The notes under the pieces were generated by a model, which saw only the letters and a list, made by a program, of their open reading frames with translations, was not told the DNA's origin and did no database searches. A stretch of DNA of 64,000 nucleotides, taken from NCBI RefSeq assembly GCF_000959445.1, contig NZ_CP009631.1, positions 62,001-126,000 of the forward strand, read 5' to 3'. Origin of the DNA: Burkholderia vietnamiensis LMG 10929. GTDB lineage: Bacteria > Pseudomonadota > Gammaproteobacteria > Burkholderiales > Burkholderiaceae. Both the position numbers and the translations under genes were made by a program. This document shows positions 1-64,000 of the stretch, piece by piece (the first letter of the stretch is position 1; every line of letters starts with the position of its first letter).

Positions 1-143
1 TCCGTCGTGCATACCGGCGTGTAGTCGGCCGGATGGGAGAACAGGATGCCCCAGCTGTTGCCAAGCCACTCATGAAACTTGATCGTGCCCAGGCTCGATT
101 CCTGCTCGAAATCCGGTGCGATGTCACCAAGACGCAGACCCAT
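1..143 (-). CDS. 1-Cys peroxiredoxin (LsfA/Prx6-like), N-terminal part only
   Basis: Only the first 47 or so codons lie in the window; the gene runs off the left edge. The peptide begins MGLRLGDIAPDFEQ and carries the peroxiredoxin active-site signature PADYTPVCT, with the peroxidatic cysteine at residue 45. This N-terminus resembles the 1-Cys/Prx6 branch (LsfA type), cytoplasmic thiol enzymes that reduce hydrogen peroxide and organic peroxides. The start at 143 is preceded on its strand by a strong GAGGAGG ribosome site. It is divergent from the YqjD-like gene at 461. The sub-family cannot be settled without the C-terminus. Confidence 0.85.
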   Translation of the reverse strand, partial: MGLRLGDIAPDFEQESSLGTIKFHEWLGNSWGILFSHPADYTPVCTT

Positions 144-460
144 GATGTTCCCTCCTCGAACGATGCTGGTTGAAACCGCGCGCTGTCGGCGCGGGATAGT
201 CACTCAGCTTACGGGAAGCAATGGGCCATGCGAACGATTATTACGTTTGATATTCATACTTTTTTGTCATTTTTGCCCAGGCGCAGAGCGCGGTGGACAG
301 CGGCGAAAGGCACTTTTCACGCCGTCGGCGGCTCTGTTTTTGTTTACGTTTCGTTTACCATGCGGTCTTGCAATGTCGCCGTGCGTCTTCCCGGCTCGCC
401 AGCAGGCAGGCGTTTCGCTACGATGTGAACCTGCAGCATGACAGCATGAAGGGAGTTGCA
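144..460. other. Divergent intergenic region, peroxiredoxin / DUF883 gene
   Basis: No convincing gene lies in these 317 bases. The stretch around 235-275 is locally AT-rich with T tracts, which suits promoters facing both ways. On the minus strand a weak TTGCTT with a 17-base spacer and TATCCC lies upstream of the peroxiredoxin. I could not confirm an OxyR-type operator. Confidence 0.4.
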
Positions 461-763
461 ATGTCGGAAATCAACAAGGAGAAACTGATGTCGGATATCA
501 AAACCGTTCTGGCGGACGCCGAGGACCTGCTGAAGCAGGCTGCGAGCAGCACGGGCGACCGGGCTACCGAGCTGCGCGAAAAGGCCATGTCGCGCCTGAA
601 GCAGGCCAAGGAAAAGGCAACCGACGTCCAGGTCGTGGTGGTCGAGAAAGGCAAGAAGGCCGCGCGCGCAACCGACGACTACGTGCACGAGCATCCGTGG
701 ACGTCGATCGGCGTCGCTGCCGGCGTCGGCGTGCTGATCGGCCTGCTGATCAACCGCAAGTAA
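461..763 (+). CDS. DUF883 (YqjD/ElaB-like) inner-membrane protein
   Basis: A 100-residue protein: a charged helical N-terminal domain (about residues 1-75, rich in Ala, Lys and Glu) followed by one C-terminal membrane anchor ending in GVLIGLLINRK. This is the YqjD/ElaB/YgaM layout. Those proteins are tail-anchored, often made in stationary phase, and E. coli YqjD has been reported to bind ribosomes. I chose ATG 461 because GGGAG lies 5 bases upstream and the frame before it is not conserved in character. It leads a run with the holin-like gene at 888 and the hypothetical gene at 1321, which mirrors the E. coli yqjD-yqjE order. Confidence 0.85.
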   Translation: MSEINKEKLMSDIKTVLADAEDLLKQAASSTGDRATELREKAMSRLKQAKEKATDVQVVVVEKGKKAARATDDYVHEHPWTSIGVAAGVGVLIGLLINRK

Positions 764-887
764 CGCGCGCTGCGCCGTTTCGCCCCGCGCGCCGCTCGCT
801 GCGGCACGCGGGAGTCGCGGCAGGCCGGCGGCTCGCCGCCGGCCTGGCTTGACCTTGCTGCTCACTGCGCGTGCAAGCGCCTCATCC

Positions 888-1277
888 ATGACGACAGACA
901 CCCACCCGCAGCCATCCGGCCCAGGGCCGCTGCGCCGCCTCGTCGGTTCCGCGATCGGCCTACTGCAAACGCGTCTCGAACTCGTTGGCATCGAACTGGC
1001 CGAGGAGAAGGAACGCCTGATGGGCGTGCTGTTTCTCGGCCTCGCCGCGATGATGCTCGCGACGATGGCGCTCATCAGTCTGACCGTCCTGATCGCGATC
1101 GCGTTCTGGGACACCTATCGCTGGCAGTCGCTCGCGGTGGTCACCGCGTTGTACGCGGTCGCCGGCATCGTGTGCGTGCTGAAGGCGCGCGCGGGCCTGC
1201 GCAACGCGCCGACCGTGTTCGAGGCGACGCTCGCCGAGCTCGAAAAGGACCGCGAGATGTTCCGCGGCAAGCCGTGA
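888..1277 (+). CDS. Phage holin family / YqjE-like membrane protein
   Basis: A 129-residue protein with an amphipathic segment at residues 15-45 and two strong hydrophobic helices (about 46-75 and 84-105), then a charged C-terminus. This fits the holin-like DUF1469/YqjE family, which usually lies beside YqjD-type genes, as here. Biochemical function is unknown. A TTG at 849 would give a 142-residue version. I prefer ATG 888 because the protein from there starts with a normal polar N-terminus and the upstream codons look non-coding. Confidence 0.8.
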   Translation: MTTDTHPQPSGPGPLRRLVGSAIGLLQTRLELVGIELAEEKERLMGVLFLGLAAMMLATMALISLTVLIAIAFWDTYRWQSLAVVTALYAVAGIVCVLKARAGLRNAPTVFEATLAELEKDREMFRGKP

Positions 1278-1320
1278 ACGCCGTCGCGTTCACCCGTTCC
1301 ACCCATTTCGCCGACGCGCC

Positions 1321-1764
1321 ATGAGCCAGAACGTCACGGGCCATTCGCCCAGTCACCATTCGTCGCGCTCGAACTGGAGCGCGTCGCAGCATCGCGCACT
1401 CCGCAAGGAGTTGCTGATCCTGCGATCCGAAGTCGAGCGGCTCGAGCTCGCCGAAGCCGCCGCCGACATGCGTCACGCCGTCACGCGCTTCAGCTGGCTG
1501 AAGGTGTTCATCCCCGGCCTGTCGACCTCGAAATTCGGTCAATCCGCGAAAAGCCTGAACGCGAGCATCGGCCAGATCGTGAACCAGTATCCGATGCTGA
1601 GCTCGCTTGCGTCGCTCGTGCTCGCGAAACCCGTTCGCTCGCTGTTGCGTGCAACCGGCGGGCCGGCGCTGAAGTGGGGAACGCTGGGCTTCGCCGCATG
1701 GGAGATCTACCAGATCTGGAAGCAATCGCGCGACGAGCGCGACAGCACCGCGAGCAACGACTGA
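1321..1764 (+). CDS. Conserved hypothetical membrane-associated protein
   Basis: A 147-residue protein. Residues 20-50 look like a coiled helix (RKELLILRSEVERLELAEA), the middle holds moderately hydrophobic stretches, and the C-terminus is charged. It is the third gene of the YqjD/YqjE-like run, 43 bases after the holin-like gene, so it is probably co-transcribed and may work with those membrane proteins. It may belong to the DUF3318 group, but that is recollection rather than evidence from the sequence. No catalytic motif is visible. Confidence 0.7.
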   Translation: MSQNVTGHSPSHHSSRSNWSASQHRALRKELLILRSEVERLELAEAAADMRHAVTRFSWLKVFIPGLSTSKFGQSAKSLNASIGQIVNQYPMLSSLASLVLAKPVRSLLRATGGPALKWGTLGFAAWEIYQIWKQSRDERDSTASND

Positions 1765-1816
1765 CGCTCCACGGGGCGCGCGCGATGCGGTTGAGCCGCG
1801 CGCGTCACGCGCGGGC

Positions 1817-2272
1817 TCAATGCACGCCCCAGCACACGCGAGACGGTTCGTCCATCTGGCCGGTATCCGCCATTGCATTGCCCTTCGTCCCGTCCGAACG
1901 CAGCGTGAATGCACCGCATGGGTCGTCACGCATCGGCCCGGCGTCGAGCGGGCTGGCAACGAGTTCGTATGCCACCGGCGCATCGCCGTCGGCCGGTCGC
2001 CGCAGCGTAAGCCGATAGACCGGCTGCCCGTCCGGTGGTGCCTGTGTGTACGCATCCGGCAACGTCTGCGACGGCGGGCCATCGAGCGTTTCGAGATACT
2101 GGGCGGCCCGGTACAGCGCACTTACCGCAGCGGTGCGATGCATGCGCGCGACGTGCGCGCGATATGACGGGACACCCCAGCTCGCCAACGCAGCGACGAT
2201 TGCGAGCACGATCATCAATTCGATCAACGTGAAGGCCGCCAGCCGGCGCATCGCAGCAGCGGCTCGCATCAT
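1817..2272 (-). CDS. pilE: Type IV pilin-like protein, PilE
   Basis: A 151-residue pseudopilin with a short basic leader and the prepilin peptidase motif AFTLIELMIVLAIV; cleavage is expected before Phe of FTLIE, with the +5 Glu present. The long N-terminal helix is followed by a variable globular part with a C-terminal Cys pair (DPCGAF and RVCWG), the usual D-region disulfide. The start at 2272 overlaps the stop of the upstream pilX-like gene (ATGATGA), which suggests coupled translation; an in-frame ATG at 2251 is an alternative closer to the leader. It is the last gene of a five-gene minor pilin operon. Confidence 0.85.
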   Translation of the reverse strand: MMRAAAAMRRLAAFTLIELMIVLAIVAALASWGVPSYRAHVARMHRTAAVSALYRAAQYLETLDGPPSQTLPDAYTQAPPDGQPVYRLTLRRPADGDAPVAYELVASPLDAGPMRDDPCGAFTLRSDGTKGNAMADTGQMDEPSRVCWGVH

Positions 2273-2928
2273 TGCACCGTCACGACACGACGCCAGCGCT
2301 GCGCCACGATGCGCCCGTCGCGCAACGCGAGCTGGCTCTGCAGCCAGACCACGCTCGAGGCATCGCCGCCGACGCCGCGAGCGGTGACGAGGTACGCGCG
2401 GCTGCCGGCCGGACCGGCACCTCGCCACGCTTCGATCAGACAACGCGGCGGCTGCGCCGCCAGCGGCCACGATGCAAACGGCTCGAACGCGTCGGCGACG
2501 CGCAGCGCGGGCGTCCGCCGCCACGCGCGTGGTTCACCATGCGATGCCGGTTCGTCGAGGTATGGCGCTGCGCCGCCGCGCAAACGCACGATGCATGCGG
2601 CCAACGCCGCATCGGCGGCATGAAACGCGATCATCCGATCGGACAACGCGCGCGTGCGACGCGATTCCGTCAACGCCGACTCGAACCATGTGCCTGCCAG
2701 CGCCACGACCGCCGCGGCAACGGCCATCACGGCAGGCAGCGCAAGGCCGGCATTGCGAAGCCGACGCCGAAGCCGAGGCCGACGTGCGGGCGCAACGCGT
2801 AATGTCGCGCGGTTCGGCAACGCGGGGCCGTCACCTGCGCCGCGCCGGCCCGCAGCACGGCGCGCCGACGCATCGGCTGTCGCGATCCGCGTCGCACAAC
2901 GTCGGACGGACCGGGTCGCGCGGATCAT
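2269..2928 (-). CDS. pilX: PilX-like minor pilin assembly protein
   Basis: A 219-residue protein whose hydrophobic segment, [20 protein letters not shown] at about 59-79, is followed by a PilX-like helix. It matches the PilX N-terminal pattern without a canonical FTLIE motif, which is usual for PilX. The first 58 residues are strikingly Arg-rich and much longer than a normal pilin leader, so the true start may lie downstream. I kept 2928 because ATG there overlaps the pilW stop (ATGA). PilX proteins belong to the minor pilin priming complex of type IV pili. Confidence 0.7.
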   Translation of the reverse strand: MIRATRSVRRCATRIATADASARRAAGRRGAGDGPALPNRATLRVAPARRPRLRRRLRNAGLALPAVMAVAAAVVALAGTWFESALTESRRTRALSDRMIAFHAADAALAACIVRLRGGAAPYLDEPASHGEPRAWRRTPALRVADAFEPFASWPLAAQPPRCLIEAWRGAGPAGSRAYLVTARGVGGDASSVVWLQSQLALRDGRIVAQRWRRVVTVQ

Positions 2929-3758
2929 CGGAATGCCTCACCGTCACGCACACCGCCCACGACACGATCGGCCAACGCGATCGATGAATTCCGCAACGCG
3001 ACGATGCGATGCAGCGTGAGGCGCGCGCGGCCATCGTCGGATACGGCTACGCGACCATCGCAATCGACATGACGCGTCGGCGCGCGCATCGGTTCACCGC
3101 GCGCCCGCACACACAGATGTACCGCGACGATGTCGCGCCACCCGTCAGCGCCGATCGCCGCCGCGTCGGCGAATCGCACGGTTCCGCGACGCAAATAGCG
3201 CACACGCAACTGGTCGATGCCGGACACCACCGGCTGCGGCGTGCCGGGGCGACCGCTGCCTTCGCAGTACAGCTCGGGCTCACCGGTCGACGGGCTGACA
3301 TGCGCATCGAAGTGGTTTTCCACCAGCGGCCGCTCGCCGGGGGCACCGATACCCTGCCCGAGACAGTCGGATACCTGGTCGCCAATGGTTGGCCAGGTCG
3401 ACACACCGTCGCCGACATAACGGACCAGCACGGCATCGGATGCGTCGCGGGCAGCTTCGCAGCGCACCTGTGCGCCATCGCCGCGCACCCGCGCCGCGGA
3501 GCAACCGAACAACGGCGGCAGCGGCAACGCGTCGTCGTCGTCGAGCGAACGAAATCCGGCCATCTGAATCTGCTGTCCGATCAGCATCAGGGCCGTCGTG
3601 GCCGCATCGCGCATCGCGAACGCGTCCTCGGCCCGCCCGTGCGCGACACGCTTTGCGTGGTAAAGCGCGCCGGCGGCCGCGAGCACGAGCAGACCGACGA
3701 CCATCGCAATCAGGACTTCCAGCAGCGTATGTGCGCGGCTGCGGCGATCAGCGTTCAT
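2925..3758 (-). CDS. pilW: PilW-like minor pilin
   Basis: A 277-residue protein with a short basic leader and the prepilin motif AHTLLEVLIAMVVGLLVLA (Glu at +5). A long domain follows with paired cysteines, typical of PilW, which helps initiate type IV pilus assembly. I start at ATG 3758 (MNADRRSR) so that the leader has normal length; an upstream ATG at 3791 would add 11 residues and lengthen the overlap with pilV. The gene overlaps pilV by 11 bases and pilX by 4, consistent with one operon. Confidence 0.8.
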   Translation of the reverse strand: MNADRRSRAHTLLEVLIAMVVGLLVLAAAGALYHAKRVAHGRAEDAFAMRDAATTALMLIGQQIQMAGFRSLDDDDALPLPPLFGCSAARVRGDGAQVRCEAARDASDAVLVRYVGDGVSTWPTIGDQVSDCLGQGIGAPGERPLVENHFDAHVSPSTGEPELYCEGSGRPGTPQPVVSGIDQLRVRYLRRGTVRFADAAAIGADGWRDIVAVHLCVRARGEPMRAPTRHVDCDGRVAVSDDGRARLTLHRIVALRNSSIALADRVVGGVRDGEAFR

Positions 3759-4170
3759 CGGCGTCGAACTCCCGAAACGGAATGCGCACACACGACGGCG
3801 GCTTCGTCATCGTCCGCGCCGCATCGCACCGCGCGGACGCCGAGGCCGACTGCGCAGTGTCGGCGTCGCGCCAGCCGACGATCGCATAGCTGACACCGGC
3901 CGCCCCACGGTCGAGCATCATTGCGCCGTCGGGCAACGATGCCGCCGCAAGCGCCGCGAGGCCGCCGTCATCGCCTGGTGCCGCATGACGGCGCTCGATG
4001 CGTGCGTCGGCCAGCCAGAGCGCACGTTCGCGCCAGATCGTCGCCCGCTGCATGCGGGTCATCGCGAACTGGCTGCCGACCACCGTCAGCATCACGGCCG
4101 CGAGCAGCGCAACGGCCAGCACCGCTTCGAGCAGCGACGTGCCGTGCGTTCGTCGGCGCGAGCACTTCAT
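3748..4170 (-). CDS. pilV: PilV-like minor pilin
   Basis: A 140-residue protein with leader MKCSRRRTHG followed by TSLLEAVLAVALLAAVMLTVVG, a prepilin-type N-terminal helix with +5 Glu. PilV members are small type IV minor pilins that sit with PilW, PilX and FimT at the pilus tip or priming complex. It overlaps fimT upstream by 4 bases and pilW downstream by 11. Only one clear Cys pair is visible in the C-terminal part, so a D-region disulfide is possible. Confidence 0.8.
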   Translation of the reverse strand: MKCSRRRTHGTSLLEAVLAVALLAAVMLTVVGSQFAMTRMQRATIWRERALWLADARIERRHAAPGDDGGLAALAAASLPDGAMMLDRGAAGVSYAIVGWRDADTAQSASASARCDAARTMTKPPSCVRIPFREFDADER

Positions 4171-4733
4171 GCCGCGTCACACCGGCCGGCCACGATGCGC
4201 GCGCGACCGCCCGCCGAAATCCGGATACAACGCGACGTGCGCGCCTCGTCGCCAGGCCGCTCGCGCTGCGCACGCAATTCGAAGCGCCGGATCCCGCCGA
4301 TCACCTGTCCGGCCGGCGGCGCGAACGCCAGATCGTGCGTGGCGCCCGTCACGGCAATGTCGGGATCGCGCGGATAACGCCTCAACACCCGCGACTGCCC
4401 GTCGAACTGCCCGCTGACGATCCAGCCGCACGACCATGCGGCCGGATCGCATGGTTCGTCGGCGCGCACGCAATCGCCGGCGGGCCCGGCGCGGCACAGC
4501 GTGACGCGCACGCCGAGCCGAGCCGCCTCGGTGCGGGCGAACGACACCGCACCGAGCAGTGTGCGCGAGCGCGCATCGACGCGTTCGCGCATGCGCCACT
4601 GATCGAATGCCGGAGCGGCGTAGAGCGCCGTCGCGGCCGCCAGCGCGATTGCGACCATCAGCTCGACGAGCGTGAATCCGTCGCAGCGCCGCAGGTGCGC
4701 GCCGACAATCTTTCGGTGCAGTCCCATCGCCAT
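4167..4733 (-). CDS. fimT: FimT/GspH family pseudopilin
   Basis: A 188-residue protein with leader MAMGLHRKIVGAHLRRCDG and prepilin motif FTLVELMVAIALAAATALYA, then a GspH/FimT-type domain with several Cys residues. FimT-like minor pilins take part in pilus assembly and, in some species, DNA uptake. It is the first gene of the minor pilin operon; GGAGGG lies just upstream of ATG 4733. The promoter should lie in 4734-4898, but I cannot pick a convincing -35/-10 there. Confidence 0.8.
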   Translation of the reverse strand: MAMGLHRKIVGAHLRRCDGFTLVELMVAIALAAATALYAAPAFDQWRMRERVDARSRTLLGAVSFARTEAARLGVRVTLCRAGPAGDCVRADEPCDPAAWSCGWIVSGQFDGQSRVLRRYPRDPDIAVTGATHDLAFAPPAGQVIGGIRRFELRAQRERPGDEARTSRCIRISAGGRARIVAGRCDAA

Positions 4734-4898
4734 TGCCCTCCGTCAACGTGATGCAACGACTGTAGCGACGCGAGCGAACCCGCGCCATTGGCCAAACGGC
4801 CAACTGGCGACATGCGGCCGAGACCGACACAATCGGGACGAACTGGATCACTCGGCCCAATCGGGCCTGCGGAGAAGACGATGAACGAACGCGGCGCG

Positions 4899-5378
4899 TC
4901 AGCGCTTACGCGGAGGCTTGGAGGGGGACGCGCGACGGAACTCTTCGATCACGTCGGCAAATTCGGAAACGTCCTCGAACCGGCGGTAAACCGATGCGAA
5001 ACGGACATAGGCGATCGTATCGAGGCCGCGCAACTCGTTCATCACGAGTTCGCCGAGCTTCTCGCTACGCACTTCCCGCTCGCCCGTGGCGAGCAGCTGA
5101 TATTCGATACGGGCGACCGCCGCGTCGATCGCATCGGCTGCAACCGGCCGCTTGCGCAGCGCGAGTTGCATGCTGGCGACGATCTTGCGACGGTCGAATT
5201 CCGTGCGGCTGCCGTCCTTCTTCACGACGGCCGGCAGGTTCAGCTCGACCCGCTCGTACGTCGTGAAGCGCTTGTCGCAAGCCGAGCAGCGACGGCGCCG
5301 GCGAATCGCGGCGCCATCTTCGGACACGCGCGAGTCGACGACCTGCGTGTCTTCATGCCGGCAGAACGGGCAGCGCAT
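4899..5378 (-). CDS. nrdR: Transcriptional repressor NrdR
   Basis: A 159-residue protein of normal NrdR length. It has an N-terminal zinc ribbon (C3-x2-C6 and C31-x2-C34, followed by [10 protein letters not shown]) and an ATP-cone domain from about residue 49 ([15 protein letters not shown]). NrdR senses ATP/dATP and represses ribonucleotide reductase genes. It starts 6 bases after the glyA stop, so the two are almost surely co-transcribed; glyA-nrdR is a common proteobacterial pairing linking one-carbon and dNTP supply. Confidence 0.95.
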
Positions 5379-5384
5379 GCCGGA

Positions 5385-6632
5385 TCAGCGATAGACCGGG
5401 AAACGCTTGGTCAGCTCGGCCACTTGCGCGCGCACGCGCTCGAGCGTCGCCGCATCTTCCGGGTTCTCCAGCACGTCCGCGATCAGGTTGCCCACCTGCT
5501 CCGCTTCCGCCGGCCCGAAGCCGCGCGTCGTCATCGCCGGCGAGCCCAGCCGCACGCCGCTCGTCACGAACGGCTTTTCCGGATCGTTCGGAATCGCGTT
5601 CTTGTTCACCGTGATGTGCGCCGCACCCAGCGCCGCTTCCGCCGCCTTGCCCGTGATGTGCTTCGCTCGCAGGTCCACCAGCATCACGTGGCTTTCCGTG
5701 CGGCCCGACACGATCCGCAGCCCGCGCTTCACCAGCGTCTCGGCCAGCACCCGCGCGTTCTCCACCACCTTTTGCTGATACGCCTTGAACTCCGGCGACA
5801 GCGCTTCCTTGAACGCCACCGCCTTCGCCGCGATCACGTGCATCAGCGGGCCGCCCTGGATGCCCGGGAAGATCGCCGAGTTGATCTGCTTCTCGTACTC
5901 CGCCTTCATCAGGATCACGCCGCCGCGCGGGCCGCGCAGGCTCTTGTGCGTGGTCGTCGTCACGAAGTCAGCGTGCGGCACCGGGTTCGGATACACGCCC
6001 GCCGCGATCAGCCCAGCGTAGTGCGCCATGTCCACCATCAGGTACGCGCCGACCGACTTCGCGATCTGCGCCATACGCGCGAAGTCGATCTTCAGCGCGA
6101 ACGCCGAGGCGCCCGCGACGATCAGCTTCGGCTTGTGCTCCTGCGCGAGCTTTTCCGCCGCGTCGTAATCGATGTCTTCGTTTTCGTTCAGCCCGTAGCT
6201 CACCACGTTGAACCACTTGCCCGACATGTTCACCGGCGAGCCGTGCGTCAGGTGCCCGCCGTGCGCGAGGCTCATCCCCATGATCGTGTCGCCCGGCTTG
6301 AGCATCGCGAAGAACACGCCCTGGTTCGCCTGCGAGCCCGAGTTCGGCTGCACGTTCGCCGCTTCCGCGCCGAACAGCTGCTTCACGCGATCGATCGCCA
6401 GCTGCTCGACCACGTCGACGTACTCGCAGCCGCCGTAGTAGCGCTTGCCCGGATAACCTTCCGCGTACTTGTTCGTGAGCTGCGAGCCCTGCGCGGCCAT
6501 CACGGCCGGGCTCGTGTAGTTTTCCGAGGCGATCAGCTCGATGTGGTCTTCCTGGCGGCGGTTTTCCTGCTCGATCGCAGCAAAGATCTCGGGATCGACG
6601 TTCGCGATGGTGCTTTGGGCTCTGTCAAACAT
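5385..6632 (-). CDS. glyA: Serine hydroxymethyltransferase
   Basis: The 415-residue protein matches family length. It interconverts serine plus tetrahydrofolate with glycine plus 5,10-methylene-THF in the cytosol, the main source of one-carbon units for purines, thymidylate and methionine. The PLP-binding lysine is K230 in [14 protein letters not shown], and the [16 protein letters not shown]-terminal block is intact. ATG 6632 is the conserved start (MFDRAQST); in-frame codons continue to 6860 but run through the riboswitch-bearing leader. Expression is probably controlled by the ZTP-type riboswitch at 6774-6862. Confidence 0.97.
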
Positions 6633-6773
6633 ACGGTTTCCGTTAAGTGTGTACAGGTTGACCGGTGCGGCCGAGTACATTGCGTTGCTGGTGGAACCAG
6701 CTCGACGTGGCGGAAGAATCCGTATGACGCGAGACAGGACAGCCACCGGCGATGCACGCGACGGCGCACAACG

Positions 6774-6862
6774 GCTGCCCAGGCGAACGGCAAAAACGGC
6801 GCCCCGCGCTTCACGGTGGGATGCTCCACCTTGAACCCGAAGGGTTCTATCGCCAGTCACGC
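6774..6862 (-). ncRNA. ZTP (pfl motif) riboswitch in the glyA leader
   Basis: Read on the minus strand, the leader holds GTGACTGGCGA, then a hairpin, then GGTGG...CCCACC with GTGAAGC just after it, and finally GCCGTTCGCCTGGGCAG. These are the conserved blocks of the ZTP/pfl aptamer in the right order: the 5' GACUGGCG strand, the GUGG/CCAC stem with GAAGC, and the 3' CGCCUGGGCA strand that closes the pseudoknot. The class responds to ZMP/ZTP, which accumulate when 10-formyl-THF is short, and it commonly controls glyA, purH and folD. Immediately downstream, GGGCAGCC (at 6772-6779) can pair with GGCTGTCC (at 6737-6744), giving a helix that would compete with the aptamer's 3' strand. Confidence 0.85.
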
Positions 6863-6880
6863 AGGGGTGATGAGCGCGTT

Positions 6881-6909
6881 AGTTTATTGGATGCGTCATG
6901 AATAGGCAA
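6881..6909 (-). promoter_or_regulatory. Candidate sigma-70 promoter for glyA leader
   Basis: On the minus strand TTGCCT (6904-6909), a 17-base spacer and TAAACT (6881-6886) lie just upstream of the riboswitch. This would start the transcript near 6874, about 240 bases before the glyA ATG. The -35 is a fair match and the -10 is weak. Confidence 0.5.
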
Positions 6910-7050
6910 CCGCGCCTCCCCCGCCGAATCAATGAGGGCCGGATTCCGCGCGCCGGGCCCGCGCGCTTCCGCGCCTTGCCGCGGTGCGGCAATCTCAGTA
7001 GGCTTGCGCGATACTATTGGCCACTTCGTCATCGACCAGGAGCAGCAGCA

Positions 7051-7797
7051 ATGATCGTGTTCGTCACAGGCGCGTCCGCCGGCTTCGGCGCAGCCATCTC
7101 CCGTGCCTTCGTCAAGGGCGGCCACCGCGTCGTCGCCACCGCGCGCCGCAAGGATCGCCTCGATGCGCTCGCCGCGGAACTGGGCGACGCGCTGCTGCCG
7201 TTCGAACTCGACGTGCGCGACCGCGCCGCCGTCGAAGCGGTGCCGGCCGCCCTTCCCGCCGAATTCGCGGCGCTCGACGTGCTGGTCAACAACGCCGGCC
7301 TCGCGCTCGGTGTCGAGCCGGCCCAGAACGCCAGCCTCGACGAATGGCACACGATGATCGACACGAACTGCACCGGTCTCGTGACGGTCACGCACACGCT
7401 GCTGCCCGGGATGATCGCGCGCGGCCGCGGCCACATCTTCAACCTCGGTTCGGTCGCCGGCACCTACCCGTATCCCGGCGGAAACGTATACGGCGCAACC
7501 AAGGCTTTCGTCAGACAATTCAGCCTGAATCTGCGCGCCGACCTCGTCGGCACGCCGCTGCGCGTCACCGACATCGAGCCCGGCCTCTGCGGCGGCACGG
7601 AGTTCTCGAACGTGCGCTACCGCGGCGACGACGCGAAAGCAGCGAACGTCTATCAAAACGTCCAGCCGCTCACAGCCGAGGATATTGCCGACACCATCTA
7701 CTGGATCGCGACGCGCCCCGCGCACGTCAACATCAATACGATCGAGATGATGCCGGTCGCGCAAGCGCCGGCCGGTCTGACGGTCCATCGCGGCTGA
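7051..7797 (+). CDS. ydfG: YdfG-like short-chain dehydrogenase (NADP-dependent 3-hydroxy acid dehydrogenase)
   Basis: A 248-residue classical SDR: Rossmann motif TGASAGFG (residues 7-14), NNAG, catalytic Ser in NLGSVAGTYPYPGGNVYGATK with the YxxxK pair, and the C-terminal EMMPVAQ block typical of YdfG. Members oxidise serine, L-allo-threonine and 3-hydroxy acids with NADP+ and also reduce malonic semialdehyde. ATG 7051 directly gives the dinucleotide-binding strand MIVFVTGAS. A TACTAT -10-like element lies at 7012-7017 without a clear -35. It is a single gene between divergent glyA and the Tol-Pal group. Confidence 0.88.
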   Translation: MIVFVTGASAGFGAAISRAFVKGGHRVVATARRKDRLDALAAELGDALLPFELDVRDRAAVEAVPAALPAEFAALDVLVNNAGLALGVEPAQNASLDEWHTMIDTNCTGLVTVTHTLLPGMIARGRGHIFNLGSVAGTYPYPGGNVYGATKAFVRQFSLNLRADLVGTPLRVTDIEPGLCGGTEFSNVRYRGDDAKAANVYQNVQPLTAEDIADTIYWIATRPAHVNINTIEMMPVAQAPAGLTVHRG

Positions 7798-7915
7798 CGC
7801 CTGGCACCGCGCGCCGCGGGCCCGCCACGGGCGACCCGCGTCGTGCCGTGCGGCACTACATTCCGTTACCAAACCGTAACGAATCGGGCCCCGGCCTTCC
7901 GGTAGAATGCGCGCC

Positions 7916-8392
7916 ATGACTCAGCCTACCCGCTCTCCGGACACCTTGCGCGGCTTCATCTGGCCGGTGCGCGTGTACTACGAGGATACCGATGCAGGCG
8001 GCATCGTCTTCTATGCCAACTACCTGAAGTTCTTCGAGCGCGCCCGCACCGAGTGGCTGCGCGCGTGCGGCATCGATCAGCGCCAGATCGCCGACGACAC
8101 GGGCGCGATCTTCATCGTTCGCAGCACGTCGGTCGACTACCGCGCGCCGGCGCGACTCGACGACGCACTCGCGATCACGAGCCGCCCGGCACGCATCGGC
8201 CGCGCGTCGGTGGAGTTCACGCAGGAAGCGTGGCGTGGCGACACGCTGCTGGTCGCCGGGCATATCCGCCTCGGCTGCGTCGACCGTTCCGGCATCCGTC
8301 CCGCGGCGATCCCGCCGGTCGTCCTCGATGCACTGCAACGCGGGCCCGTCATCGACGCCGGGCACACTGTCCCGTCAACGAAGCTCGAATGA
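7916..8392 (+). CDS. ybgC: Acyl-CoA thioesterase YbgC (tol-pal associated)
   Basis: A 158-residue single hot-dog (4HBT) thioesterase. The active-site region YYEDTDAGGIVFYANYLKFFERART is the YbgC signature with the catalytic Asp. YbgC hydrolyses short acyl-CoA or acyl-ACP thioesters and in many proteobacteria is the first gene of the Tol-Pal operon, as here, 144 bases before tolQ. Starts at 7907 (MRAMT) or 7916 (MTQPT) are possible. I prefer 7916 because TAGAAT at 7903-7908 looks like a -10 and overlaps the upstream ATG. Confidence 0.9.
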   Translation: MTQPTRSPDTLRGFIWPVRVYYEDTDAGGIVFYANYLKFFERARTEWLRACGIDQRQIADDTGAIFIVRSTSVDYRAPARLDDALAITSRPARIGRASVEFTQEAWRGDTLLVAGHIRLGCVDRSGIRPAAIPPVVLDALQRGPVIDAGHTVPSTKLE

Positions 8393-8536
8393 GCCCCGTT
8401 TAGACAAAGGCCATGAACTTGCCTTCCTGAATCGATACTAAGCAAGGTTCCGCGCCAGGGCTGCGTCGGCGCGCCGTACCGCACGCACCCGTGCGCCCTT
8501 GCCGGGCACCCCCGAAGGGACGTTACTCAAATCTCT

Positions 8537-9214
8537 ATGAACACATCTCAAGACCTGTCGATCATTTCCCTCGTCCTCAACGCGAGCGTGCTCGCCCAGG
8601 CCGTGATGGGGCTGCTGTTGCTGCTGTCGCTGATGTCGTGGACCTTCATCTTCCGCAAGTGGTTCGCGATCCGCCGCGCACGCGCGCAGACCGAGCGCTT
8701 CGAAAAGGATTTCTGGTCGGGCGGCGACCTGCAGGCGCTGTACCAGAGCGCAGCCAATAACCGCCACACGATCGGCGCGCTCGAGCGCATCTTCGAAGCC
8801 GGCATGCGTGAATTCCTGAAGGCGAAGGAAAAGCGCCTGAGCGATCCGGGGCTCGTGCTCGACGGCGCACGCCGCGCGATGCGCGCGGCGTTCCAGCGCG
8901 AAATGGACGTGCTCGAAGCGAATCTCGCGTTCCTCGCGTCGGTCGGCTCGGTCAGCCCGTACATCGGTCTGTTCGGCACCGTGTGGGGCATCATGAATTC
9001 GTTCCGCGGCCTCGCGAATGTGCAGCAGGCCACCCTCGCGAACGTCGCGCCGGGCATCGCCGAGGCGCTCGTCGCCACGGCGATCGGCCTGTTCGCCGCG
9101 ATTCCGGCCGTGGTCGCGTACAACCGCTACGCGCACGACATCGACCGCCTCGCGATCCGCTTCGAGACCTTCATCGAAGAATTCTCGAACATCCTGCAGC
9201 GTCAGGCCCAGTAA
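8537..9214 (+). CDS. tolQ: Tol-Pal proton channel subunit TolQ
   Basis: A 225-residue inner-membrane protein with three membrane helices (about 16-40, 130-155 and 165-195) and the MotA/TolQ/ExbB signature, including GLFGTVWGIMNSFRGL and the pore helix IAEALVATAIGLFAAIPAV. With TolR it forms the proton-driven stator that energises TolA at the septum during outer-membrane constriction. It leads tolQRAB-pal-cpoB; tolR follows after 10 bases. Confidence 0.96.
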   Translation: MNTSQDLSIISLVLNASVLAQAVMGLLLLLSLMSWTFIFRKWFAIRRARAQTERFEKDFWSGGDLQALYQSAANNRHTIGALERIFEAGMREFLKAKEKRLSDPGLVLDGARRAMRAAFQREMDVLEANLAFLASVGSVSPYIGLFGTVWGIMNSFRGLANVQQATLANVAPGIAEALVATAIGLFAAIPAVVAYNRYAHDIDRLAIRFETFIEEFSNILQRQAQ

Positions 9215-9224
9215 GGAGCTCGCC

Positions 9225-9674
9225 ATGGCAGGAAGTCCCATTCGATCCAGCATGCGCGGCGGCCGCTCGCGCCGCGCGATGGCCGACATCAACGTCGTGC
9301 CGTATATCGACGTGATGCTCGTGCTGCTGGTGATCTTCATGGTGACGGCGCCGCTCGTCGCCCCGTCGATCATCAATCTGCCGACCGTCGGCAATGCCGC
9401 GCCGCAGGAGCAGACGCCGCCCGTCGTCGTCAACATCAACGCCGACCGCACGATGAGCGTCAAGTACAAGGGCGACTCCGGCGCGACGCAGGAAGACACG
9501 ATGACCAAGGCCGAGCTCGACAGCTTCATCGTGGCCCGGCAGGCCGACCATCCGGACCAGCCGGTGGTGATCGCGGCCGACAAGACCGTGCAGTACGATG
9601 CGGTCATGACCGTGATGTCGGATCTGAAGGCGCGCGGCGTCAAGCGCGTCGGCCTCCTCGTCAAATCGCAATGA
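9225..9674 (+). CDS. tolR: Tol-Pal stator subunit TolR
   Basis: A 149-residue ExbD/TolR protein: short cytoplasmic N-terminus, one membrane helix beginning DINVVPYIDVMLVLLVIFMV with the conserved proton-carrying Asp (PYIDVML), then a periplasmic domain. The frame is open upstream to 9018, but ATG 9225 is preceded by AAGGAG and starts the normal family length. Its stop overlaps the tolA start (ATGA at 9671). Confidence 0.96.
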   Translation: MAGSPIRSSMRGGRSRRAMADINVVPYIDVMLVLLVIFMVTAPLVAPSIINLPTVGNAAPQEQTPPVVVNINADRTMSVKYKGDSGATQEDTMTKAELDSFIVARQADHPDQPVVIAADKTVQYDAVMTVMSDLKARGVKRVGLLVKSQ

Positions 9675-10744
9675 ACCGGCAGCAACCCACGCGCGGCAAC
9701 ACCTACCCGTCGCAACCGCCGCGCGAGCGCGGCACCTGGCGCGCGTTCGCGCTCGCCGCGCTGATGCACGTCCTGCTTGCGCTGTTCCTGTACCACGGCG
9801 TGCAGTGGCAGAACAGCACGCCGGCCGGCGCCGAAGCCGAACTGTGGACCGAGGTCCCCGACGTTCCCGCACCGCGGCCCGTCGTCGCACCGACGCCGCC
9901 CGTGAAGGTCGCGCCGCCCCCTCCCCCGGTGAGAGACGAACAGGCGGACATCGCGTTGCAGCAGAAGAAGCGCCAGCAACAAGAGGCGGCCGCACGCGAA
10001 GCGCAGCTCGAGCAGCAGCGCCGCGAGCAGCAGCTGAAGCAGCAGGAAGAGGAAGCGCGGCGCGCCCAGCTGGCGGCCCGGCAAGCGGCGGCGCTCGCCG
10101 CGGAAAAGGCCGCCGAACGCGAAAAGCAGAAGCAGAAGCAGGCGGCGAAGCTCAAGCAGCAACTCGCCGAGCAGCAAAAGCTCGAACAGCAGAAACTGGA
10201 GCAGCAAAAGCTCCAGCAGCAGAAGCAGGCGCAGCTCGAGGCCCAGCAGGCAGCCAAGGCGAAGGCCGACGCAGCCGCAAAGGAAAAGGCGGACGCGCAG
10301 GCCAAGGCAAAGGCCGAAGCGGCCGCGCGCGCGAAGGCCGACGCGGCGGCCAAGGCCAAGCTCGACCGGGAACGAAATGCGCGCCTCGCGCAGTTGCAGG
10401 GTCTCGCGGGCGCGGGCGACGGCGGCGGCCAGGGGCTCGCGAAAAGCGGCACCGGCACGGGCTCCGGCGGCAACGCGGCCTCGCCCGGCTATGCGGACAA
10501 GGTGCGCCGTCGCGTGAAGCCGAACATCGTCTGGGGCGGCGAGCGCGCCGGATTGACGACCGTCGTGAAGATTCGCTGCACGCCGTCGGGCGACCTGCTG
10601 AGCGTATCGGTCGCGCGGCCGAGCGGCAATTCGGGGTGGGATCAGGCGGTGGTCAGCGCGATCCAGGCGTCGGTGCCGTTGCCGCCCGATACTGACGGTC
10701 GTACCCCATCGAGCATTACGATTACCTTCAAGGCGGCGGAGTGA
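9671..10744 (+). CDS. tolA: Tol-Pal envelope-spanning protein TolA
   Basis: A 357-residue protein: one N-terminal membrane helix (about 21-38), a periplasmic Pro-rich stretch (residues 55-90), a long Gln/Lys/Ala-rich helical domain (about 95-240) and a C-terminal TonB/TolA-like domain (about 270-357) that includes [13 protein letters not shown]. It links the TolQR motor to TolB/Pal at the outer membrane. The helical part is built from imperfect KLEQQ and AKAKAD repeats, a place where length could vary between strains. It overlaps tolR by 4 bases. Confidence 0.94.
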
Positions 10745-10853
10745 ACGGAAATGCGCTTACACTCCGGGCTTCGCTGCGAAACGGGAACGAACAGGGTATT
10801 TTTACTGTCTCTGCGCTTGCGCAGCGATCCAAGTCACATGGGAAGCAAGAAGC

Positions 10854-12149
10854 ATGAGTTTGATGACGAAACTAGGTTTCAGGGCACTCGTGGCATCGTG
10901 TCTGATTGCGGCCGGCGGCGCCGCTAACGCGCAGGTCAACGTGCTGATCACCGGCGTCGGATCGACCCAGTTCCCCATCGCGACCGCGAATTTCGCGAAC
11001 GAGGCGGGCCTGCCGCAGCAGGTCACGTCGATCGTGCGCGCCGACCTCGCCCGCAGCGGCAAATTCACCAACATCGACGCCGGCAGCACGCCCGTGCCCG
11101 AGACCGCCTCGGTCGATCTCGGCGCCTGGAAGGCCAAGGGCGCGAACGCGTTCGTCGCCGGCAGCGTGAACCGCGAAGCGAACGGTCAGTACAAGGTGAA
11201 CTTCATCCTGTACGACACCGTCAAGCAGCAGAGCCTCGGCGGCCTGTCGCTGACCGCGAACGACACCACGCTGCGCACCGCCGGCCACAAGATCGCCGAC
11301 TACATCTACCAGAAACTGCTCGGCGTGCGCGGCGTATTCGCCACGCGTCTGTCGTACGTGATCAAGACGGGCAACCGCTACCAGCTGCAGATCTCGGATT
11401 CGGACGGCCAGAACGCGCGCATCGCGCTGTCGAGCACCGAGCCGATCATCTCGCCGGCGTGGTCGCCGAGCGGCACGAAGGTTGCCTACGTGTCGTTCGA
11501 GCGCAAGAAGCCGATCGTCTACATCCACGACCTGCCGACCGGCCGCCGCTATATGGTCTCCGACCAGAAGGGCAACAACAGCGCACCGGCGTGGTCGCCG
11601 GACGGCAACACGCTGGCCGTCGCGCTGTCGCTGACGGGCAATACGCAGATCTATACGGTCAACGCCAACGGCGGCGGGCTGCGCCGGCTCACGCAGAGCA
11701 GCTCGATCGACACCGAGCCGTTCTATTCGCCGGACGGCCACTGGATCTACTTCACGAGCGACCGCGGCGGCGCGCCGCAGATCTACCGGATGCCCGCGCA
11801 AGGCGAAAGCGCCGGCGCGGCCCAGCGCGTGACCTTCACGGGCAGCTACAACACGAGCCCGCGCGTGAGCCCGGACGGCAAGCTGCTCGCCTACATCTCC
11901 CGTACCGGCGGGGGGTTCAAGCTGTACGTCCAGGATTTGCAGACCGGCGCGGCGAACGCCATCACGAACACCAATCGCGACGAATCGCCGAGCTTCGCGG
12001 CTAACGGCCAGTACATTCTCTACGCGACCCAGTCGGGCGGCCGCAACGTGCTGGCAGCAGTGCCCACCGACGGCAGCGCGCCGCCGCAGATTCTGTCCGT
12101 CCAGGGCGGCTCCGTTCGTGAGCCGTCGTGGGGACCCTTCATGCAATGA
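10854..12149 (+). CDS. tolB: Tol-Pal periplasmic protein TolB
   Basis: A 431-residue protein of family length. An N-terminal signal peptide (about residues 1-26, ending in NAQ) precedes the TolB N-domain, and the C-terminal half is a six-bladed beta-propeller with repeated motifs such as [15 protein letters not shown] and [14 protein letters not shown]. It shuttles between TolA and Pal in the periplasm. An in-frame ATG at 10863 is a possible alternative start. It lies 109 bases after tolA and 19 before pal. Confidence 0.96.
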
Positions 12150-12168
12150 CCACACAAGGAGAGTAACC

Positions 12169-12681
12169 ATGATGTCGAATAAAGCTCGTCTGGCTCTGGC
12201 CGTGATGATGATCAGCGCGCTCGCAGCGTGCAAATCGGGCGTGAAGCTCGACGACAAGGCCAACAACGCCGGCGCGGTCAGCACGCAGCCGAGCGCGGAC
12301 AACGTCGCGCAAGTGAACGTCGATCCGCTGAACGATCCGAACAGCCCGCTCGCGAAGCGCAGCATCTACTTCGACTTCGACAGCTATTCGGTGAAGGACG
12401 AGTACCAGCCGCTGCTGCAGCAACACGCTCAGTACCTGAAGAGCCACCCGCAGCGTCACGTGCTGATCCAGGGCAACACCGACGAACGCGGCACCAGCGA
12501 GTACAACCTCGCGCTGGGCCAGAAGCGTGCGGAAGCCGTCCGCCGCGCGATGGCGCTGCTCGGCGTGAACGACTCGCAGATGGAAGCCGTGAGCCTCGGC
12601 AAGGAAAAGCCGCAGGCAACGGGCCACGACGAAGCATCGTGGGCGCAGAACCGTCGCGCCGACCTCGTCTACCAACAGTAA
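12169..12681 (+). CDS. pal: Peptidoglycan-associated lipoprotein Pal
   Basis: A 170-residue lipoprotein. The signal peptide ends in the lipobox LAAC (Cys at residue 21), then a linker and an OmpA-like peptidoglycan-binding domain (about 65-168) with the conserved GNTDERGTSEYNLALGQKRA block. It anchors the outer membrane to peptidoglycan and is the TolB partner. Two adjacent ATGs exist; 12169 follows AAGGAGAG. Part of the tolQRAB-pal-cpoB run. Confidence 0.97.
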   Translation: MMSNKARLALAVMMISALAACKSGVKLDDKANNAGAVSTQPSADNVAQVNVDPLNDPNSPLAKRSIYFDFDSYSVKDEYQPLLQQHAQYLKSHPQRHVLIQGNTDERGTSEYNLALGQKRAEAVRRAMALLGVNDSQMEAVSLGKEKPQATGHDEASWAQNRRADLVYQQ

Positions 12682-12700
12682 GTAACGGAAGAATTGCCGT

Positions 12701-13450
12701 ATGACGCACCGTGTATCCTGGCTGCGCGTTGCCGCAGCGTTCTGCGTCGTCGGCGCGGCGTGGTCGGCCGCGCCGGCGCACGCCGGCATGTTCGACGACA
12801 ACGAGGCGCGCCGCGCCGTGCTCGATCTGCGCAGCAAGAGCGACAACCTGGCCAGCCAGTTGTCGGCAGCCCAGCGTACGATCCTCGATCAATCCGGCCG
12901 TATCGACCAGCTGAACCAGCAGGTCGCAACGCTACGCGGCGAGAACGAGGACCTGACGAACCGGCTGACGACGCTCGAACGGCAGCAGAAGGAGTACTAC
13001 CAGGATCTCGACACGCGGCTCAAGAAGTTCGAGCCGCAACAGGCGACGATCGATGGTGTCGAAGGCACCGTTCAGCCCGGTGAAACGGATGCGCTCAGCG
13101 CGGCGCAGCAGCAGTTCCGCAACGGCAATTTCAAGGCTGCCGCGGCGTCGTTCCGCAGCTTCATCGCGAAGTATCCGCAAAGCCCGTACCAGCCGACCGC
13201 GCAATACTGGCTCGGCAATGCGCAATACGCGCTGCGCGACTACCGCGGGTCGACGGCGACTTGGCAGGCGATCGTGAGCAAGTATCCGCAGCATCCGCGC
13301 GCGGCCGATGCGCTCGTCGCGATCGGCACGAACCAGCTCGAACAAGGCCAGAAGGCGGCCGCGAAGAAGACGTTCGAGCAGGTCGTATCGCAGTACGCCG
13401 GGTCGAACGCGGCGCAGACGGCGCAGGGCAAGATCGAGAGCATCAAGTAA
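12701..13450 (+). CDS. cpoB: Cell division coordinator CpoB (YbgF)
   Basis: A 249-residue periplasmic protein: a signal peptide to about residue 28 (AAPAHA), a trimerising coiled coil (about 32-110, rich in Leu, Gln and Glu) and three TPR units in the C-terminal half (LSAAQQQFRNGNFKAAAASF onward). CpoB connects Tol-Pal with PBP1B during septation. It is the last protein gene of the operon, 19 bases after pal, and the tRNA-Lys promoter begins right behind it. Confidence 0.93.
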   Translation: MTHRVSWLRVAAAFCVVGAAWSAAPAHAGMFDDNEARRAVLDLRSKSDNLASQLSAAQRTILDQSGRIDQLNQQVATLRGENEDLTNRLTTLERQQKEYYQDLDTRLKKFEPQQATIDGVEGTVQPGETDALSAAQQQFRNGNFKAAAASFRSFIAKYPQSPYQPTAQYWLGNAQYALRDYRGSTATWQAIVSKYPQHPRAADALVAIGTNQLEQGQKAAAKKTFEQVVSQYAGSNAAQTAQGKIESIK

Positions 13451-13467
13451 ATCGTCGTGACGGGTCG

Positions 13468-13496
13468 TTGACAGGTATACCACCCGCCGCTATAAT
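13468..13496 (+). promoter_or_regulatory. Consensus sigma-70 promoter of tRNA-Lys
   Basis: TTGACA at 13468-13473 and TATAAT at 13491-13496 are separated by exactly 17 bases: a perfect consensus promoter, as expected for a stable RNA. The start site would be near 13503, six bases before the mature tRNA end. Confidence 0.92.
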
Positions 13497-13508
13497 CTTT
13501 TGCTCTTT

Positions 13509-13584
13509 GGGTCGTTAGCTCAGTTGGTAGAGCAGCGGACTTTTAATCCGTTGGTCGCGTGTTCGAGTCACGCACGGCCTACCA
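13509..13584 (+). tRNA. tRNA-Lys (UUU)
   Basis: A 76-base cloverleaf with encoded CCA. The acceptor stem GGGTCGT pairs with ACGGCCT (one G-U at the end and one internal U-G). The D-arm contains TAGCTCAGTTGGTAGAG, and the T-arm contains GTTCGAGTC. The anticodon stem GCGGA/TCCGT encloses loop CTTTTAA, so the anticodon is UUU, which reads Lys codons. Confidence 0.97.
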
Positions 13585-13591
13585 AGGATGT

Positions 13592-13628
13592 AAAAAAGGG
13601 GCTTCCGGGAAACCGGAAGCCCCTTTTT
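13592..13628 (+). terminator. Intrinsic terminator after tRNA-Lys
   Basis: GGGGCTTCCGG, a GAAA tetraloop and CCGGAAGCCCC, flanked by an A run upstream and TTTTT downstream: a perfect 11-bp stem. The flanking A and T runs let it work in both directions. Confidence 0.95.
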
Positions 13629-14189
13629 CATTGGTGCTCGCCGGTTGAGTCTCCGGGCTGCCGCGGCTGCATCTCCATCGCCCTACCCGTTCTCCGACAT
13701 CCTCGCCGCGACGATCACGCGCGTTCGCGTCATCCCCACGCTGCGTGCGCAGCCACCGCCGCAGCGTCGCACCGAGCACCGCACGGAACGCCTGCTCCGA
13801 GTGCGAGCCGAGCGCTAACCCGATCGCCGCTTCGCCCGCGCCGCGTCTGCTGCAGCAACGCGCACGCCCGCATCGCCCGGCTCCGCACGACGAACAAACC
13901 AATATCCCTTCACTGAAATGTCGCGCCCCGATCGACAGGCAACAGATGAAACGCGACCATGCGGCATCGCGAGCGAGCCGTCGACGCCGGGCCATGCAAG
14001 GCGCCGCACGCGCCCGTCACCGCGCCGCGAATTCCTGCCCGACGACAACCATCGACGCCACGCGTCCATGAGACGTTTACGCCAAAAATGTCGCTATCGG
14101 CTATCGAAACCCTCATCCGTAACGCCCAGAATAGCCATGCATCGCCCGAGATCGCGGCACCAGCCGCTCAACCCACCAAAGGACGCATC
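13629..14189. other. Intergenic stretch without a supported gene
   Basis: About 560 bases between the tRNA terminator and the AhpD-like gene. Open frames exist on both strands, but none has the codon bias, start context or recognisable product of a gene. No RNA gene or repeat was recognised. Confidence 0.5.
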
Positions 14190-14519
14190 ATGCTGAACTG
14201 GAACGAATACCGGAAGGAACTGACGACTCGCATCGGCGACATCGCGAAGCTCTCGCCCGACACGTTGGCCGGCTACAAGGCGCTGTCGGGCGCCGGCGCG
14301 AAGACGGGCCATCTCGACGCGAAGACGCGCGAGCTGATCGCCCTCGCGGTGGCCGTCACGACACGCTGCGACGGCTGTATCGCGGTGCACACTGCCGAAG
14401 CCGCGAAGCACGGCGCGACCAAGGAGGAAGTGGCCGAGGCGCTCGGCGTCGCGATCGCGCTGAATGCGGGCGCGGCGCTCGTCTACTCGGCACGCGTGAT
14501 GGACGCGCTCGGCGACTGA
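14190..14519 (+). CDS. Carboxymuconolactone decarboxylase / AhpD-like protein
   Basis: A 109-residue protein of the CMD fold with the redox-type signature TTRCDGCIAVHTAEAAKHGA: Cys60-x2-Cys63 and His67, as in AhpD-like alkylhydroperoxidases. Members with this CxxC act as thiol peroxidases or disulfide partners; the exact substrate is unknown. ATG 14190 is preceded by AAAGGA. The frame is open upstream to 13959, but that part lacks coding character. Single gene. Confidence 0.85.
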   Translation: MLNWNEYRKELTTRIGDIAKLSPDTLAGYKALSGAGAKTGHLDAKTRELIALAVAVTTRCDGCIAVHTAEAAKHGATKEEVAEALGVAIALNAGAALVYSARVMDALGD

Positions 14520-14635
14520 CGCGCGCGCCGCGTAGCCGCCGAATCGTCACCCGACGATCGCGGCGGCCAGTCCAGCGGGCCGGCCGCCGCGAACTCCGCT
14601 ACCATGCGCGACAGTTCATCGCGAAGGAGCGCTCC

Positions 14636-15469
14636 ATGTGCCGCTGGCTCGCCTACACCGGCAATCCGATCCCGCTCGAGACCGTGCTGTTTCGCGCGAA
14701 GCATTCGCTGATCGACCAGAGCCTGCATTCGGAACTCGGCGTGACGACGACCAACGGCGACGGCTTCGGGATCGGCTGGTACGGCCATCCCGATGAACTG
14801 CCGTTCCGCTACCGCTCCGTGCATCCCGCCTGGAACGACCGCAATCTGCGCGAAGCGGCCCGCGCGATCCACTCGCGCATGTTCGTCGCGCATATCCGCG
14901 CGGCGACCGATGCGCCCGTGCAGGAAACCAACTGCCATCCGTTCCGCCACGGCCGCTGGCTGTTCGCGCACAATGGGCTGATCCGCGATTTCCACAAGCT
15001 GCGCCGCGACCTGACGATGAAGGTCGACCCCGCGCTGTTCTCGACGCTGGAAGGCTCGACCGACTCCGAATTGATGTTTCGTCTCGCGCTGACCTACGGC
15101 CTGGAGCAAGCCCCGCTGCCCGCGCTCGAGCGCATGGTCGGCGTGATCGAGGAAACCGCGGCGCGGTATCGCGTCGCCGAGCCGCTCAACATGACGGTCT
15201 GCGCGACCGACGGCGAGCGGATCGTCGCGGCGCGCTATTCGAGCGAACGGCAATCGCGATCGCTGTTCCACAGCACGTCGTTCAGGCATTTGCACGAACT
15301 GTATCCGCACAATCCGCGTATCGCGGAAGTGGGCAACGATGCGTTCATGGTCGTATCCGAGCCGCTCGTCGACCTGCGCGGCGCATGGGAAGAAGTGCCC
15401 GAAAGCACGGCAATCGTCGCGCATGGGGCCGATGTACAGCAGCGGCCATTCAATCCAAGGCACAAGTGA
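14636..15469 (+). CDS. Class II glutamine amidotransferase, YafJ/EgtC-like
   Basis: A 277-residue Ntn-type amidotransferase domain. After Met removal, Cys2 (MCRWLAYTG) becomes the N-terminal nucleophile. Further conserved blocks are NGDGFGIGWYG, AHIRAATDAPVQETNCHPF and FAHNGLI. Stand-alone proteins of this kind hydrolyse an amide of a glutamyl compound; the physiological substrate of YafJ is not established. GAAGGAG lies 8-14 bases before ATG 14636. It stands alone before an AT-rich gap. Confidence 0.88.
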   Translation: MCRWLAYTGNPIPLETVLFRAKHSLIDQSLHSELGVTTTNGDGFGIGWYGHPDELPFRYRSVHPAWNDRNLREAARAIHSRMFVAHIRAATDAPVQETNCHPFRHGRWLFAHNGLIRDFHKLRRDLTMKVDPALFSTLEGSTDSELMFRLALTYGLEQAPLPALERMVGVIEETAARYRVAEPLNMTVCATDGERIVAARYSSERQSRSLFHSTSFRHLHELYPHNPRIAEVGNDAFMVVSEPLVDLRGAWEEVPESTAIVAHGADVQQRPFNPRHK

Positions 15470-15975
15470 CGCGCTTTTCCCGGAATATCAGTCACTTGCC
15501 GAGGGCGCGGCATTGCGCCCGGGGATATTTATCCGCGGAAATTCGCGGCGTAAAACCTCGCGCAAAAAATATGATTCTAAAATCCTCTAGATTGACAGCC
15601 GATTAACGAACCATCTTGCGGCCCCATTTTAATCTGGCAATTCTATTTAAAACGGAAATACTCGCCACCGCATTATCCGTGCCGAAATGGAAAGTCACGC
15701 CATCACGCGCGCGATACGCTGATGCGATGTCAGGCCATACCGAGCAAGGCGGCGGCAATAATGCCTGGGTTCGTTTCAATTCGATTACCACCCTTATTTC
15801 AAATTGTTACGCAGTCCGTGGAAATTGCCAGTCGCGCACTCTCCGCTGCAATATTTCGTAATAAGATAGGAAATTTACGAGACATCGAAAAGCACGTTAC
15901 AATCGGCCGACATTGCGATCGACAGATCGACTCAAAACAAAATTGCCCCTCGATTTTCGGCATATCGGCTCTGAA
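15470..15975. other. AT-rich intergenic region upstream of cysC
   Basis: About 506 bases whose G+C is visibly near half, against about two thirds around it. It holds A/T tracts (around 15565-15590, 15645-15660 and 15855-15880) and inverted repeats GGGCGC/GCGCCC and CCGCG/CGCGG near 15505-15550 that may end the upstream transcript. No gene is supported. It probably holds the cysC promoter and may mark an old insertion boundary. Confidence 0.6.
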
Positions 15976-16563
15976 ATGAATCATCCTGCCAATCCTTCTC
16001 CGCCCGATCCACTGTCAGGCGGCCGCAGCGCATTTTCGGGCGCGAACCCGCGCCCGTTCGTCGTGTGGCTGACGGGCGTGTCGGGCGCCGGCAAGTCCAC
16101 GCTCGCCAGCTTGCTGAAGCTGCAGCTGGACGCGCTCGGGCATCGAACTTATCTGCTCGACGGCGACACGCTGCGCGAAGGGTTGAACCGGGATCTCGGC
16201 TTCAGCGATGCCGACCGGCGCGAGAACATCCGACGCACGGCCGAAGTGGCGCGGCTGATGACGGATGCGGGCTTCATCGTGATCGCCGCGCTGATCTCGC
16301 CGTTCGCGGACGCACGCGCCCAAGCGCGTGCGCGCTTCGCGCCCGGCACGTTCGTCGAGGTATTCGTCGACGTGGCGCTGGAGGTTGCCGAGGCACGCGA
16401 TCCGAAGGGGCTGTACGTGTTGGCGCGACGCGGAACCATCCAGCAATTCACCGGCATCGGCTCGCCGTACGAGCAACCGGAGTCGCCCGAAGTACACGTG
16501 AGGACGGCGGAGGCGAGCCCCGACGCCTGCGTGGCCGAGATCATGCGGCAATTGCCGTTGTAG
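15976..16563 (+). CDS. cysC: Adenylylsulfate (APS) kinase
   Basis: A 195-residue protein with P-loop GVSGAGKS (34-41), the APS-kinase block LDGDTLREGLNRDLGFSDADRRENIRR, and ARRGTIQQFTGIGSPYE near the C-terminus. It phosphorylates APS to PAPS with ATP, for sulfate assimilation or sulfotransferases. It is a stand-alone kinase with no cysD, cysN or sulfotransferase beside it, so a role in making PAPS for sulfation is possible but unproven. I chose ATG 15976; an open frame upstream to 15913 lies in AT-rich sequence. The unusual upstream base composition hints at acquisition. Confidence 0.9.
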   Translation: MNHPANPSPPDPLSGGRSAFSGANPRPFVVWLTGVSGAGKSTLASLLKLQLDALGHRTYLLDGDTLREGLNRDLGFSDADRRENIRRTAEVARLMTDAGFIVIAALISPFADARAQARARFAPGTFVEVFVDVALEVAEARDPKGLYVLARRGTIQQFTGIGSPYEQPESPEVHVRTAEASPDACVAEIMRQLPL

Positions 16564-16738
16564 GCCGCGCTCGCACGGCAAACATCGACTCACCACCATT
16601 GCGGCGAGCACGCACAACACATCGACTGCGGCGCGACCCGCATCCGGGTCGTCCGTCATCCACGGCAGCCGCTACACGCCGATTCCTTCGTCGAGCGCCG
16701 CATGCGCCGCCTGCGCACCCGCAACGCAACCAACGCAC

Positions 16739-16779
16739 AAAAAAGCGGGGCAACTCACATCGAGCTGCCCCGCTTTTTA
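16739..16779. terminator. Bidirectional terminator between cysC and dedA
   Basis: GCGGGGCA (16745-16752) pairs with TGCCCCGC (16766-16773), with an A run before and TTTTT after, so it suits both convergent genes. Confidence 0.85.
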
Positions 16780-16805
16780 CTGCAACCGACAGAAACCGCG
16801 CCGGC

Positions 16806-17489
16806 TCAGCGTCCGCCCGTCTTCTGCGTGCTGCCCGACTGCCGCCCGCGCACCAGCTTCCACAGCGCACCGAGCGCAACCGGCACGACGGCAGCGCCGA
16901 TCCCCGCCAGCACGATCACGTTCAGGTACTGCCGGATGAACGGAATATTGCCGAAGAAGTAACCGAGCAGCACCAGCAGCAGCACCCACAGGAGCGCCCC
17001 GATCACGTTGAACAACTGGAAGCGCGTGAAGCTCATCGCCGATGCACCGGCGACGAACGGCGCGAACGTGCGCACCACCGGGATGAACCGCGCGAGCACG
17101 ATCGTCTTGCCGCCATGCTTGTCGTAGAACGAATGCGTCTTCTGCAGCGCCGCGCGATCGAGGAAGCGCTCGAGCACCGGGATATGCGTATTGAACACCT
17201 TCGGCCCGATCCAGCGGCCGATCAGGTAGTTGACGGTATTGCCGGCCGTCGCCGCGACGAGCAGCAGCGCGATCAACGCGCCGACGTTCATGTCGCCGGT
17301 TGCCGCGAACGCACCGCCGATGAACAGCAGCGAATCGCCGGGCAGGAACGGCAGCACGACGAGCCCCGTCTCGCAGAACACGATCAGGAACAACACCAGA
17401 TACACCCATGCGCCGTACTGCCGGATGAAGTCGCCGAGGAACGCGTCGATGTGCAGGACCAGGTTGACGAAATGAAGCAGCGTATCCAA
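16806..17489 (-). CDS. DedA family membrane protein
   Basis: A 227-residue multi-spanning inner-membrane protein with DedA/SNARE-associated motifs: ETGLVVLPFLPGDSLLFIGG and the RFIPVVRTFAPFVAGASAM loop with its conserved Arg and Pro. DedA proteins are linked to lipid-carrier or phospholipid flipping, membrane potential and resistance to cationic peptides. No ATG precedes the conserved N-terminus. I place the start at TTG 17489 (protein LDTLLHFVN), 9 bases after CGAGGAA. It is convergent with cysC and divergent from mutL. Confidence 0.85.
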   Translation of the reverse strand: MDTLLHFVNLVLHIDAFLGDFIRQYGAWVYLVLFLIVFCETGLVVLPFLPGDSLLFIGGAFAATGDMNVGALIALLLVAATAGNTVNYLIGRWIGPKVFNTHIPVLERFLDRAALQKTHSFYDKHGGKTIVLARFIPVVRTFAPFVAGASAMSFTRFQLFNVIGALLWVLLLVLLGYFFGNIPFIRQYLNVIVLAGIGAAVVPVALGALWKLVRGRQSGSTQKTGGR

Positions 17490-17651
17490 ATGCGATTCCT
17501 CGAAGGCGAAGGGCCGGACCGGCCGGAACAAGCGTGAACGCCCGCCGGACAAGGCGGCGCGCGCAACGGAGCCCCATGATACCGAAACTACCTCAAGGCT
17601 CCGTGAAAAAACGTAACGGCCGGCGGCTCCGGCACGCCGCCGCCGCGTCGC

Positions 17652-17657
17652 TATAAT
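17652..17657 (+). promoter_or_regulatory. TATAAT -10 six bases before the mutL ATG
   Basis: A perfect -10 hexamer ends only 6 bases before ATG 17664, and no Shine-Dalgarno is present. A transcript from it would start at or next to the A of ATG, meaning a leaderless mRNA. No good -35 is visible 17 bases upstream. Confidence 0.5.
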
Positions 17658-17663
17658 TCGGCC

Positions 17664-19682
17664 ATGTCCGAAATCACCCAAACGGTCGCGGGCGACGCGT
17701 CCGCCCCTGCCCCGCGCCGCCTGCGCGCGATCCTGCCGCTGCCCGACCAACTGATCAGCCAGATCGCGGCCGGCGAGGTCGTTGAGCGCCCGGCGTCGGT
17801 CGTCAAGGAATTGCTCGAGAACGCGATGGATGCCGGCGCGCGCTCGCTGCGCATCGTGCTCGAGGAAGGCGGCGTCAAGCGCATCTCGATCACCGACGAC
17901 GGCTGCGGCATTCCGCCCGACGAGCTGCCGCTCGCGCTGATGCGCCACGCGACCAGCAAGATCCGCTCGCTCGAAGAGCTCGAGGCCGTGGCGACGCTCG
18001 GTTTTCGCGGCGAAGCGCTGGCGTCGATCGCGTCGGTCGCCGAGCTGGCGATCACCAGCCGCACGGCCGACGTCGCGCATGCGACGAAGATCGACGCGAC
18101 GACCGGCGCGCTGTCGCCGGCCGCCGGCGCGGTCGGCACGACGATCGAGGTGCGCGAGCTGTACTTCAACACGCCCGCGCGCCGCAAATTCCTGAAAAGC
18201 GAGCAGACCGAGTTCGGCCACTGCATCGAAATGATCCGCCGCGCGGCGCTCGCACGCCCGGACGTCGCGATCTCGGTGCTGCACAACGGCAAGGCCGTCG
18301 AGCACTGGAACGCGAGCGAACCGGCGCAGCGCGTCGCGAAGATCCTCGGCGACGGCTTCGCGACCGCCCATCTGCCGCTCGACGAACGGGCCGGGCCGCT
18401 GGCCGTATACGGCTGCGCCGGCCTGCCGACCGCGAGCCGCGGCCGCGCGGACCAGCAATACTTCTTCGTGAACGGCCGCTTCGTGCGCGACAAGCTGCTC
18501 ACGCACGCGGTGCGCGCCGCGTATGAGGACGTGCTGCACGGCGACCGCTATCCGTCCTACGTGCTGTTCCTCGACCTGCCGCCGGAAGCCGTCGACGTGA
18601 ACGTGCATCCGTCGAAGATCGAAGTGCGCTTCCGCGATTCGCGCTCGATCCACCAATACGTGTTCCACGCGGTGCAGCGCGCGCTCGCGCGCCATGCGGG
18701 CGCGTCGCCGGACACGACCGCCGGCGGCCACGCCGCGCACCTCGAAGCCCCGCCACGCGAGCCCGCCTCGTTCGGCGATACGCCGCTCGGTCAGCGCAGC
18801 GCGGCGGGCACGGGCGCGACGGGCTTTTCGCCGGCGGCTTCGTTCGGTGCTTCGTCGAGCTCCTCGTCCACTTCGTCCGCCTCGTCGCCCGGCAGCACGT
18901 GGATGCGTCAGGCGCGCATGACGCAGGGCACGCTGCCGGTCGCACAGCCGCTCGCGCTCTACGACGCGCTGTTCGGCCGCAAGGACACGGCCGACGGCAC
19001 GCCGCTCGTCGCACGCGATTCCGCCGATCCAGCCGACCCGTCGCGCACTCCGCTGCCCGGCTTCGCCGCCATGCCGCTCGCGGCCGCCGCGCACGACGAG
19101 CAGCCGCTCGGCTTCGCACTCGGCCAGATCCACGGGATCTATGTGCTCGCTCAAAACGCGCACGGCCTCGTGATCGTCGACATGCACGCGGCCCACGAAC
19201 GAATTCTCTACGAGCAGTTCAAGAACGCGCTCGCCGATCGCACGGTCGCCGTGCAGTCGCTGCTGCTGCCGATATCGATGACGGCGACGCCGGTCGAGAT
19301 CGGCACCGTCGAGGAAGAGCGCGACACGCTCGAATCGCTCGGCTTCGATCTCGCGGTGCTGTCGCCGACGACGCTCGCGATCCGCGCGGTGCCCGCGCTG
19401 CTGAAGGATGCCGACCTGCAGTCGCTCGCCCGCGCGGTGCTGGCCGATCTGCATGCGTTCGGCGGCTCGCGCGTGCTCACCGAGCGCCAGCACGAGCTGC
19501 TCGGCACGCTCGCGTGTCACCACGCGGTGCGCGCGAACCGGCGCCTGACGCTCGACGAGATGAACGCGCTGCTGCGGCAGATGGAAGCGACCGAGCGCGC
19601 CGATCAATGCAATCACGGCCGACCGACGTGGTATCAGCTGACGCTGAACGACCTCGACCGCCTGTTCATGCGCGGCCAATGA
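17664..19682 (+). CDS. mutL: DNA mismatch repair protein MutL
   Basis: A 672-residue protein. The N-terminal GHKL ATPase has [21 protein letters not shown] and GFRGEAL; a low-complexity Ser/Ala/Gly linker covers about 355-430; the C-terminal dimerisation domain follows. The C-terminus carries [12 protein letters not shown] at 506, a match to the MutL endonuclease motif D(Q/M)HA-x2-E-x4-E, with ACHHAVRA (about 616) and CNHGRP (649). So this MutL is predicted to nick DNA itself, unlike the E. coli protein. The stop overlaps the miaA start (ATGA). Confidence 0.96.
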
Positions 19683-20653
19683 GCGTTTCGTTGCAGTCCC
19701 GTCCGACGACGATCGCATGCCTGCTCGGCCCCACCGCGTCCGGCAAGACGGCCGCCGCGCTCGCGCTGGCCGCGCGCCGGCCGATCGAGATCGTCAGCGT
19801 CGATTCGGCGCTGGTGTACCGCGACATGGATATCGGCACCGCGAAACCGACGCGCGACGAACGCGCGCGCGTGCCGCACCATCTGATCGACATCATCGAC
19901 CCGGCCGATTCGTACTCGGCCGCGAGCTTTCGCGCGGACACGCTGCGGCTGATCGCCGAGATCGCCGCGCGCGGCAACACGCCGCTGCTCGCCGGCGGCA
20001 CGATGCTGTACTACAAGGCGCTGACGCAGGGGCTCAACGACCTGCCGGGCGCCGACCCGGCGCTACGCGCGGAACTCGATGCCGACGCCGCACGCGACGG
20101 CTGGCCCGCGCTTCATGCGCGGCTGGCGCGGATCGATCCGGCGACCGCCGCGCGGCTCGCGCCGAACGATGCGCAGCGCATCCAGCGCGCGCTCGAGGTG
20201 TGCATGCTGAGCGGGCAACCGATGTCCGCGCTGCTCGCCGCGCCGCGCGCCGCGGACGATGCGGCCGCCGCCTACCGCTTCGTGCCGGTCGCGCTCGAGC
20301 CGTCGGACCGCGCGGTGCTGCATGCGCGCATCGCGCAGCGCTTCGACGCGATGCTCGAGGCGGGCTTCATCGACGAAGTCGAACGACTGCGCCGCCGCGA
20401 GGATCTTCATCTGGGGCTGCCGTCGATGCGCTGCGTCGGCTACCGGCAGGCGTGGGAGTACCTCGACGGCGCCATCGACTACCGGACGATGCGCGACAAG
20501 GGCATCTTCGCGACGCGCCAGCTGTGCAAACGGCAGATCACGTGGCTACGCGCGATGCCCGAACGGATCGTGGTCGACTGCATCGCACGCGATTCGACCG
20601 CGCAGGCGCTCGATGCGCTCGAGCGCGTGCTCGACGGCCGCGCCGCGCGCTGA
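19679..20653 (+). CDS. miaA: tRNA dimethylallyltransferase MiaA
   Basis: A 324-residue enzyme that adds a dimethylallyl group to N6 of A37 in tRNAs reading UNN codons. The P-loop is [10 protein letters not shown] (residues 15-24), and the [17 protein letters not shown] and [11 protein letters not shown] blocks are intact. It begins inside the mutL stop codon (ATGA), so translation is probably coupled. mutL-miaA is a conserved proteobacterial pair; hfq does not follow here. Confidence 0.96.
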
Positions 20654-20679
20654 CGCGCCCGCGTCGCGAGCCGCCGCAC

Positions 20680-21060
20680 TTACTGCGCGAGCGTCACGAG
20701 ATTGGCGTCGCGCACCAGCTGCCAGCGGCCGTCGCGCTTGCGGAAGATCGTCAGCGTGTGGCCCGAGCGCCGCACGGTGTCGCCGCCCGGCGGCGTCGCG
20801 TCGATCTCGATGAAATTGCGCAGATACGCCCAGTCGCCCATCACGCGCAGCTCGTCGATCCGGTAACGGCCGTCGACGGCCGCCGCGTGCGCGCCGCGCG
20901 ATGCGGCTGCGAACGCCGCCTTGTCGAACGGCGGCTGGCCGGCGACCATGAAGATCGCATCGTCGGCGATCAGGTCGAGCACGGTCGCCAGATCGCCGCG
21001 GCGGCTCGACACGAACCAGGTTTCCACCAGCGTGCGAATCGCGTGTTCGTCTTCGGTCAT
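20680..21060 (-). CDS. SnoaL-like / SgcJ-EcaC family protein (DUF4440)
   Basis: A 126-residue small cone-fold protein with the pattern EDEHAIRTLVETWFVSSRRGDLATVLDLIADDAIFM and later GHTLTIFRKRDGRWQLVRDAN. These are typical of NTF2-like SgcJ/EcaC proteins. Function is unknown, and members range from isomerase-like enzymes to ligand-binding proteins. A GGAGGGA ribosome site lies just upstream of ATG 21060. It is convergent with miaA and downstream of purM on the same strand but separated by the purM terminator. Confidence 0.75.
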   Translation of the reverse strand: MTEDEHAIRTLVETWFVSSRRGDLATVLDLIADDAIFMVAGQPPFDKAAFAAASRGAHAAAVDGRYRIDELRVMGDWAYLRNFIEIDATPPGGDTVRRSGHTLTIFRKRDGRWQLVRDANLVTLAQ

Positions 21061-21107
21061 CGTCGTCCCTCCTTCAATGCCGCATCGGCACGCCCGCGCC
21101 GAGCGCG

Positions 21108-21142
21108 AAAAAAAACCGCCCGGATCGTCTCCGGGCGGCTTT
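21108..21142 (-). terminator. Intrinsic terminator of purM
   Basis: CCGCCCGG (21116-21123) pairs with CCGGGCGG (21131-21138). Read on the minus strand the hairpin is followed by eight T, so it ends the purM transcript. Confidence 0.92.
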
Positions 21143-21167
21143 CGTCACTGCATGCTGCGGCGGCGCG

Positions 21168-22223
21168 TCAGACCACGACCGTCTGCGCCTCGCCTTCGCG
21201 GCTCGCACGCACGGTGCCGATCTTCCACACCTGCTCGCCGGCGGCCGTCAGGTCGGCGATCGCCGCGTCCGCATCGGCTGCCGCGACGATCACGGCCATC
21301 CCGATCCCGCAGTTGAACACGCGGTGCATTTCGGCGTCCGCAACGCCGCCGTGCTCCTGCAGCCACTTGAACAGCGGCGGCAGCGGCCAGGCGTTCTGGT
21401 CGAGCTCGGCGGTGAGGCCTTCGCGCAGCACGCGCGGAATGTTCTCGACGAGACCGCCGCCGGTGATGTGCGCCATGCCCTTCACCGTCAGCTTCTGCAT
21501 CAGCGCGAGCAACGGCTTCACGTAGATGCGGGTGGGCGCCATCAGCGTGTCCGCCAGCGAGCGGCCGTGGAAATCGGCCGACAGGTCGGGGTTCGCGCGC
21601 TCGATGATCTTGCGCACCAGCGAGAAGCCGTTCGAATGGATGCCGCTCGATGCGAGGCCGAGCACCACGTCGCCCGCGCCGATCGTGCTGCCGTCGATGA
21701 TCTTGCTCTTCTCGACCGCGCCGACCGCAAAACCGGCCAGGTCGTATTCGCCGTCCGGGTACATGCCCGGCATCTCGGCCGTTTCGCCGCCGATCAGCGC
21801 GCAGCCCGACAGCTCGCAGCCATGGGCGATGCCCTTGACGACGGTCGCGGCCGTGTCGACGTCGAGCTTGCCGCAGGCGAAGTAGTCGAGGAAGAACAGC
21901 GGCTCGGCGCCTTGCACGAGGATGTCGTTCACGCTCATCGCGACCAGATCCTGGCCGACCGTGTCGTGTTTGTTCAGATGAAATGCGAGCTTCAGCTTGG
22001 TGCCCACGCCGTCGGTGCCCGACACGAGCACGGGCTCCCGGTACTTCTTCGGCACTTCGAACAGCGCGCCGAAGCCGCCGATGCCGCCGAGCACGCCGTC
22101 GCGCAGCGTTTTCTTCGCAAAAGGCTTGATCTTGTCGATGAGCGCGTCGCCCGCGTCGATGTCGACGCCTGCGTCGCGGTAGGACAGACCCTGAGCGTCG
22201 GGAGCGGATTTCGGAGGATTCAT
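21168..22223 (-). CDS. purM: Phosphoribosylformylglycinamidine cyclo-ligase
   Basis: The 351-residue AIR synthetase performs the fifth step of purine synthesis: ATP-dependent closure of FGAM to AIR in the cytosol. Family motifs are present: [27 protein letters not shown] and [12 protein letters not shown], and length is normal. ATG 22223 gives MNPPKSAPD, and the conserved [13 protein letters not shown] follows. It is divergent from hda across a 241-base gap with back-to-back -10 elements at 22243-22261. Confidence 0.97.
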
Positions 22224-22242
22224 GGGGGAATGCGAGAAGGTC

Positions 22243-22261
22243 GGTAAAATGCGATTTTACC
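22243..22261. promoter_or_regulatory. Palindromic divergent -10 pair between purM and hda
   Basis: GGTAAAAT-GCG-ATTTTACC is a perfect 8-bp inverted repeat in which each arm reads TAAAAT on its own strand. The minus copy would start purM near 22247; the plus copy could serve the hda side. The symmetry also suits an operator. No strong -35 boxes were identified. Confidence 0.5.
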
Positions 22262-22315
22262 CGAAGCCGGCCCGTTGGCCGGAATTCCCAGCACCGATTC
22301 GTCAGGGATTGCATC

Positions 22316-22468
22316 TTGGTCGACACGTCCCCGTTTTTCCCGCTCCGCGAGCCGTGCGCCACGCTGCGCACGCGGATGCGCGCGGCCACGCGGGCGGCCG
22401 GTGTCGGCGCGATCCCCGGTGCGTGCCCCGCGTACGGCACGCGTTTCGTCAACCGCCTCGCATTGTGA
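22316..22468 (+). CDS. Possible 50-codon ORF coupled to hda
   Basis: An open frame from TTG 22316 (AGGGA about 10 bases upstream) to TGA 22466-22468. Its third codon positions are G or C in about 45 of 50 codons, as strong as in real genes here. The stop overlaps the GTG proposed for hda (GTGA), which suggests translational coupling. The product (VDTSPFFPLREP... to ...FVNRLAL) is not recognised. It could be a small protein, the 3' remnant of a longer gene lost between purM and hda, or chance in GC-rich DNA. Confidence 0.3.
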   Translation: MVDTSPFFPLREPCATLRTRMRAATRAAGVGAIPGACPAYGTRFVNRLAL

Positions 22469-23208
22469 CCGTCGTGACCCGTCAACTGACGCTCGATCTC
22501 GGCACGCCGCCGCCCGCCACGTTCGACAACTTCATCATGAACGAGGAGAACGACGAGCTCGTGTCGCGGCTCCAGAAGCTCGACCTCGCGCTCGCGGCGG
22601 GCCCCGTGCCGGACCGGTCGTTCTACATCTGGGGCGAGCCGGGCAGCGGCCGCACCCACCTGCTGCAGGCGCTCGTGAGCGACGCGTCGTACGGCTATGC
22701 GCGCTACCTGACGCCGCAGAGCCCGCTCGGCGCGTTCACGTTCGACCCGCGCATCGGCATCTACGCGATCGACGACTGCGACAAGATGAGCGACACGCAG
22801 CAGGTCGCGCTGTTCAACCTGTTCAACGAAGTCCGTGCGCATCCGTCGAGCGCGTTCGTGGCCGCGGGCCCCGCGGCGCCGCTCGCGCTCGACGTGCGCG
22901 AAGATCTGCGCACGCGGCTCGGCTGGGGGCTGGTGTTCCACCTGTCGCCGCCGTCCGACGCCGGCAAGATCGCCGTGCTGAAGCTCGCGGCGAAGGAGCG
23001 CGGCATCGCGCTCACCGATGACATCGCCGCGTACCTGCTGACCCATTTCCGCCGTGACATGCCGAGCCTGATGGCGCTGCTCGACGCGCTCGACCGCTTC
23101 TCGCTCGAGCAGAAGCGCGCGGTCACGCTGCCGCTGCTGCGCCGGATGCTGGCGCGCCCGGGCGACGACATCGCGCCGCCCGGCACAGGCCCGAACCGCT
23201 TCGAGTAA
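22465..23208 (+). CDS. hda: DnaA regulatory inactivator Hda
   Basis: A 247-residue AAA+ protein with a DnaA-like ATPase domain. It contains the clamp-binding peptide QLTLDL at the N-terminus, Walker A-like WGEPGSGRTHLLQA, sensor and arginine-finger regions, and a C-terminal block that includes FRRDMPSLMALLDALDRFS. With the DNA-loaded sliding clamp, Hda stimulates ATP hydrolysis by DnaA to stop re-initiation. No ATG precedes the clamp motif. GTG 22465 (VTVVTRQL) or GTG 22474 (VTRQL) are the candidates; I prefer 22465 because of the GTGA overlap with the ORF before it. Confidence 0.9.
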   Translation: MTVVTRQLTLDLGTPPPATFDNFIMNEENDELVSRLQKLDLALAAGPVPDRSFYIWGEPGSGRTHLLQALVSDASYGYARYLTPQSPLGAFTFDPRIGIYAIDDCDKMSDTQQVALFNLFNEVRAHPSSAFVAAGPAAPLALDVREDLRTRLGWGLVFHLSPPSDAGKIAVLKLAAKERGIALTDDIAAYLLTHFRRDMPSLMALLDALDRFSLEQKRAVTLPLLRRMLARPGDDIAPPGTGPNRFE

Positions 23209-23219
23209 AATGCCCTTCC

Positions 23220-23897
23220 ATGACTAATCTGGCACTCTTTGACCTCGATCACACGCTGATCCCGACCGATAGCGACCACGAATGGGGTCGCTTCATGGTG
23301 AAGCTCGGCATCGTCGACGCGGAAAGCTTCTCGCGTCAGAACGATCAGTTCTTCGCCGACTACAAGGCCGGCAAGCTCGACATCCACGCGTACCTGTGCG
23401 CGATGCTCACGCCGCTCGCGAAGTATTCGCGCGCGCAGCTGGCCGAATGGCACGAGCAGTACATGCACGAGGTGATCCGCCCCGCGATGACGCCCGCCGC
23501 GCTCGAGCTGGTGCGCAAGCACCTCGACGCCGGCGACCTGTGCTGCGTCGTGACGGCGACCAACGAATTCATCACGCGCCCGATTGCGACCGCGTTCGGC
23601 GTCGAGACGCTGATCGCGTGCGAAGTCGAAACGACCGACGGGCATCCCGACTCGCCGTACACGGGCCGGCCGACCGGCACGCCGAGCTATCGCGAAGGCA
23701 AGATCGTGCGCACCGAAGCATGGCTCGCGTCGCTCGGCAAGCACTGGGACGACTTCGAGCACAGCTACTTCTACAGCGACTCGCACAACGACATCCCGTT
23801 GCTCGAGAAAGTCACCGACCCGATCGCGACCAACCCCGACGACACGCTGCGCGCGCATGCAAGCAACCGCGGCTGGCGCATCCTGGACCTCTTCTGA
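23220..23897 (+). CDS. HAD superfamily phosphatase (SerB-like, subfamily IB)
   Basis: A 225-residue protein with HAD motif I FDLDHTLIPTDS (nucleophile Asp8, Asp10), motif II VVTATNEF, and motif IV YSDSHNDIPLLE. This resembles SerB-type phosphatases; several such proteins act on histidinol-phosphate or other phosphomonoesters, and the substrate here is undefined. TAAAAT at 23206-23211 ends 8 bases before the ATG with no Shine-Dalgarno, so a leaderless transcript is possible. hda ends within that hexamer, and pcnB starts 5 bases after the stop. Confidence 0.85.
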   Translation: MTNLALFDLDHTLIPTDSDHEWGRFMVKLGIVDAESFSRQNDQFFADYKAGKLDIHAYLCAMLTPLAKYSRAQLAEWHEQYMHEVIRPAMTPAALELVRKHLDAGDLCCVVTATNEFITRPIATAFGVETLIACEVETTDGHPDSPYTGRPTGTPSYREGKIVRTEAWLASLGKHWDDFEHSYFYSDSHNDIPLLEKVTDPIATNPDDTLRAHASNRGWRILDLF

Positions 23898-23902
23898 ACG
23901 TC

Positions 23903-25462
23903 GTGATCAAAAAATTCATTCGCAAGCTGCTCGGCCAGGACGGCACCGAGCAAGCGGCCCCGGCCGCAGCAGCCTCAGCTTCGGCCTCTGCCTCGGCCGA
24001 ACCGCCCGCCACTTCGCCGCGCGCCGCCAAGGGCAGCCGCAGCACCGCCGCGGCGAAGAAGCCGCGCAGCAACCACGAACCGACCGTCGTGCCGGCCAGC
24101 GTGCACCGGATCGATCCGTCGCTGATCTCGAAGAACGCGGTGCGCGTGACCGACACGCTGCAGCAGGCGGGCTTCCGTGCGTTCATCGTCGGCGGCGCGG
24201 TGCGCGACCTGCTGTTCGGGATCGCGCCGAAGGACTTCGACGTCGCGACCGACGCGACGCCGACCGAGGTGCAGCGCCTGTTCCGCCGCGCCCGCCTGAT
24301 CGGCCGCCGCTTCCAGATCGTGCACGTGCAGTTCGGTCAGGAGCTGATCGAGGTGTCGACGTTCCGCGCGCTGGTCGATGCGCCGCCCGAGGCCGCGCCG
24401 GCCGAGCCGCCGAAGCGCCTGAAGCGCGACGAGCTCGATCGCCGTACGCATGCGGTCGACGCGAGCGGCCGCGTGCTGCGCGACAACGTCTGGGGCGAGC
24501 AGCACGAAGACGCGGCGCGCCGCGACTTCACGATCAACGCGATGTACTACGACCCGTCGACGCAGACGGTGCTCGATTACCACGACGGGATGGCCGACAT
24601 GCGCGCCCGTCTGCTGCGGATGATCGGCGATCCGGCCACCCGCTATCGCGAGGATCCGGTGCGGATGCTGCGCGTGGTGCGCTTCGCGGCGAAGCTCGGC
24701 TTCGAGATCGAGCCGCACACGCGCGAGCCGATCAAGCCGCTGGCCGACCTGATCAACAACGTGCCGGCCGCGCGCCTGTTCGACGAGATGCTGAAGCTGC
24801 TGCTGTCGGGCCACGCGCTCGCGTGCCTGAAGCAGCTGCGCGAGCAGGGGCTGCACCACGGGCTGCTGCCGCTGCTCGACGTCGTGCTCGAACAGCCGCA
24901 GGGCGAGAAGTTCATCACGCTCGCGCTGAACAACACCGACGCGCGCGTGCGCGCCGGCAAGCCGGTGTCGCCCGGCTTCCTGTTTGCGACGCTGCTGTGG
25001 CACGACATGCGCCAGCGCTTCGAGCAATACTCGGCCGACGGCGAATTCCCGGTGCCGGCCCTCCATCGCGCGATGGACGACGTGCTCGACATGCAGACCG
25101 AGAAGCTCGCGATCCACAAGCGCTACTCGGCCGACATGCGCGAGATCTGGGGCCTGCAGCTGCGCCTCGAGAAGCGCTCGGGCCGCAGCGCGATGCGGCT
25201 GCTGGAACACCAAAGATTTAGAGCGGGGTATGATTTCCTCCTGTTACGCTGCGAATCCGGCGAGCTCGATGCAGAGGTCGGCCAGTGGTGGACGGATTTC
25301 ATCGAAGGCGATGCAGCCGCGCGTGAGGCCCTCCTCACGCAGGGCGGCTCGAAGGAAAAATCGCCGCGCAAGCGGCGCCGCCGCGGCGGCGCGCGAAACC
25401 GCCAGCCGGGCGAAGGTGCAGCCGAGCAGTCGCGGGACACCAAGGGCGGTTCGGGCGACTGA
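23903..25462 (+). CDS. pcnB: Poly(A) polymerase I
   Basis: The 519-residue nucleotidyltransferase adds 3' poly(A) tails that target RNA for decay. An N-terminal Ala/Ser-rich tail (residues 15-65) precedes the catalytic head, with FIVGGAVRDLLFGIAPKDFD at about 95-115 (metal-binding D-x-D), then the RNA-binding region YREDPVRMLRVVRFAAKLGF. The Lys/Arg-rich C-terminus (SPRKRRRRGGARNRQ) is typical of PcnB. Start is GTG 23903 (VIKKFIRKLLGQ); there is no ATG before the conserved part. It is close behind the HAD gene and 33 bases before folK. Confidence 0.94.
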   Translation: MIKKFIRKLLGQDGTEQAAPAAAASASASASAEPPATSPRAAKGSRSTAAAKKPRSNHEPTVVPASVHRIDPSLISKNAVRVTDTLQQAGFRAFIVGGAVRDLLFGIAPKDFDVATDATPTEVQRLFRRARLIGRRFQIVHVQFGQELIEVSTFRALVDAPPEAAPAEPPKRLKRDELDRRTHAVDASGRVLRDNVWGEQHEDAARRDFTINAMYYDPSTQTVLDYHDGMADMRARLLRMIGDPATRYREDPVRMLRVVRFAAKLGFEIEPHTREPIKPLADLINNVPAARLFDEMLKLLLSGHALACLKQLREQGLHHGLLPLLDVVLEQPQGEKFITLALNNTDARVRAGKPVSPGFLFATLLWHDMRQRFEQYSADGEFPVPALHRAMDDVLDMQTEKLAIHKRYSADMREIWGLQLRLEKRSGRSAMRLLEHQRFRAGYDFLLLRCESGELDAEVGQWWTDFIEGDAAAREALLTQGGSKEKSPRKRRRRGGARNRQPGEGAAEQSRDTKGGSGD

Positions 25463-25495
25463 CGCTCGCTGGCGAACGACGTAGGAAGTGATGCC

Positions 25496-26038
25496 ATGAC
25501 GGTTGCATATATCGGACTGGGGGCGAATCTCGGCGATGCGCGCCAGACTCTGAAGGACGCGGTGGTGTGCCTGGCACAGCAGCGCGCCATCTCGGTCCTC
25601 GGCAAATCGAGCCTGTATCGCACGGCGCCGTTCGAAGCGAGCGGCGACGATTACTACAACTGCGTCGTCAAGCTCGACACGACGCTGTCGGCCCGCGAGC
25701 TGCTCGCGCTCTGCCAGAAGATCGAACATCACTTCGGGCGCGAGCGCCCGTATCGCAACGCACCGCGCACGCTCGACCTCGACATCCTGCTGTTCGGCAC
25801 CGATGCGATCGACGAGCCCGACCTGATCGTCCCGCATCCCCGCCTCACCGATCGTGCCTTCGCGCTCGTGCCGCTCATCGAAATCGACCCGGCGCTCGAC
25901 ATCCCGCTGCGCGGCCGCGCCGACGCATTTCTCGCGGCCGTCGCCGATCAGCGCGTCGAGAAGGTGCAGACCTGCCAATGCCTGATGCAGAAGGCCCTCG
26001 CCGCCGGCGCAGACGCCGACAAGAACCGCTGCCGATGA
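25496..26038 (+). CDS. folK: 2-amino-4-hydroxy-6-hydroxymethyldihydropteridine pyrophosphokinase
   Basis: A 180-residue HPPK with the family signature [13 protein letters not shown] near the N-terminus and [18 protein letters not shown], the catalytic and substrate loop. It transfers pyrophosphate from ATP to hydroxymethyldihydropterin in folate synthesis. AGGAAG lies before ATG 25496. The stop overlaps the start of the kinase gene (ATGA at 26035). Folate context is shared with the pabB-pabC fusion and glyA in this window. Confidence 0.95.
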
Positions 26039-26721
26039 ACAATGCTCCGCTGACCGTCACCGCGCCCGATCTGCGCGCCCCGCACCGCTACCTGGTGATC
26101 GAAGGCCCGATCGGCGTCGGCAAGACGACGCTCGCGCGCCTGCTCGCCGAACGCTGGTCGATGCAGGCGCTGCTCGAGCGCCCGCAGGACAACCCGTTTC
26201 TCGAACGCTTCTACCGCGACACCGCGCGCTACGCGCTGCCCGCGCAGCTCGCGTTCGCGCTGCAGCGCGCGCAGCAGGCGCGCGAGCTGCTCGGCGCGCT
26301 CGACACCGGCCGGCCGGTGGTCGCCGATTTCATGCCGCAGAAGAACGACATCTTCGCGCGGCTGAACCTGCCGGAAGACGAATGGCAGCTGTACCGCGCG
26401 ATCGCCGCGCACGTCGACGTACCGCAGGCGCCCGCGCCCGATCTGGTCGTCTATCTGCAGGCGAGCCCCGAGGTGCTGTTCTCGCGCATCCAGAAGCGCG
26501 GGCTGCCGATGGAGCTGCAGATCAGCGACGCGTACCTGCGCGCGCTGGTCGACGCCTACAACGAATTCTTCTATCACTACGACCGCACGCCGGTACTGAC
26601 GGTCGCGGCCGAACATCTGAACCCGCTGGATTCCCCCGAAGACCTCGCGCTGCTGATCGAGCGCATCGACACGATGCGCGGCCGCAAGGAATTCTTCGTC
26701 AAGGGCGAGACGACGCGCTGA
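26035..26721 (+). CDS. Deoxynucleoside kinase family protein
   Basis: A 228-residue protein with P-loop [15 protein letters not shown] (residues 23-37) and a lid-type segment [18 protein letters not shown], matching the deoxyadenosine/deoxyguanosine kinase (dNK) family, which phosphorylates deoxynucleosides for salvage. It overlaps folK by 4 bases and precedes panB by 47, so folK-dNK-panB look like one operon. Which nucleoside it prefers cannot be read from the sequence. Confidence 0.85.
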
Positions 26722-26768
26722 CGCGCGCACCGCCCGCCGTTCCTCCCCCATTCGAACCGGATTTCCCC

Positions 26769-27584
26769 ATGACCTATCTCCAGGAATCGAGCCGGCCTGC
26801 GATCACTGTGCCGAAGCTGCAGGCAATGCGCGAAGCCGGCGAGAAGATCGCGATGCTGACCTGCTACGACGCGAGCTTCGCCGCGCTGCTCGATCGCGCC
26901 GGCACCGACGTGCTGCTGATCGGCGACTCGCTCGGCAACGTGCTGCAAGGCCACACGACCACGCTGCCCGTGTCGCTCGACGACATCGCGTACCACACCG
27001 CGTGCGTCGCGCGCGTGCAGCCGCGCGCGCTGGTCGTCGCCGATCTGCCGTTCGGCACCTACGGCACGCCCGCAGAAGCGTTCGCCCATTCGGTCGCGCT
27101 GATGCGCGCGGGCGCGCAGATGGTCAAGCTCGAAGGCGGCGAATGGCTCGCCGACACGATCCGCTTTCTCGTCGAACGCTCGGTGCCGGTGTGCGCGCAT
27201 CTCGGCCTCACGCCGCAGTCGGTGCATGCGTTCGGCGGCTTCAAGGTTCAGGGCCGCACCGAAGCCGGCGCCGCGCAGTTGCTGCGCGACGCGCGCGCGA
27301 TCGAGGACGCCGGCGCGCAGCTCGTCGTGCTCGAAGCGGTGCCGACGCTCGTCGCCGCCGAAGTCACGCACATGCTGAAGATCCCGACGATCGGGATCGG
27401 CGCGGGGCTCGATTGCTCGGGCCAGGTGCTGGTGCTGCACGACATGCTGGGCATCTTCCCCGGCAAGCGGCCGCGCTTCGTGAAGGATTTCATGCAAGGC
27501 CAGCCGAGCATCCAGGCCGCCGTCGAAGCGTACGTCAGCGCGGTGAAGGAGCGCACGTTCCCCGGCCCCGAGCATTCGTTCTGA
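26769..27584 (+). CDS. panB: 3-methyl-2-oxobutanoate hydroxymethyltransferase
   Basis: The 271-residue TIM-barrel enzyme makes ketopantoate from alpha-ketoisovalerate and 5,10-methylene-THF, the first committed step to pantothenate and CoA. Motifs present: [33 protein letters not shown] (metal Asp), VKLEGG and [11 protein letters not shown]. Its need for methylene-THF links it to glyA and to the folate genes nearby. It is convergent with pabB-pabC. Confidence 0.96.
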
Positions 27585-27627
27585 TACACGGGCCGGCCGC
27601 TCGCTCGCCGGGCGCGCGGCCCGGACA

Positions 27628-27661
27628 AAAGAAGCGCGGCGTCCTGTACGGGACGCCGCGC
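27628..27661 (-). terminator. Terminator after the pabB-pabC gene
   Basis: A perfect 11-bp stem GCGCGGCGTCC / GGACGCCGCGC (27634-27644 and 27651-27661). On the minus strand it is followed by TTCTTTT. It lies between convergent panB and pabB-pabC. Confidence 0.85.
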
Positions 27662-27675
27662 GGGCCGTCAGTGCA

Positions 27676-29730
27676 TCATTTCAACACGGCGTCGAGCGCG
27701 CCGCGCAGCGCGTTGGTCAGCAGCAGCGCATCCGCGCGCGCGACGTCGTCGCGCGTGACGATCCGCTCGAGCGCGTCGAACGCCGGATCGTCGAGCAGCA
27801 CGCCGCGCATCACGCCCGGCAGCACGCCGCTCGCCAGCGGCGGCGTGACCCAGCGCCCGTCGAGCTTCACGAACAGGTTCGAGCGACCGCCTTCGGTCAC
27901 CTCGCCGCGCTCGTTGACGAACAGCATGTCGAAGCCGCCGAGCGCCTCGGCCGCCTGCCATGCGCGGTCGTATTCGGCACGGTGGGTCGTCTTGTGCAGC
28001 AGCAGCGCGTCGTCGCTGCGCGTCGGCGCGAAGCCGTGCGCAGACGCAAGCATCACACCGACCGGCCCCGCCGGCAGCGGCTGCAGCGCCGCGACGGTGA
28101 TCTCGAGCGTTCCGTCCTTCGCGAGCGCGAGCTTCATCCGGTACGGGCCGTCGCCGTCGAGCGCCGCGCAGCGCGCGTCGATCGCGCGGCGCAACGCGGC
28201 GGCGTCGAAGCGAAAGCCGAACGCGTCGGCGCTGCGTTGCAGCCGGGCGAGATGGCGCTCGACGTGGCGGATGCCGGCCGCGCGCGTCGCGGCGGTGGTT
28301 TCGAACAAGCGGAAGCCGGGATCGGCGTCGGTCAGGAAACGCGCTTTCAATTCGCACTCCGCGTATTCGTCGGCGGCCACGCTGTCGAGGACGATGCCCG
28401 CGCCCACGCCCATCGTGCCGCGCCAACGGCCGGTAGAGGCGGCGGCGCGCGCTCCGTGCGGCGCGGCGGCGGCTGTGGCAGGAGAACCCACCGGGGGGAT
28501 CGCGGTGGGTGCTTCGGGTGCTTCGGGTGCTTCGGGTGCTTCGGGTGCTTCGGGTGCTTCGGGTGCTTGAGGTGCTTGAGGTGCTTGAGGTGCTTGGGAT
28601 GCTCTGTGTGCTTCAGGTACTTCCAACGCCGCGACTGCTTCAGCCGCCTCGATCATCAGCGTCCGGATCGCGACCGACAGGCAGAAGTCGCCGCAACCGG
28701 CCGCGCCGCTCGACGCCCCGTGCGGCGCATCGAGCCAGCCGATCGCACCCGTGTAGAGCCCGCGCGGCGTCGCCTCGATCGCATCGATCAGCTCCATCGT
28801 CTTGTGCTTCGGCGCGCCGGTGATCGACCCGCACGGAAACAGCGCGCGCAGCATCTGCGCGAACGTGGTGCCGTCGCGCCAGCCGGCCTCGACGGTCGAC
28901 GTCATCTGCCACACCGACGCATACGGCTCGACCGAGAACAGCGCCGGCACCTTCACCGAGCCCGTGCGGGCGATGCGCGACACGTCGTTGCGCAGCAGGT
29001 CGACGATCATCACGTTTTCGGCGCGGTTCTTCGGATCGTTCGCGAGGAACGCGGCCGCCGCGGCATCTTCGTGCGGATCGGCCGAGCGCGGCGCGGTGCC
29101 CTTCATCGGCCGCGCGCGCAGCACGTCGCCGTGCTTCTCGACGAACAGCTCCGGCGAACACGATACGACCCACGCGCCGTCGGGCAGCGCGATCAGTGCG
29201 CCGTACCGCACCGGCTGACGCGCGCGCAGCCGCCGGTACAGCGCGAGCGGCGTGCCGAACATGTCGAAATTCAGCCGATACGTGTAGTTGATCTGGTACG
29301 AATCGCCCGCGCGCAGCGCGTCGTGCACGGCCGCTATCGCCGCGTCGAATGCGTCGCGCGACACGCTCTTGGCGACATGCGCGACGCCCGCGATCGACGG
29401 CGGGCCGCCGCCGTCCTGCTGCGCGAGCCATGCGTCGGCTTCGTCGCGCGACAGGCGCTCGCAGCGCGCATACAGCAAAAAGCGCAGCGGGGCGTCGCCC
29501 GGCTGCGCTCGTTGCAGATTGCGCCCGAATTCGTAATCGCCGACGACGACCGCATGTAGCCCGTCGCGCAGATCCTGCGCGAGCGCCGCGTCGACCTCGT
29601 CGAGCCGTGCCGGATCCGTGCAGACGCGTTCGTGCACGAAACCGGAATACAAACGACTCGACCGTGCGGACGCGGTCGAGTCGCAATCGTCCAAGAGCGC
29701 GAACGACGCGCTCTCGCAGCCTTCAGTCAT
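27676..29730 (-). CDS. pabB: Fused aminodeoxychorismate synthase component I / aminodeoxychorismate lyase
   Basis: A 684-residue fusion. The PabB part (about 1-465) has the chorismate-binding core with GDSYQINYT, PMKGTAPR, NDPKNRAENVMIVDLLRND and GSITGAPKHKTMELI. The PabC part (about 470-684) is a fold-type IV PLP enzyme, with the lysine in LHKTTHRAEYD, then EGGRSNLF and LPGVMR. Together they turn chorismate, with glutamine-derived ammonia, into p-aminobenzoate for folate. An Ala/Pro/Glu repeat insert (roughly residues 378-445, DNA repeat at 28508-28597) splits the PabB domain between LSVAIRTLMI and GVGAGIVLDS. The gene starts 4 bases after the dnaJ stop, so it probably shares the dnaJ transcript. 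The glutaminase pabA is not in the window. Confidence 0.92.
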   Translation of the reverse strand: MTEGCESASFALLDDCDSTASARSSRLYSGFVHERVCTDPARLDEVDAALAQDLRDGLHAVVVGDYEFGRNLQRAQPGDAPLRFLLYARCERLSRDEADAWLAQQDGGGPPSIAGVAHVAKSVSRDAFDAAIAAVHDALRAGDSYQINYTYRLNFDMFGTPLALYRRLRARQPVRYGALIALPDGAWVVSCSPELFVEKHGDVLRARPMKGTAPRSADPHEDAAAAAFLANDPKNRAENVMIVDLLRNDVSRIARTGSVKVPALFSVEPYASVWQMTSTVEAGWRDGTTFAQMLRALFPCGSITGAPKHKTMELIDAIEATPRGLYTGAIGWLDAPHGASSGAAGCGDFCLSVAIRTLMIEAAEAVAALEVPEAHRASQAPQAPQAPQAPEAPEAPEAPEAPEAPEAPTAIPPVGSPATAAAAPHGARAAASTGRWRGTMGVGAGIVLDSVAADEYAECELKARFLTDADPGFRLFETTAATRAAGIRHVERHLARLQRSADAFGFRFDAAALRRAIDARCAALDGDGPYRMKLALAKDGTLEITVAALQPLPAGPVGVMLASAHGFAPTRSDDALLLHKTTHRAEYDRAWQAAEALGGFDMLFVNERGEVTEGGRSNLFVKLDGRWVTPPLASGVLPGVMRGVLLDDPAFDALERIVTRDDVARADALLLTNALRGALDAVLK
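28508..28597. repeat. Ten tandem 9-bp repeats inside pabB-pabC
   Basis: On the plus strand GGTGCTTCG occurs six times head to tail, followed by three GGTGCTTGA and one GGTGCTTGG. On the coding strand this gives six Glu-Ala-Pro and four Gln-Ala-Pro triplets. The 9-bp unit keeps the frame, so slippage would change linker length only. Confidence 0.95.
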
Positions 29731-29734
29731 GCGT

Positions 29735-30871
29735 TCACTCGAAGAAGCTCTTCATGCGGTCGAACCAGCTCTTGCTCTGCGGGCTGTGACGCGCACCGCC
29801 CTCGGCCAGCGACTTCTCGAACTGCTTGAGCAGGTCGCGCTGCTGGTCGGTCAGCTTCACCGGCGTCTCGACCTGCACGTGCACGTACAGATCGCCGGCG
29901 ATGCTCGAGCGCAGCCCCTTGATACCCTTGCCGCGCAGCCGGAACGTCTTGCCGGACTGCGTGCCTTCCGGCACCGGGAACGACGCGCGGCCGGCCAGCG
30001 TCGGCACCTCGATCTCGCCGCCGAGCGCGGCGGTCGTGAACGGGATCGGCATCTGGCAGTGCAGATCGTCGCCGTCGCGCTCGAACACTGCGTGCGGCTT
30101 GATGTGGATCTCGACGTACAGGTCGCCCGGCGGCCCGCCGTTGATGCCCGGCTCGCCGTTGCCGGCCGAGCGGATCCGCATCCCGTCGTCGATGCCGGCC
30201 GGGATCTTCACCTCGAGCGTCTTGGTTTCCTTCACCTTGCCCGAGCCATGGCAGTGCGCGCACGGTTCGGGGATGTAGGTGCCGGTGCCGTGACACTTCG
30301 GGCAGGTCTGCTGGATGCTGAAGAAGCCCTGCGACATGCGCACCGTGCCCTGGCCGTGACAGGTCGGGCAGGTTTCCGGCTTCGTGCCGGGCTTCGCGCC
30401 CGAGCCGTGACAGACTTCGCACGACACCCAGCTCGGCACGCGGATCTGCGTATCGTAGCCGTGCGCGGCCTGCTCCAGCGTGATCTCCATGCTGTAGCGC
30501 AGGTCCGCGCCGCGATACACCTGCGGGCCGCCGCGGCCGCCGCGGGCGGCGCCGCCCGCGGCCTGACCGAAGATGTCGCCGAAGATGTCGCCGAACGCAT
30601 CCGCGAAGCCGCCGAAGCCCTGACCGCCCGCGCCGGCCATGTTCGGATCGACGCCCGCGTGGCCGTACTGGTCGTACGCTGCACGCTTCTGGCCGTCCGA
30701 CAGCATTTCATAGGCTTCCTTCGCCTCCTTGAAATGCTCTTCCGCATCCTTGTTGTCCGGATTGCGGTCGGGGTGGTACTTCATCGCAAGCTTGCGATAT
30801 GCCTTCTTGATTTCGTCGTCGCTCGCATTCTTCGCGACGCCCAGAACCTCGTAGTAATCCCGTTTCGCCAT
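29735..30871 (-). CDS. dnaJ: Co-chaperone DnaJ
   Basis: A 378-residue type I Hsp40: J-domain with the HPD motif ([17 protein letters not shown]), Gly-rich linker (about 75-115), and four zinc motifs [24 protein letters not shown] and CAHCHGSG at about 147-210, then the substrate-binding C-domain. It delivers clients to DnaK and stimulates its ATPase. It lies 256 bases downstream of dnaK in the same direction, behind a strong hairpin, and is followed directly by the pab fusion gene. Confidence 0.97.
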
Positions 30872-31074
30872 ATCGATTCACTGTGCCGCCACGCATCGCG
30901 CACGCGGCGGCTCCTTTCGCCCGCAGTAAAGTCTCTCGACTCGTCTGGCGCTGCACCGTCCGCGGACGGCTCACGCAGCACCCGCCAAAAAACAAATGTG
31001 CCCGGAGGGCCGCGAGGCCCGCCAGGCGTGGAGTCGATCCGGCCATCCGGAAGGAAAGACAGACCGCTGTTCAG

Positions 31075-31113
31075 CCGCACCGCACACCGCGCGTCGCGCG
31101 CGGCGTGCGGTGC
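31075..31113 (-). terminator. Long GC hairpin between dnaK and dnaJ
   Basis: CCGCACCGCACACCGCGCG, TCG and CGCGCGGCGTGCGGTGC form a near-perfect stem of about 17 bp just after the dnaK stop. There is no T run on the minus strand, so it may be an attenuating or mRNA-stabilising hairpin rather than a full terminator. Confidence 0.55.
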
Positions 31114-31127
31114 CATGGCAACCCGGC

Positions 31128-33080
31128 TTAGTCCTTCTTCACTTCCTTGAACTCGGCGTCGACGACGTCGTCAGCTGCCTGCTGCGCGCCGCCCGCGTGG
31201 GCCGCACCTTCCGCTGCACCTGCCGCGCCCGCCGCACCGGCCTGCTGCGCCTGCATGTCGGCGTACATCTTTTCGCCGAGCTTCTGCGAAGCCTTGCCGA
31301 GCTCCTCGACCTTCGCGTCGATCGCCGCCTTGTCGGCCGACGTATCCTTCAGGACGTCCTCGAGCGACTTCAGCGCCGCTTCGATCTTTTCCTTCTCGCC
31401 CGCGTCCAGCTTGTCGCCGTACTCGGTGAGCGCCTTCTTCGTGCTGTGGACGAGCGCGTCGCCCTGGTTGCGCGAATCGGCCAGCTCACGCAGCTTGTGG
31501 TCTTCCGCCGCGTTCGCTTCCGCGTCCTTGATCATCTGGTCGATTTCGGCGTCGGACAGGCCCGAGTTCGCCTTGATCGTGATCTTGTTTTCCTTGCCGG
31601 TCGCCTTGTCCTTCGCGCCGACGTGCAGGATGCCGTTCGCGTCGATGTCGAAGGTCACTTCGATCTGCGGCACGCCGCGCGGTGCGGGCGGGATGCCTTC
31701 GAGGTTGAACTCGCCGAGCAGCTTGTTGCCCGCGGCCATCTCGCGTTCGCCCTGGAACACCTTGATCGTCACGGCCGACTGGTTGTCGTCCGCCGTCGAA
31801 TACACCTGCGAGTGCTTCGTCGGGATCGTCGTGTTCTTGGTGATCATCTTCGTCATCACGCCGCCGAGCGTCTCGATGCCGAGCGACAGCGGGGTCACGT
31901 CGAGCAGCAGCACGTCCTTGCGGTCGCCCGACAGAACCTGGCCCTGGATCGCCGCGCCAACCGCGACGGCTTCGTCCGGGTTCACGTCACGGCGCGGTTC
32001 CTTGCCGAAGAACTCCTTCACCTTCTCCTGCACCTTCGGCATGCGGGTCTGGCCGCCGACCAGGATCACGTCGTCGATGTCCGACACCTTGACGCCGGCG
32101 TCCTTGATCGCGATACGGCACGGTTCGATCGTGCGCTCGACGAGGTCTTCCACCAGCGCTTCCAGCTTCGCGCGGGTGATCTTCAGGTTCAAGTGCTTCG
32201 GACCCGATGCGTCCGCCGTGATGTACGGCAGGTTGATTTCGGTCTGCTGGCTCGACGACAGCTCGATCTTCGCCTTTTCGGCCGCTTCCTTCAGGCGCTG
32301 CAGCGCGAGCACGTCCTTCGACAGGTCGACGCCCTGCTCCTTCTTGAACTCGCCGATGATGTAATCGATGATGCGCTGGTCGAAGTCTTCGCCGCCGAGG
32401 AACGTGTCGCCGTTGGTCGACAGCACTTCGAACTGCATTTCGCCGTCGACGTCCGCGATTTCGATGATCGACACGTCGAACGTACCGCCGCCGAGGTCGT
32501 ACACGGCGATCTTGCGGTCACCCTTCTCTGCCTTGTCGAGGCCGAACGCGAGCGCCGCGGCGGTCGGCTCGTTGATGATCCGCTTGACTTCGAGGCCCGC
32601 GATGCGGCCGGCGTCCTTGGTCGCCTGACGCTGGCTGTCGTTGAAGTACGCCGGCACCGTGATCACGGCTTCCGTGACCGGCTCGCCGAGGTAGTCTTCG
32701 GCCGTCTTCTTCATCTTGCGCAGCACTTCAGCCGAAATCTGCGGCGGCGCGAGCTTCTCGCCGTGCGCTTCGACCCATGCGTCGCCGTTGTCGGCCTTGA
32801 TGATCGCGTACGGCATCAGGCCGATGTCCTTCTGGACTTCCTTCTCTTCGAAGCGACGGCCGATCAGGCGCTTCACCGCGAACAGCGTGTTCTTCGGGTT
32901 GGTCACGGACTGACGCTTGGCCGGTGCGCCGACGAGCACTTCGTTATCGTCCATGTAGGCGATGATCGACGGCGTCGTGCGCGCGCCTTCCGAGTTCTCG
33001 ATGACCTTGACCTGATTGCCTTCCATGATGGCGACGCACGAGTTCGTGGTGCCGAGGTCAATACCGATGATCTTTCCCAT
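31128..33080 (-). CDS. dnaK: Molecular chaperone DnaK (Hsp70)
   Basis: A 650-residue Hsp70. The nucleotide-binding domain begins [16 protein letters not shown] and includes the phosphate-2 motif [15 protein letters not shown]; the linker [18 protein letters not shown] leads to the substrate-binding domain; a Gly/Ala-rich lid tail ends in EFKEVKKD. It folds and protects proteins with DnaJ and GrpE. A sigma-32-like promoter lies at 33169-33196. It sits downstream of grpE and a thioredoxin-like gene on the same strand. Confidence 0.98.
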
Positions 33081-33168
33081 TTTTCCTAATCTCCAGAAAT
33101 GCCTGTTTGCTGCGCGAAACCCCGCGTTTTTGGGCGGTTTCGCACGCCAGAATTCAACTCTGTTCCCG

Positions 33169-33196
33169 AAATGCGTCCGGCCGATCCGTTTTCAAG
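33169..33196 (-). promoter_or_regulatory. Sigma-32-like heat-shock promoter of dnaK
   Basis: On the minus strand CTTGAAA (33190-33196), a 14-base spacer and CGCATTT (33169-33175) match the sigma-32 consensus CTTGAAA / CCCCATNT well. The transcript would start about 80 bases before the dnaK ATG. No CIRCE repeat is visible here. Confidence 0.75.
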
Positions 33197-33227
33197 ACCC
33201 GCCAAGCGATGCGGATATTAAATTTTT

Positions 33228-33659
33228 TCAATCGCCGCCGGTAGCCGGATCGTGCGGGGTGCCGCGGCCGTCGCCGGACGCCGCGGCGATCTTCGCGCGC
33301 GCCGCGGCCACCGCCGCCTCGAACTGCGCGAGCCCATGCCAGCCGGTCGCGCGGCCGAGCCGCTTGCCGCCGTGGAAGAAGAACCACGTCGGCACGCCGT
33401 GCAGGCCGAAGCGGCGCCCCAGCTCATGATGTTCGTAGACGTTGCAATGGAACCACTTCAGGCCCAGCGCGCGGATCGCGTCGGGTTGCGCGAGCATCGC
33501 CTTCTTCGCGATCTCGCAGTTGAAGCAGTCGACGCCCCAGAAGAACACGACGGCCAGCGCGTCGCCGGCGCCGGCGAGTTCGGCATCGAACGTGTCGGCC
33601 GCCAGCGCCTGCATGTCGAACGCCTCGAACGCAGCCGGATCGACGCCGGCGGGAAGCAT
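33228..33659 (-). CDS. Thioredoxin-fold protein with CFNC motif
   Basis: A 143-residue protein with a thioredoxin fold: VVFFWGVDCFNCEIAKKAM carries a Cys45-x2-Cys48 pair in place of WCGPC, and the cis-Pro loop is HGVPTWFFF (Pro90). No signal peptide is seen, so it is cytoplasmic. It lies 10 bases after grpE and before dnaK, so it should rise with heat shock and may handle thiols of stressed proteins, though its partner is unknown. CFNC is unusual, so redox potential and role could differ from normal thioredoxins. Confidence 0.8.
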   Translation of the reverse strand: MLPAGVDPAAFEAFDMQALAADTFDAELAGAGDALAVVFFWGVDCFNCEIAKKAMLAQPDAIRALGLKWFHCNVYEHHELGRRFGLHGVPTWFFFHGGKRLGRATGWHGLAQFEAAVAAARAKIAAASGDGRGTPHDPATGGD

Positions 33660-33669
33660 CGCGGCCGCC

Positions 33670-34215
33670 TTACTTCGGCTGCGCGACGGTGACGAGCGCC
33701 GGGCGCAGCACGCGGTCGGCGATCATGTAGCCTTTTTGCAGCACGGCCACGACGGTGTTCGGCTCCTGCTCGGCCGGGACCATCGAAATCGCCTGGTGCT
33801 GGTGCGGGTCGAACTTCTCGCCGACCGGGTTGATCGCGACGACGCGGCCCTTCTCGAGCGCGCTCGTCAACTGGCGCAGCGTCAGCTCGACGCCTTCGCG
33901 CACCTTCGCGATGTCGCCGGAGGTATCGACGGCAGCCGCCTCGAGGCTGTCGAGCACCGGCAGCAGGTGCTCGGCGAAGCTCTCGATCGCGAACTTGTGC
34001 GCCTTCGACACGTCGTCCTGCGCGCGGCGACGGACGTTTTCGGTCTCGGCCTTCGCCCGCAGGTAGCTCTCCTGCAGCTCGGCGACCTTGGCTTGAGCCT
34101 CCGCGAGCGCCGCGTCGGCGGCTTCGGCGGCGGGAGCGGCGCCTTGTGCCGCTTGCTTCGCGCTGCCGATGTCTTCGGCCGATTGGGTAGCCGGGTTCTC
34201 TTGCGTGTTTTCCAT
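33670..34215 (-). CDS. grpE: Nucleotide exchange factor GrpE
   Basis: A 181-residue protein with an acidic, Ala-rich disordered N-terminus (1-45), a long helix (about 48-100) and the C-terminal beta domain with the family signature ([14 protein letters not shown] ... [21 protein letters not shown]). It releases ADP from DnaK. It is the first gene of the grpE-thioredoxin-dnaK-dnaJ run and has its own sigma-32-like promoter at 34297-34324. Confidence 0.96.
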
Positions 34216-34542
34216 GTCGCTGAAAGTCGATTAGAGGTTGAAGCCAAACCGGCAACCGCCGGGCCGTATGCCCGCGGCGCCGCACATTGCTGCTGCAAAT
34301 AAGGCCGGAAACTGCGATTTCAAGAGGGTTATCCGCGCCGATTCGTGAAGACCGCGAAACAACCGCGCGCGCGGCGCGCGATTGCACGCATTTGCCGCCA
34401 GATTGGACGAAACGACCGGTAACACCGCTTACCAGGCAAGTACTAGCTCGGCATCGGGGCCTGCACTACACTCCATTCAAGCGTCGGAAAGCGCGTTAAC
34501 CCTAGCTTGCCGCCGCCCGACATCCACCATGAGGCGAGTACC
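34216..34542. other. Intergenic region between grpE and the small secreted ORF
   Basis: A 327-base divergent region. It holds the grpE heat-shock promoter (34297-34324). The plus-strand side presumably holds the promoter for the small ORF at 34543, but I could not pick one. No further gene is supported. Confidence 0.5.
34297..34324 (-). promoter_or_regulatory. Sigma-32-like heat-shock promoter of grpE
   Basis: On the minus strand CTTGAAA (34318-34324), a 13-base spacer and CCTTATTT (34297-34304) resemble the sigma-32 consensus. The start would lie about 75 bases before the grpE ATG. Confidence 0.75.
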
Positions 34543-34704
34543 GTGAAACTGACCTTTGCGATATCGGTGGTCGCGCTGGTACTCATTGCCGGCACCACCA
34601 CCATCTGCCTGTCCGGCGCCGTCACCGACCGCACCACCGAATACGGCAGCGCCCGCGCGACGTTCGACCAGATGTTCAGCGTTCACCCGAAAATCTGTCG
34701 ATGA
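34543..34704 (+). CDS. Small secreted hypothetical protein
   Basis: A 53-residue ORF from GTG 34543, with GAGGCGA just upstream. It encodes VKLTFAISVVALVLIAGTTT followed by a short polar tail with two Cys. The N-terminus looks like a signal peptide or single membrane anchor. An ATG at 34507 would add 12 residues that spoil the signal. Its 3' end overlaps the 3' end of the S4-domain gene on the other strand by 29 bases. The product is not recognised. Confidence 0.55.
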   Translation: MKLTFAISVVALVLIAGTTTICLSGAVTDRTTEYGSARATFDQMFSVHPKICR

Positions 34705-35083
34705 TGCGCCTGTCGCGCTTGGTCGGCCGGCCGTGCAGCTCGGCCGCCGGCTCCCGGTAGGTACGGCGCCGTTCGAGTTCGGCGAGCCGCGCGGCGCGCC
34801 CGGCCTCGGTTTCCGCGTAGAGCGTCTGCGCGACGCTCGCCGGCCCGCGCACGTCGCAGATGCCCAGCACGGCAATGTGCCAGACCACTCCGTCGATCGC
34901 AATCTCGACCTCGTCGCCGACGCGCACGTCCTTCGACGGCTTGACGGCCGCGCCGCCGATCTTCACGTGGCCCTTGTCGACCGCGTCCGATGCAAGCGAA
35001 CGCGTCTTGAAGAACCGCGCCGCCCACAGCCACTTGTCGATGCGCAGTTTCGCGCCCGGTTCGGTCGAAATCCTGTAGTTCAT
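34676..35083 (-). CDS. hslR: S4-domain RNA-binding protein (HslR-like)
   Basis: A 135-residue protein with an S4 domain (LRIDKWLWAARFFKTRSLASDAVDKGHVKIGG at about 14-45) and a basic C-terminal tail (RPTKRDRRIIDRF). This is the heat-shock protein 15 / HslR family, which binds 50S subunits carrying stalled nascent chains. Start is ATG 35083 (MNYRIST), 5 bases after the hemH stop, so it is probably co-transcribed with hemH. Confidence 0.88.
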   Translation of the reverse strand: MNYRISTEPGAKLRIDKWLWAARFFKTRSLASDAVDKGHVKIGGAAVKPSKDVRVGDEVEIAIDGVVWHIAVLGICDVRGPASVAQTLYAETEAGRAARLAELERRRTYREPAAELHGRPTKRDRRIIDRFSGER

Positions 35084-35088
35084 CGCGT

Positions 35089-36153
35089 TCAACTCACCGT
35101 TTCGGGCTGCGCCGCCTTGGCCGGCCAGCCCTGCAGATTCTCGGCGACGATCTCGCCGAGCGCGCCGATCCACGCGGACGCCCCGTTCAGGCACGGTATC
35201 CGGTGGAACGCCTGGCCGCCGCCCGCGAGAAACTCGTCGCGCACTTCCATGCCGATTTCCTCGATCGTCTCCAGGCAATCGGCCGTGAAGCCCGGACAGA
35301 ACACGTCGGCGCGCCGCACGCCGGCCTCGCCGAGCTCGCGCAGCGTCGGCGCCGTGTACGGCTGCAGCCACTCGGCCTTGCCGAAGCGCGACTGGAACGT
35401 CACGCGGCATTCGAGCGTGGACAGCCCGAGCGCGGCCATCAGCAGTGCGCCCGTCTGCTGGCACTGGTCGTGATAGGGGTCGCCCAGGTCGAGCGTGCGC
35501 TTCGGCACGCCGTGGAAGCTCAGTACGAGCTTGTCGCCGGCCGCGAAGTCGGGCCGGCCGTGCTGCGCCCAGTAGTGACGCACCTGCTCGGCGAGTGCAT
35601 GGATATAGGCCGGATGGTCGGCATAGTGCCGCACCGTGCGCACTTCCGGCTGGTTGCGCATCCGCGTGAGCGCGGCGAACGCGGCATCGAACGCGGTTGC
35701 GGTGGTGGACGCCGAGTATTGCGGATACATCGGCATCAACAGCACGCGTTCGACGCCCGCGCGCTTGAACTGCGCGAGCGCCTGCGCGATGTTCGGGCTG
35801 CCGTAGCGCATCGCGTAATCGACCTGCACCTGATAATCGTTCGCTGCGAGCAAATGCCGCACGCCTTCGGTCTGGCGTTCGGTGTACACCCGCAACGGCG
35901 AGCCTTCAGGCATCCAGACCGCCGCGTATTTCTTCGCCGACGCGCGGCCGCGCAACGGCAGGATCACCGTGCGCAGCAGCACCTGCCAGATGGCCTGCGG
36001 AATTTCGACGACGCGCGGATCGGACAGGAATTCGGCGAGATAGCGGCGCACCGCGCGCGGGGTCGGGGCGTCGGGCGTGCCGAGATTGATCAGCAGCACA
36101 CCGATGCGATGGGCAGCCGCGACGCTCGAAGGCGGCTCAAGGTCAAAGCGCAT
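35089..36153 (-). CDS. hemH: Ferrochelatase
   Basis: The 354-residue enzyme inserts Fe2+ into protoporphyrin IX, the last step of protoheme synthesis. Key blocks: [22 protein letters not shown], the active-site His in [21 protein letters not shown] and [16 protein letters not shown] with a conserved Glu. I start at ATG 36153 (MRFDLEPP); the longer frame to 36195 adds 14 unconserved residues. Upstream lie hrcA on the same strand (159-base gap) and hslR downstream. Confidence 0.95.
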
Positions 36154-36312
36154 GGGCAGGATCGTGCTCGCGGCACGCAGTCGAACGGCTCTCAATTATA
36201 GCGGGCCGCCTCGATCGGGGCGGCTGGCCGTTCGGCCGACTGGCGGCGCACACGGCGCCGCGGCACGATGGCGGGACGATGACAGAACGATGACGGTGCG
36301 CAAGCGGCCGGC

Positions 36313-37335
36313 TTATTGCTGGCTCAGCGCGAGCGACAGCAGCCGCGCCGTGATGTCGACGATCGGGATCACGCGGTTGTACGCCATGCGGGTCGGGCCG
36401 ATCACGCCGAGCGTGCCGACGATCTTGCCGTTCACCTCGTACGGCGCGGTGACGACGCTCATTTCCTCGATCGGCACGAGCGTCGATTCGCCGCCGATGA
36501 ATATCTGCACGCCCTGGGCGTGGCTCGACACGTCGAGCAGTTGCAGGAGGCCCGTCTTTTGGTCGAACACGTCGAACAGCTTGCGCAGCCGCGCCATGTC
36601 GGACGACAGGTCAGCCACTTCGAGCAGGTTGCGCTCGCCGGAAATCAGCACGGTGTCCTCGGTGTCGGGCACCTCGGTGCTGGCCGTCACGGCCGCGTGC
36701 ATCAGCGTGGTCATGTCGCCGCGCAGCTGGTCGATCTCGTCGCGCAGGCGGCGGCGCACCTCGTCGAACGACAGGCCGGCAAAGTGCGCGTTGATGTAGT
36801 TCGACGCCTCGGTCAGCTGCGACGGCGTGTAGTCGCGCGGCGTTGCGAGCATCCGGTTCTGCACGTCGCCTTCGGGCGTGACGATGATCAGCAGGATCCG
36901 CTTGTCCGACAGCCGCATGAATTCGATCTGCTTGAACACGTGGCTGCGCCGCGGCGTCAGCACGACGCCGGCGAACTGCGACAGGTTCGACAGCACGCTC
37001 GCCGCCGCCGCCACCACGCGCTGCTGCGGCTCGCCGGCCTGCAGCGTGTTCTGCACCTGCCGCGCGACGGCCTCGGCGTCGATCGGCGCCTCGACCGTCA
37101 ACATCGTGTCGACGAACAGCCGGTAGCCGCGCGGCGTCGGGACGCGCCCGGCGGAGGTATGCGGGCTGGACACGAGGCCGAGCTCCTCCAGGTCGGACAT
37201 CACGTTGCGGATCGTCGCCGGGCTCAGCTCGAGCCCGGAGTAACGGGACAACGTGCGCGAGCCGACCGGCTGACCGTCGGCGATATACCGTTCGATCAGG
37301 GTTTTGAGGAGGGTTCGTGCGCGAGGATCTAGCAT
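36313..37335 (-). CDS. hrcA: Heat-inducible transcription repressor HrcA
   Basis: A 340-residue repressor with an N-terminal winged helix ([50 protein letters not shown]) and a C-terminal GAF-like domain. HrcA binds CIRCE inverted repeats and is stabilised by GroEL. No CIRCE was seen before grpE, dnaK or hrcA itself, so its targets, probably groESL, lie outside the window. ATG 37335 gives the conserved N-terminus. It is divergent from nadK. Confidence 0.96.
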
Positions 37336-37465
37336 GGTGGAAAATTTTAGCGCAACCGGGCGGGCGCGGCGAGTGGCCGCAGCGTTCATCGCGCCGGCCG
37401 GCCGATCCGGCCCCGTGCGCGCGCAGCCGGTTCTTTTCGTCAACGAGCTATGGTGTAATGCCGGC

Positions 37466-38368
37466 ATGAAAACCGGTAATCAGTTCAATACTGTTGCGCT
37501 CGTCGGCCGGAGCAACACGCCCGGCATCGCCGAGCCGCTCGCCACGCTCGCTGGCTGCATCGCGAAACTCGGCTTCGACGTCGTGTTCGAGGCCGATACC
37601 GCGCGCGAGATCGGCATCTCGGGCTATCCGGCGCTCACGCCGGCGGAAATCGGCGCGCGCGCGGACGTCGCGGTGGTGCTCGGCGGCGACGGCACGATGC
37701 TCGGCATCGGCCGCCAGCTCGCGCCGTACAAAACGCCGTTGATCGGCATCAACCACGGGCGGCTCGGCTTCATCACCGACATCGCCGCAGCCGACATGCA
37801 GGCGCTCGTGCCGGTGATCCTGTCGGGCAAGTTCGAGCGCGAGGAGCGCTCGCTGCTCGAGGCGCGGATCGTGCGCAACGGCGAACCGATCTACCACGCG
37901 CTCGCCTTCAACGACGTCGTCGTGAACCGCAGCGGCTTTTCCGGGATGGTCGAGCTGCGCGCGTCGGTCGACGGCCGCTATATGTACAACCAGCGTTCGG
38001 ACGGCCTGATCGTCGCGACGCCCACCGGCTCGACCGCGTACGCGCTGTCGTCGGCCGGCCCGATCCTGCATCCGCAACTGCAGGGCGTCGTGCTCGTGCC
38101 GATCGCGCCGCACGCGCTGTCGAACCGGCCGATCGTGCTGCCGGACGATTCGAAGATCGCCATCCAGATCGTCGCCGGTCGCGACGTCAACGTGAACTTC
38201 GACATGCAGTCCTTCACGGCGCTCGAGCTGAACGACACGATCGAAGTGCGCCGCTCGAAGCACACGGTGCCGTTCCTGCACCCGATCGGCTACAGCTATT
38301 ACGCGACGCTGCGCAAGAAGCTGCACTGGAACGAACACGCATCGAACGAAGACGACAAGGCGTCCTGA
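37466..38368 (+). CDS. nadK: NAD kinase
   Basis: The 300-residue enzyme phosphorylates NAD to NADP. It has the GGDG motif ([13 protein letters not shown], residues 71-83), [11 protein letters not shown], and the [16 protein letters not shown] block. The frame is open far upstream, but ATG 37466 (MKTGNQF) is the family start. TGTAAT at 37454-37459 ends 6 bases before it and there is no Shine-Dalgarno, so a leaderless start is possible. recN follows after 19 bases. Confidence 0.96.
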
Positions 38369-38387
38369 CGCAAGCGAGCCCGACACC

Positions 38388-40037
38388 ATGCTGCGCCACC
38401 TCTCGATACGCGACTTCGTCATCGTCGCCGCGCTCGATCTCGAATTCGACGGCGGCTTCACCGTCTTTTCCGGCGAAACCGGCGCCGGCAAGTCGATCCT
38501 GATCGACGCGCTGGCGCTCGCCCTCGGCGAGCGCGCCGACGCGAGCGTCGTGCGCGCCGGCTGCGGCCGCGCCGACATCACCGCCGAGTTCACGCCGCAC
38601 GACCGCGTCGCGCGCTGGCTCGACGAGCACGCGTTCGATGCCGAGGACACCGTGATGCTGCGTCGCGTGATCGACGCGAACGGCCGCTCGCGCGCGTTCA
38701 TCAACGGCACCAGCGCCACGCTTGCCCAACTGCGCGAGCTCGGCGAGATGCTGGTCGACATCCACGGCCAGCATGCGCACCAGTTGCTGATGCGGCCCGA
38801 CGCGCAACGCGAGCTGTTCGACACGCACGCGGGCTTGGCCGCCGATGCCGCCAACGTCGCGCGCGCATGGCGCGTGTGGCGCGACGCGACACAGGCGATC
38901 GACGCGGCAAAGGCGCACGAGCGCGAGCTTCAGCTCGAACGCGAAAAGCTCGCATGGCAGCTCGCCGAGCTCGACAAGCTCGCGCCGCAACCGGGCGAAT
39001 GGGATGAAGTGGGCCACGAGCACAAGCGCCTGTCGCATTCGGCGAACCTGATCGCCGGCGTGCAGGGCGCGCTCAACGCGCTGTCGGAGGCCGACGGCGC
39101 GATGCTGCCCCAACTCGGCGCGATCGTGTCGAAGCTGCGCGGCCTGGCCGACTACGACAGCGGGCTCGCCGACGCGCTCGCGTCACTCGAACCGGCCGAG
39201 ATCCAGCTGCAGGAAGCCGTCTATTCGCTGTCGCACTACGCGCAGCGCCTCGATCTCGATCCGGCCCGGCTCGCGCAGGTCGAAGCGCGCCTCGACGCGC
39301 TGCACTCGACCGCCCGGAAGTTCCGGCTGCCGCCCGACACGCTGCACGAGGAGCATGCGGCGCGCCGCGCGCAGCTCGCGGCGCTCGATGCGGCCGCCGA
39401 CCTCGGCGCGCTCGAAGCCGCGCAGTCAAAGGCGTGGGATGCCTATCTCGCCGACGCGAAACGGCTGTCGAAGGCGCGCGCGCAGGCGGCGAAGGCGCTC
39501 GGCGCCGCGGTCACGGCCGGCATGCAGGAATTGTCGATGGCGGGCGGCAGCTTCGAAGTCGCGCTCGTGCCGCTGGCCGACGGCGGCCCGCACGGGCTCG
39601 AACAGGTCGAATTCCGCGTCGCCGGCCATCCCGGCGTGCCGCTGCGGCCGCTCGCGAAAGTCGCGTCGGGCGGCGAACTCGCGCGGATCAGTCTCGCGCT
39701 CGCGGTGATCGCCAGCGCGGCCAGCCCCACGCCCACGCTGATCTTCGACGAGGTCGACACCGGGATCGGCGGCGGCGTCGCCGAAGTGGTCGGGCGCCTG
39801 CTGCACCAGCTGGGGCGCAACCGCCAGGTGCTGTGCGTGACGCACCTGCCGCAGGTCGCGGCGCGCGGCGACCATCACTTCCAGGTCGCGAAGGGCGCGG
39901 ACGAGCGCGGCGGCACCGTATCGTCGGTCATCGCGCTCGACAAGGCGAGCCGTGTGGAGGAAGTCGCGCGGATGCTCGGCGGGCTGGAGATCACCGCGAC
40001 CACGCGCAAGCACGCGAAGGAAATGCTCGCGGCCTGA
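38388..40037 (+). CDS. recN: DNA repair protein RecN
   Basis: A 549-residue SMC-like ATPase: Walker A GETGAGKSILIDALALALGE (29-48), coiled-coil arms in the middle (about 155-345, with LQLEREKLAWQLAELDKL), then signature and Walker B TPTLIFDEVDTGIGGGVAE, and a final THLPQVAARGDHHF. RecN tethers DNA ends during double-strand break repair. It is probably co-transcribed with nadK. A visible LexA box was not found between them. Confidence 0.96.
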   Translation: MLRHLSIRDFVIVAALDLEFDGGFTVFSGETGAGKSILIDALALALGERADASVVRAGCGRADITAEFTPHDRVARWLDEHAFDAEDTVMLRRVIDANGRSRAFINGTSATLAQLRELGEMLVDIHGQHAHQLLMRPDAQRELFDTHAGLAADAANVARAWRVWRDATQAIDAAKAHERELQLEREKLAWQLAELDKLAPQPGEWDEVGHEHKRLSHSANLIAGVQGALNALSEADGAMLPQLGAIVSKLRGLADYDSGLADALASLEPAEIQLQEAVYSLSHYAQRLDLDPARLAQVEARLDALHSTARKFRLPPDTLHEEHAARRAQLAALDAAADLGALEAAQSKAWDAYLADAKRLSKARAQAAKALGAAVTAGMQELSMAGGSFEVALVPLADGGPHGLEQVEFRVAGHPGVPLRPLAKVASGGELARISLALAVIASAASPTPTLIFDEVDTGIGGGVAEVVGRLLHQLGRNRQVLCVTHLPQVAARGDHHFQVAKGADERGGTVSSVIALDKASRVEEVARMLGGLEITATTRKHAKEMLAA

Positions 40038-40089
40038 GCGGCCCGGCCGACGGCCGGGTCGGATGGAGGCGGACCACCCCGGGCCGGAT

Positions 40090-40305
40090 CGGGGCATGCC
40101 GGGCTATATCGGCCCGCGCCGGATCACACGGAGCCGTGCTGGGCCACTGCGAGCCGTGCTGGGCCGCACCGAGTCGTGCCGCGCCGTGCCGAGCCACACC
40201 GAGCCGCGCCGTGCCGAGCCACACCGAGTCGCGCCGGCCTACACCACACCGAGCCGCGCCGGTCCACACCACGAAGCACCGGACTACACCGGGCCGCACT
40301 CCGAC
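40090..40305. repeat. Degenerate 5-bp-phased tandem array
   Basis: Between recN and glnE the sequence runs in five-base steps of the form CCGNG / CCACA / CTGGG for over 200 bases. Longer copies exist: GAGCCGTGCTGGGCC occurs twice near 40131-40165, and a 25-base unit (GCCGCGCCGTGCCGAGCCAC plus ACCGA) is repeated head to tail near 40178-40227. The surrounding gap (40038-40435, 398 bases) holds no supported gene. Confidence 0.85.
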
Positions 40306-40435
40306 CTCACCCGCCCGAATCCCCGCAAGCAACCGCGGAACGGACGCGCCGGCCATCACCGGCGGCCCGACTGCGCGATACGACGCGCCCGCCCCACCTC
40401 ATCATCGCCTCAAACACCCACCCCACCCGCCGCTC

Positions 40436-43243
40436 TCAAACACCCGTTCGAACCGCCCCGAACACCCGCGCCCACAGCGCCGTAACAGCCGCCCGCTCCT
40501 CGGCCACGACCGCCGGGTCGACGCGCGCCTTCTCCATCCCGTCGAGCCGCAGCTTGTGCTGCAGCTTCCGGTACTTGCGGTACGCGGCGCCGACGCACTC
40601 CGCCTCGTCCGCCTCCATCAGCCCGAAGCGCGCGACTTCGCGCAGCAGCGCGATGTTGCCGGTGTTGCGGATCAGCTCGGCATCGCTCGACGCATGCAGC
40701 AGCACCCAGTACTGGACGATGAACTCGATGTCGACCATCCCGCCCCGATCGTGCTTCAGGTCGAACAGCTCGCTGTGGTTCGGGTGACCGGCGAACACCT
40801 TGTCGCGCATGTCGACGATTTCCCGCGCGAGCACGGCCGCATCGCGCGGCGTCGTCAGCACCTGTCGGCGGATCGCCTCGAAGGCCGCGCCGATCTGCGC
40901 GTCGCCGGCGCTGTACCGCGCGCGCGTCAGCGCCTGGTGCTCCCAGACCCACGCGGTATTCGCCGCATCACCTTCGCGCAGCTGGTAACGGCGGAACGCA
41001 TCGAGATCGGTGACGAGCAGCCCGGCCTCGCCGTTCGGCCGCAGCCGCAGGTCGATGTCGAACAGCGCGCCCGCGCCGGTCGCGGTGGTGAGCCACGTGA
41101 TGAGCCGCCGCGTAAACGTCGTATAGACGTCCGCCGAGCGCTCGTCCGGGTCGTCGTACAGGAAGATCAGATCGAGATCCGACGCATAGCCGAGCTCCTT
41201 GCCGCCGAGCTTGCCGTATGCGATCACCGCGAACTTCGGCACGTCGCGATGGCGTTTCGCGAGCTGCCACCAGACGACCTCGATCGTCACGTCGAGCACT
41301 GCATCGGCGAGCTCGGACAGCCGGTCGCTCACGTGCTCGACCGACAGCTGGCCGGCCAGGTCGATCAGCAGGATGCGGAACACCTCCGCATGCTGTGCGT
41401 GCCGCAGCAGGTCCATCTGCTGCTCGGGGCCGTCGGCGGCGGCGAGCCGCGCGCGCAGCGCGTCCTTGAACGCGGGCCAGTCGAACGGGCTCGCGATCGC
41501 CTCGTCGTCGAGCAGCTCGTCGAGCAATTGCGGATGCCGAATCAGATAGCCGCCGCCCCAGCGCGTCGTGCCGAGCACCGACAGCACGCGATCGAGCGCG
41601 GCCGGGTACTCGGTGAGCAGCGCGAGATAAACGCCGCGCCGGCTGACCGTCTCCAGCAGATCGAACAATCGCACGACCGTCTCGTCGCGGCGCGCGGCGT
41701 CGATCCGCGGCGCGGCCTCGAGCGCGCGCTGCGCGACGCTGTCGAAGCGCTGCCGGCTCTTTTCCGGCAGACCGGCATAGCGCGACGACTGCCAGATCGC
41801 GCGCAGCCGGGCGAGCACCGCGGCCGGATCGGCGAAGCCGAGGCCGTCGAGGCGCGCGAGCAGCGTCTCGTCGTCGCCGTCGTCCGCGAGCGCGCCGCTC
41901 CATATCCAGGCGGCGGCAGCGTCTTCGCCCGACGCGCACGCGCCGCCATTGCCCTTGTCGGCGAAGATCTGGTCGAACTGCGCCTCGACGAAGGTCCGGT
42001 GCGCATCGAGCGCGGCGGTGAGCGCCGCGTAGTCGGCAAAACCGAGCGACGCGGCAAGCACCGCCCGTTCGCCCGGATCGACCGGCATCGCGTGGGTCTG
42101 CGCGTCGTCGCGATACTGCAGCCGATGCTCGAGCGTGCGCAGGAAGTTGTACGCGTCGGTCAGCCGCTCGCGCACGTCCTCGCCGATCAGCCCGCGCGCC
42201 TGCGCATGGCGCAGCACCGCGAGCGTCGGCCGCACGCGGAACTCCGCGTCCTGGCCGCCGCGGATCAGCTGGAACACCTGCGCGCTGAATTCGATCTCGC
42301 GGATGCCGCCGCGCCCGAGCTTGATGTCGTCGGCCTTGTCGGGCCGCATCGACGCGCGGCGCGCGGCCTCGTGCCGGATCTGCTGATGCAGCGAACGGAT
42401 CGCGCCGATCACGCCGAAATCGAGATAGCGGCGGTAGACGAACGGCTTGACGATTGCTTCGAGCTGCGATGCGAGCCGCCGCGCCGCGTCGCTGTCGCCT
42501 TCCGACACGAGCCGCCCCTTGATCCATGCATAGCGCTCCCATTCGCGCCCCTGCACGTAGAAGTATTCCTCGAGCATCCCGAGGCTGCATACGAGCGGCC
42601 CGGAATCGCCGTTGGGACGCAGCCGCATGTCGACGCGAAACACGTAGCCGTCGGCGGTGACCTCGGACAGCACGCCGATCAGGCGCCGGCCGAGCCGCGT
42701 GAAGTACTCCTGCGTGGACAGCGGCGCGCGCGTGCCGCCGGCCGTCTCGCCGTCGTCCTCGTAGACGAAGATCAGGTCGATGTCCGACGACACGTTCAGC
42801 TCGCGGCCGCCGAGCTTGCCCATCCCGACCACGCCGAGCACGACGCGCTGGCCGTCGGCGCCGCGCGGCTCGCCGTAGGTGGCCTCGAGCTCCGCGGACA
42901 GCAGCGCGAGCGAGCGCTGCACGGCCACTTCGGCGAGATCGGTCATCGCGGACGTGACCTCGGCGACGTCCGCGACGCCGCGCAGGTCGCGCTCCGCCAC
43001 CGCGCCGAACACCTCGACGCGCAACTGCCGCAGCGCGCGCTTCAATTCGTCGTCGCCCGGCGCGGCCGCGCCGGAACTCGCCGCGAGCAACTCGGTGAGG
43101 CGCGCGTCGAGCCGCGCGCGCGTGAGCGGCGCGTCGGCCCACGCGGCGATCAGCTCGGCCAGCGCGGGGCGCGCGGCGACCGCGCGGGCGAGATAGCGGG
43201 AATAGGACGTGCTGATCAGGGCGGAAGCGTCGGTCATCGTCAT
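40436..43243 (-). CDS. glnE: Bifunctional glutamine synthetase adenylyltransferase / deadenylase
   Basis: A 935-residue enzyme with two nucleotidyltransferase domains. The N-terminal domain has GKLGGRELNVSSDIDLIFVYEDD (adenylyl-removing) and the C-terminal domain GKLGGKELGYASDLDLIFLYDDP (adenylylating). It modifies glutamine synthetase in response to PII and glutamine. Start is ATG 43243 (MTMTDASAL) or 43237; the open frame to 43408 is Arg-rich and non-conserved. It is divergent from the YhdP-like gene across 228 bases. Confidence 0.95.
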   Translation of the reverse strand: MTMTDASALISTSYSRYLARAVAARPALAELIAAWADAPLTRARLDARLTELLAASSGAAAPGDDELKRALRQLRVEVFGAVAERDLRGVADVAEVTSAMTDLAEVAVQRSLALLSAELEATYGEPRGADGQRVVLGVVGMGKLGGRELNVSSDIDLIFVYEDDGETAGGTRAPLSTQEYFTRLGRRLIGVLSEVTADGYVFRVDMRLRPNGDSGPLVCSLGMLEEYFYVQGREWERYAWIKGRLVSEGDSDAARRLASQLEAIVKPFVYRRYLDFGVIGAIRSLHQQIRHEAARRASMRPDKADDIKLGRGGIREIEFSAQVFQLIRGGQDAEFRVRPTLAVLRHAQARGLIGEDVRERLTDAYNFLRTLEHRLQYRDDAQTHAMPVDPGERAVLAASLGFADYAALTAALDAHRTFVEAQFDQIFADKGNGGACASGEDAAAAWIWSGALADDGDDETLLARLDGLGFADPAAVLARLRAIWQSSRYAGLPEKSRQRFDSVAQRALEAAPRIDAARRDETVVRLFDLLETVSRRGVYLALLTEYPAALDRVLSVLGTTRWGGGYLIRHPQLLDELLDDEAIASPFDWPAFKDALRARLAAADGPEQQMDLLRHAQHAEVFRILLIDLAGQLSVEHVSDRLSELADAVLDVTIEVVWWQLAKRHRDVPKFAVIAYGKLGGKELGYASDLDLIFLYDDPDERSADVYTTFTRRLITWLTTATGAGALFDIDLRLRPNGEAGLLVTDLDAFRRYQLREGDAANTAWVWEHQALTRARYSAGDAQIGAAFEAIRRQVLTTPRDAAVLAREIVDMRDKVFAGHPNHSELFDLKHDRGGMVDIEFIVQYWVLLHASSDAELIRNTGNIALLREVARFGLMEADEAECVGAAYRKYRKLQHKLRLDGMEKARVDPAVVAEERAAVTALWARVFGAVRTGV

Positions 43244-43471
43244 CGAAAAGCGGGCGTGGCGGTAAGGCCCGTTGCCGCGGGTCGCGCGTGCGCGCGCCGC
43301 TGCCGACAGACCGTTGGACTCGGCGCGGTGTGAGCGGCCGCGCGTGCGCCGCCGCCCACACCGCGCGCCGGAAAGCCCGTGCCGCATGCGCGCAACGGCC
43401 GCCGGCACGAACCCCTGTGATACATTTCAACGTCAATCTGCAAAACTACCATATCGCCGCCCCTCCGCCGC

Positions 43472-46400
43472 ATGTCCGACCGTCAGGAATCCGCCGTAGC
43501 TGCGCCCGAAGCGGGACCTCCGAAGCACGATCATCCGGTCCTGCGCCGCGTGTTCAGGGTGACGCTGGCAGTCGGCATCGGCGTGTACTTCGTCGCGTCC
43601 GGCGCATTCCTCGGGCTGCGCTACGTGGTGCTGCCGCGCATCGACGAATTCCGGCCGCGCATCGAGCGCGCCGTGTCCGACAAGCTCCACGCGCAGCTTT
43701 CGATCGGCAGGCTGTCCCCGCACTGGTCGGGCATGCAGCCGGGCGTCGAAGTGACGAACCTCACCGTTCGCGGCCGTGACGGCCGCATCGCGCTGTCGGT
43801 GCCGCATGCGACGGCCGCGCTGTCGTGGATCTCGCTGCTGCGGCTGTCGCCCGCGCTGTCCAGCCTGATCGTCGACCATCCGGATCTCGTCGTCGCGCGC
43901 GCGGCCGACGGTTCGCTGAGCGTCGCGGGCATCGGCGTCGCGACCACCCACGGCGGCAACGACACGTTCGGCACCTGGCTGCTGAAGCAGGAAGCGATCG
44001 TGCTGCGCAACGGCACGCTGCGCTGGCGCGACGCCCAGCACGACGCACCGGAGCTCGCGCTGTCGGGCATCCGCCTCGCCGTGCTGAACCACGGCCGCGA
44101 GCACAAGGTCGCGCTGCAGGCGCCGGCCAACGGCACGCTGCTGCTCGGCCCGCTCGACTTCCGCGCGCGCTTCACGCACAAGCCGCTCGCGCCGATCGGC
44201 AAGCCGACCAACTGGACCGGCAACGCGTACCTGTCCACCGGCCCGGTCGACCTGCAGACGCTCGGCCGCTACCTCGACCTGCCGTTCACGGCCCACGCGG
44301 GCCGGATCGACAACGCGATCTGGGCGACCTTTCAGGACGGCCACCTGCGCTCCGCGGGCGGCGACCTGCAGGGCGCCGACGTCGTGCTGCGCGTGCGGCC
44401 GACCCAGCCGCGCCTGGAAGTGCCGACGGTCGGATTCGGCTGGGACATCGCGCTCGACGCCGGCCGCGACTACACGCTGCACCTGACGCGCTTCAACGCC
44501 GAGCTCGGCCAGCCGCCGCTGCCCGACGGCACGCCGCTCGCGCGCTCGCTCGCGCTGTCGACGCTGACCGCCCGCTACCGCGTGCCGACCGCCGATCAGG
44601 GGCAGTTGCTGAGCGTCGCCGGCGACCGCGTCGATCTGGGCATCCTCAGCGAATTCATCCGCGGACTCCCGCTGCCGGCGCGGCTGCGCAACGAGCTGAT
44701 CAAGCTCGACCCGCACGGCATGGTGTCGAACTATCACATCGAGGTCGAACGCGCGAAGCCCGCGCGGGCCGAGCTCGCCGACGAGGAACGCCGCACCGGC
44801 GCCGCGCCGATCGTCCGCTACCGCTTCCTCGGCGATCTGCAAGGCATCAGCTTCGCCGCGCAGGAGCCGCCGCCCGGGCTGTCGCCGCGCGGCCATCCGC
44901 GCGCCGGCTGGCCGGGCGTCGAGAACCTGTGGGGCAGCGTCGACGCGACCGAGACGGGCGGCGCCGCGCACTTCGACACGGTGAACGCGGCGGTCACGGT
45001 GCCCGGCGAGTTCGACGAACCGCGCCTGACCTTCGACCGGCTGCGCGGCAACGCCAAATGGGTGATCACGCCGGCGCCGGGCGAGAAACACGCGCGCGTC
45101 GACGTGACGTTGCCCGACCTGTACGTCGCGAATCCCGATGCCGAGATCGACGTATCGGGCACGTACACGAACCCCGGCCACGGCCGCGGCTCGCTCGACC
45201 TGCGCGCCGAGTTCGCCCGCGCGGCGGTGGCGCGCATCCCGCGCTACCTGCCGACCGGCATGTCGGAGCGGCTGCGCGCGTATCTCGGGCATGCGCTGCA
45301 GGACGGTCGCGTGACCAAGGGCGCGTCGATCGTCGCGCGCGGCCCGCTCGAAAAATTCCCGTTCGAACACGAGCCGGATGCCGGCGTGTTCCACATCGTC
45401 GCGCCGTTCACCGGCGGGCGCTTCGAGCCGACGCCCTACCCGCCGCGCAAGCTCGCGAACGGCACGCCGAGCGTGTGGCCGGCGCTCGACGGGATCGACG
45501 GCGTGTTCGAGCTCGCGCAGAACAAGCTGCGCTTCGACATCGCACGCGCGCGCTACAAGCGCGTCGCGCTGACGAACGTCAACGGCCGGATCGACGACCT
45601 CGGCAATCCGTCGAAGTCGCCGCTCGTGATCGACGGCCACGCGCACGGGCCGCTCGCCGACCTGATCGACTACGCGGACAACAGCTCGCTCGGCACGATG
45701 AGCGGCCACATCGGCCAGCGCATCGACGCGCAGGGCCCGGCGTCGCTCGCGCTGAAGATCACGATTCCGCAGCACGTGCCGCATCCGCACACGCACGTCG
45801 AAGGCGCGCTCGCGTTCGGCGGCAACACGCTGTCGACCGACGGCGTGCCGCCGCTGTCCGCGCTGCGCGGCAGCGTGCGTTTCACGGAGGCCGGCGCGTC
45901 GCTGCACGACCTGGCCGGGCGCTTCCTCGGCGGGCCGGTGCACGCGAACGGCAGCTTCCAGTCGCACGGCCCGTACACGGTCGACGTCGACGGCAAGCTC
46001 GCGCTCGACGCCGCCCGCGGACTGAACCTGCGCGGCACGGCCGCGGCGCTGCTCGAACACGTGGTCGGCGACGCGCCGTACGAGGTCGCCGTGCGCGGCG
46101 CGCCGGGCGGCCTGCCGCAGATCACCGCGCGCTCCGACCTGACGGGCGTCGCGCTGAACTTCCCGGCGCCGTTCGCGAAACCGGCCGGCGAGCCGATGCC
46201 GTTTCGCTTCACGCTGCAGCCGGCCACGCCGGCCGGCGGCAAGCGCATCGAGCACGCGGACCTGACGCTCGGCCCGGTGTCGGCCACCTATCTGCTCGAC
46301 GCGACGCGCGGCCAGCCGCTGCGCGCATTGCGCGGCGCGATGGGCATCCACCGGATGCCCGACCTGCCGCAGGACGGCGTGAGCGCGGCGGTCGATGTCG

Positions 46401-47683
46401 ACGAGCTGGATGCCGACGCGTGGCTCGCGCTCGCGCACACGCTGAAGCCCGACACGCCGCGCACGCCGGAGCCGCCGCCGGAGGCGCCGGCGCGGTCGCG
46501 CATCGACGTCGCCAGCTTCACGCCGAAACGTTTCGCGCTGCACTTCGGCACGCTGAAGCTGCTCAAGCGCAACTGGGAAAACGTGATCGTCGGCGCGTCG
46601 CACGTCGACGAGCTGTGGCAGGCGAACATCGCGTCGAACCAGGTCTCGGGCTACCTGTCGTGGGCGCCGGGCGGCGGGCACAACGGCGCGGGCGTGCTCA
46701 ATGCACGGCTCGCGAAGCTGGTGATTCCCGACAGCGCCGAGCACGACCTCGTCGGCCGCGCGATGAACCTGCCGACGCCGACCGACCGGCCGATACCGTC
46801 GGTGGACCTGATCGTCGACCAGGTCGTCGCGCGCAATCACGACATCGGCCGGCTGGTCGTCAACGCGCGCAACATCGACGAGGACGGCGTACCGGTGTGG
46901 CAGCTCGACCGGCTCGAGCTCGCCAATCCGGCCGCGAAACTGACGGCCACCGGCAACTGGCGCACGTCGCGCCGCGCGCTGGCCCGCGGCGTGGACGACA
47001 ACGACGCGCCGCGGCGCAGCGTGTTCGACTTCAAGCTCGACGTCGGCAACGCGGGCGCGCTGCTCGACCTCGTCGGCCTGCCGCGCACGCTCGAGAACGG
47101 CCACGGCACGGTGACCGGCAAGGTCGGCTGGCGCGGCGGCCCGACGGCGGTCGAGGTGCCGTCGCTCGGCGGCCAGGTCGCGCTCGACTTCGAGCACGGC
47201 CAGATCCTGAAGGTCGATCCGGGCGCCGCGAAACTGCTCGGCGTGCTGAGCCTGCAGAGCCTCGCGCGGTTCCTGACGCTGAACTTCCGCGACGTGATCG
47301 GCAAGGGGCTGCCGTTCGACAAGATCACCGGCACCAGCCGGATCTCGAACGGGATCGCCCGCACCGACGACTTCTCGATGACGACGGCGCCCGCGAACGT
47401 GACCGTGCGCGGCGCGGTCGATCTGGCCACCGAGACGCAGGACCTGCACGCGCACGTCGCGCCGAAGATCGGCGCCGGCACCGCGGCGATCGCGGCCGCG
47501 ATCGTCAATCCGCTGCTCGGCGTCGGCGTGCTGGCGGCGAACTACGCGCTGTCGCAGACGCTGTCGCACGCGTTCGCGCTCGACTATGCGATCACCGGCT
47601 CGTGGGCGCATCCGCATATCGAGCGGGTGCGGGGCGATCAGGGTAAGATGGATCACGGTCCGGCCGATGCGGCAAGCCACTGA
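43472..47683 (+). CDS. yhdP: YhdP family protein (TIGR02099), AsmA-like
   Basis: A 1403-residue protein with one N-terminal membrane helix (about 30-50, VTLAVGIGVYFVASGAFLGL), a DUF3971-type middle and an AsmA-like C-terminal domain. These are the features of YhdP, an inner-membrane-anchored periplasmic bridge that moves phospholipid to the outer membrane. The repeated beta-rich pattern is seen throughout. The size matches proteobacterial YhdP. It heads a run with the nitrilase-family gene and tldD, a frequent order in betaproteobacteria. Confidence 0.9.
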   Translation: MSDRQESAVAAPEAGPPKHDHPVLRRVFRVTLAVGIGVYFVASGAFLGLRYVVLPRIDEFRPRIERAVSDKLHAQLSIGRLSPHWSGMQPGVEVTNLTVRGRDGRIALSVPHATAALSWISLLRLSPALSSLIVDHPDLVVARAADGSLSVAGIGVATTHGGNDTFGTWLLKQEAIVLRNGTLRWRDAQHDAPELALSGIRLAVLNHGREHKVALQAPANGTLLLGPLDFRARFTHKPLAPIGKPTNWTGNAYLSTGPVDLQTLGRYLDLPFTAHAGRIDNAIWATFQDGHLRSAGGDLQGADVVLRVRPTQPRLEVPTVGFGWDIALDAGRDYTLHLTRFNAELGQPPLPDGTPLARSLALSTLTARYRVPTADQGQLLSVAGDRVDLGILSEFIRGLPLPARLRNELIKLDPHGMVSNYHIEVERAKPARAELADEERRTGAAPIVRYRFLGDLQGISFAAQEPPPGLSPRGHPRAGWPGVENLWGSVDATETGGAAHFDTVNAAVTVPGEFDEPRLTFDRLRGNAKWVITPAPGEKHARVDVTLPDLYVANPDAEIDVSGTYTNPGHGRGSLDLRAEFARAAVARIPRYLPTGMSERLRAYLGHALQDGRVTKGASIVARGPLEKFPFEHEPDAGVFHIVAPFTGGRFEPTPYPPRKLANGTPSVWPALDGIDGVFELAQNKLRFDIARARYKRVALTNVNGRIDDLGNPSKSPLVIDGHAHGPLADLIDYADNSSLGTMSGHIGQRIDAQGPASLALKITIPQHVPHPHTHVEGALAFGGNTLSTDGVPPLSALRGSVRFTEAGASLHDLAGRFLGGPVHANGSFQSHGPYTVDVDGKLALDAARGLNLRGTAAALLEHVVGDAPYEVAVRGAPGGLPQITARSDLTGVALNFPAPFAKPAGEPMPFRFTLQPATPAGGKRIEHADLTLGPVSATYLLDATRGQPLRALRGAMGIHRMPDLPQDGVSAAVDVDELDADAWLALAHTLKPDTPRTPEPPPEAPARSRIDVASFTPKRFALHFGTLKLLKRNWENVIVGASHVDELWQANIASNQVSGYLSWAPGGGHNGAGVLNARLAKLVIPDSAEHDLVGRAMNLPTPTDRPIPSVDLIVDQVVARNHDIGRLVVNARNIDEDGVPVWQLDRLELANPAAKLTATGNWRTSRRALARGVDDNDAPRRSVFDFKLDVGNAGALLDLVGLPRTLENGHGTVTGKVGWRGGPTAVEVPSLGGQVALDFEHGQILKVDPGAAKLLGVLSLQSLARFLTLNFRDVIGKGLPFDKITGTSRISNGIARTDDFSMTTAPANVTVRGAVDLATETQDLHAHVAPKIGAGTAAIAAAIVNPLLGVGVLAANYALSQTLSHAFALDYAITGSWAHPHIERVRGDQGKMDHGPADAASH

Positions 47684-47734
47684 CGCGTGCAGGCCGCCGG
47701 ACCGCACCCCTTTTACGAAGCCAGCGATCCTGCG

Positions 47735-48562
47735 ATGACCGATCCGACCCGTTCCGCCACGCCCTTCCGGGTTGCCGCGCTGCAGATGGTGAGCACGCCG
47801 GACGTCGCGCGCAATCTCGCCGACGCCGGTCACCTGATCGAGCAGGCGGCGGCAGACGGCGCGCAACTGGTGCTGCTGCCCGAGTATTTCTGCTTCATGG
47901 GCCACCGCGACACCGACAAGCTCGCGCTCGCCGAACCCTATCGCGACGGGCCGATCCAGCAGTTCCTCGCGCAGGCCGCGCAGCGGCACCGCGTCTGGGT
48001 GATCGGCGGCACGCTGCCGCTGCAGGCGCCGGAGCCCGACCGCGTGCTGAACACGACGCTCGTGTTCGACCCGAGCGGCCGCGAGGCCGCCCGCTACGAC
48101 AAGATCCACCTGTTCAACTTCGAGAAAGGCGACGAATCGTTCGACGAGGCGCGCACGATCCGCGCGGGCGACACGGTCGTCGCGTTCGACGCGCCGTTCG
48201 GGCGGGTCGGCCTGTCGGTCTGCTACGATCTGCGCTTTCCCGAGCTGTACCGCCGGATGGGCGATTGCGCACTGCTCGTCGTGCCGTCGGCGTTTACGTA
48301 TACGACGGGCCGCGCGCACTGGGAAACGCTGCTGCGCGCGCGGGCCGTCGAGAACCAGTGCTACGTGCTGGCCGCCGCGCAGGGCGGCAAGCACGAGAAC
48401 GGCCGGCGCACGTGGGGCCACAGCATGCTGATCGATCCGTGGGGCGAAATCGTCGCGGTCCGCGACGAAGGCGCAGGCGTCGTGGCCGGCGCGCTCGACT
48501 CTCAGCGCATCGCCGACGTGCGCCAGAGCCTGCCCGCGTGGCGGCATCGCGTGCTGGCCTGA
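47735..48562 (+). CDS. Carbon-nitrogen hydrolase (Nit1/Nit2-like)
   Basis: A 275-residue nitrilase-superfamily enzyme with the Glu-Lys-Cys triad: E50 in LVLLPEYF, K123 in YDKIHLFNFEKGD and C163 in VGLSVCYDLRFPELYR. The pattern resembles Nit1/Nit2 deaminated-glutathione or omega-amidases, which repair metabolite side products; the substrate is not certain. ATG 47735 is chosen over GTG 47687, which would add 16 residues. It lies just behind the YhdP-like gene and ahead of tldD. Confidence 0.88.
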   Translation: MTDPTRSATPFRVAALQMVSTPDVARNLADAGHLIEQAAADGAQLVLLPEYFCFMGHRDTDKLALAEPYRDGPIQQFLAQAAQRHRVWVIGGTLPLQAPEPDRVLNTTLVFDPSGREAARYDKIHLFNFEKGDESFDEARTIRAGDTVVAFDAPFGRVGLSVCYDLRFPELYRRMGDCALLVVPSAFTYTTGRAHWETLLRARAVENQCYVLAAAQGGKHENGRRTWGHSMLIDPWGEIVAVRDEGAGVVAGALDSQRIADVRQSLPAWRHRVLA

Positions 48563-48648
48563 AGCGCCGCCGCCGCTTGAAACGCCGCCCGGCCAACCCA
48601 TCTGTCCAGAACGCACCCGACAACTTTTTGAGAAACCTCGATACCCGC

Positions 48649-50115
48649 ATGAACATCATCGAACCCGGCATCCGCAATCTTGCGCTGGCGAAGGACATCC
48701 TCCTCACGCCGTACGGCCTCGACGAGAGCCTGCTCACGCGCACGATCGCCGACATCTTCACGCATCGCGTCGACTACGCGGACCTGTACTTCCAGGCCAC
48801 CCGCAGCGAAGCGTGGAGCCTCGAGGAAGGCATCGTGAAGTCGGGCAGCTTCAGCATCGACCAGGGCGTCGGCGTGCGCGCGGTGGCGGGCGACCGCACC
48901 GCGTTCGCCTATTCGGACGACCTGTCGCCGGAAGCCATCGCCCAGGCGGCCGCGGCCACCAAGGCGATCGCGGCGGCGGGCGGCGGCCGCCAGAAGATCA
49001 AGGCGGCGACGTCGCTGAAAGGCATCACCGGCCGCGACCTGTACCTGCCGTCCGACCCGCTCGCGTCGCTCGACGCGACCGCCAAGGTCAAGCTGCTCGA
49101 GCGCATCGAGCAGATGGCGCGCGGGCGCGACCCGCGCGTCACGCAGGTGATGGCGGGCCTCGCCGGCGAATACGACGTCGTGCTGGTCGCGCGCAGCGAC
49201 GGCGCGCTCGCGGCCGACATCCGGCCGCTCGTGCGCGTGTCCGTCACGGTGATCGCCGAGCAGAACGGCCGCCGCGAGATCGGCTCGGGCGGCGGCGGCG
49301 GGCGCTTCGACTACGCCTATTTCACCGACGACGTGCTGTCGCGCTACGTCGACGACGCGGTGCACGCCGCGCTGGTGAACCTCGACGCGCGCCCGGCGCC
49401 GGCCGGCGCGATGACCGTCGTGCTCGGGCCGGGCTGGCCGGGCGTGCTGCTGCACGAGGCGATCGGCCACGGCCTCGAGGGCGACTTCAACCGCAAGGGC
49501 TCGTCGGCATTCGCGGGCCGGATCGGCGAGCAGGTTGCCGCGAAGGGCGTGACGGTGGTCGACGACGGCACGCTGCCGAACCGCCGCGGCTCGCTGAACA
49601 TCGACGACGAAGGCAACCCGACGCAGTGCACGACGCTGATCGAGGACGGCATCCTCAAGGGTTACATCCAGGACACGCTGAACGCGCGCCTGATGAAGAT
49701 GCCCGTGACCGGCAACGCGCGCCGCGAGTCGTACGCCGCGCTGCCGATGCCGCGCATGACCAACACGTACATGCTCAACGGCGACAAGGATCCGCAGGAA
49801 ATCATCGCGTCGGTGAAGAACGGCCTGTACGCGGTGAACTTCGGCGGCGGCCAGGTCGACATCACGAACGGCAAGTTCGTGTTCTCGGCGTCCGAGGCGT
49901 ACATGATCGAGAACGGCAAGGTCACCTACCCGGTGAAGGGCGCGACGCTGATCGGCAGCGGCCCGGAATCGCTGAAGTACGTGAGCATGATCGGCAACGA
50001 CATGTCGCTCGATTCGGGCGTCGGCGTCTGCGGCAAGGAAGGCCAGAGCGTGCCGGTCGGCGTCGGCCAGCCGACGCTGCGGATCGACAAGATGACCGTC
50101 GGCGGTACGGCATAA
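48649..50115 (+). CDS. tldD: Metalloprotease TldD
   Basis: A 488-residue member of the TldD/PmbA family, with the zinc-binding HExxxH motif at H269 (LLHEAIGHGLEGD) and a C-terminal Cys/Gly-rich part. With TldE (PmbA) it forms a cytosolic heterodimeric protease that degrades unfolded small peptides and matures microcin or toxin substrates. ATG 48649 (MNIIEPGIRN) is preceded by a weak GAGAAAC. The partner tldE is not in the window. Confidence 0.95.
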   Translation: MNIIEPGIRNLALAKDILLTPYGLDESLLTRTIADIFTHRVDYADLYFQATRSEAWSLEEGIVKSGSFSIDQGVGVRAVAGDRTAFAYSDDLSPEAIAQAAAATKAIAAAGGGRQKIKAATSLKGITGRDLYLPSDPLASLDATAKVKLLERIEQMARGRDPRVTQVMAGLAGEYDVVLVARSDGALAADIRPLVRVSVTVIAEQNGRREIGSGGGGGRFDYAYFTDDVLSRYVDDAVHAALVNLDARPAPAGAMTVVLGPGWPGVLLHEAIGHGLEGDFNRKGSSAFAGRIGEQVAAKGVTVVDDGTLPNRRGSLNIDDEGNPTQCTTLIEDGILKGYIQDTLNARLMKMPVTGNARRESYAALPMPRMTNTYMLNGDKDPQEIIASVKNGLYAVNFGGGQVDITNGKFVFSASEAYMIENGKVTYPVKGATLIGSGPESLKYVSMIGNDMSLDSGVGVCGKEGQSVPVGVGQPTLRIDKMTVGGTA

Positions 50116-50189
50116 CCGCATCGCCGCGCAGACAATCCGCGCATTTTGACGAAACCACGCGGATTGCCCGCATTTTTGACTGCCCCCGG

Positions 50190-50218
50190 TTGCCAGCTGC
50201 GCGGCGACCGGGTATAAA
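50190..50218 (+). promoter_or_regulatory. Sigma-70 promoter of the aroG leader
   Basis: TTGCCA (50190-50195), a 17-base spacer and TATAAA (50213-50218). The transcript would begin near 50225, some 30 bases before the leader peptide ATG. Confidence 0.8.
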
Positions 50219-50255
50219 TTGCGAATCGACTTTTTCGACGAACCGAATCTCCGTC

Positions 50256-50321
50256 ATGTCCGCCAAGTTTTATTTTTACTTTTTTTGGCATCTCAGACCG
50301 CTGGCGGATCGAGAGGGTTGA
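50256..50321 (+). CDS. Aromatic leader peptide of aroG (attenuator)
   Basis: A 21-codon ORF encoding MSAKFYFYFFWHLRPLADRE plus a final Gly, then TGA. Residues 5-11 are seven consecutive aromatic codons (Phe, Tyr, Phe, Tyr, Phe, Phe, Trp). It lies between a sigma-70 promoter and an intrinsic terminator, 189 bases before the gene for DAHP synthase. This is the classic layout of a ribosome-mediated attenuator such as pheL or trpL. Scarcity of charged tRNA-Phe, -Tyr or -Trp would stall the ribosome and allow read-through into aroG. The ribosome site is weak. Confidence 0.85.
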   Translation: MSAKFYFYFFWHLRPLADREG

Positions 50322-50382
50322 TGGCGCGTAAAGCGCAACCGAAATTCCCGAAAAACCGCCGGCGAACCCGGCGGTTTTTTTT
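50260..50382 (+). promoter_or_regulatory. Transcription attenuator upstream of aroG
   Basis: Four segments can form exclusive helices. Segment 1 CCGCCA (50260-50265) pairs with segment 2 TGGCGG (50302-50307). Segment 2 in longer form, CGCTGGCGG (50299-50307), pairs with segment 3 CCGCCGGCG (50356-50364) through nine pairs, one of them G-U. Segment 3 CCGCCGG pairs with segment 4 CCGGCGG (50368-50374), extended by A/T pairs into the terminator with eight T. A ribosome stalled on the aromatic codons (50268-50288) covers segment 1 and leaves segment 2 free to block the terminator. Confidence 0.8.
50351..50382 (+). terminator. Attenuator terminator before aroG
   Basis: AAAAACCGCCGG, CGAAC and CCGGCGGTTTTTTTT: a 12-bp stem ending in eight T. 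It lies between the leader peptide and aroG, so full-length aroG mRNA requires anti-termination here. Confidence 0.93.
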
Positions 50383-50510
50383 CGCCCTTCGCCAACCGGC
50401 CGTCGCAGCGGATCCCGCCGCACCGGCCGGCGCCGACCGAATCACCCGAATCGATGAATCTGCCGCACGCGCTCTGACCGAACGGCGCCCGTAAAACCAG
50501 GAGAACCAGC

Positions 50511-51584
50511 ATGCCCCCGCACAACACCGACGACGTCCGCATCCGCGAACTCAAGGAACTGACGCCGCCCGCCCACCTGATCCGCGAATTCGCATGCTCC
50601 GAGGCCGCGTCCGAGCTGATCTACGAGTCGCGCCGTTCGATGCACCGGATCCTGCACGGGATGGACGACCGGCTGATCGTCGTGATCGGGCCGTGCTCGA
50701 TCCACGACACGAAGGCGGCGCTCGAATACGCGGGGCGGCTCGTGAAGGAGCGCGAGCGCTTCAAGGGCGAGCTGGAAATCGTGATGCGCGTGTACTTCGA
50801 AAAGCCGCGCACGACGGTCGGCTGGAAGGGGCTGATCAACGATCCGCATCTCGACAACAGCTTCAAGATCAACGAAGGGCTGCGCACCGCGCGCGAGCTG
50901 CTGCTGCAGATCAACGAGATGGGGCTGCCGGCCGCGACCGAATACCTCGACATGATCAGCCCGCAGTACATCGCCGACCTGATCTCGTGGGGCGCGATCG
51001 GCGCGCGCACGACCGAGTCGCAGGTGCATCGCGAGCTCGCGTCGGGGCTGTCGTGCCCGGTCGGCTTCAAGAACGGCACCGACGGCAACGTGAAGATCGC
51101 CGTCGACGCGATCAAGGCCGCGTCGCAGCCGCACCATTTCCTGTCGGTGACCAAGGGCGGCCATTCGGCGATCGTGTCGACGGCCGGCAACGAAGACTGT
51201 CACGTGATCCTGCGCGGCGGCAAGACGCCGAACTACGACGCGGACAGCGTGAACGCCGCCTGCGCGGACATCGGCAAGGCCGGTCTCGCCGCGCGCCTGA
51301 TGATCGACGCGAGCCATGCGAACAGCTCGAAGAAGCACGAGAACCAGATCCCGGTGTGCGCGGACATCGGCCGCCAGGTCGCCGCCGGCGACGAGCGGAT
51401 CGTCGGCGTGATGATCGAGTCGCACCTCGTCGAGGGGCGCCAGGACCTGAAGGAAGGCTGCGCGCTGACCTACGGCCAGAGCATCACCGACGCATGCATC
51501 GCGTGGGACGACAGCGTGAAGGTGCTCGAAGGGCTCGCGGAAGCGGTGAAGGCGCGCCGCGTCGCACGCGGCAGCGGCAACTGA
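50511..51584 (+). CDS. aroG: 3-deoxy-7-phosphoheptulonate (DAHP) synthase, AroG/AroF type I
   Basis: The 357-residue class I DAHP synthase joins PEP and erythrose 4-phosphate in the first step of the shikimate pathway. Motifs: IGPCSIHD (metal Cys62), KPRTTVGWKGLINDPHLD, TEYLDMISPQYIADLISWGAIGARTTESQ, VGFKNGTDGN and IDASHANSSKKHENQ. It is the allosteric 350-residue type, but the effector (Phe, Tyr or Trp) cannot be assigned from sequence alone. AGGAGAA lies before ATG 50511. Expression is probably set by the leader attenuator at 50256-50382. Confidence 0.96.
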   Translation: MPPHNTDDVRIRELKELTPPAHLIREFACSEAASELIYESRRSMHRILHGMDDRLIVVIGPCSIHDTKAALEYAGRLVKERERFKGELEIVMRVYFEKPRTTVGWKGLINDPHLDNSFKINEGLRTARELLLQINEMGLPAATEYLDMISPQYIADLISWGAIGARTTESQVHRELASGLSCPVGFKNGTDGNVKIAVDAIKAASQPHHFLSVTKGGHSAIVSTAGNEDCHVILRGGKTPNYDADSVNAACADIGKAGLAARLMIDASHANSSKKHENQIPVCADIGRQVAAGDERIVGVMIESHLVEGRQDLKEGCALTYGQSITDACIAWDDSVKVLEGLAEAVKARRVARGSGN

Positions 51585-51646
51585 CGGCCGGCCGGCGGGC
51601 CGCGGGCCGGCGCATGCCGCCCGCGGCCCGATCGATGCCCCAATAA

Positions 51647-51675
51647 GACAAGCCCGGCTCGCGCCGGGCTTTGTC
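51647..51675. terminator. Terminator between aroG and hmp
   Basis: GACAAGCCCGGC, TCGC and GCCGGGCTTTGTC form a 12-bp stem with one bulged T, between the convergent aroG and hmp genes. The T run is short, so strength is uncertain. Confidence 0.7.
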
Positions 51676-51714
51676 GTTGTGTCGCTGCGTCGGCCGACAC
51701 CGGCCGGGCGGGCG

Positions 51715-52923
51715 TTACTCGAGCGCGCCCGAGCCGAAGATCTCGGTGTTGATGCGTTCCGGCGCGACGCCGAGCGCGACCAGCGCGTCGCGTTGCGCCT
51801 TCATGAACGCGATCGGGCCGCAGATGTAGTAGTCGGCATCCGGCACCAGCGCATACTGCTGCACGCGCTCCGGCGTCAGGCGCCCTTCGAGGTCGTGATC
51901 GACGCCCGCGCGGTCGTTCGGGCCGACCAGCTCGTACAGCACCGTGCGCTTGAAATTCGCGTGTTCGCGCACCGTATCGTTCAGCCAGTCGCGGAACGCG
52001 TGCACCGCGCCCGAGCGGCAGGCGTGGACGAACCGCACGTCGCGCTTGCTGCCTTCGGCCACCAGCGTCGACGCCATCGACACCATCGGCGTCAGGCCCA
52101 CACCGCCGGAGATCAGCACGACCGGCGTATCGACGCCGCGCTTCAGCGAGAATTCGCCCATCGGCGCGGTCACCTCGACGATCGCGCCCTCCTCCACGCC
52201 GTCGTGCATCAGCGTGGAAACCTTGCCGGCCGGAACCGCTTCGGCCTGGCCGGACTCGCGCTTCACCGAGATGCGCAGCCACTTGCCGTGCGGCGCGTCG
52301 GACAGGCTGTACTGGCGCGGCTGGTCGACGCCGAGGTCGCCGACGAAGCGCTTCACCGTGACGTACTGGCCCGGCTCGAAGGTCGGCGCCGCGCCGCCGT
52401 CGGCCGGCGTCAGGTAGAACGACGTGATCTCGTCGCTTTCACGCACCTTGCGGGCCACCTTGAACGGACGGAAGCCGCTCCAGGCGGCGCCCGCGTACAG
52501 GTCGGCCTCGGCGCCGATCAGGATCTGCGCGAGCTGGCCGTACGCGACGCGCCAGGCTTCGAGCGTCTGCGCGTCCACCGCGTCGCCGAGCACTTCGACG
52601 ATCGATGCAAGCAGGTTCTCGCCGACGATCGGGTAATGCTCCGGACGGATGTTCAGGCTCGCGTGCTTGTGCGCGATATGCGACACCGCTCCGCCGAGCG
52701 CGCCGAGGTTGTCGATGTTCGCCGCATACGCATAGACGGCCTTCGCGAGCGTCTCCGGCTGGCTGCCGGTCTTCTGGTGCGTCTGGTTGAACAGGTTCTT
52801 CAGCTCGGGATGGCGCGTGAACATGCGCTGGTAGAAGTGCTTCGTGATCGTCGCGCCGTGCACGGCCAGGACGGGGGCAGTGGCCTTCACACGAGCCATC
52901 TGGTCGGCGGTGATGTCAGTCAT
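51715..52923 (-). CDS. hmp: Flavohemoglobin, nitric oxide dioxygenase
   Basis: A 402-residue Hmp: globin domain (1-140) with proximal heme His at residue 85 (VSHIAHKHASL) and the conserved Tyr/Gln pocket region, a FAD-binding domain (QPRQYSLSDAPHGK) and a NAD-binding domain (VLISGGVGLTPMVSM). It converts NO plus O2 to nitrate using NAD(P)H in the cytosol. GGAG lies just before ATG 52923, and an inverted repeat overlaps the likely promoter (52935-52963). Confidence 0.96.
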   Translation of the reverse strand: MTDITADQMARVKATAPVLAVHGATITKHFYQRMFTRHPELKNLFNQTHQKTGSQPETLAKAVYAYAANIDNLGALGGAVSHIAHKHASLNIRPEHYPIVGENLLASIVEVLGDAVDAQTLEAWRVAYGQLAQILIGAEADLYAGAAWSGFRPFKVARKVRESDEITSFYLTPADGGAAPTFEPGQYVTVKRFVGDLGVDQPRQYSLSDAPHGKWLRISVKRESGQAEAVPAGKVSTLMHDGVEEGAIVEVTAPMGEFSLKRGVDTPVVLISGGVGLTPMVSMASTLVAEGSKRDVRFVHACRSGAVHAFRDWLNDTVREHANFKRTVLYELVGPNDRAGVDHDLEGRLTPERVQQYALVPDADYYICGPIAFMKAQRDALVALGVAPERINTEIFGSGALE

Positions 52924-52934
52924 GTCGTTCTCCG

Positions 52935-52963
52935 TTAAACATGCTCAAACGATACATGTTTAA
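52935..52963 (-). promoter_or_regulatory. Operator-like inverted repeat before hmp
   Basis: TTAAACATG, 11 bases, CATGTTTAA: a perfect 9-bp inverted repeat, about 12-40 bases upstream of the hmp ATG. Position and symmetry suggest a binding site for a dimeric regulator that senses nitric oxide, for example NsrR, though it is not an exact match to the NsrR consensus as I know it. Confidence 0.6.
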
Positions 52964-53012
52964 AAATCGCGGCCCCTCGGGCAAATTGTCGCAGCGCGGG
53001 AAGGCGCGCGGC

Positions 53013-53564
53013 TCAGCGCACGCGCCCTCGCTCCCACAGCACGTCCGAGCCGCCGCCGGCGCGGTTCAGCACGCGCGCGAGCACGAACAGCAGGTCGGAC
53101 AGCCGGTTCACGTAACGCCGCGGCGCATCGTTCAACGTGTCGGCACGGCCGAGCGCGACGATCGAACGCTCGGCGCGCCGGCACACGGTGCGGCACACGT
53201 GCGCGAGCGACGCGGCGCGCGAGCCGGCCGGCAGGATGAATTCCCGCAGCGGCGGCAGCGTCGCGTTGTAGTCGGCCAGCCATCGGTCGAGGCGCGCGAG
53301 ATGCGTGTCGTCGAGTACCGTGTGGCCGGGGATGCACAGCTCGCCGCCCAGATCGAACAGGTCGTGCTGGATCGTCACGAGCGCGGTGCGCACGTCGTCC
53401 GGCAGCGGCTCGGCGAGCAGCACGCCGAGATTCGAGTTCAGTTCGTCGACGTCGCCGATCGCGACGATCCGCGCGTCGTCCTTGCCGATGCGCCGGCCGT
53501 CGCCGAGGCCGGTGGTGCCGTCGTCGCCCGTGCGCGTGGCGATCTTGCTCAAGCGGTTGCCCAT
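53013..53564 (-). CDS. Cob(I)alamin adenosyltransferase, PduO type
   Basis: A 183-residue ATP:cob(I)alamin adenosyltransferase: ATP-binding N-terminus (TRTGDDGTTGLGDGRRIGKDD, residues 10-30) and the RRAERSIVALGR signature at about 128-139 containing the conserved Arg/Glu. It makes adenosylcobalamin for B12 enzymes. A single gene, upstream of hmp on the same strand and divergent from the oxidase at 53705. No cobalamin riboswitch was seen. Confidence 0.92.
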   Translation of the reverse strand: MGNRLSKIATRTGDDGTTGLGDGRRIGKDDARIVAIGDVDELNSNLGVLLAEPLPDDVRTALVTIQHDLFDLGGELCIPGHTVLDDTHLARLDRWLADYNATLPPLREFILPAGSRAASLAHVCRTVCRRAERSIVALGRADTLNDAPRRYVNRLSDLLFVLARVLNRAGGGSDVLWERGRVR

Positions 53565-53704
53565 GCGAATGTCCTCTCGTGCGCGGCCGCGACGCGGCCC
53601 GGTTGTGTAGGAACGCGATTATCGCAGCCGGCGGGGCGGGTCGCAGCGGACGTTGCGGCGTAGAATGACCCAAAAGTTCGACAAGCAGCCGTCAGGAGAC
53701 GCTC

Positions 53705-55114
53705 GTGAATCACCCCGCCACGCCGGCCGCCACGCGCCGCCCGCTTCCTCCCGCGATGCTCGATGCGCTGCGCGCCGCCTTCGGCGAGCGCGTGTCGATC
53801 GCCGACGCGGTCCGCGCCCATCACGGCCGCGACGAATCCCCGTTCGATCCGCAACTGCCCGACGCCGTCGTGTTCGCGCACAACGCCGACGAAGTGCGCG
53901 CCGTCGTGTCGCTGTGCGCGCTCTACAGCGTCCCGCTGATCCCGTACGGCGCCGGCTCGTCGCTCGAAGGCCATCTGCTGGCGGTGCGCGGCGGCGTGTC
54001 GCTCGATCTGTCGGAGATGAACCGTGTGCTGTCGATCGACGCGGAAGACCTGACCGTGACGGTCGAACCGGGCATCACGCGCAAGGCGCTGAACGAAGCG
54101 CTGCGCGACACCGGCCTGTTCTTCCCGATCGATCCGGGCGCCGACGCCAGCATCGGCGGCATGACGGCGACCCGCGCCTCGGGCACCAACGCCGTGCGCT
54201 ACGGGACGATGCGCGAGAACGTGCTCGGCCTGAGCGCCGTGCTCGCCGACGGCCGCGTCGTGAAGACCGGCTCGCGCGCGCGCAAGTCGTCGGCCGGCTA
54301 CGATCTGACGCGGCTGTTCGTCGGCTCGGAAGGCACGCTCGGCGTGATCACCGAGATCACGCTGCGCCTGCATCCGCTGCCCGAAGCGGTGTCGGCCGCG
54401 ATCTGCGCGTTCCCGACGATGGGCGACGCGGTGCGCACCGTGATCGAGACGATCCAGATCGGCGTGCCGATCGCGCGCGTCGAATTCGTCGACGCGCTGG
54501 CGGTGCGCTCGATCAATCGCCATTCGAACCTGACGCTCGCCGAGGCGCCGACGCTGTTCTTCGAATTCCACGGCACCGACGCCGGCGTGAAGGAGCAGGC
54601 CGAGCTCGTGCAGGCGCTCGCCGGCCAGAACCACGGCCAGGGCTTCGAATGGGCGACGCGCCCCGAGGACCGCACGCGGCTGTGGGCCGCGCGCCACAAC
54701 GCGTACTTCGCGATGCTGCAGCTCAAGCCCGGCTGCCGCGCGGTGACGACCGACGTCTGCGTGCCGATCTCGCAGCTGGCCGCCTGCGTCGAGGAAACCG
54801 AAGCCGACCTGCGCGCGTCGTCGCTGCCCTGCCCGATCGTCGGCCACGTCGGCGACGGCAATTTCCACGTCGCGATCCTGATCGACCCCGACAAGCCCGC
54901 CGAGCTCGACGAAGCCGAACGCATCAACGACCGGATCGTCGAGCGCGCGCTGCGGCTGGGCGGCACCTGCACCGGCGAACACGGCGTCGGCCTGCACAAG
55001 ATGCGCTTCCTGCCGAAGGAGCACGGCGAGAACGCGATCGACGCGATGCGGGCGATCAAGCTCGCGCTCGATCCGCGCAACCTGATGAATCCCGGCAAGA
55101 TCTTCACGTGCTGA
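53705..55114 (+). CDS. FAD-linked oxidase, D-lactate/glycolate dehydrogenase type
   Basis: A 469-residue FAD-binding PCMH-type oxidoreductase with PYGAGSSLEGHLLAVRGG and DPGADASIGGMTATRASGTNAVRYG (FAD loop), and a C-terminal GHVGDGNFHVAI and GEHGVGLHKMRFLPKE block. These match D-lactate dehydrogenase (cytochrome) and GlcD-like enzymes that pass electrons to the respiratory chain. The start is GTG 53705, with GGAG about 8 bases upstream. It precedes glcD by 37 bases, so the four oxidase genes look like one operon. The substrate is probably D-lactate or 2-hydroxyglutarate, but this is not settled. Confidence 0.85.
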   Translation: MNHPATPAATRRPLPPAMLDALRAAFGERVSIADAVRAHHGRDESPFDPQLPDAVVFAHNADEVRAVVSLCALYSVPLIPYGAGSSLEGHLLAVRGGVSLDLSEMNRVLSIDAEDLTVTVEPGITRKALNEALRDTGLFFPIDPGADASIGGMTATRASGTNAVRYGTMRENVLGLSAVLADGRVVKTGSRARKSSAGYDLTRLFVGSEGTLGVITEITLRLHPLPEAVSAAICAFPTMGDAVRTVIETIQIGVPIARVEFVDALAVRSINRHSNLTLAEAPTLFFEFHGTDAGVKEQAELVQALAGQNHGQGFEWATRPEDRTRLWAARHNAYFAMLQLKPGCRAVTTDVCVPISQLAACVEETEADLRASSLPCPIVGHVGDGNFHVAILIDPDKPAELDEAERINDRIVERALRLGGTCTGEHGVGLHKMRFLPKEHGENAIDAMRAIKLALDPRNLMNPGKIFTC

Positions 55115-55151
55115 CACGGCGGCGCGCGGCCGCGCGCGCTCAGGAGACTCA

Positions 55152-56645
55152 ATGAACGCTTCCGTCGAACTGTCGAGCGCGATGCGCGCGCAGCGCCAGC
55201 GCGAAATCGTGCAGGCGCTGATGGCCGTGCTGCCGACCCATTGCCTGCTGTACCGCGACGAAGACACCGCCGCGTACGAATGCGACGGCCTGTCGGCGTA
55301 TCGCCGGCTGCCGCTCGCGGTGGCGCTGCCGGAAACCGAATCGCAGGTGCAGCGCATCGTGCAGATCTGCCGCCGCATGGAAGTGCCGATCGTGCCGCGC
55401 GGCGCGGGCACGAGCCTGTCGGGCGGCGCGCTGCCGATCGCGAACGGCGTCGTGCTGTCGCTCGCGCGCTTCACTCGGATCGTCGAAGTCGATCCGTACG
55501 CGCGCACGGCGACCGTCCAGCCCGGCGTGCGCAACCTCGCGATTTCCGAGGCGGCCGCGCCGTACGGGCTGTATTACGCGCCCGATCCGTCGTCGCAGAT
55601 CGCCTGCACGATCGGCGGCAACGTCGCGGAGAATTCGGGCGGCGTCCACTGCCTGAAGTACGGGCTGACGGTGCACAACGTGATGCGCGTGCGCGCGGTC
55701 ACGATGGACGGCGAGATCGTCGAGTTCGGCTCGCTCGGGCTCGACACGCCGGGCCTCGACCTGCTCGCGGTGATGATCGGCAGCGAAGGGATGTTCGCGA
55801 TCGTCACCGAAGTGACGGTGAAGCTGATCCCGAAGCCGCAGACCGCGCAGCTCGTGATGGCGAGCTTCGACGACGTCGTGAAGGGCGGCGAGGCGGTCGC
55901 CGCGATCATCGCGTCGGGCATCATCCCGGCCGGGCTCGAGATGATGGACAAGCCGGCCACGCAGGCGGTCGAGGCGTTCACGCACGCCGGCTACGACGTC
56001 GACGCGAAGGCGATCCTGCTGTGCGAATCCGACGGCACGCCCGAGGAAGTCGCGGAGGAGATCGTCCGCATGACGGCCGTGCTGCGCGAGCACGGCGCGA
56101 CGCGCATCCAGGTGTCGCGCAACGAGAGCGAGCGGCTGCGCTTCTGGTCGGGCCGCAAGAACGCGTTCCCGGCCGCCGGCCGCATCTCGGCCGACTATTA
56201 CTGCATGGACGGCACCGTGCCGCGCCGCGCGATCGGGCCGCTGCTCGCGCGCATCGAGCAGCTCGAGACACGCTACGGGTTGCGCTGCATCAACGTATTC
56301 CATGCCGGCGACGGCAACATGCATCCGCTGATCCTCTACAACGCGAACGATCCCGAGCAGTTGCACCGCGCCGAGCAGTTCGGTGCGGAGATCCTCGAAT
56401 GCTGCGTGGAATTCGGCGGCAGCGTCACCGGCGAGCACGGCGTCGGCATCGAAAAGCTCAATTCGATGTGCGTGCAGTTCTCGCCGCAGGAGCGCGACGC
56501 GTTCTTCGCGGTCAAGCGCGCGTTCGATCCGGCCGGGCTGCTCAACCCCGACAAGGGCATCCCGACCCGCGCGCGCTGCGCCGAGTACGGCCGTCAGCAC
56601 GTGCGCGGCGGGCTGCTGCCGCATCCCGACCTGCCGCGCTTCTGA
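55152..56645 (+). CDS. glcD: Glycolate oxidase FAD subunit GlcD
   Basis: A 497-residue FAD subunit with VPRGAGTSLSGGALPIANG, DPSSQIACTIGGNVAENSGG and the C-terminal GDGNMHPLILYN and GEHGVGIEKLNSM. GlcD with GlcE and GlcF oxidises glycolate to glyoxylate at the membrane. It follows a related oxidase gene and leads glcE and glcF. AGGAGA precedes the ATG. The gap to glcE is 118 bases. Confidence 0.92.
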   Translation: MNASVELSSAMRAQRQREIVQALMAVLPTHCLLYRDEDTAAYECDGLSAYRRLPLAVALPETESQVQRIVQICRRMEVPIVPRGAGTSLSGGALPIANGVVLSLARFTRIVEVDPYARTATVQPGVRNLAISEAAAPYGLYYAPDPSSQIACTIGGNVAENSGGVHCLKYGLTVHNVMRVRAVTMDGEIVEFGSLGLDTPGLDLLAVMIGSEGMFAIVTEVTVKLIPKPQTAQLVMASFDDVVKGGEAVAAIIASGIIPAGLEMMDKPATQAVEAFTHAGYDVDAKAILLCESDGTPEEVAEEIVRMTAVLREHGATRIQVSRNESERLRFWSGRKNAFPAAGRISADYYCMDGTVPRRAIGPLLARIEQLETRYGLRCINVFHAGDGNMHPLILYNANDPEQLHRAEQFGAEILECCVEFGGSVTGEHGVGIEKLNSMCVQFSPQERDAFFAVKRAFDPAGLLNPDKGIPTRARCAEYGRQHVRGGLLPHPDLPRF

Positions 56646-56763
56646 GCGGCGCGCGCCGTGCGGAGGCCCGGCGTGCGCGCGTCGGGGCGTTAGGGATAGT
56701 CGCGATGTGGATTCGCGCCACCCCGGTACAATCGACCGGACAACAACGAGGCAGCAACGGAAC

Positions 56764-57852
56764 ATGGAAGAGGACGACATCGTCGCCGGATGGGCCGAGC
56801 GCGTGCGCGCCGCCAGCGCCGACGGGCGGCCGCTGCGGGTCCGCGGCGGCGGCACCAAGGACTGGTACGGCCAGACGCTGGACGGCGAAATACTCGACAC
56901 GCGCGCGTTTCAAGGCGTCGTGTCGTACGACCCGGCCGAGCTCGTCGTCACGGTGCGCGCGGGCACGCCGCTCGCGCAGCTCGAAGCCGTCCTCGCCGAG
57001 CGCGGCCAGATGCTGCCGTTCGAGCCGCCGCACTTCGGCCGCGCGGCCACCGTCGGCGGCTGCATCGCGGCCGGTCTCGCCGGCCCGCGGCGCGCGGCCT
57101 GCGGCGCGCCGCGCGACTTCGTGCTCGGCGTCACGCTGATGAACGGGCGCGGCGAAGTGCTGCGCTTCGGCGGGCAGGTCGTGAAGAACGTCGCCGGCTA
57201 CGACGTGTCGCGCCTGATGGCCGGCGCGCTCGGCACGCTCGGGCTGATGCTCGAGCTGTCGATCAAGGTGCTGCCGGTGCCGGTCGCCGAAGTCACGCTG
57301 AAGTTCGAGATGACGGCCACCGACGCGGTGCGCAAGCTCAACGAATGGGGCGGCCATCCGCTGCCGGTGAGCGCGAGCGGCTGGCGCAACGGCACGCTGG
57401 TGCTGCGGCTGTCCGGCGCGGAAGCGGCGGTCAAGTCGGCGAAGACGCTGCTCGGCGGCGAAGTCGTCGATGCGGTCGAAGCCGAGCGCTTCTGGGCCGG
57501 CCTGCGCGAGCACACCGATCCGTTCTTCAACGGCATTCCGCCCGGCTATGCGCTGTGGCGCCTGTCGCTGCCGTCGATCACCGAGCCGATGCACCTGGCC
57601 GGCAACCAGCTGATGGAATGGGGCGGCGCGCAGCGCTGGTGGATCACCGACGCCGATGCGCAGACGGTGCGCATGAGCGCGAAGCAGGCCGGCGGCCACG
57701 CGACGCTGTTCCGCGCGGGCGATTCCTACGACCGCAGCGCCGGCGTGTTCACGCCGCTGCCCGCGCCGCTGATGAAGATCCACCGCGGGCTGAAGGCCGC
57801 GTTCGATCCGGCGCGCATCTTCAACCGCGGCAGGCTCTACCCCGATCTCTGA
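56764..57852 (+). CDS. glcE: Glycolate oxidase FAD-binding subunit GlcE
   Basis: The 362-residue second FAD-binding subunit of glycolate oxidase is shorter than GlcD. It has the FAD loop LPFEPPHFGRAATVGGCIAAGL and GGQVVKNVAGYDVSRLMAGALG, plus the C-terminal FDPARIFNRGRLYPDL. The frame stays open upstream to 56383, but ATG 56764 gives the normal start. It is followed 1 base later by glcF, so translation is probably coupled. Confidence 0.92.
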   Translation: MEEDDIVAGWAERVRAASADGRPLRVRGGGTKDWYGQTLDGEILDTRAFQGVVSYDPAELVVTVRAGTPLAQLEAVLAERGQMLPFEPPHFGRAATVGGCIAAGLAGPRRAACGAPRDFVLGVTLMNGRGEVLRFGGQVVKNVAGYDVSRLMAGALGTLGLMLELSIKVLPVPVAEVTLKFEMTATDAVRKLNEWGGHPLPVSASGWRNGTLVLRLSGAEAAVKSAKTLLGGEVVDAVEAERFWAGLREHTDPFFNGIPPGYALWRLSLPSITEPMHLAGNQLMEWGGAQRWWITDADAQTVRMSAKQAGGHATLFRAGDSYDRSAGVFTPLPAPLMKIHRGLKAAFDPARIFNRGRLYPDL

Positions 57853-57853
57853 G

Positions 57854-59080
57854 ATGCAAACGAACCTCGCCGATTTCATCCGCAACACGGCCGACGGCGA
57901 CGAGGCCGACGCGATCCTGCGCAAGTGCGTGCATTGCGGCTTCTGTACCGCGACGTGTCCGACCTACCAGCTGCTCGGCGACGAACTCGACGGCCCGCGC
58001 GGCCGCATCTACCTGATCAAGCAGATGGTCGAAGGCGCGCCCGTCACGCGCAGCACGCAGCAGCACCTCGACCGCTGCCTCACCTGCCGCAGCTGCGAGA
58101 CGACCTGCCCGTCGGGCGTGCAATACGGCCGGCTCGTCGAAATCGGCCGCAAGCACGTCGAGGCGCAGGTGCAGCGCCCGGCGCAGCAGCGGCTGATGCG
58201 CCGGCTGCTCGCGAGCGTCGTGCCGAACGCGGCGCTGTTCTCGCCGATGATGCGGCTCGGCCAGCACGTGCGGCCGCTGTTGCCGAAACGGCTGCGCGAC
58301 AAGGTGCCGCCGCGCACGCGGCTGCTCGAGTGGCCGCAGCAGCCGCATGCGCGCAAGATGCTGATGCTCGGCGGCTGCGTGCAGCCGTCGATGCTGCCGA
58401 ACATCAACATCGCGACCGCACGCGTGCTGGATGCGCTCGGCATCGAGACGGTCGTCGCGCCGGACGCCGGCTGCTGCGGCGCGATCCGGCTGCACCTGAA
58501 CTATCACGACGACGCGCTCGACGACGCGCGCCGCAACATCGACGCGTGGTGGCCGCATGTCGAGCAAGGCGCCGAGGCGATCGTGATGAACGCATCGGGA
58601 TGCGGCGCGACGGTGCTCGAATACGCGCACCTGCTGCGCGACGACCCGGCCTATGCGGAGAAGGCGCAGCGCATCGTCGCGCTCACGCGCGACATCTCCG
58701 ACGTGCTGCTCGCGTCCGAGGCCGAGCTGGCGACGCTCGCGCGACGCCGCGCGATCCATACCGTCGCGTACCACCCGCCGTGCACGCTGCAGCATGGCCA
58801 GCAGTCGCGCGGCAAGGTCGAGCGCCTGCTCGAGACGCTCGGCATCGACGTGCGGCTGCCGGTCGACAGCCATCTGTGCTGCGGGTCGGCCGGCACCTAT
58901 TCGCTGACCCAGCCGTCGCTGTCGTACCGGCTGCGCAAGCAGAAGCTGCTGAAGCTGCAGGCGCTCGAACCGCAGATGATCGTATCCGGCAACGTCGGCT
59001 GCATCGCGCACCTGCAAAGCGGCACGCAGATTCCGGTCGTGCACTGGGTGCAGCTCGTCGAGCATCTGCTGTACGGCTGA
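57854..59080 (+). CDS. glcF: Glycolate oxidase iron-sulfur subunit GlcF
   Basis: A 408-residue protein with two 4Fe-4S binding sets, C25-x2-C28-x2-C31-x3-C35 (CVHCGFCTATCP) and C75-x2-C78-x2-C81-x3-C85 (CLTCRSCETTCP). Two CCG domains follow, with CCGAIRLHLNYH, HPPCTLQHGQ and CCGSAGTYSLTQ. It passes electrons from the flavin subunits to the quinone pool. The upstream oxidase at 53705 may share it. Confidence 0.95.
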   Translation: MQTNLADFIRNTADGDEADAILRKCVHCGFCTATCPTYQLLGDELDGPRGRIYLIKQMVEGAPVTRSTQQHLDRCLTCRSCETTCPSGVQYGRLVEIGRKHVEAQVQRPAQQRLMRRLLASVVPNAALFSPMMRLGQHVRPLLPKRLRDKVPPRTRLLEWPQQPHARKMLMLGGCVQPSMLPNINIATARVLDALGIETVVAPDAGCCGAIRLHLNYHDDALDDARRNIDAWWPHVEQGAEAIVMNASGCGATVLEYAHLLRDDPAYAEKAQRIVALTRDISDVLLASEAELATLARRRAIHTVAYHPPCTLQHGQQSRGKVERLLETLGIDVRLPVDSHLCCGSAGTYSLTQPSLSYRLRKQKLLKLQALEPQMIVSGNVGCIAHLQSGTQIPVVHWVQLVEHLLYG

Positions 59081-59144
59081 CGCGAGCGGCGGCCCGCTGC
59101 GGCGCGGCGCGCCGTCCGCCTGCCGTCCGTCCGCGTGCCGTCCG

Positions 59145-59150
59145 TATAAT
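59145..59150 (+). promoter_or_regulatory. TATAAT -10 element upstream of yggS
   Basis: A perfect TATAAT about 73 bases before the yggS ATG; three copies of GCCGTCCG precede it (near 59111, 59122 and 59137). No matching -35 was found. Confidence 0.45.
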
Positions 59151-59222
59151 GGGCGCTTTGCTGCGGCGCATGCGGTGCCGCAGCGCGCCGTCTCCGCTTC
59201 AGTGCCAGCTTCCGTGCCCGTC

Positions 59223-59921
59223 ATGTCCGATCTCGCCGCCCGCCTCGACTCCGTTCACCGCCGCATCGCCGACGCCGCCCGCGCAGCCGGCCGCGATCCC
59301 GCGACCGTCTCGCTGCTCGCCGTGTCGAAGACCTTCCCCGCCGACGACGTGCGCGCCGCGCACGCGGCCGGACAACGCGCGTTCGGCGAGAACTACGTCC
59401 AGGAATCGATCGACAAGATCGACGCGCTCGCCGACCTGCGCAGCGCGCTCGAATGGCATTTCATCGGGCCGCTGCAGTCGAACAAGACGCGCGCGGTGGC
59501 CGAGCGCTTCGACTGGGTTCATTCGGTCGACCGGCTGAAGATCGCGCAACGCCTGTCCGAACAGCGCCCGCCGCAGTTGCCGCCGCTGAACGTGTGCATC
59601 CAGGTCAACATCAGCGGCGAGGAATCGAAGAGCGGCGTCGCGCCGGCCGACGTGGCCGAGCTCGCACGCGCGGTCGCCGCGCTGCCGGCGCTGCGGCTGC
59701 GCGGCCTGATGGCGATCCCCGAGCCGGCCGGCGATACCGATGCGCAACGCGCGCCGCATCGCGCGCTGCACGCGCTGTTCGACACGCTGCGCGCGCACGG
59801 GCTGGCCCTCGACACGCTGTCGATGGGCATGTCCGCGGATCTCGAAGCGGCGGTGCTCGAAGGCGCGACGATCGTGCGCGTCGGCACCGCGATCTTCGGC
59901 GCGCGCGACTATTCGCACTGA
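59223..59921 (+). CDS. yggS: YggS family PLP homeostasis protein
   Basis: A 232-residue fold-type III PLP-binding protein (PLPHP) with the lysine at K36 in [16 protein letters not shown], then [25 protein letters not shown] and the C-terminal [13 protein letters not shown]. It buffers PLP and influences amino acid pools. I start at ATG 59223 (MSDLAARLD); the upstream ATG at 59175 adds 16 non-conserved residues. It precedes proC by 45 bases, a standard pair. Confidence 0.94.
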
Positions 59922-59966
59922 GCGCCGCGCCGCCTTTCCGTTCACTCACTCGCTCAATCCGACATC

Positions 59967-60779
59967 ATGAAAATCGCATTCATCGGCGGCGGCAACATGG
60001 CCGCGGCCCTGATCGGCGGGCTCGTCAAGCGCGGCGTCGCCGCCGACGGCCTGTACGCCATCGACGTCAACGAGGACGTGCGCGCGCGTGCCGCGCAGCA
60101 GTTCGGGATCCGCACCGGCGCGGCCGTCGACGCGACGCTCGCCGATTACGACGCGATCGTGCTCGCGGTGAAGCCGCAGGTGCTGAAGGAGGTCGCGCAG
60201 GCGCTCGCGCCGCACCTGAAGTCGCAGCTGGTGATCAGCATCGCGGCCGGCATCCGCGGCGCCGACCTCGCGCGCTGGCTCGGCGGCTACACGCGTGTCG
60301 TGCGCACGATGCCGAACACACCGGCGCTGGTCGGCATGGGCGTGACGGGCCTCGCGGCGCTGCCGGGCGTCGACGCGACCGGTCGCGAACTGGCGTCGAG
60401 CGTGCTCGGCGCGGTCGGCGAGATCGTCTGGTTCGACGATGAAGCGCAGCTCGACGCGGTCACCGCGATCTCGGGCAGCGGGCCGGCCTACGTGTTCTAT
60501 TTCATCGAAGCGCTGCAGGAGGCCGCCCGCCGCCTCGGCCTGAACGACGAACAGGGCCGCGCGCTCGCGGTCGCGACGTTCGCCGGCGCCGCGCAGCTGG
60601 CCGCGCAGTCGGGCGAGCCGGCGAGCGTGCTGCGCGAGCGCGTGACGTCGAAAGGCGGCACGACGGCCGCCGCGCTCGCGTCGTTCGACGCGCAGCAGGT
60701 GAAGGAAGCGATCGTGCGCGGCGCGCTCGCTGCGCACGCGCGCGCGCAGGAAATGGGCGACGAGCTCGGCCGCGCGTAA
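59967..60779 (+). CDS. proC: Pyrroline-5-carboxylate reductase
   Basis: A 270-residue enzyme of normal length that reduces pyrroline-5-carboxylate to proline with NAD(P)H. The N-terminal Rossmann motif is AFIGGGNMAAALIGGL; further blocks are VLAVKPQVLKEV, RTMPNTPALVGMG and the C-terminal SGSGPAYVFYFIEAL ... VTSKGGTTAAAL signature. It is followed by a strong terminator and is convergent with ubiA. Confidence 0.96.
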   Translation: MKIAFIGGGNMAAALIGGLVKRGVAADGLYAIDVNEDVRARAAQQFGIRTGAAVDATLADYDAIVLAVKPQVLKEVAQALAPHLKSQLVISIAAGIRGADLARWLGGYTRVVRTMPNTPALVGMGVTGLAALPGVDATGRELASSVLGAVGEIVWFDDEAQLDAVTAISGSGPAYVFYFIEALQEAARRLGLNDEQGRALAVATFAGAAQLAAQSGEPASVLRERVTSKGGTTAAALASFDAQQVKEAIVRGALAAHARAQEMGDELGRA

Positions 60780-60812
60780 GCGCTGCAGCCTGCGCCGGTT
60801 TCCCGGTGCGCC

Positions 60813-60844
60813 AACAAAAAAGCGGCCTCGGCCGCTTTTTTGTT
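60813..60844. terminator. Bidirectional terminator between proC and ubiA
   Basis: A near-perfect palindrome: AACAAAAAAGCGGCC, TC, GGCCGCTTTTTTGTT. It has A and T runs on the correct sides for both convergent genes. Confidence 0.93.
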
Positions 60845-60902
60845 GCATCGCGCCTTCGCGGCGCCTGCCAGCTCAGGCCGGTTCGGGCCGGTTCACGCCG
60901 GT

Positions 60903-61775
60903 TCAGTTACCGGCCGCACCGGCCACCAGATAGTGCGCGGCGATCCCGGCGAACAGCACGCCGCCAAGCCAGTTGTTGTGCCGGAATGCGGCGAAGCACG
61001 GCATCCGCTCGCGGTCCTTGATCAGCGTGTAGTGATACAGCGCGCAGCCGAGCGCCGCGGCCCAGCCGGCCCAGAACGCGAGCCCGAAGCCGAGCGTCGC
61101 GCCGATCCATGCGTAGATGCCGAGCGTCACCGCATAGCAGAGCATGATGGCCGCGACGTCGAAGCGGCCGAACGTCAGCGCGGACGTGCGGATCCCGATC
61201 TTGATGTCGTCGTCGCGGTCGACCATCGCATATTCGGTGTCGTACGCCACCGACCAGAACACGTTCGCGACCAGCATCACCCACGCGAGCGCCGGTACCG
61301 TGCCCTGCACGGCCGCGAATGCCATCGGGATGCCGAAGCCGAACGCGATGCCGAGGTACGCCTGTGGAATCGCGAAAAAGCGCTTCATGAACGGATACGA
61401 GCCGGCCACGAACAGCGCGACGACCGACAGCTCTTTCGTCAGCGTATTGAGCGGCAGAATCAGCAGGAACGCGACGAACGACAGCACCGCCGCGATCGCG
61501 ACGGCCTCCCATGCGCGGATCTTGCCCGAGGTCAGCGGCCGATCGGCCGTGCGCTTCACGTGACGATCGAAATCGCGGTCGGCATAGTCGTTCATCGCGC
61601 AGCCGGCCGAGCGCATCAGCAGCGTGCCGAGCGCGAAGATCGCGACCAGCGGCCAGCGCGGACGGCCGTCCGACGCGATCCACAACGCGTTGAGCGTCGG
61701 CCACAGCAGCAGCAGGCTGCCGATCGGCTTGTCCATCCGGACGAGCCGCAGATACAGGGGAAAGCGGGCAAGCAT
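60903..61775 (-). CDS. ubiA: 4-hydroxybenzoate octaprenyltransferase
   Basis: A 290-residue membrane prenyltransferase with the two Asp-rich motifs NDYADRDFD (62-70) and [15 protein letters not shown], and about eight membrane helices. It attaches the polyprenyl tail to 4-hydroxybenzoate in ubiquinone synthesis. ATG 61775 ([17 protein letters not shown]) is the family start; the ATG at 61805 would add 10 residues. Confidence 0.95.
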
Positions 61776-62203
61776 GGCGAAACACCGGGTAGGGAATCCC
61801 GGCATTTTAGAGCCGAGCGGCGGTCCGCGTCATGTCGCGGTGGGCGGCGAGCCGCCGCAGGATGCGGGTCGGCGGCGCCGCGCGGGCCGTTGCGGCACGG
61901 CGCCGTAATCCGGGGCCGGATCCAGGGACGCAGGCCGGTCGGCATGCGGCGGGTAGGCGCTGGGTAAACCGAAAGCCTCGGACGACGCCGGCCGCGCGCT
62001 ATACGGCCGGCAGTACGCGGCGGGTGATGGGCGAGCGACCGTACGCAGCCGACTTGACGCTGCCAACTGTACGCAACCGACCGCGCGCAACCGAACGTAC
62101 ACCGGGCGGACCGTACGCACGCGGCTTCACAGAAAACCGACCGTACGCCGCCACCGCCAGGCGACGACCGCACCCGACCGGCGACGGCCCCCGCCCCACC
62201 ACC
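61776..62203. other. Gene-free stretch between ubiA and dps
   Basis: About 428 bases with no supported gene. The part from 62013 to 62172 contains a phased repeat of GTACGC (see the repeat entry). The rest is GC-rich with small hairpins. It should hold the ubiA promoter and the dps terminator, but I could not fix either. Confidence 0.5.
62013..62172. repeat. GTACGC words at about 28-base spacing
   Basis: GTACGC or GTACAC occurs at 62013, 62041, 62069, 62097, 62113 and 62143: steps of 28, 28, 28, 16 and 30 bases. Several units end in GACC or AACC before the next GTAC. The intervening bases are poorly conserved, so this is a degenerate array at best. Confidence 0.55.
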
Positions 62204-62692
62204 TTACGCGAGCAGCGACCGCAGCATCCACGCGGTCTTTTCATGCGTCTGCAGTCGCTGCGTCAGCAGGTCGGCGGTCGGCTCGTCGCGCGCCGCATCG
62301 GCGAGCGGGAAGATCTCGCGCGCGGTGCGCACGACGGTCTCGTGCCCTTCGACGAGCTGCCGGATCATCTCTTCGGCCGCCGGCACGCCGTTCGCTTCCG
62401 GCACCGACGACAGCTTTGCAAAATCGGCGAACGTGCCCGGCGCGACGACGCCGAGCGTGCGAATGCGCTCGGCGACCGAATCGACCGCGAGCCACAGTTC
62501 GTTGTACTGCTCCTCGAACATCAGGTGCAGCGTGTTGAACATCGGACCCGTGACGTTCCAGTGGAAGTTGTGGGTCTTCAGGTACAGCGAAAACGTGTCG
62601 GCGAGCAAACGCGACAGGCCGTCCGCGATCTTCTTGCGGTCCTTGTCGCTGATGCCGATGTTGATCTGCGTGACGTTACCTTTCTTGGCCAT
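62204..62692 (-). CDS. dps: DNA starvation/stationary-phase protection protein Dps
   Basis: A 162-residue mini-ferritin with the ferroxidase residues in [20 protein letters not shown] and [15 protein letters not shown] (His44, His56, Asp71, Glu75). A Lys-rich N-terminus (MAKKGN) may contact DNA. Dps stores iron, consumes hydrogen peroxide and coats DNA. Start is ATG 62692, with GGAGTC upstream. It lies downstream of katG and a 49-codon ORF on the same strand, fitting oxidative-stress control. Confidence 0.95.
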
Positions 62693-62815
62693 CTTCGAGA
62701 CTCCTTGTTCGAAACGTTGAACCGACGAAAGCGCGCGCAATCCGCATGCCGCATGCCGCGTCGCGGGCATCCGGGCGCGACTTGCCAGTCTAGCGCGATG
62801 AGCGAATCGTTGCGC

Positions 62816-62965
62816 TCAGTGTCCCGCCCCGAGCGACGCGAGCGCGTGCAGCGCCTGCGTGGCCAGCTCGGCCGCGCCGCCGATGACGATCGCGAACCCG
62901 AAGACGCGCCGTACCAGCTCGGCCGGCGTATATGCTGCGCGCATGTTGAGGATCATTTGCGTCAT
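62816..62965 (-). CDS. Small membrane protein between katG and dps
   Basis: A 49-residue ORF from ATG 62965 with an excellent ribosome site (GAAGGAGAAACGACC before the ATG). The product MTQMILNMRAAYTPAELVRR leads into one hydrophobic segment (VFGFAIVIGGAAELATQALHALA). No family is recognised. It lies after the katG terminator and 123 bases before dps on the same strand, so it may have its own promoter or a shared role in stress. Confidence 0.65.
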   Translation of the reverse strand: MTQMILNMRAAYTPAELVRRVFGFAIVIGGAAELATQALHALASLGAGH

Positions 62966-63005
62966 GGTCGTTTCTCCTTCGACAAGACCAGATGGTGAAT
63001 CGGAA

Positions 63006-63034
63006 GAAAAAACGGCCGGTCGTGCGACCGGCCG
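63006..63034 (-). terminator. Intrinsic terminator of katG
   Basis: CGGCCGGTCG, TG, CGACCGGCCG (63013-63034) with a run of T after it on the minus strand. It separates katG from the 49-codon ORF. Confidence 0.88.
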
Positions 63035-63073
63035 CTTCACGTTGCAACGCGACGGGCTATCGCGTCACGATGC

Positions 63074-64000
<927 letters not shown>

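Follow-up and report, generated by a model that had tools for sequence, protein, structure and literature searches.

A putative ribosome-mediated attenuator before aroG of Burkholderia vietnamiensis, with aromatic codons in register with an antiterminator, recurs beyond the Burkholderiales

The gene aroG of Burkholderia vietnamiensis lies in a 64-kb window, the whole stretch of DNA analysed here, and its product matches the AroG family NF006723 of NCBIfam with 606.9 bits (cut-off 568). Upstream of it, and downstream of tldD on the same strand, is a compact set of candidate regulatory elements (Table 1). An initial annotation of this DNA had proposed a 21-codon ORF with seven aromatic codons at positions 5-11, and the codon read-out bears this out: the ORF opens with ATG TCC GCC AAG, runs through the aromatic block into CAT and ends on TGA, 189 nt before the aroG ATG. 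All four Phe codons of the block are TTT. Nowhere else in the six frames of the window do five or more aromatic codons follow one another, and 60 dinucleotide shuffles of the window yielded no such run. The terminator with eight T that had been described could also be located, as CCGCCGG-cgaac-CCGGCGG followed by the T run (50356-50382), and 136 nt separate the end of its 3' arm from the aroG ATG. Elsewhere in the window we found a ZMP/ZTP riboswitch on the minus strand (6770-6870; 62.8 bits, gathering score 39) and, on the plus strand, a tRNA-Lys (TTT) gene (13509-13584), the only tRNA gene detected.

Table 1. Candidate attenuator elements and the putative regulated gene, in positions of the window
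Feature	Position	Strand	Remarks
-35-like TTGCCA	50190..50195	+	17-nt spacer to -10
-10-like TATAAA	50213..50218	+	putative transcription start near 50225
Leader peptide ORF MSAKFYFYFFWHLRPLADREG	50256..50321	+	codon read-out; similar leaders precede aroG in relatives
Strand 1 TCCGCCA	50259..50265	+	possible partner 50302-50308; occurs regularly in Burkholderia and close genera only
Control codons Phe-Tyr-Phe-Tyr-Phe-Phe-Trp (codons 5-11)	50268..50288	+	TTT TAT TTT TAC TTT TTT TGG
Strand 2 CGCTGGCGG	50299..50307	+	near-copy of terminator 3' arm; pairs with strand 3
Strand 3 CCGCCGGCG	50356..50364	+	terminator 5' arm (50356-50362) and antiterminator 3' half
Strand 4 CCGGCGG	50368..50374	+	terminator 3' arm
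Eight-T run	50375..50382	+	expected 3' end of short RNA
aroG, class I DAHP synthase	50511..51584	+	putative regulated gene; NCBIfam NF006723 AroG

The stretch first described as a sigma-70-like promoter (50190-50218) is promoter-like, and the same elements stand before the leaders of relatives such as L001 and L091. A strict scanner for promoters and terminators listed neither a promoter nor a plus-strand terminator at the leader; it missed the promoter because the -10 element does not end in T, and the terminator probably because the first T's were counted as stem. In Burkholderia and its kin the -10 box lies about 37 nt 5' of the leader ATG, so that the B. vietnamiensis leader would carry a 5' UTR of about 31 nt and would not be leaderless.

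Aromatic leaders recur before aroG in relatives, as had been expected of a functional device. From at least 591 AroG relatives we took the 80 best loci in named genomes, with protein similarity as the sole criterion, and 47 of these 80, from alpha-, beta- and gammaproteobacterial records, have an aromatic leader ORF followed by a terminator. They include Burkholderia, Paraburkholderia, Caballeronia, Trinickia, Cupriavidus and the Oxalobacteraceae, and also Bordetella, Xanthomonas, Stenotrophomonas, Dyella and Devosia. Leader and terminator were not both found at the enteric, Vibrio-group, Chromobacterium and Methylotenera loci of this set, and Entomohabitans (L080) has an aromatic ORF with no terminator. 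At one of the 47 loci, from Candidatus Burkholderia humilis (L012), the ORF departs from the common frame inside the aromatic block and stays open across the terminator, which may mark an attenuator in decay in a symbiont; this locus was counted and left out of the alignment list. Alignment A1 comprises 25 of 47 listed sequences.

A covariance model of 25 sequences that describes only the helix of strands 3 and 4 (R1) found matches at E<=0.01 in 125 of 300 Burkholderiales genomes, many of the weaker ones being bare terminators. At E<=1.1e-4 there are 78 full-length matches, each from a different genome; AroG lies 25-292 nt from every one of them, on the same strand, and a search for ORFs recovered leader and terminator at 76. 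AroG itself is present at E<=1e-100 in 229 of the 300 genomes; where a full-length match is lacking, one AroG locus (L205) in the best 80 among the matches listed has leader and terminator. Three genomes of one genus in the family of B. vietnamiensis (g2: G030, G074 and G209, 1.7-2.1 Mb) contain AroG without a match to the leader, so not every member of the family need have the element. Across the phylum, 60 of 397 genomes matched at E<=1e-4, and aroG adjoins the match at all 22 loci taken from this search (L180-L201, another class included; L198 is the same place as L122). In the B. vietnamiensis genome R1 gives ten matches at E<=10, and the aroG leader is the only full-length one, the rest covering the terminator part. 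On one AroG FastTree (260 rows) leader presence changes 15 times, against a mean of 85 in 50 label shuffles, in a sample that is enriched for leaders, leaves out L205 (whose leader equals that of L029) and has the states of L191 and L160 set by hand.

Several matches fell outside this pattern. Twelve weaker or partial ones (L164, L169-L179) were set aside: most look like terminators after other genes, and AroG accompanies only L172. At L176 (genome G114, minus strand, about 600-740 of the reverse complement) an aromatic ORF, MVTFSVVYNVYFYWYRSSGGAKGC, and a terminator precede a gene other than aroG, a 204-residue ORF with no Pfam match. A MAG labelled Anaerolineae (L050), a label that may be wrong, has an aromatic leader, MSRYFSFFSWYGYF, before an aroG 68% like that of B. 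vietnamiensis, with a hairpin that by eye is different, long and GC-rich.

For comparison between leaders we assembled 138 distinct ones. The set excludes the own-genome loci L081-L090, L198, and L030 and L050, which were removed for their weak hairpins; L191 was missed (2-nt loop), and L080, having no terminator, was never in. Because our sets are enriched for leaders and contain close relatives, the fractions given below are not prevalences.

Most leaders appear to lack a conventional ribosome-binding site. A Shine-Dalgarno match of at least four bases precedes 6 of 138 leader ORFs and is absent in the other 132, against 90 of 138 aroG starts, the latter placed by alignment. A TANNNT box stands 5-9 nt 5' of the leader ATG in 44 of 137 leaders (mononucleotide shuffles 9.1, sd 2.7) and, with its last base relaxed, in 72 of 137 (shuffles 26.4, sd 4.5); one of the 138 leaders was left out of the upstream-box and Shine-Dalgarno analyses for its short upstream sequence. 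The relaxed box tracks families. It is found in all four named alphaproteobacterial leaders, all six from the Lysobacterales and Rhodanobacteraceae, the sole leader from the Alcaligenaceae (Bordetella), and 9/9 and 8/9 in two further Burkholderiales families; it is rare in named Burkholderiaceae (1/16) and Oxalobacteraceae (4/12). A -10 box so close to the ATG, together with the missing Shine-Dalgarno sequence, suggests that in whole lineages, that of B. vietnamiensis not among them, the leader mRNA is probably leaderless and starts at or next to the AUG.

We then considered the helices. The initial annotation had described three mutually exclusive ones, for which we computed energies of -9.0 (1:2), -14.6 (2:3) and -13.1 kcal/mol (3:4; -18.4 with its A/U extension). 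The 2:3 antiterminator and the 3:4 terminator are supported. The 1:2 protector helix is present in Burkholderia and kin and lacks support as a family feature; it shows no covariation (78.9% of cells paired), and without a ribosome the B. vietnamiensis leader folds into 2:3 (0.98), not 1:2. The covariation that had been anticipated for the other two helices was borne out in part. For 3:4, three of five measures place it above every one of 500 shuffles, and the two that count pairs or types do not; for 2:3 the level was reached by 56-87 of 500 shuffles, and this helix is conserved rather than covarying. Covariation is modest because the core GGCGG:CCGCC is nearly invariant. The fold of the whole leader is by itself weak evidence (z -1.90; 11 of 200 shuffles equally good).

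We also scored the pairing between strand 2 and strand 3 of the same leader. It beats a shuffled linker in 99 of 136 leaders (p<0.05, uncorrected), and did so in 39 of 48 leaders of a smaller set; in some Devosia the 2:3 pairing is short and not above shuffled sequence (L063, p 0.32). When strands were swapped between leaders, the own strand was favoured in 97 of 136, a count over related and thus not independent sequences, and among 90 rarer strand-3 types in 55, which is not clear (p 0.077). Two of the 138 leaders were left out of these pairing tests, and of the simulation and switch placement that follow, on account of peptide length.

In the simulation, the transcript up to the terminator loop was folded with a ribosome placed on each codon in turn, its footprint spanning 15 nt on the 5' side and 12 nt on the 3' side of the first A-site base. 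For the B. vietnamiensis leader, strand 3 is held upstream with P>=0.76 while the A site is on codons 2-11, with 0.02-0.03 on codons 12-15, at most 0.24 up to the stop and 0.16 on it, so the modelled switch sits at the end of the aromatic block. The last codons of the block are sensitive to the settings. If the RNA starts 4 nt later, at the putative start 50225, codons 10 and 11 drop to 0.39 and 0.49; a ribosome at Trp11 leaves strand 3 partly held (0.28-0.49), compared with 0.76 when the transcript starts 4 nt further upstream; and with a front edge of 13 nt or more the Trp11 value falls to 0.01-0.03 while Phe5 to Phe9 remain at 0.82 or above. Once strand 4 is present, the terminator always wins at equilibrium, and the choice between the helices must therefore be kinetic. 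The formation of 2:3 without a ribosome implies that an untranslated leader should read through, unlike in the trp model.

The same register appears across leaders, with a less complete release. Averaged over 136 leaders, strand 3 is held at about 0.80 while the ribosome is three to seven codons short of the last aromatic codon; the value is 0.64 on that codon and 0.39-0.46 from two to ten codons beyond it; it returns to 0.54-0.69 from the eleventh codon past the block, and is 0.60 with the ribosome on the stop and 0.61 with none. That strand 3 is held again in the mean suggests a brief or incomplete release in many leaders, whose stop codon is, in the model, too distal for a ribosome there to go on covering strand 2. 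From structure alone, 104 of 136 leaders could be assigned a switch codon, the remaining 32 having no clear switch. Around it, the aromatic fraction is 0.67-0.87 over the five codons before, 0.35 at the switch, 0.14 one codon on and 0 at the seventh. Measured from the last aromatic codon, the switch position has an SD of 2.54 codons, slightly below the 2.89 found from the ATG and the 3.12 from the stop, a margin too small for us to take as proof.

Taken together, these observations argue for a ribosome-mediated transcription attenuator of aroG, as the initial annotation had put forward, and we give this reading a probability of about 90%. The locus joins a short ORF, predicted to be translated, with a run of codons for products of the pathway; an intrinsic terminator between that ORF and the gene, in B. 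vietnamiensis as in the named relatives; an antiterminator that excludes the terminator and beats shuffled linkers in most leaders, its covariation weak; and control codons in register with 2:3, in B. vietnamiensis and in the leaders with a placeable switch, with the reservations that Trp11 is marginal and release near the stop incomplete in the mean. In such a device, scarcity of charged Phe- or Tyr-tRNA, and less surely of Trp-tRNA, would stall the ribosome on codons 5-11, leaving strand 2 free to pair with strand 3 as the latter emerges; with 2:3 formed, the 3:4 terminator would come too late and RNA polymerase would continue into aroG. When the aromatic tRNAs are charged, the ribosome would advance to codon 12 and on to the stop, covering strand 2, and strand 3 would be free to form 3:4, ending transcription near 50382. 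Codon choice within the block may contribute: TTT accounts for 372 of 518 Phe codons in the blocks of the 138 leaders and for 5 of 105 in six ORFs close by in the window, a preference that may keep the stretch unpaired or slow its decoding.

Which tRNAs such an attenuator would sense is a separate matter. All three residues occur in the densest 8-codon block of 72 of the 138 leaders; another 59 have Phe with Tyr there, 2 have Phe with Trp, and 5 have no aromatic residue but Phe. The same attenuator could respond to just Phe and Tyr, with little contribution from the block's final Trp codon, and we regard this as a possibility to be taken seriously, if not one we would bet on. Trp is missing from 64 of the blocks and present in 74, its state changes 14 times among the leader-bearing rows of the AroG tree (48 when shuffled), and its position comes out as marginal when simulated; where B. 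vietnamiensis has Trp11, Cupriavidus lacunae (L013) has Ser, a Burkholderiales MAG (L014) has Ala and Gly is found in a member of the B. vietnamiensis family (L092). According to the excerpted text of PMC11802643, moreover, the Phe-Tyr-Phe leader aroR of Corynebacterium glutamicum answers to Phe and not to Tyr. Against a Phe/Tyr sensor, all three residues do occur together in just over half of the leaders, and in some clades Trp lies inside the block (FYFWYYGF in L056, YFWYFSY in L187). The original proposal that one device reads all three tRNAs is thus right for the residues present, and on paper the B. vietnamiensis leader is a three-tRNA sensor; that all three are read is not established, given the leaders without Trp, its changes on the tree and the marginal Trp11. 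The shared core, judged from the codons, is Phe and Tyr.

It is improbable that attenuation is only part of the story and that the short terminated RNA or the peptide acts in trans, as is reported of rnTrpL and peTrpL of Sinorhizobium. The alphaproteobacterial trpL RNA, as portrayed in the consulted sections of PMC7298713, is leaderless too, with roles in trans. Beyond the aromatic block, however, the peptide varies between clades, its reading frame included, which makes a role for the peptide unlikely: the codons over strand 2 read PLAEEG in L056 and PWRW in L023. That an aromatic ORF merely happens to stand next to a terminator of the usual constitutive sort, as similar terminators elsewhere in the B. 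vietnamiensis genome might suggest, is so remote in the face of the conservation in three classes and the register results that we dismiss it.

The genomic setting agrees with the contrast first drawn to enteric TyrR control. In the B. vietnamiensis genome we found no match to TrpR and no TyrR above its cut-off; the 21 sub-threshold TyrR matches, which almost without exception cover the middle of the profile, were taken for other sigma-54 activators. There is no match to a class II DAHP synthase, and a second AroG (61% identity, contig C2) has no leader. Reporter data exist for Ralstonia solanacearum, which we take to belong to the same family as B. vietnamiensis. In the excerpts of PMC6379268, aroG1-lacZ rises in rich medium from 47 to 702 Miller units when aroG2 is deleted, and drops to 316 in that deletion with 1 mM Phe; aroG2-lacZ behaves like aroG1-lacZ, each paralogue rising on deletion of the other. 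These values fit feedback by aromatic supply and are not creditable to a leader, and the rise of both paralogues means that another control may exist.

A wider reading, to which we incline only tentatively and at slightly less than even odds, is that all these leaders form one attenuator family, co-inherited or co-transferred with aroG across alpha-, beta- and gammaproteobacteria, that serves as the main gate to the shikimate pathway in genomes without TyrR and TrpR and pools the charging of two or three aromatic tRNAs, in many lineages on a leaderless mRNA without Shine-Dalgarno sequence onto which ribosomes load at the 5' end. If true, this would explain control of shikimate entry in many Pseudomonadota outside the E. 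coli TyrR/TrpR model. It would also offer a ready Rfam-type family, a defined target for aromatic overproduction strains (for example in Cupriavidus), and a natural series, with and without the Trp codon, leaderless or not, for how attenuators sum several tRNA signals.

The enteric leaders pheL and trpL respond to one amino acid each and precede genes of terminal branches, and ilv leaders read several branched-chain amino acids of one pathway. Like the ilv leaders, the aroG leaders hold codons for several amino acids each, in their case aromatic ones. With pheL and trpL they have in common the leader ORF, control codons, antiterminator and terminator (see also the excerpted part of PMC11802643), and they differ from that single-amino-acid, terminal-branch type. 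No Rfam family, leader families and T-box included, reached its gathering score on the leader or in ten relatives; seven matches at E 0.1-0.65, among them STnc240 and sroD and four lying over the terminator, were far below theirs.

We found no report of a proteobacterial aroG attenuator in the open-access literature, where older attenuator work is thinly covered. Vitreschak et al. 2004, Merino and Yanofsky 2005 and Lopatovskaya et al. may list one. The word aroG is absent from the main texts of PMC2965389, PMC4833913 and PMC2864571. Merino's database is cited, in a passage of PMC1173090, for an attenuator before a DAHP synthase-tyrA operon in Vibrio. The predicted uORFC-13-1 motif before aroF of Acholeplasma (24 sequences, from Acholeplasma and environmental DNA) likewise places a predicted uORF with Phe codons beside a terminator before a DAHP synthase gene; it differs in requiring at least one Phe codon, with no Tyr/Trp run described in the portion of PMC8632094 consulted. 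The trpL of Sinorhizobium meliloti, a leader ORF whose RNA begins with the AUG itself (excerpts of PMC7298713 and PMC10117765), resembles many aroG leaders in that probable start and differs in sensing Trp only, before trpE, and from the B. vietnamiensis leader in its lack of a 5' UTR. Closest is aroR-aroF of C. glutamicum, a ribosome-mediated attenuator with Phe-Tyr-Phe codons (Neshat et al. 2014, as summarised in parts of PMC11802643 and PMC4046766). It, too, is an aromatic-codon attenuator before a DAHP synthase gene; it is actinobacterial, has three control residues without Trp and is reported to respond to Phe but not Tyr. We compare the class of mechanism alone. The kind is thus already known; neither Rfam nor the literature searched yielded the family before proteobacterial aroG, the blocks of three residues or the likely leaderless mRNA. 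Since a DAHP-synthase attenuator is known in Corynebacterium, we regard the aroG leaders as a widespread addition to a known kind.
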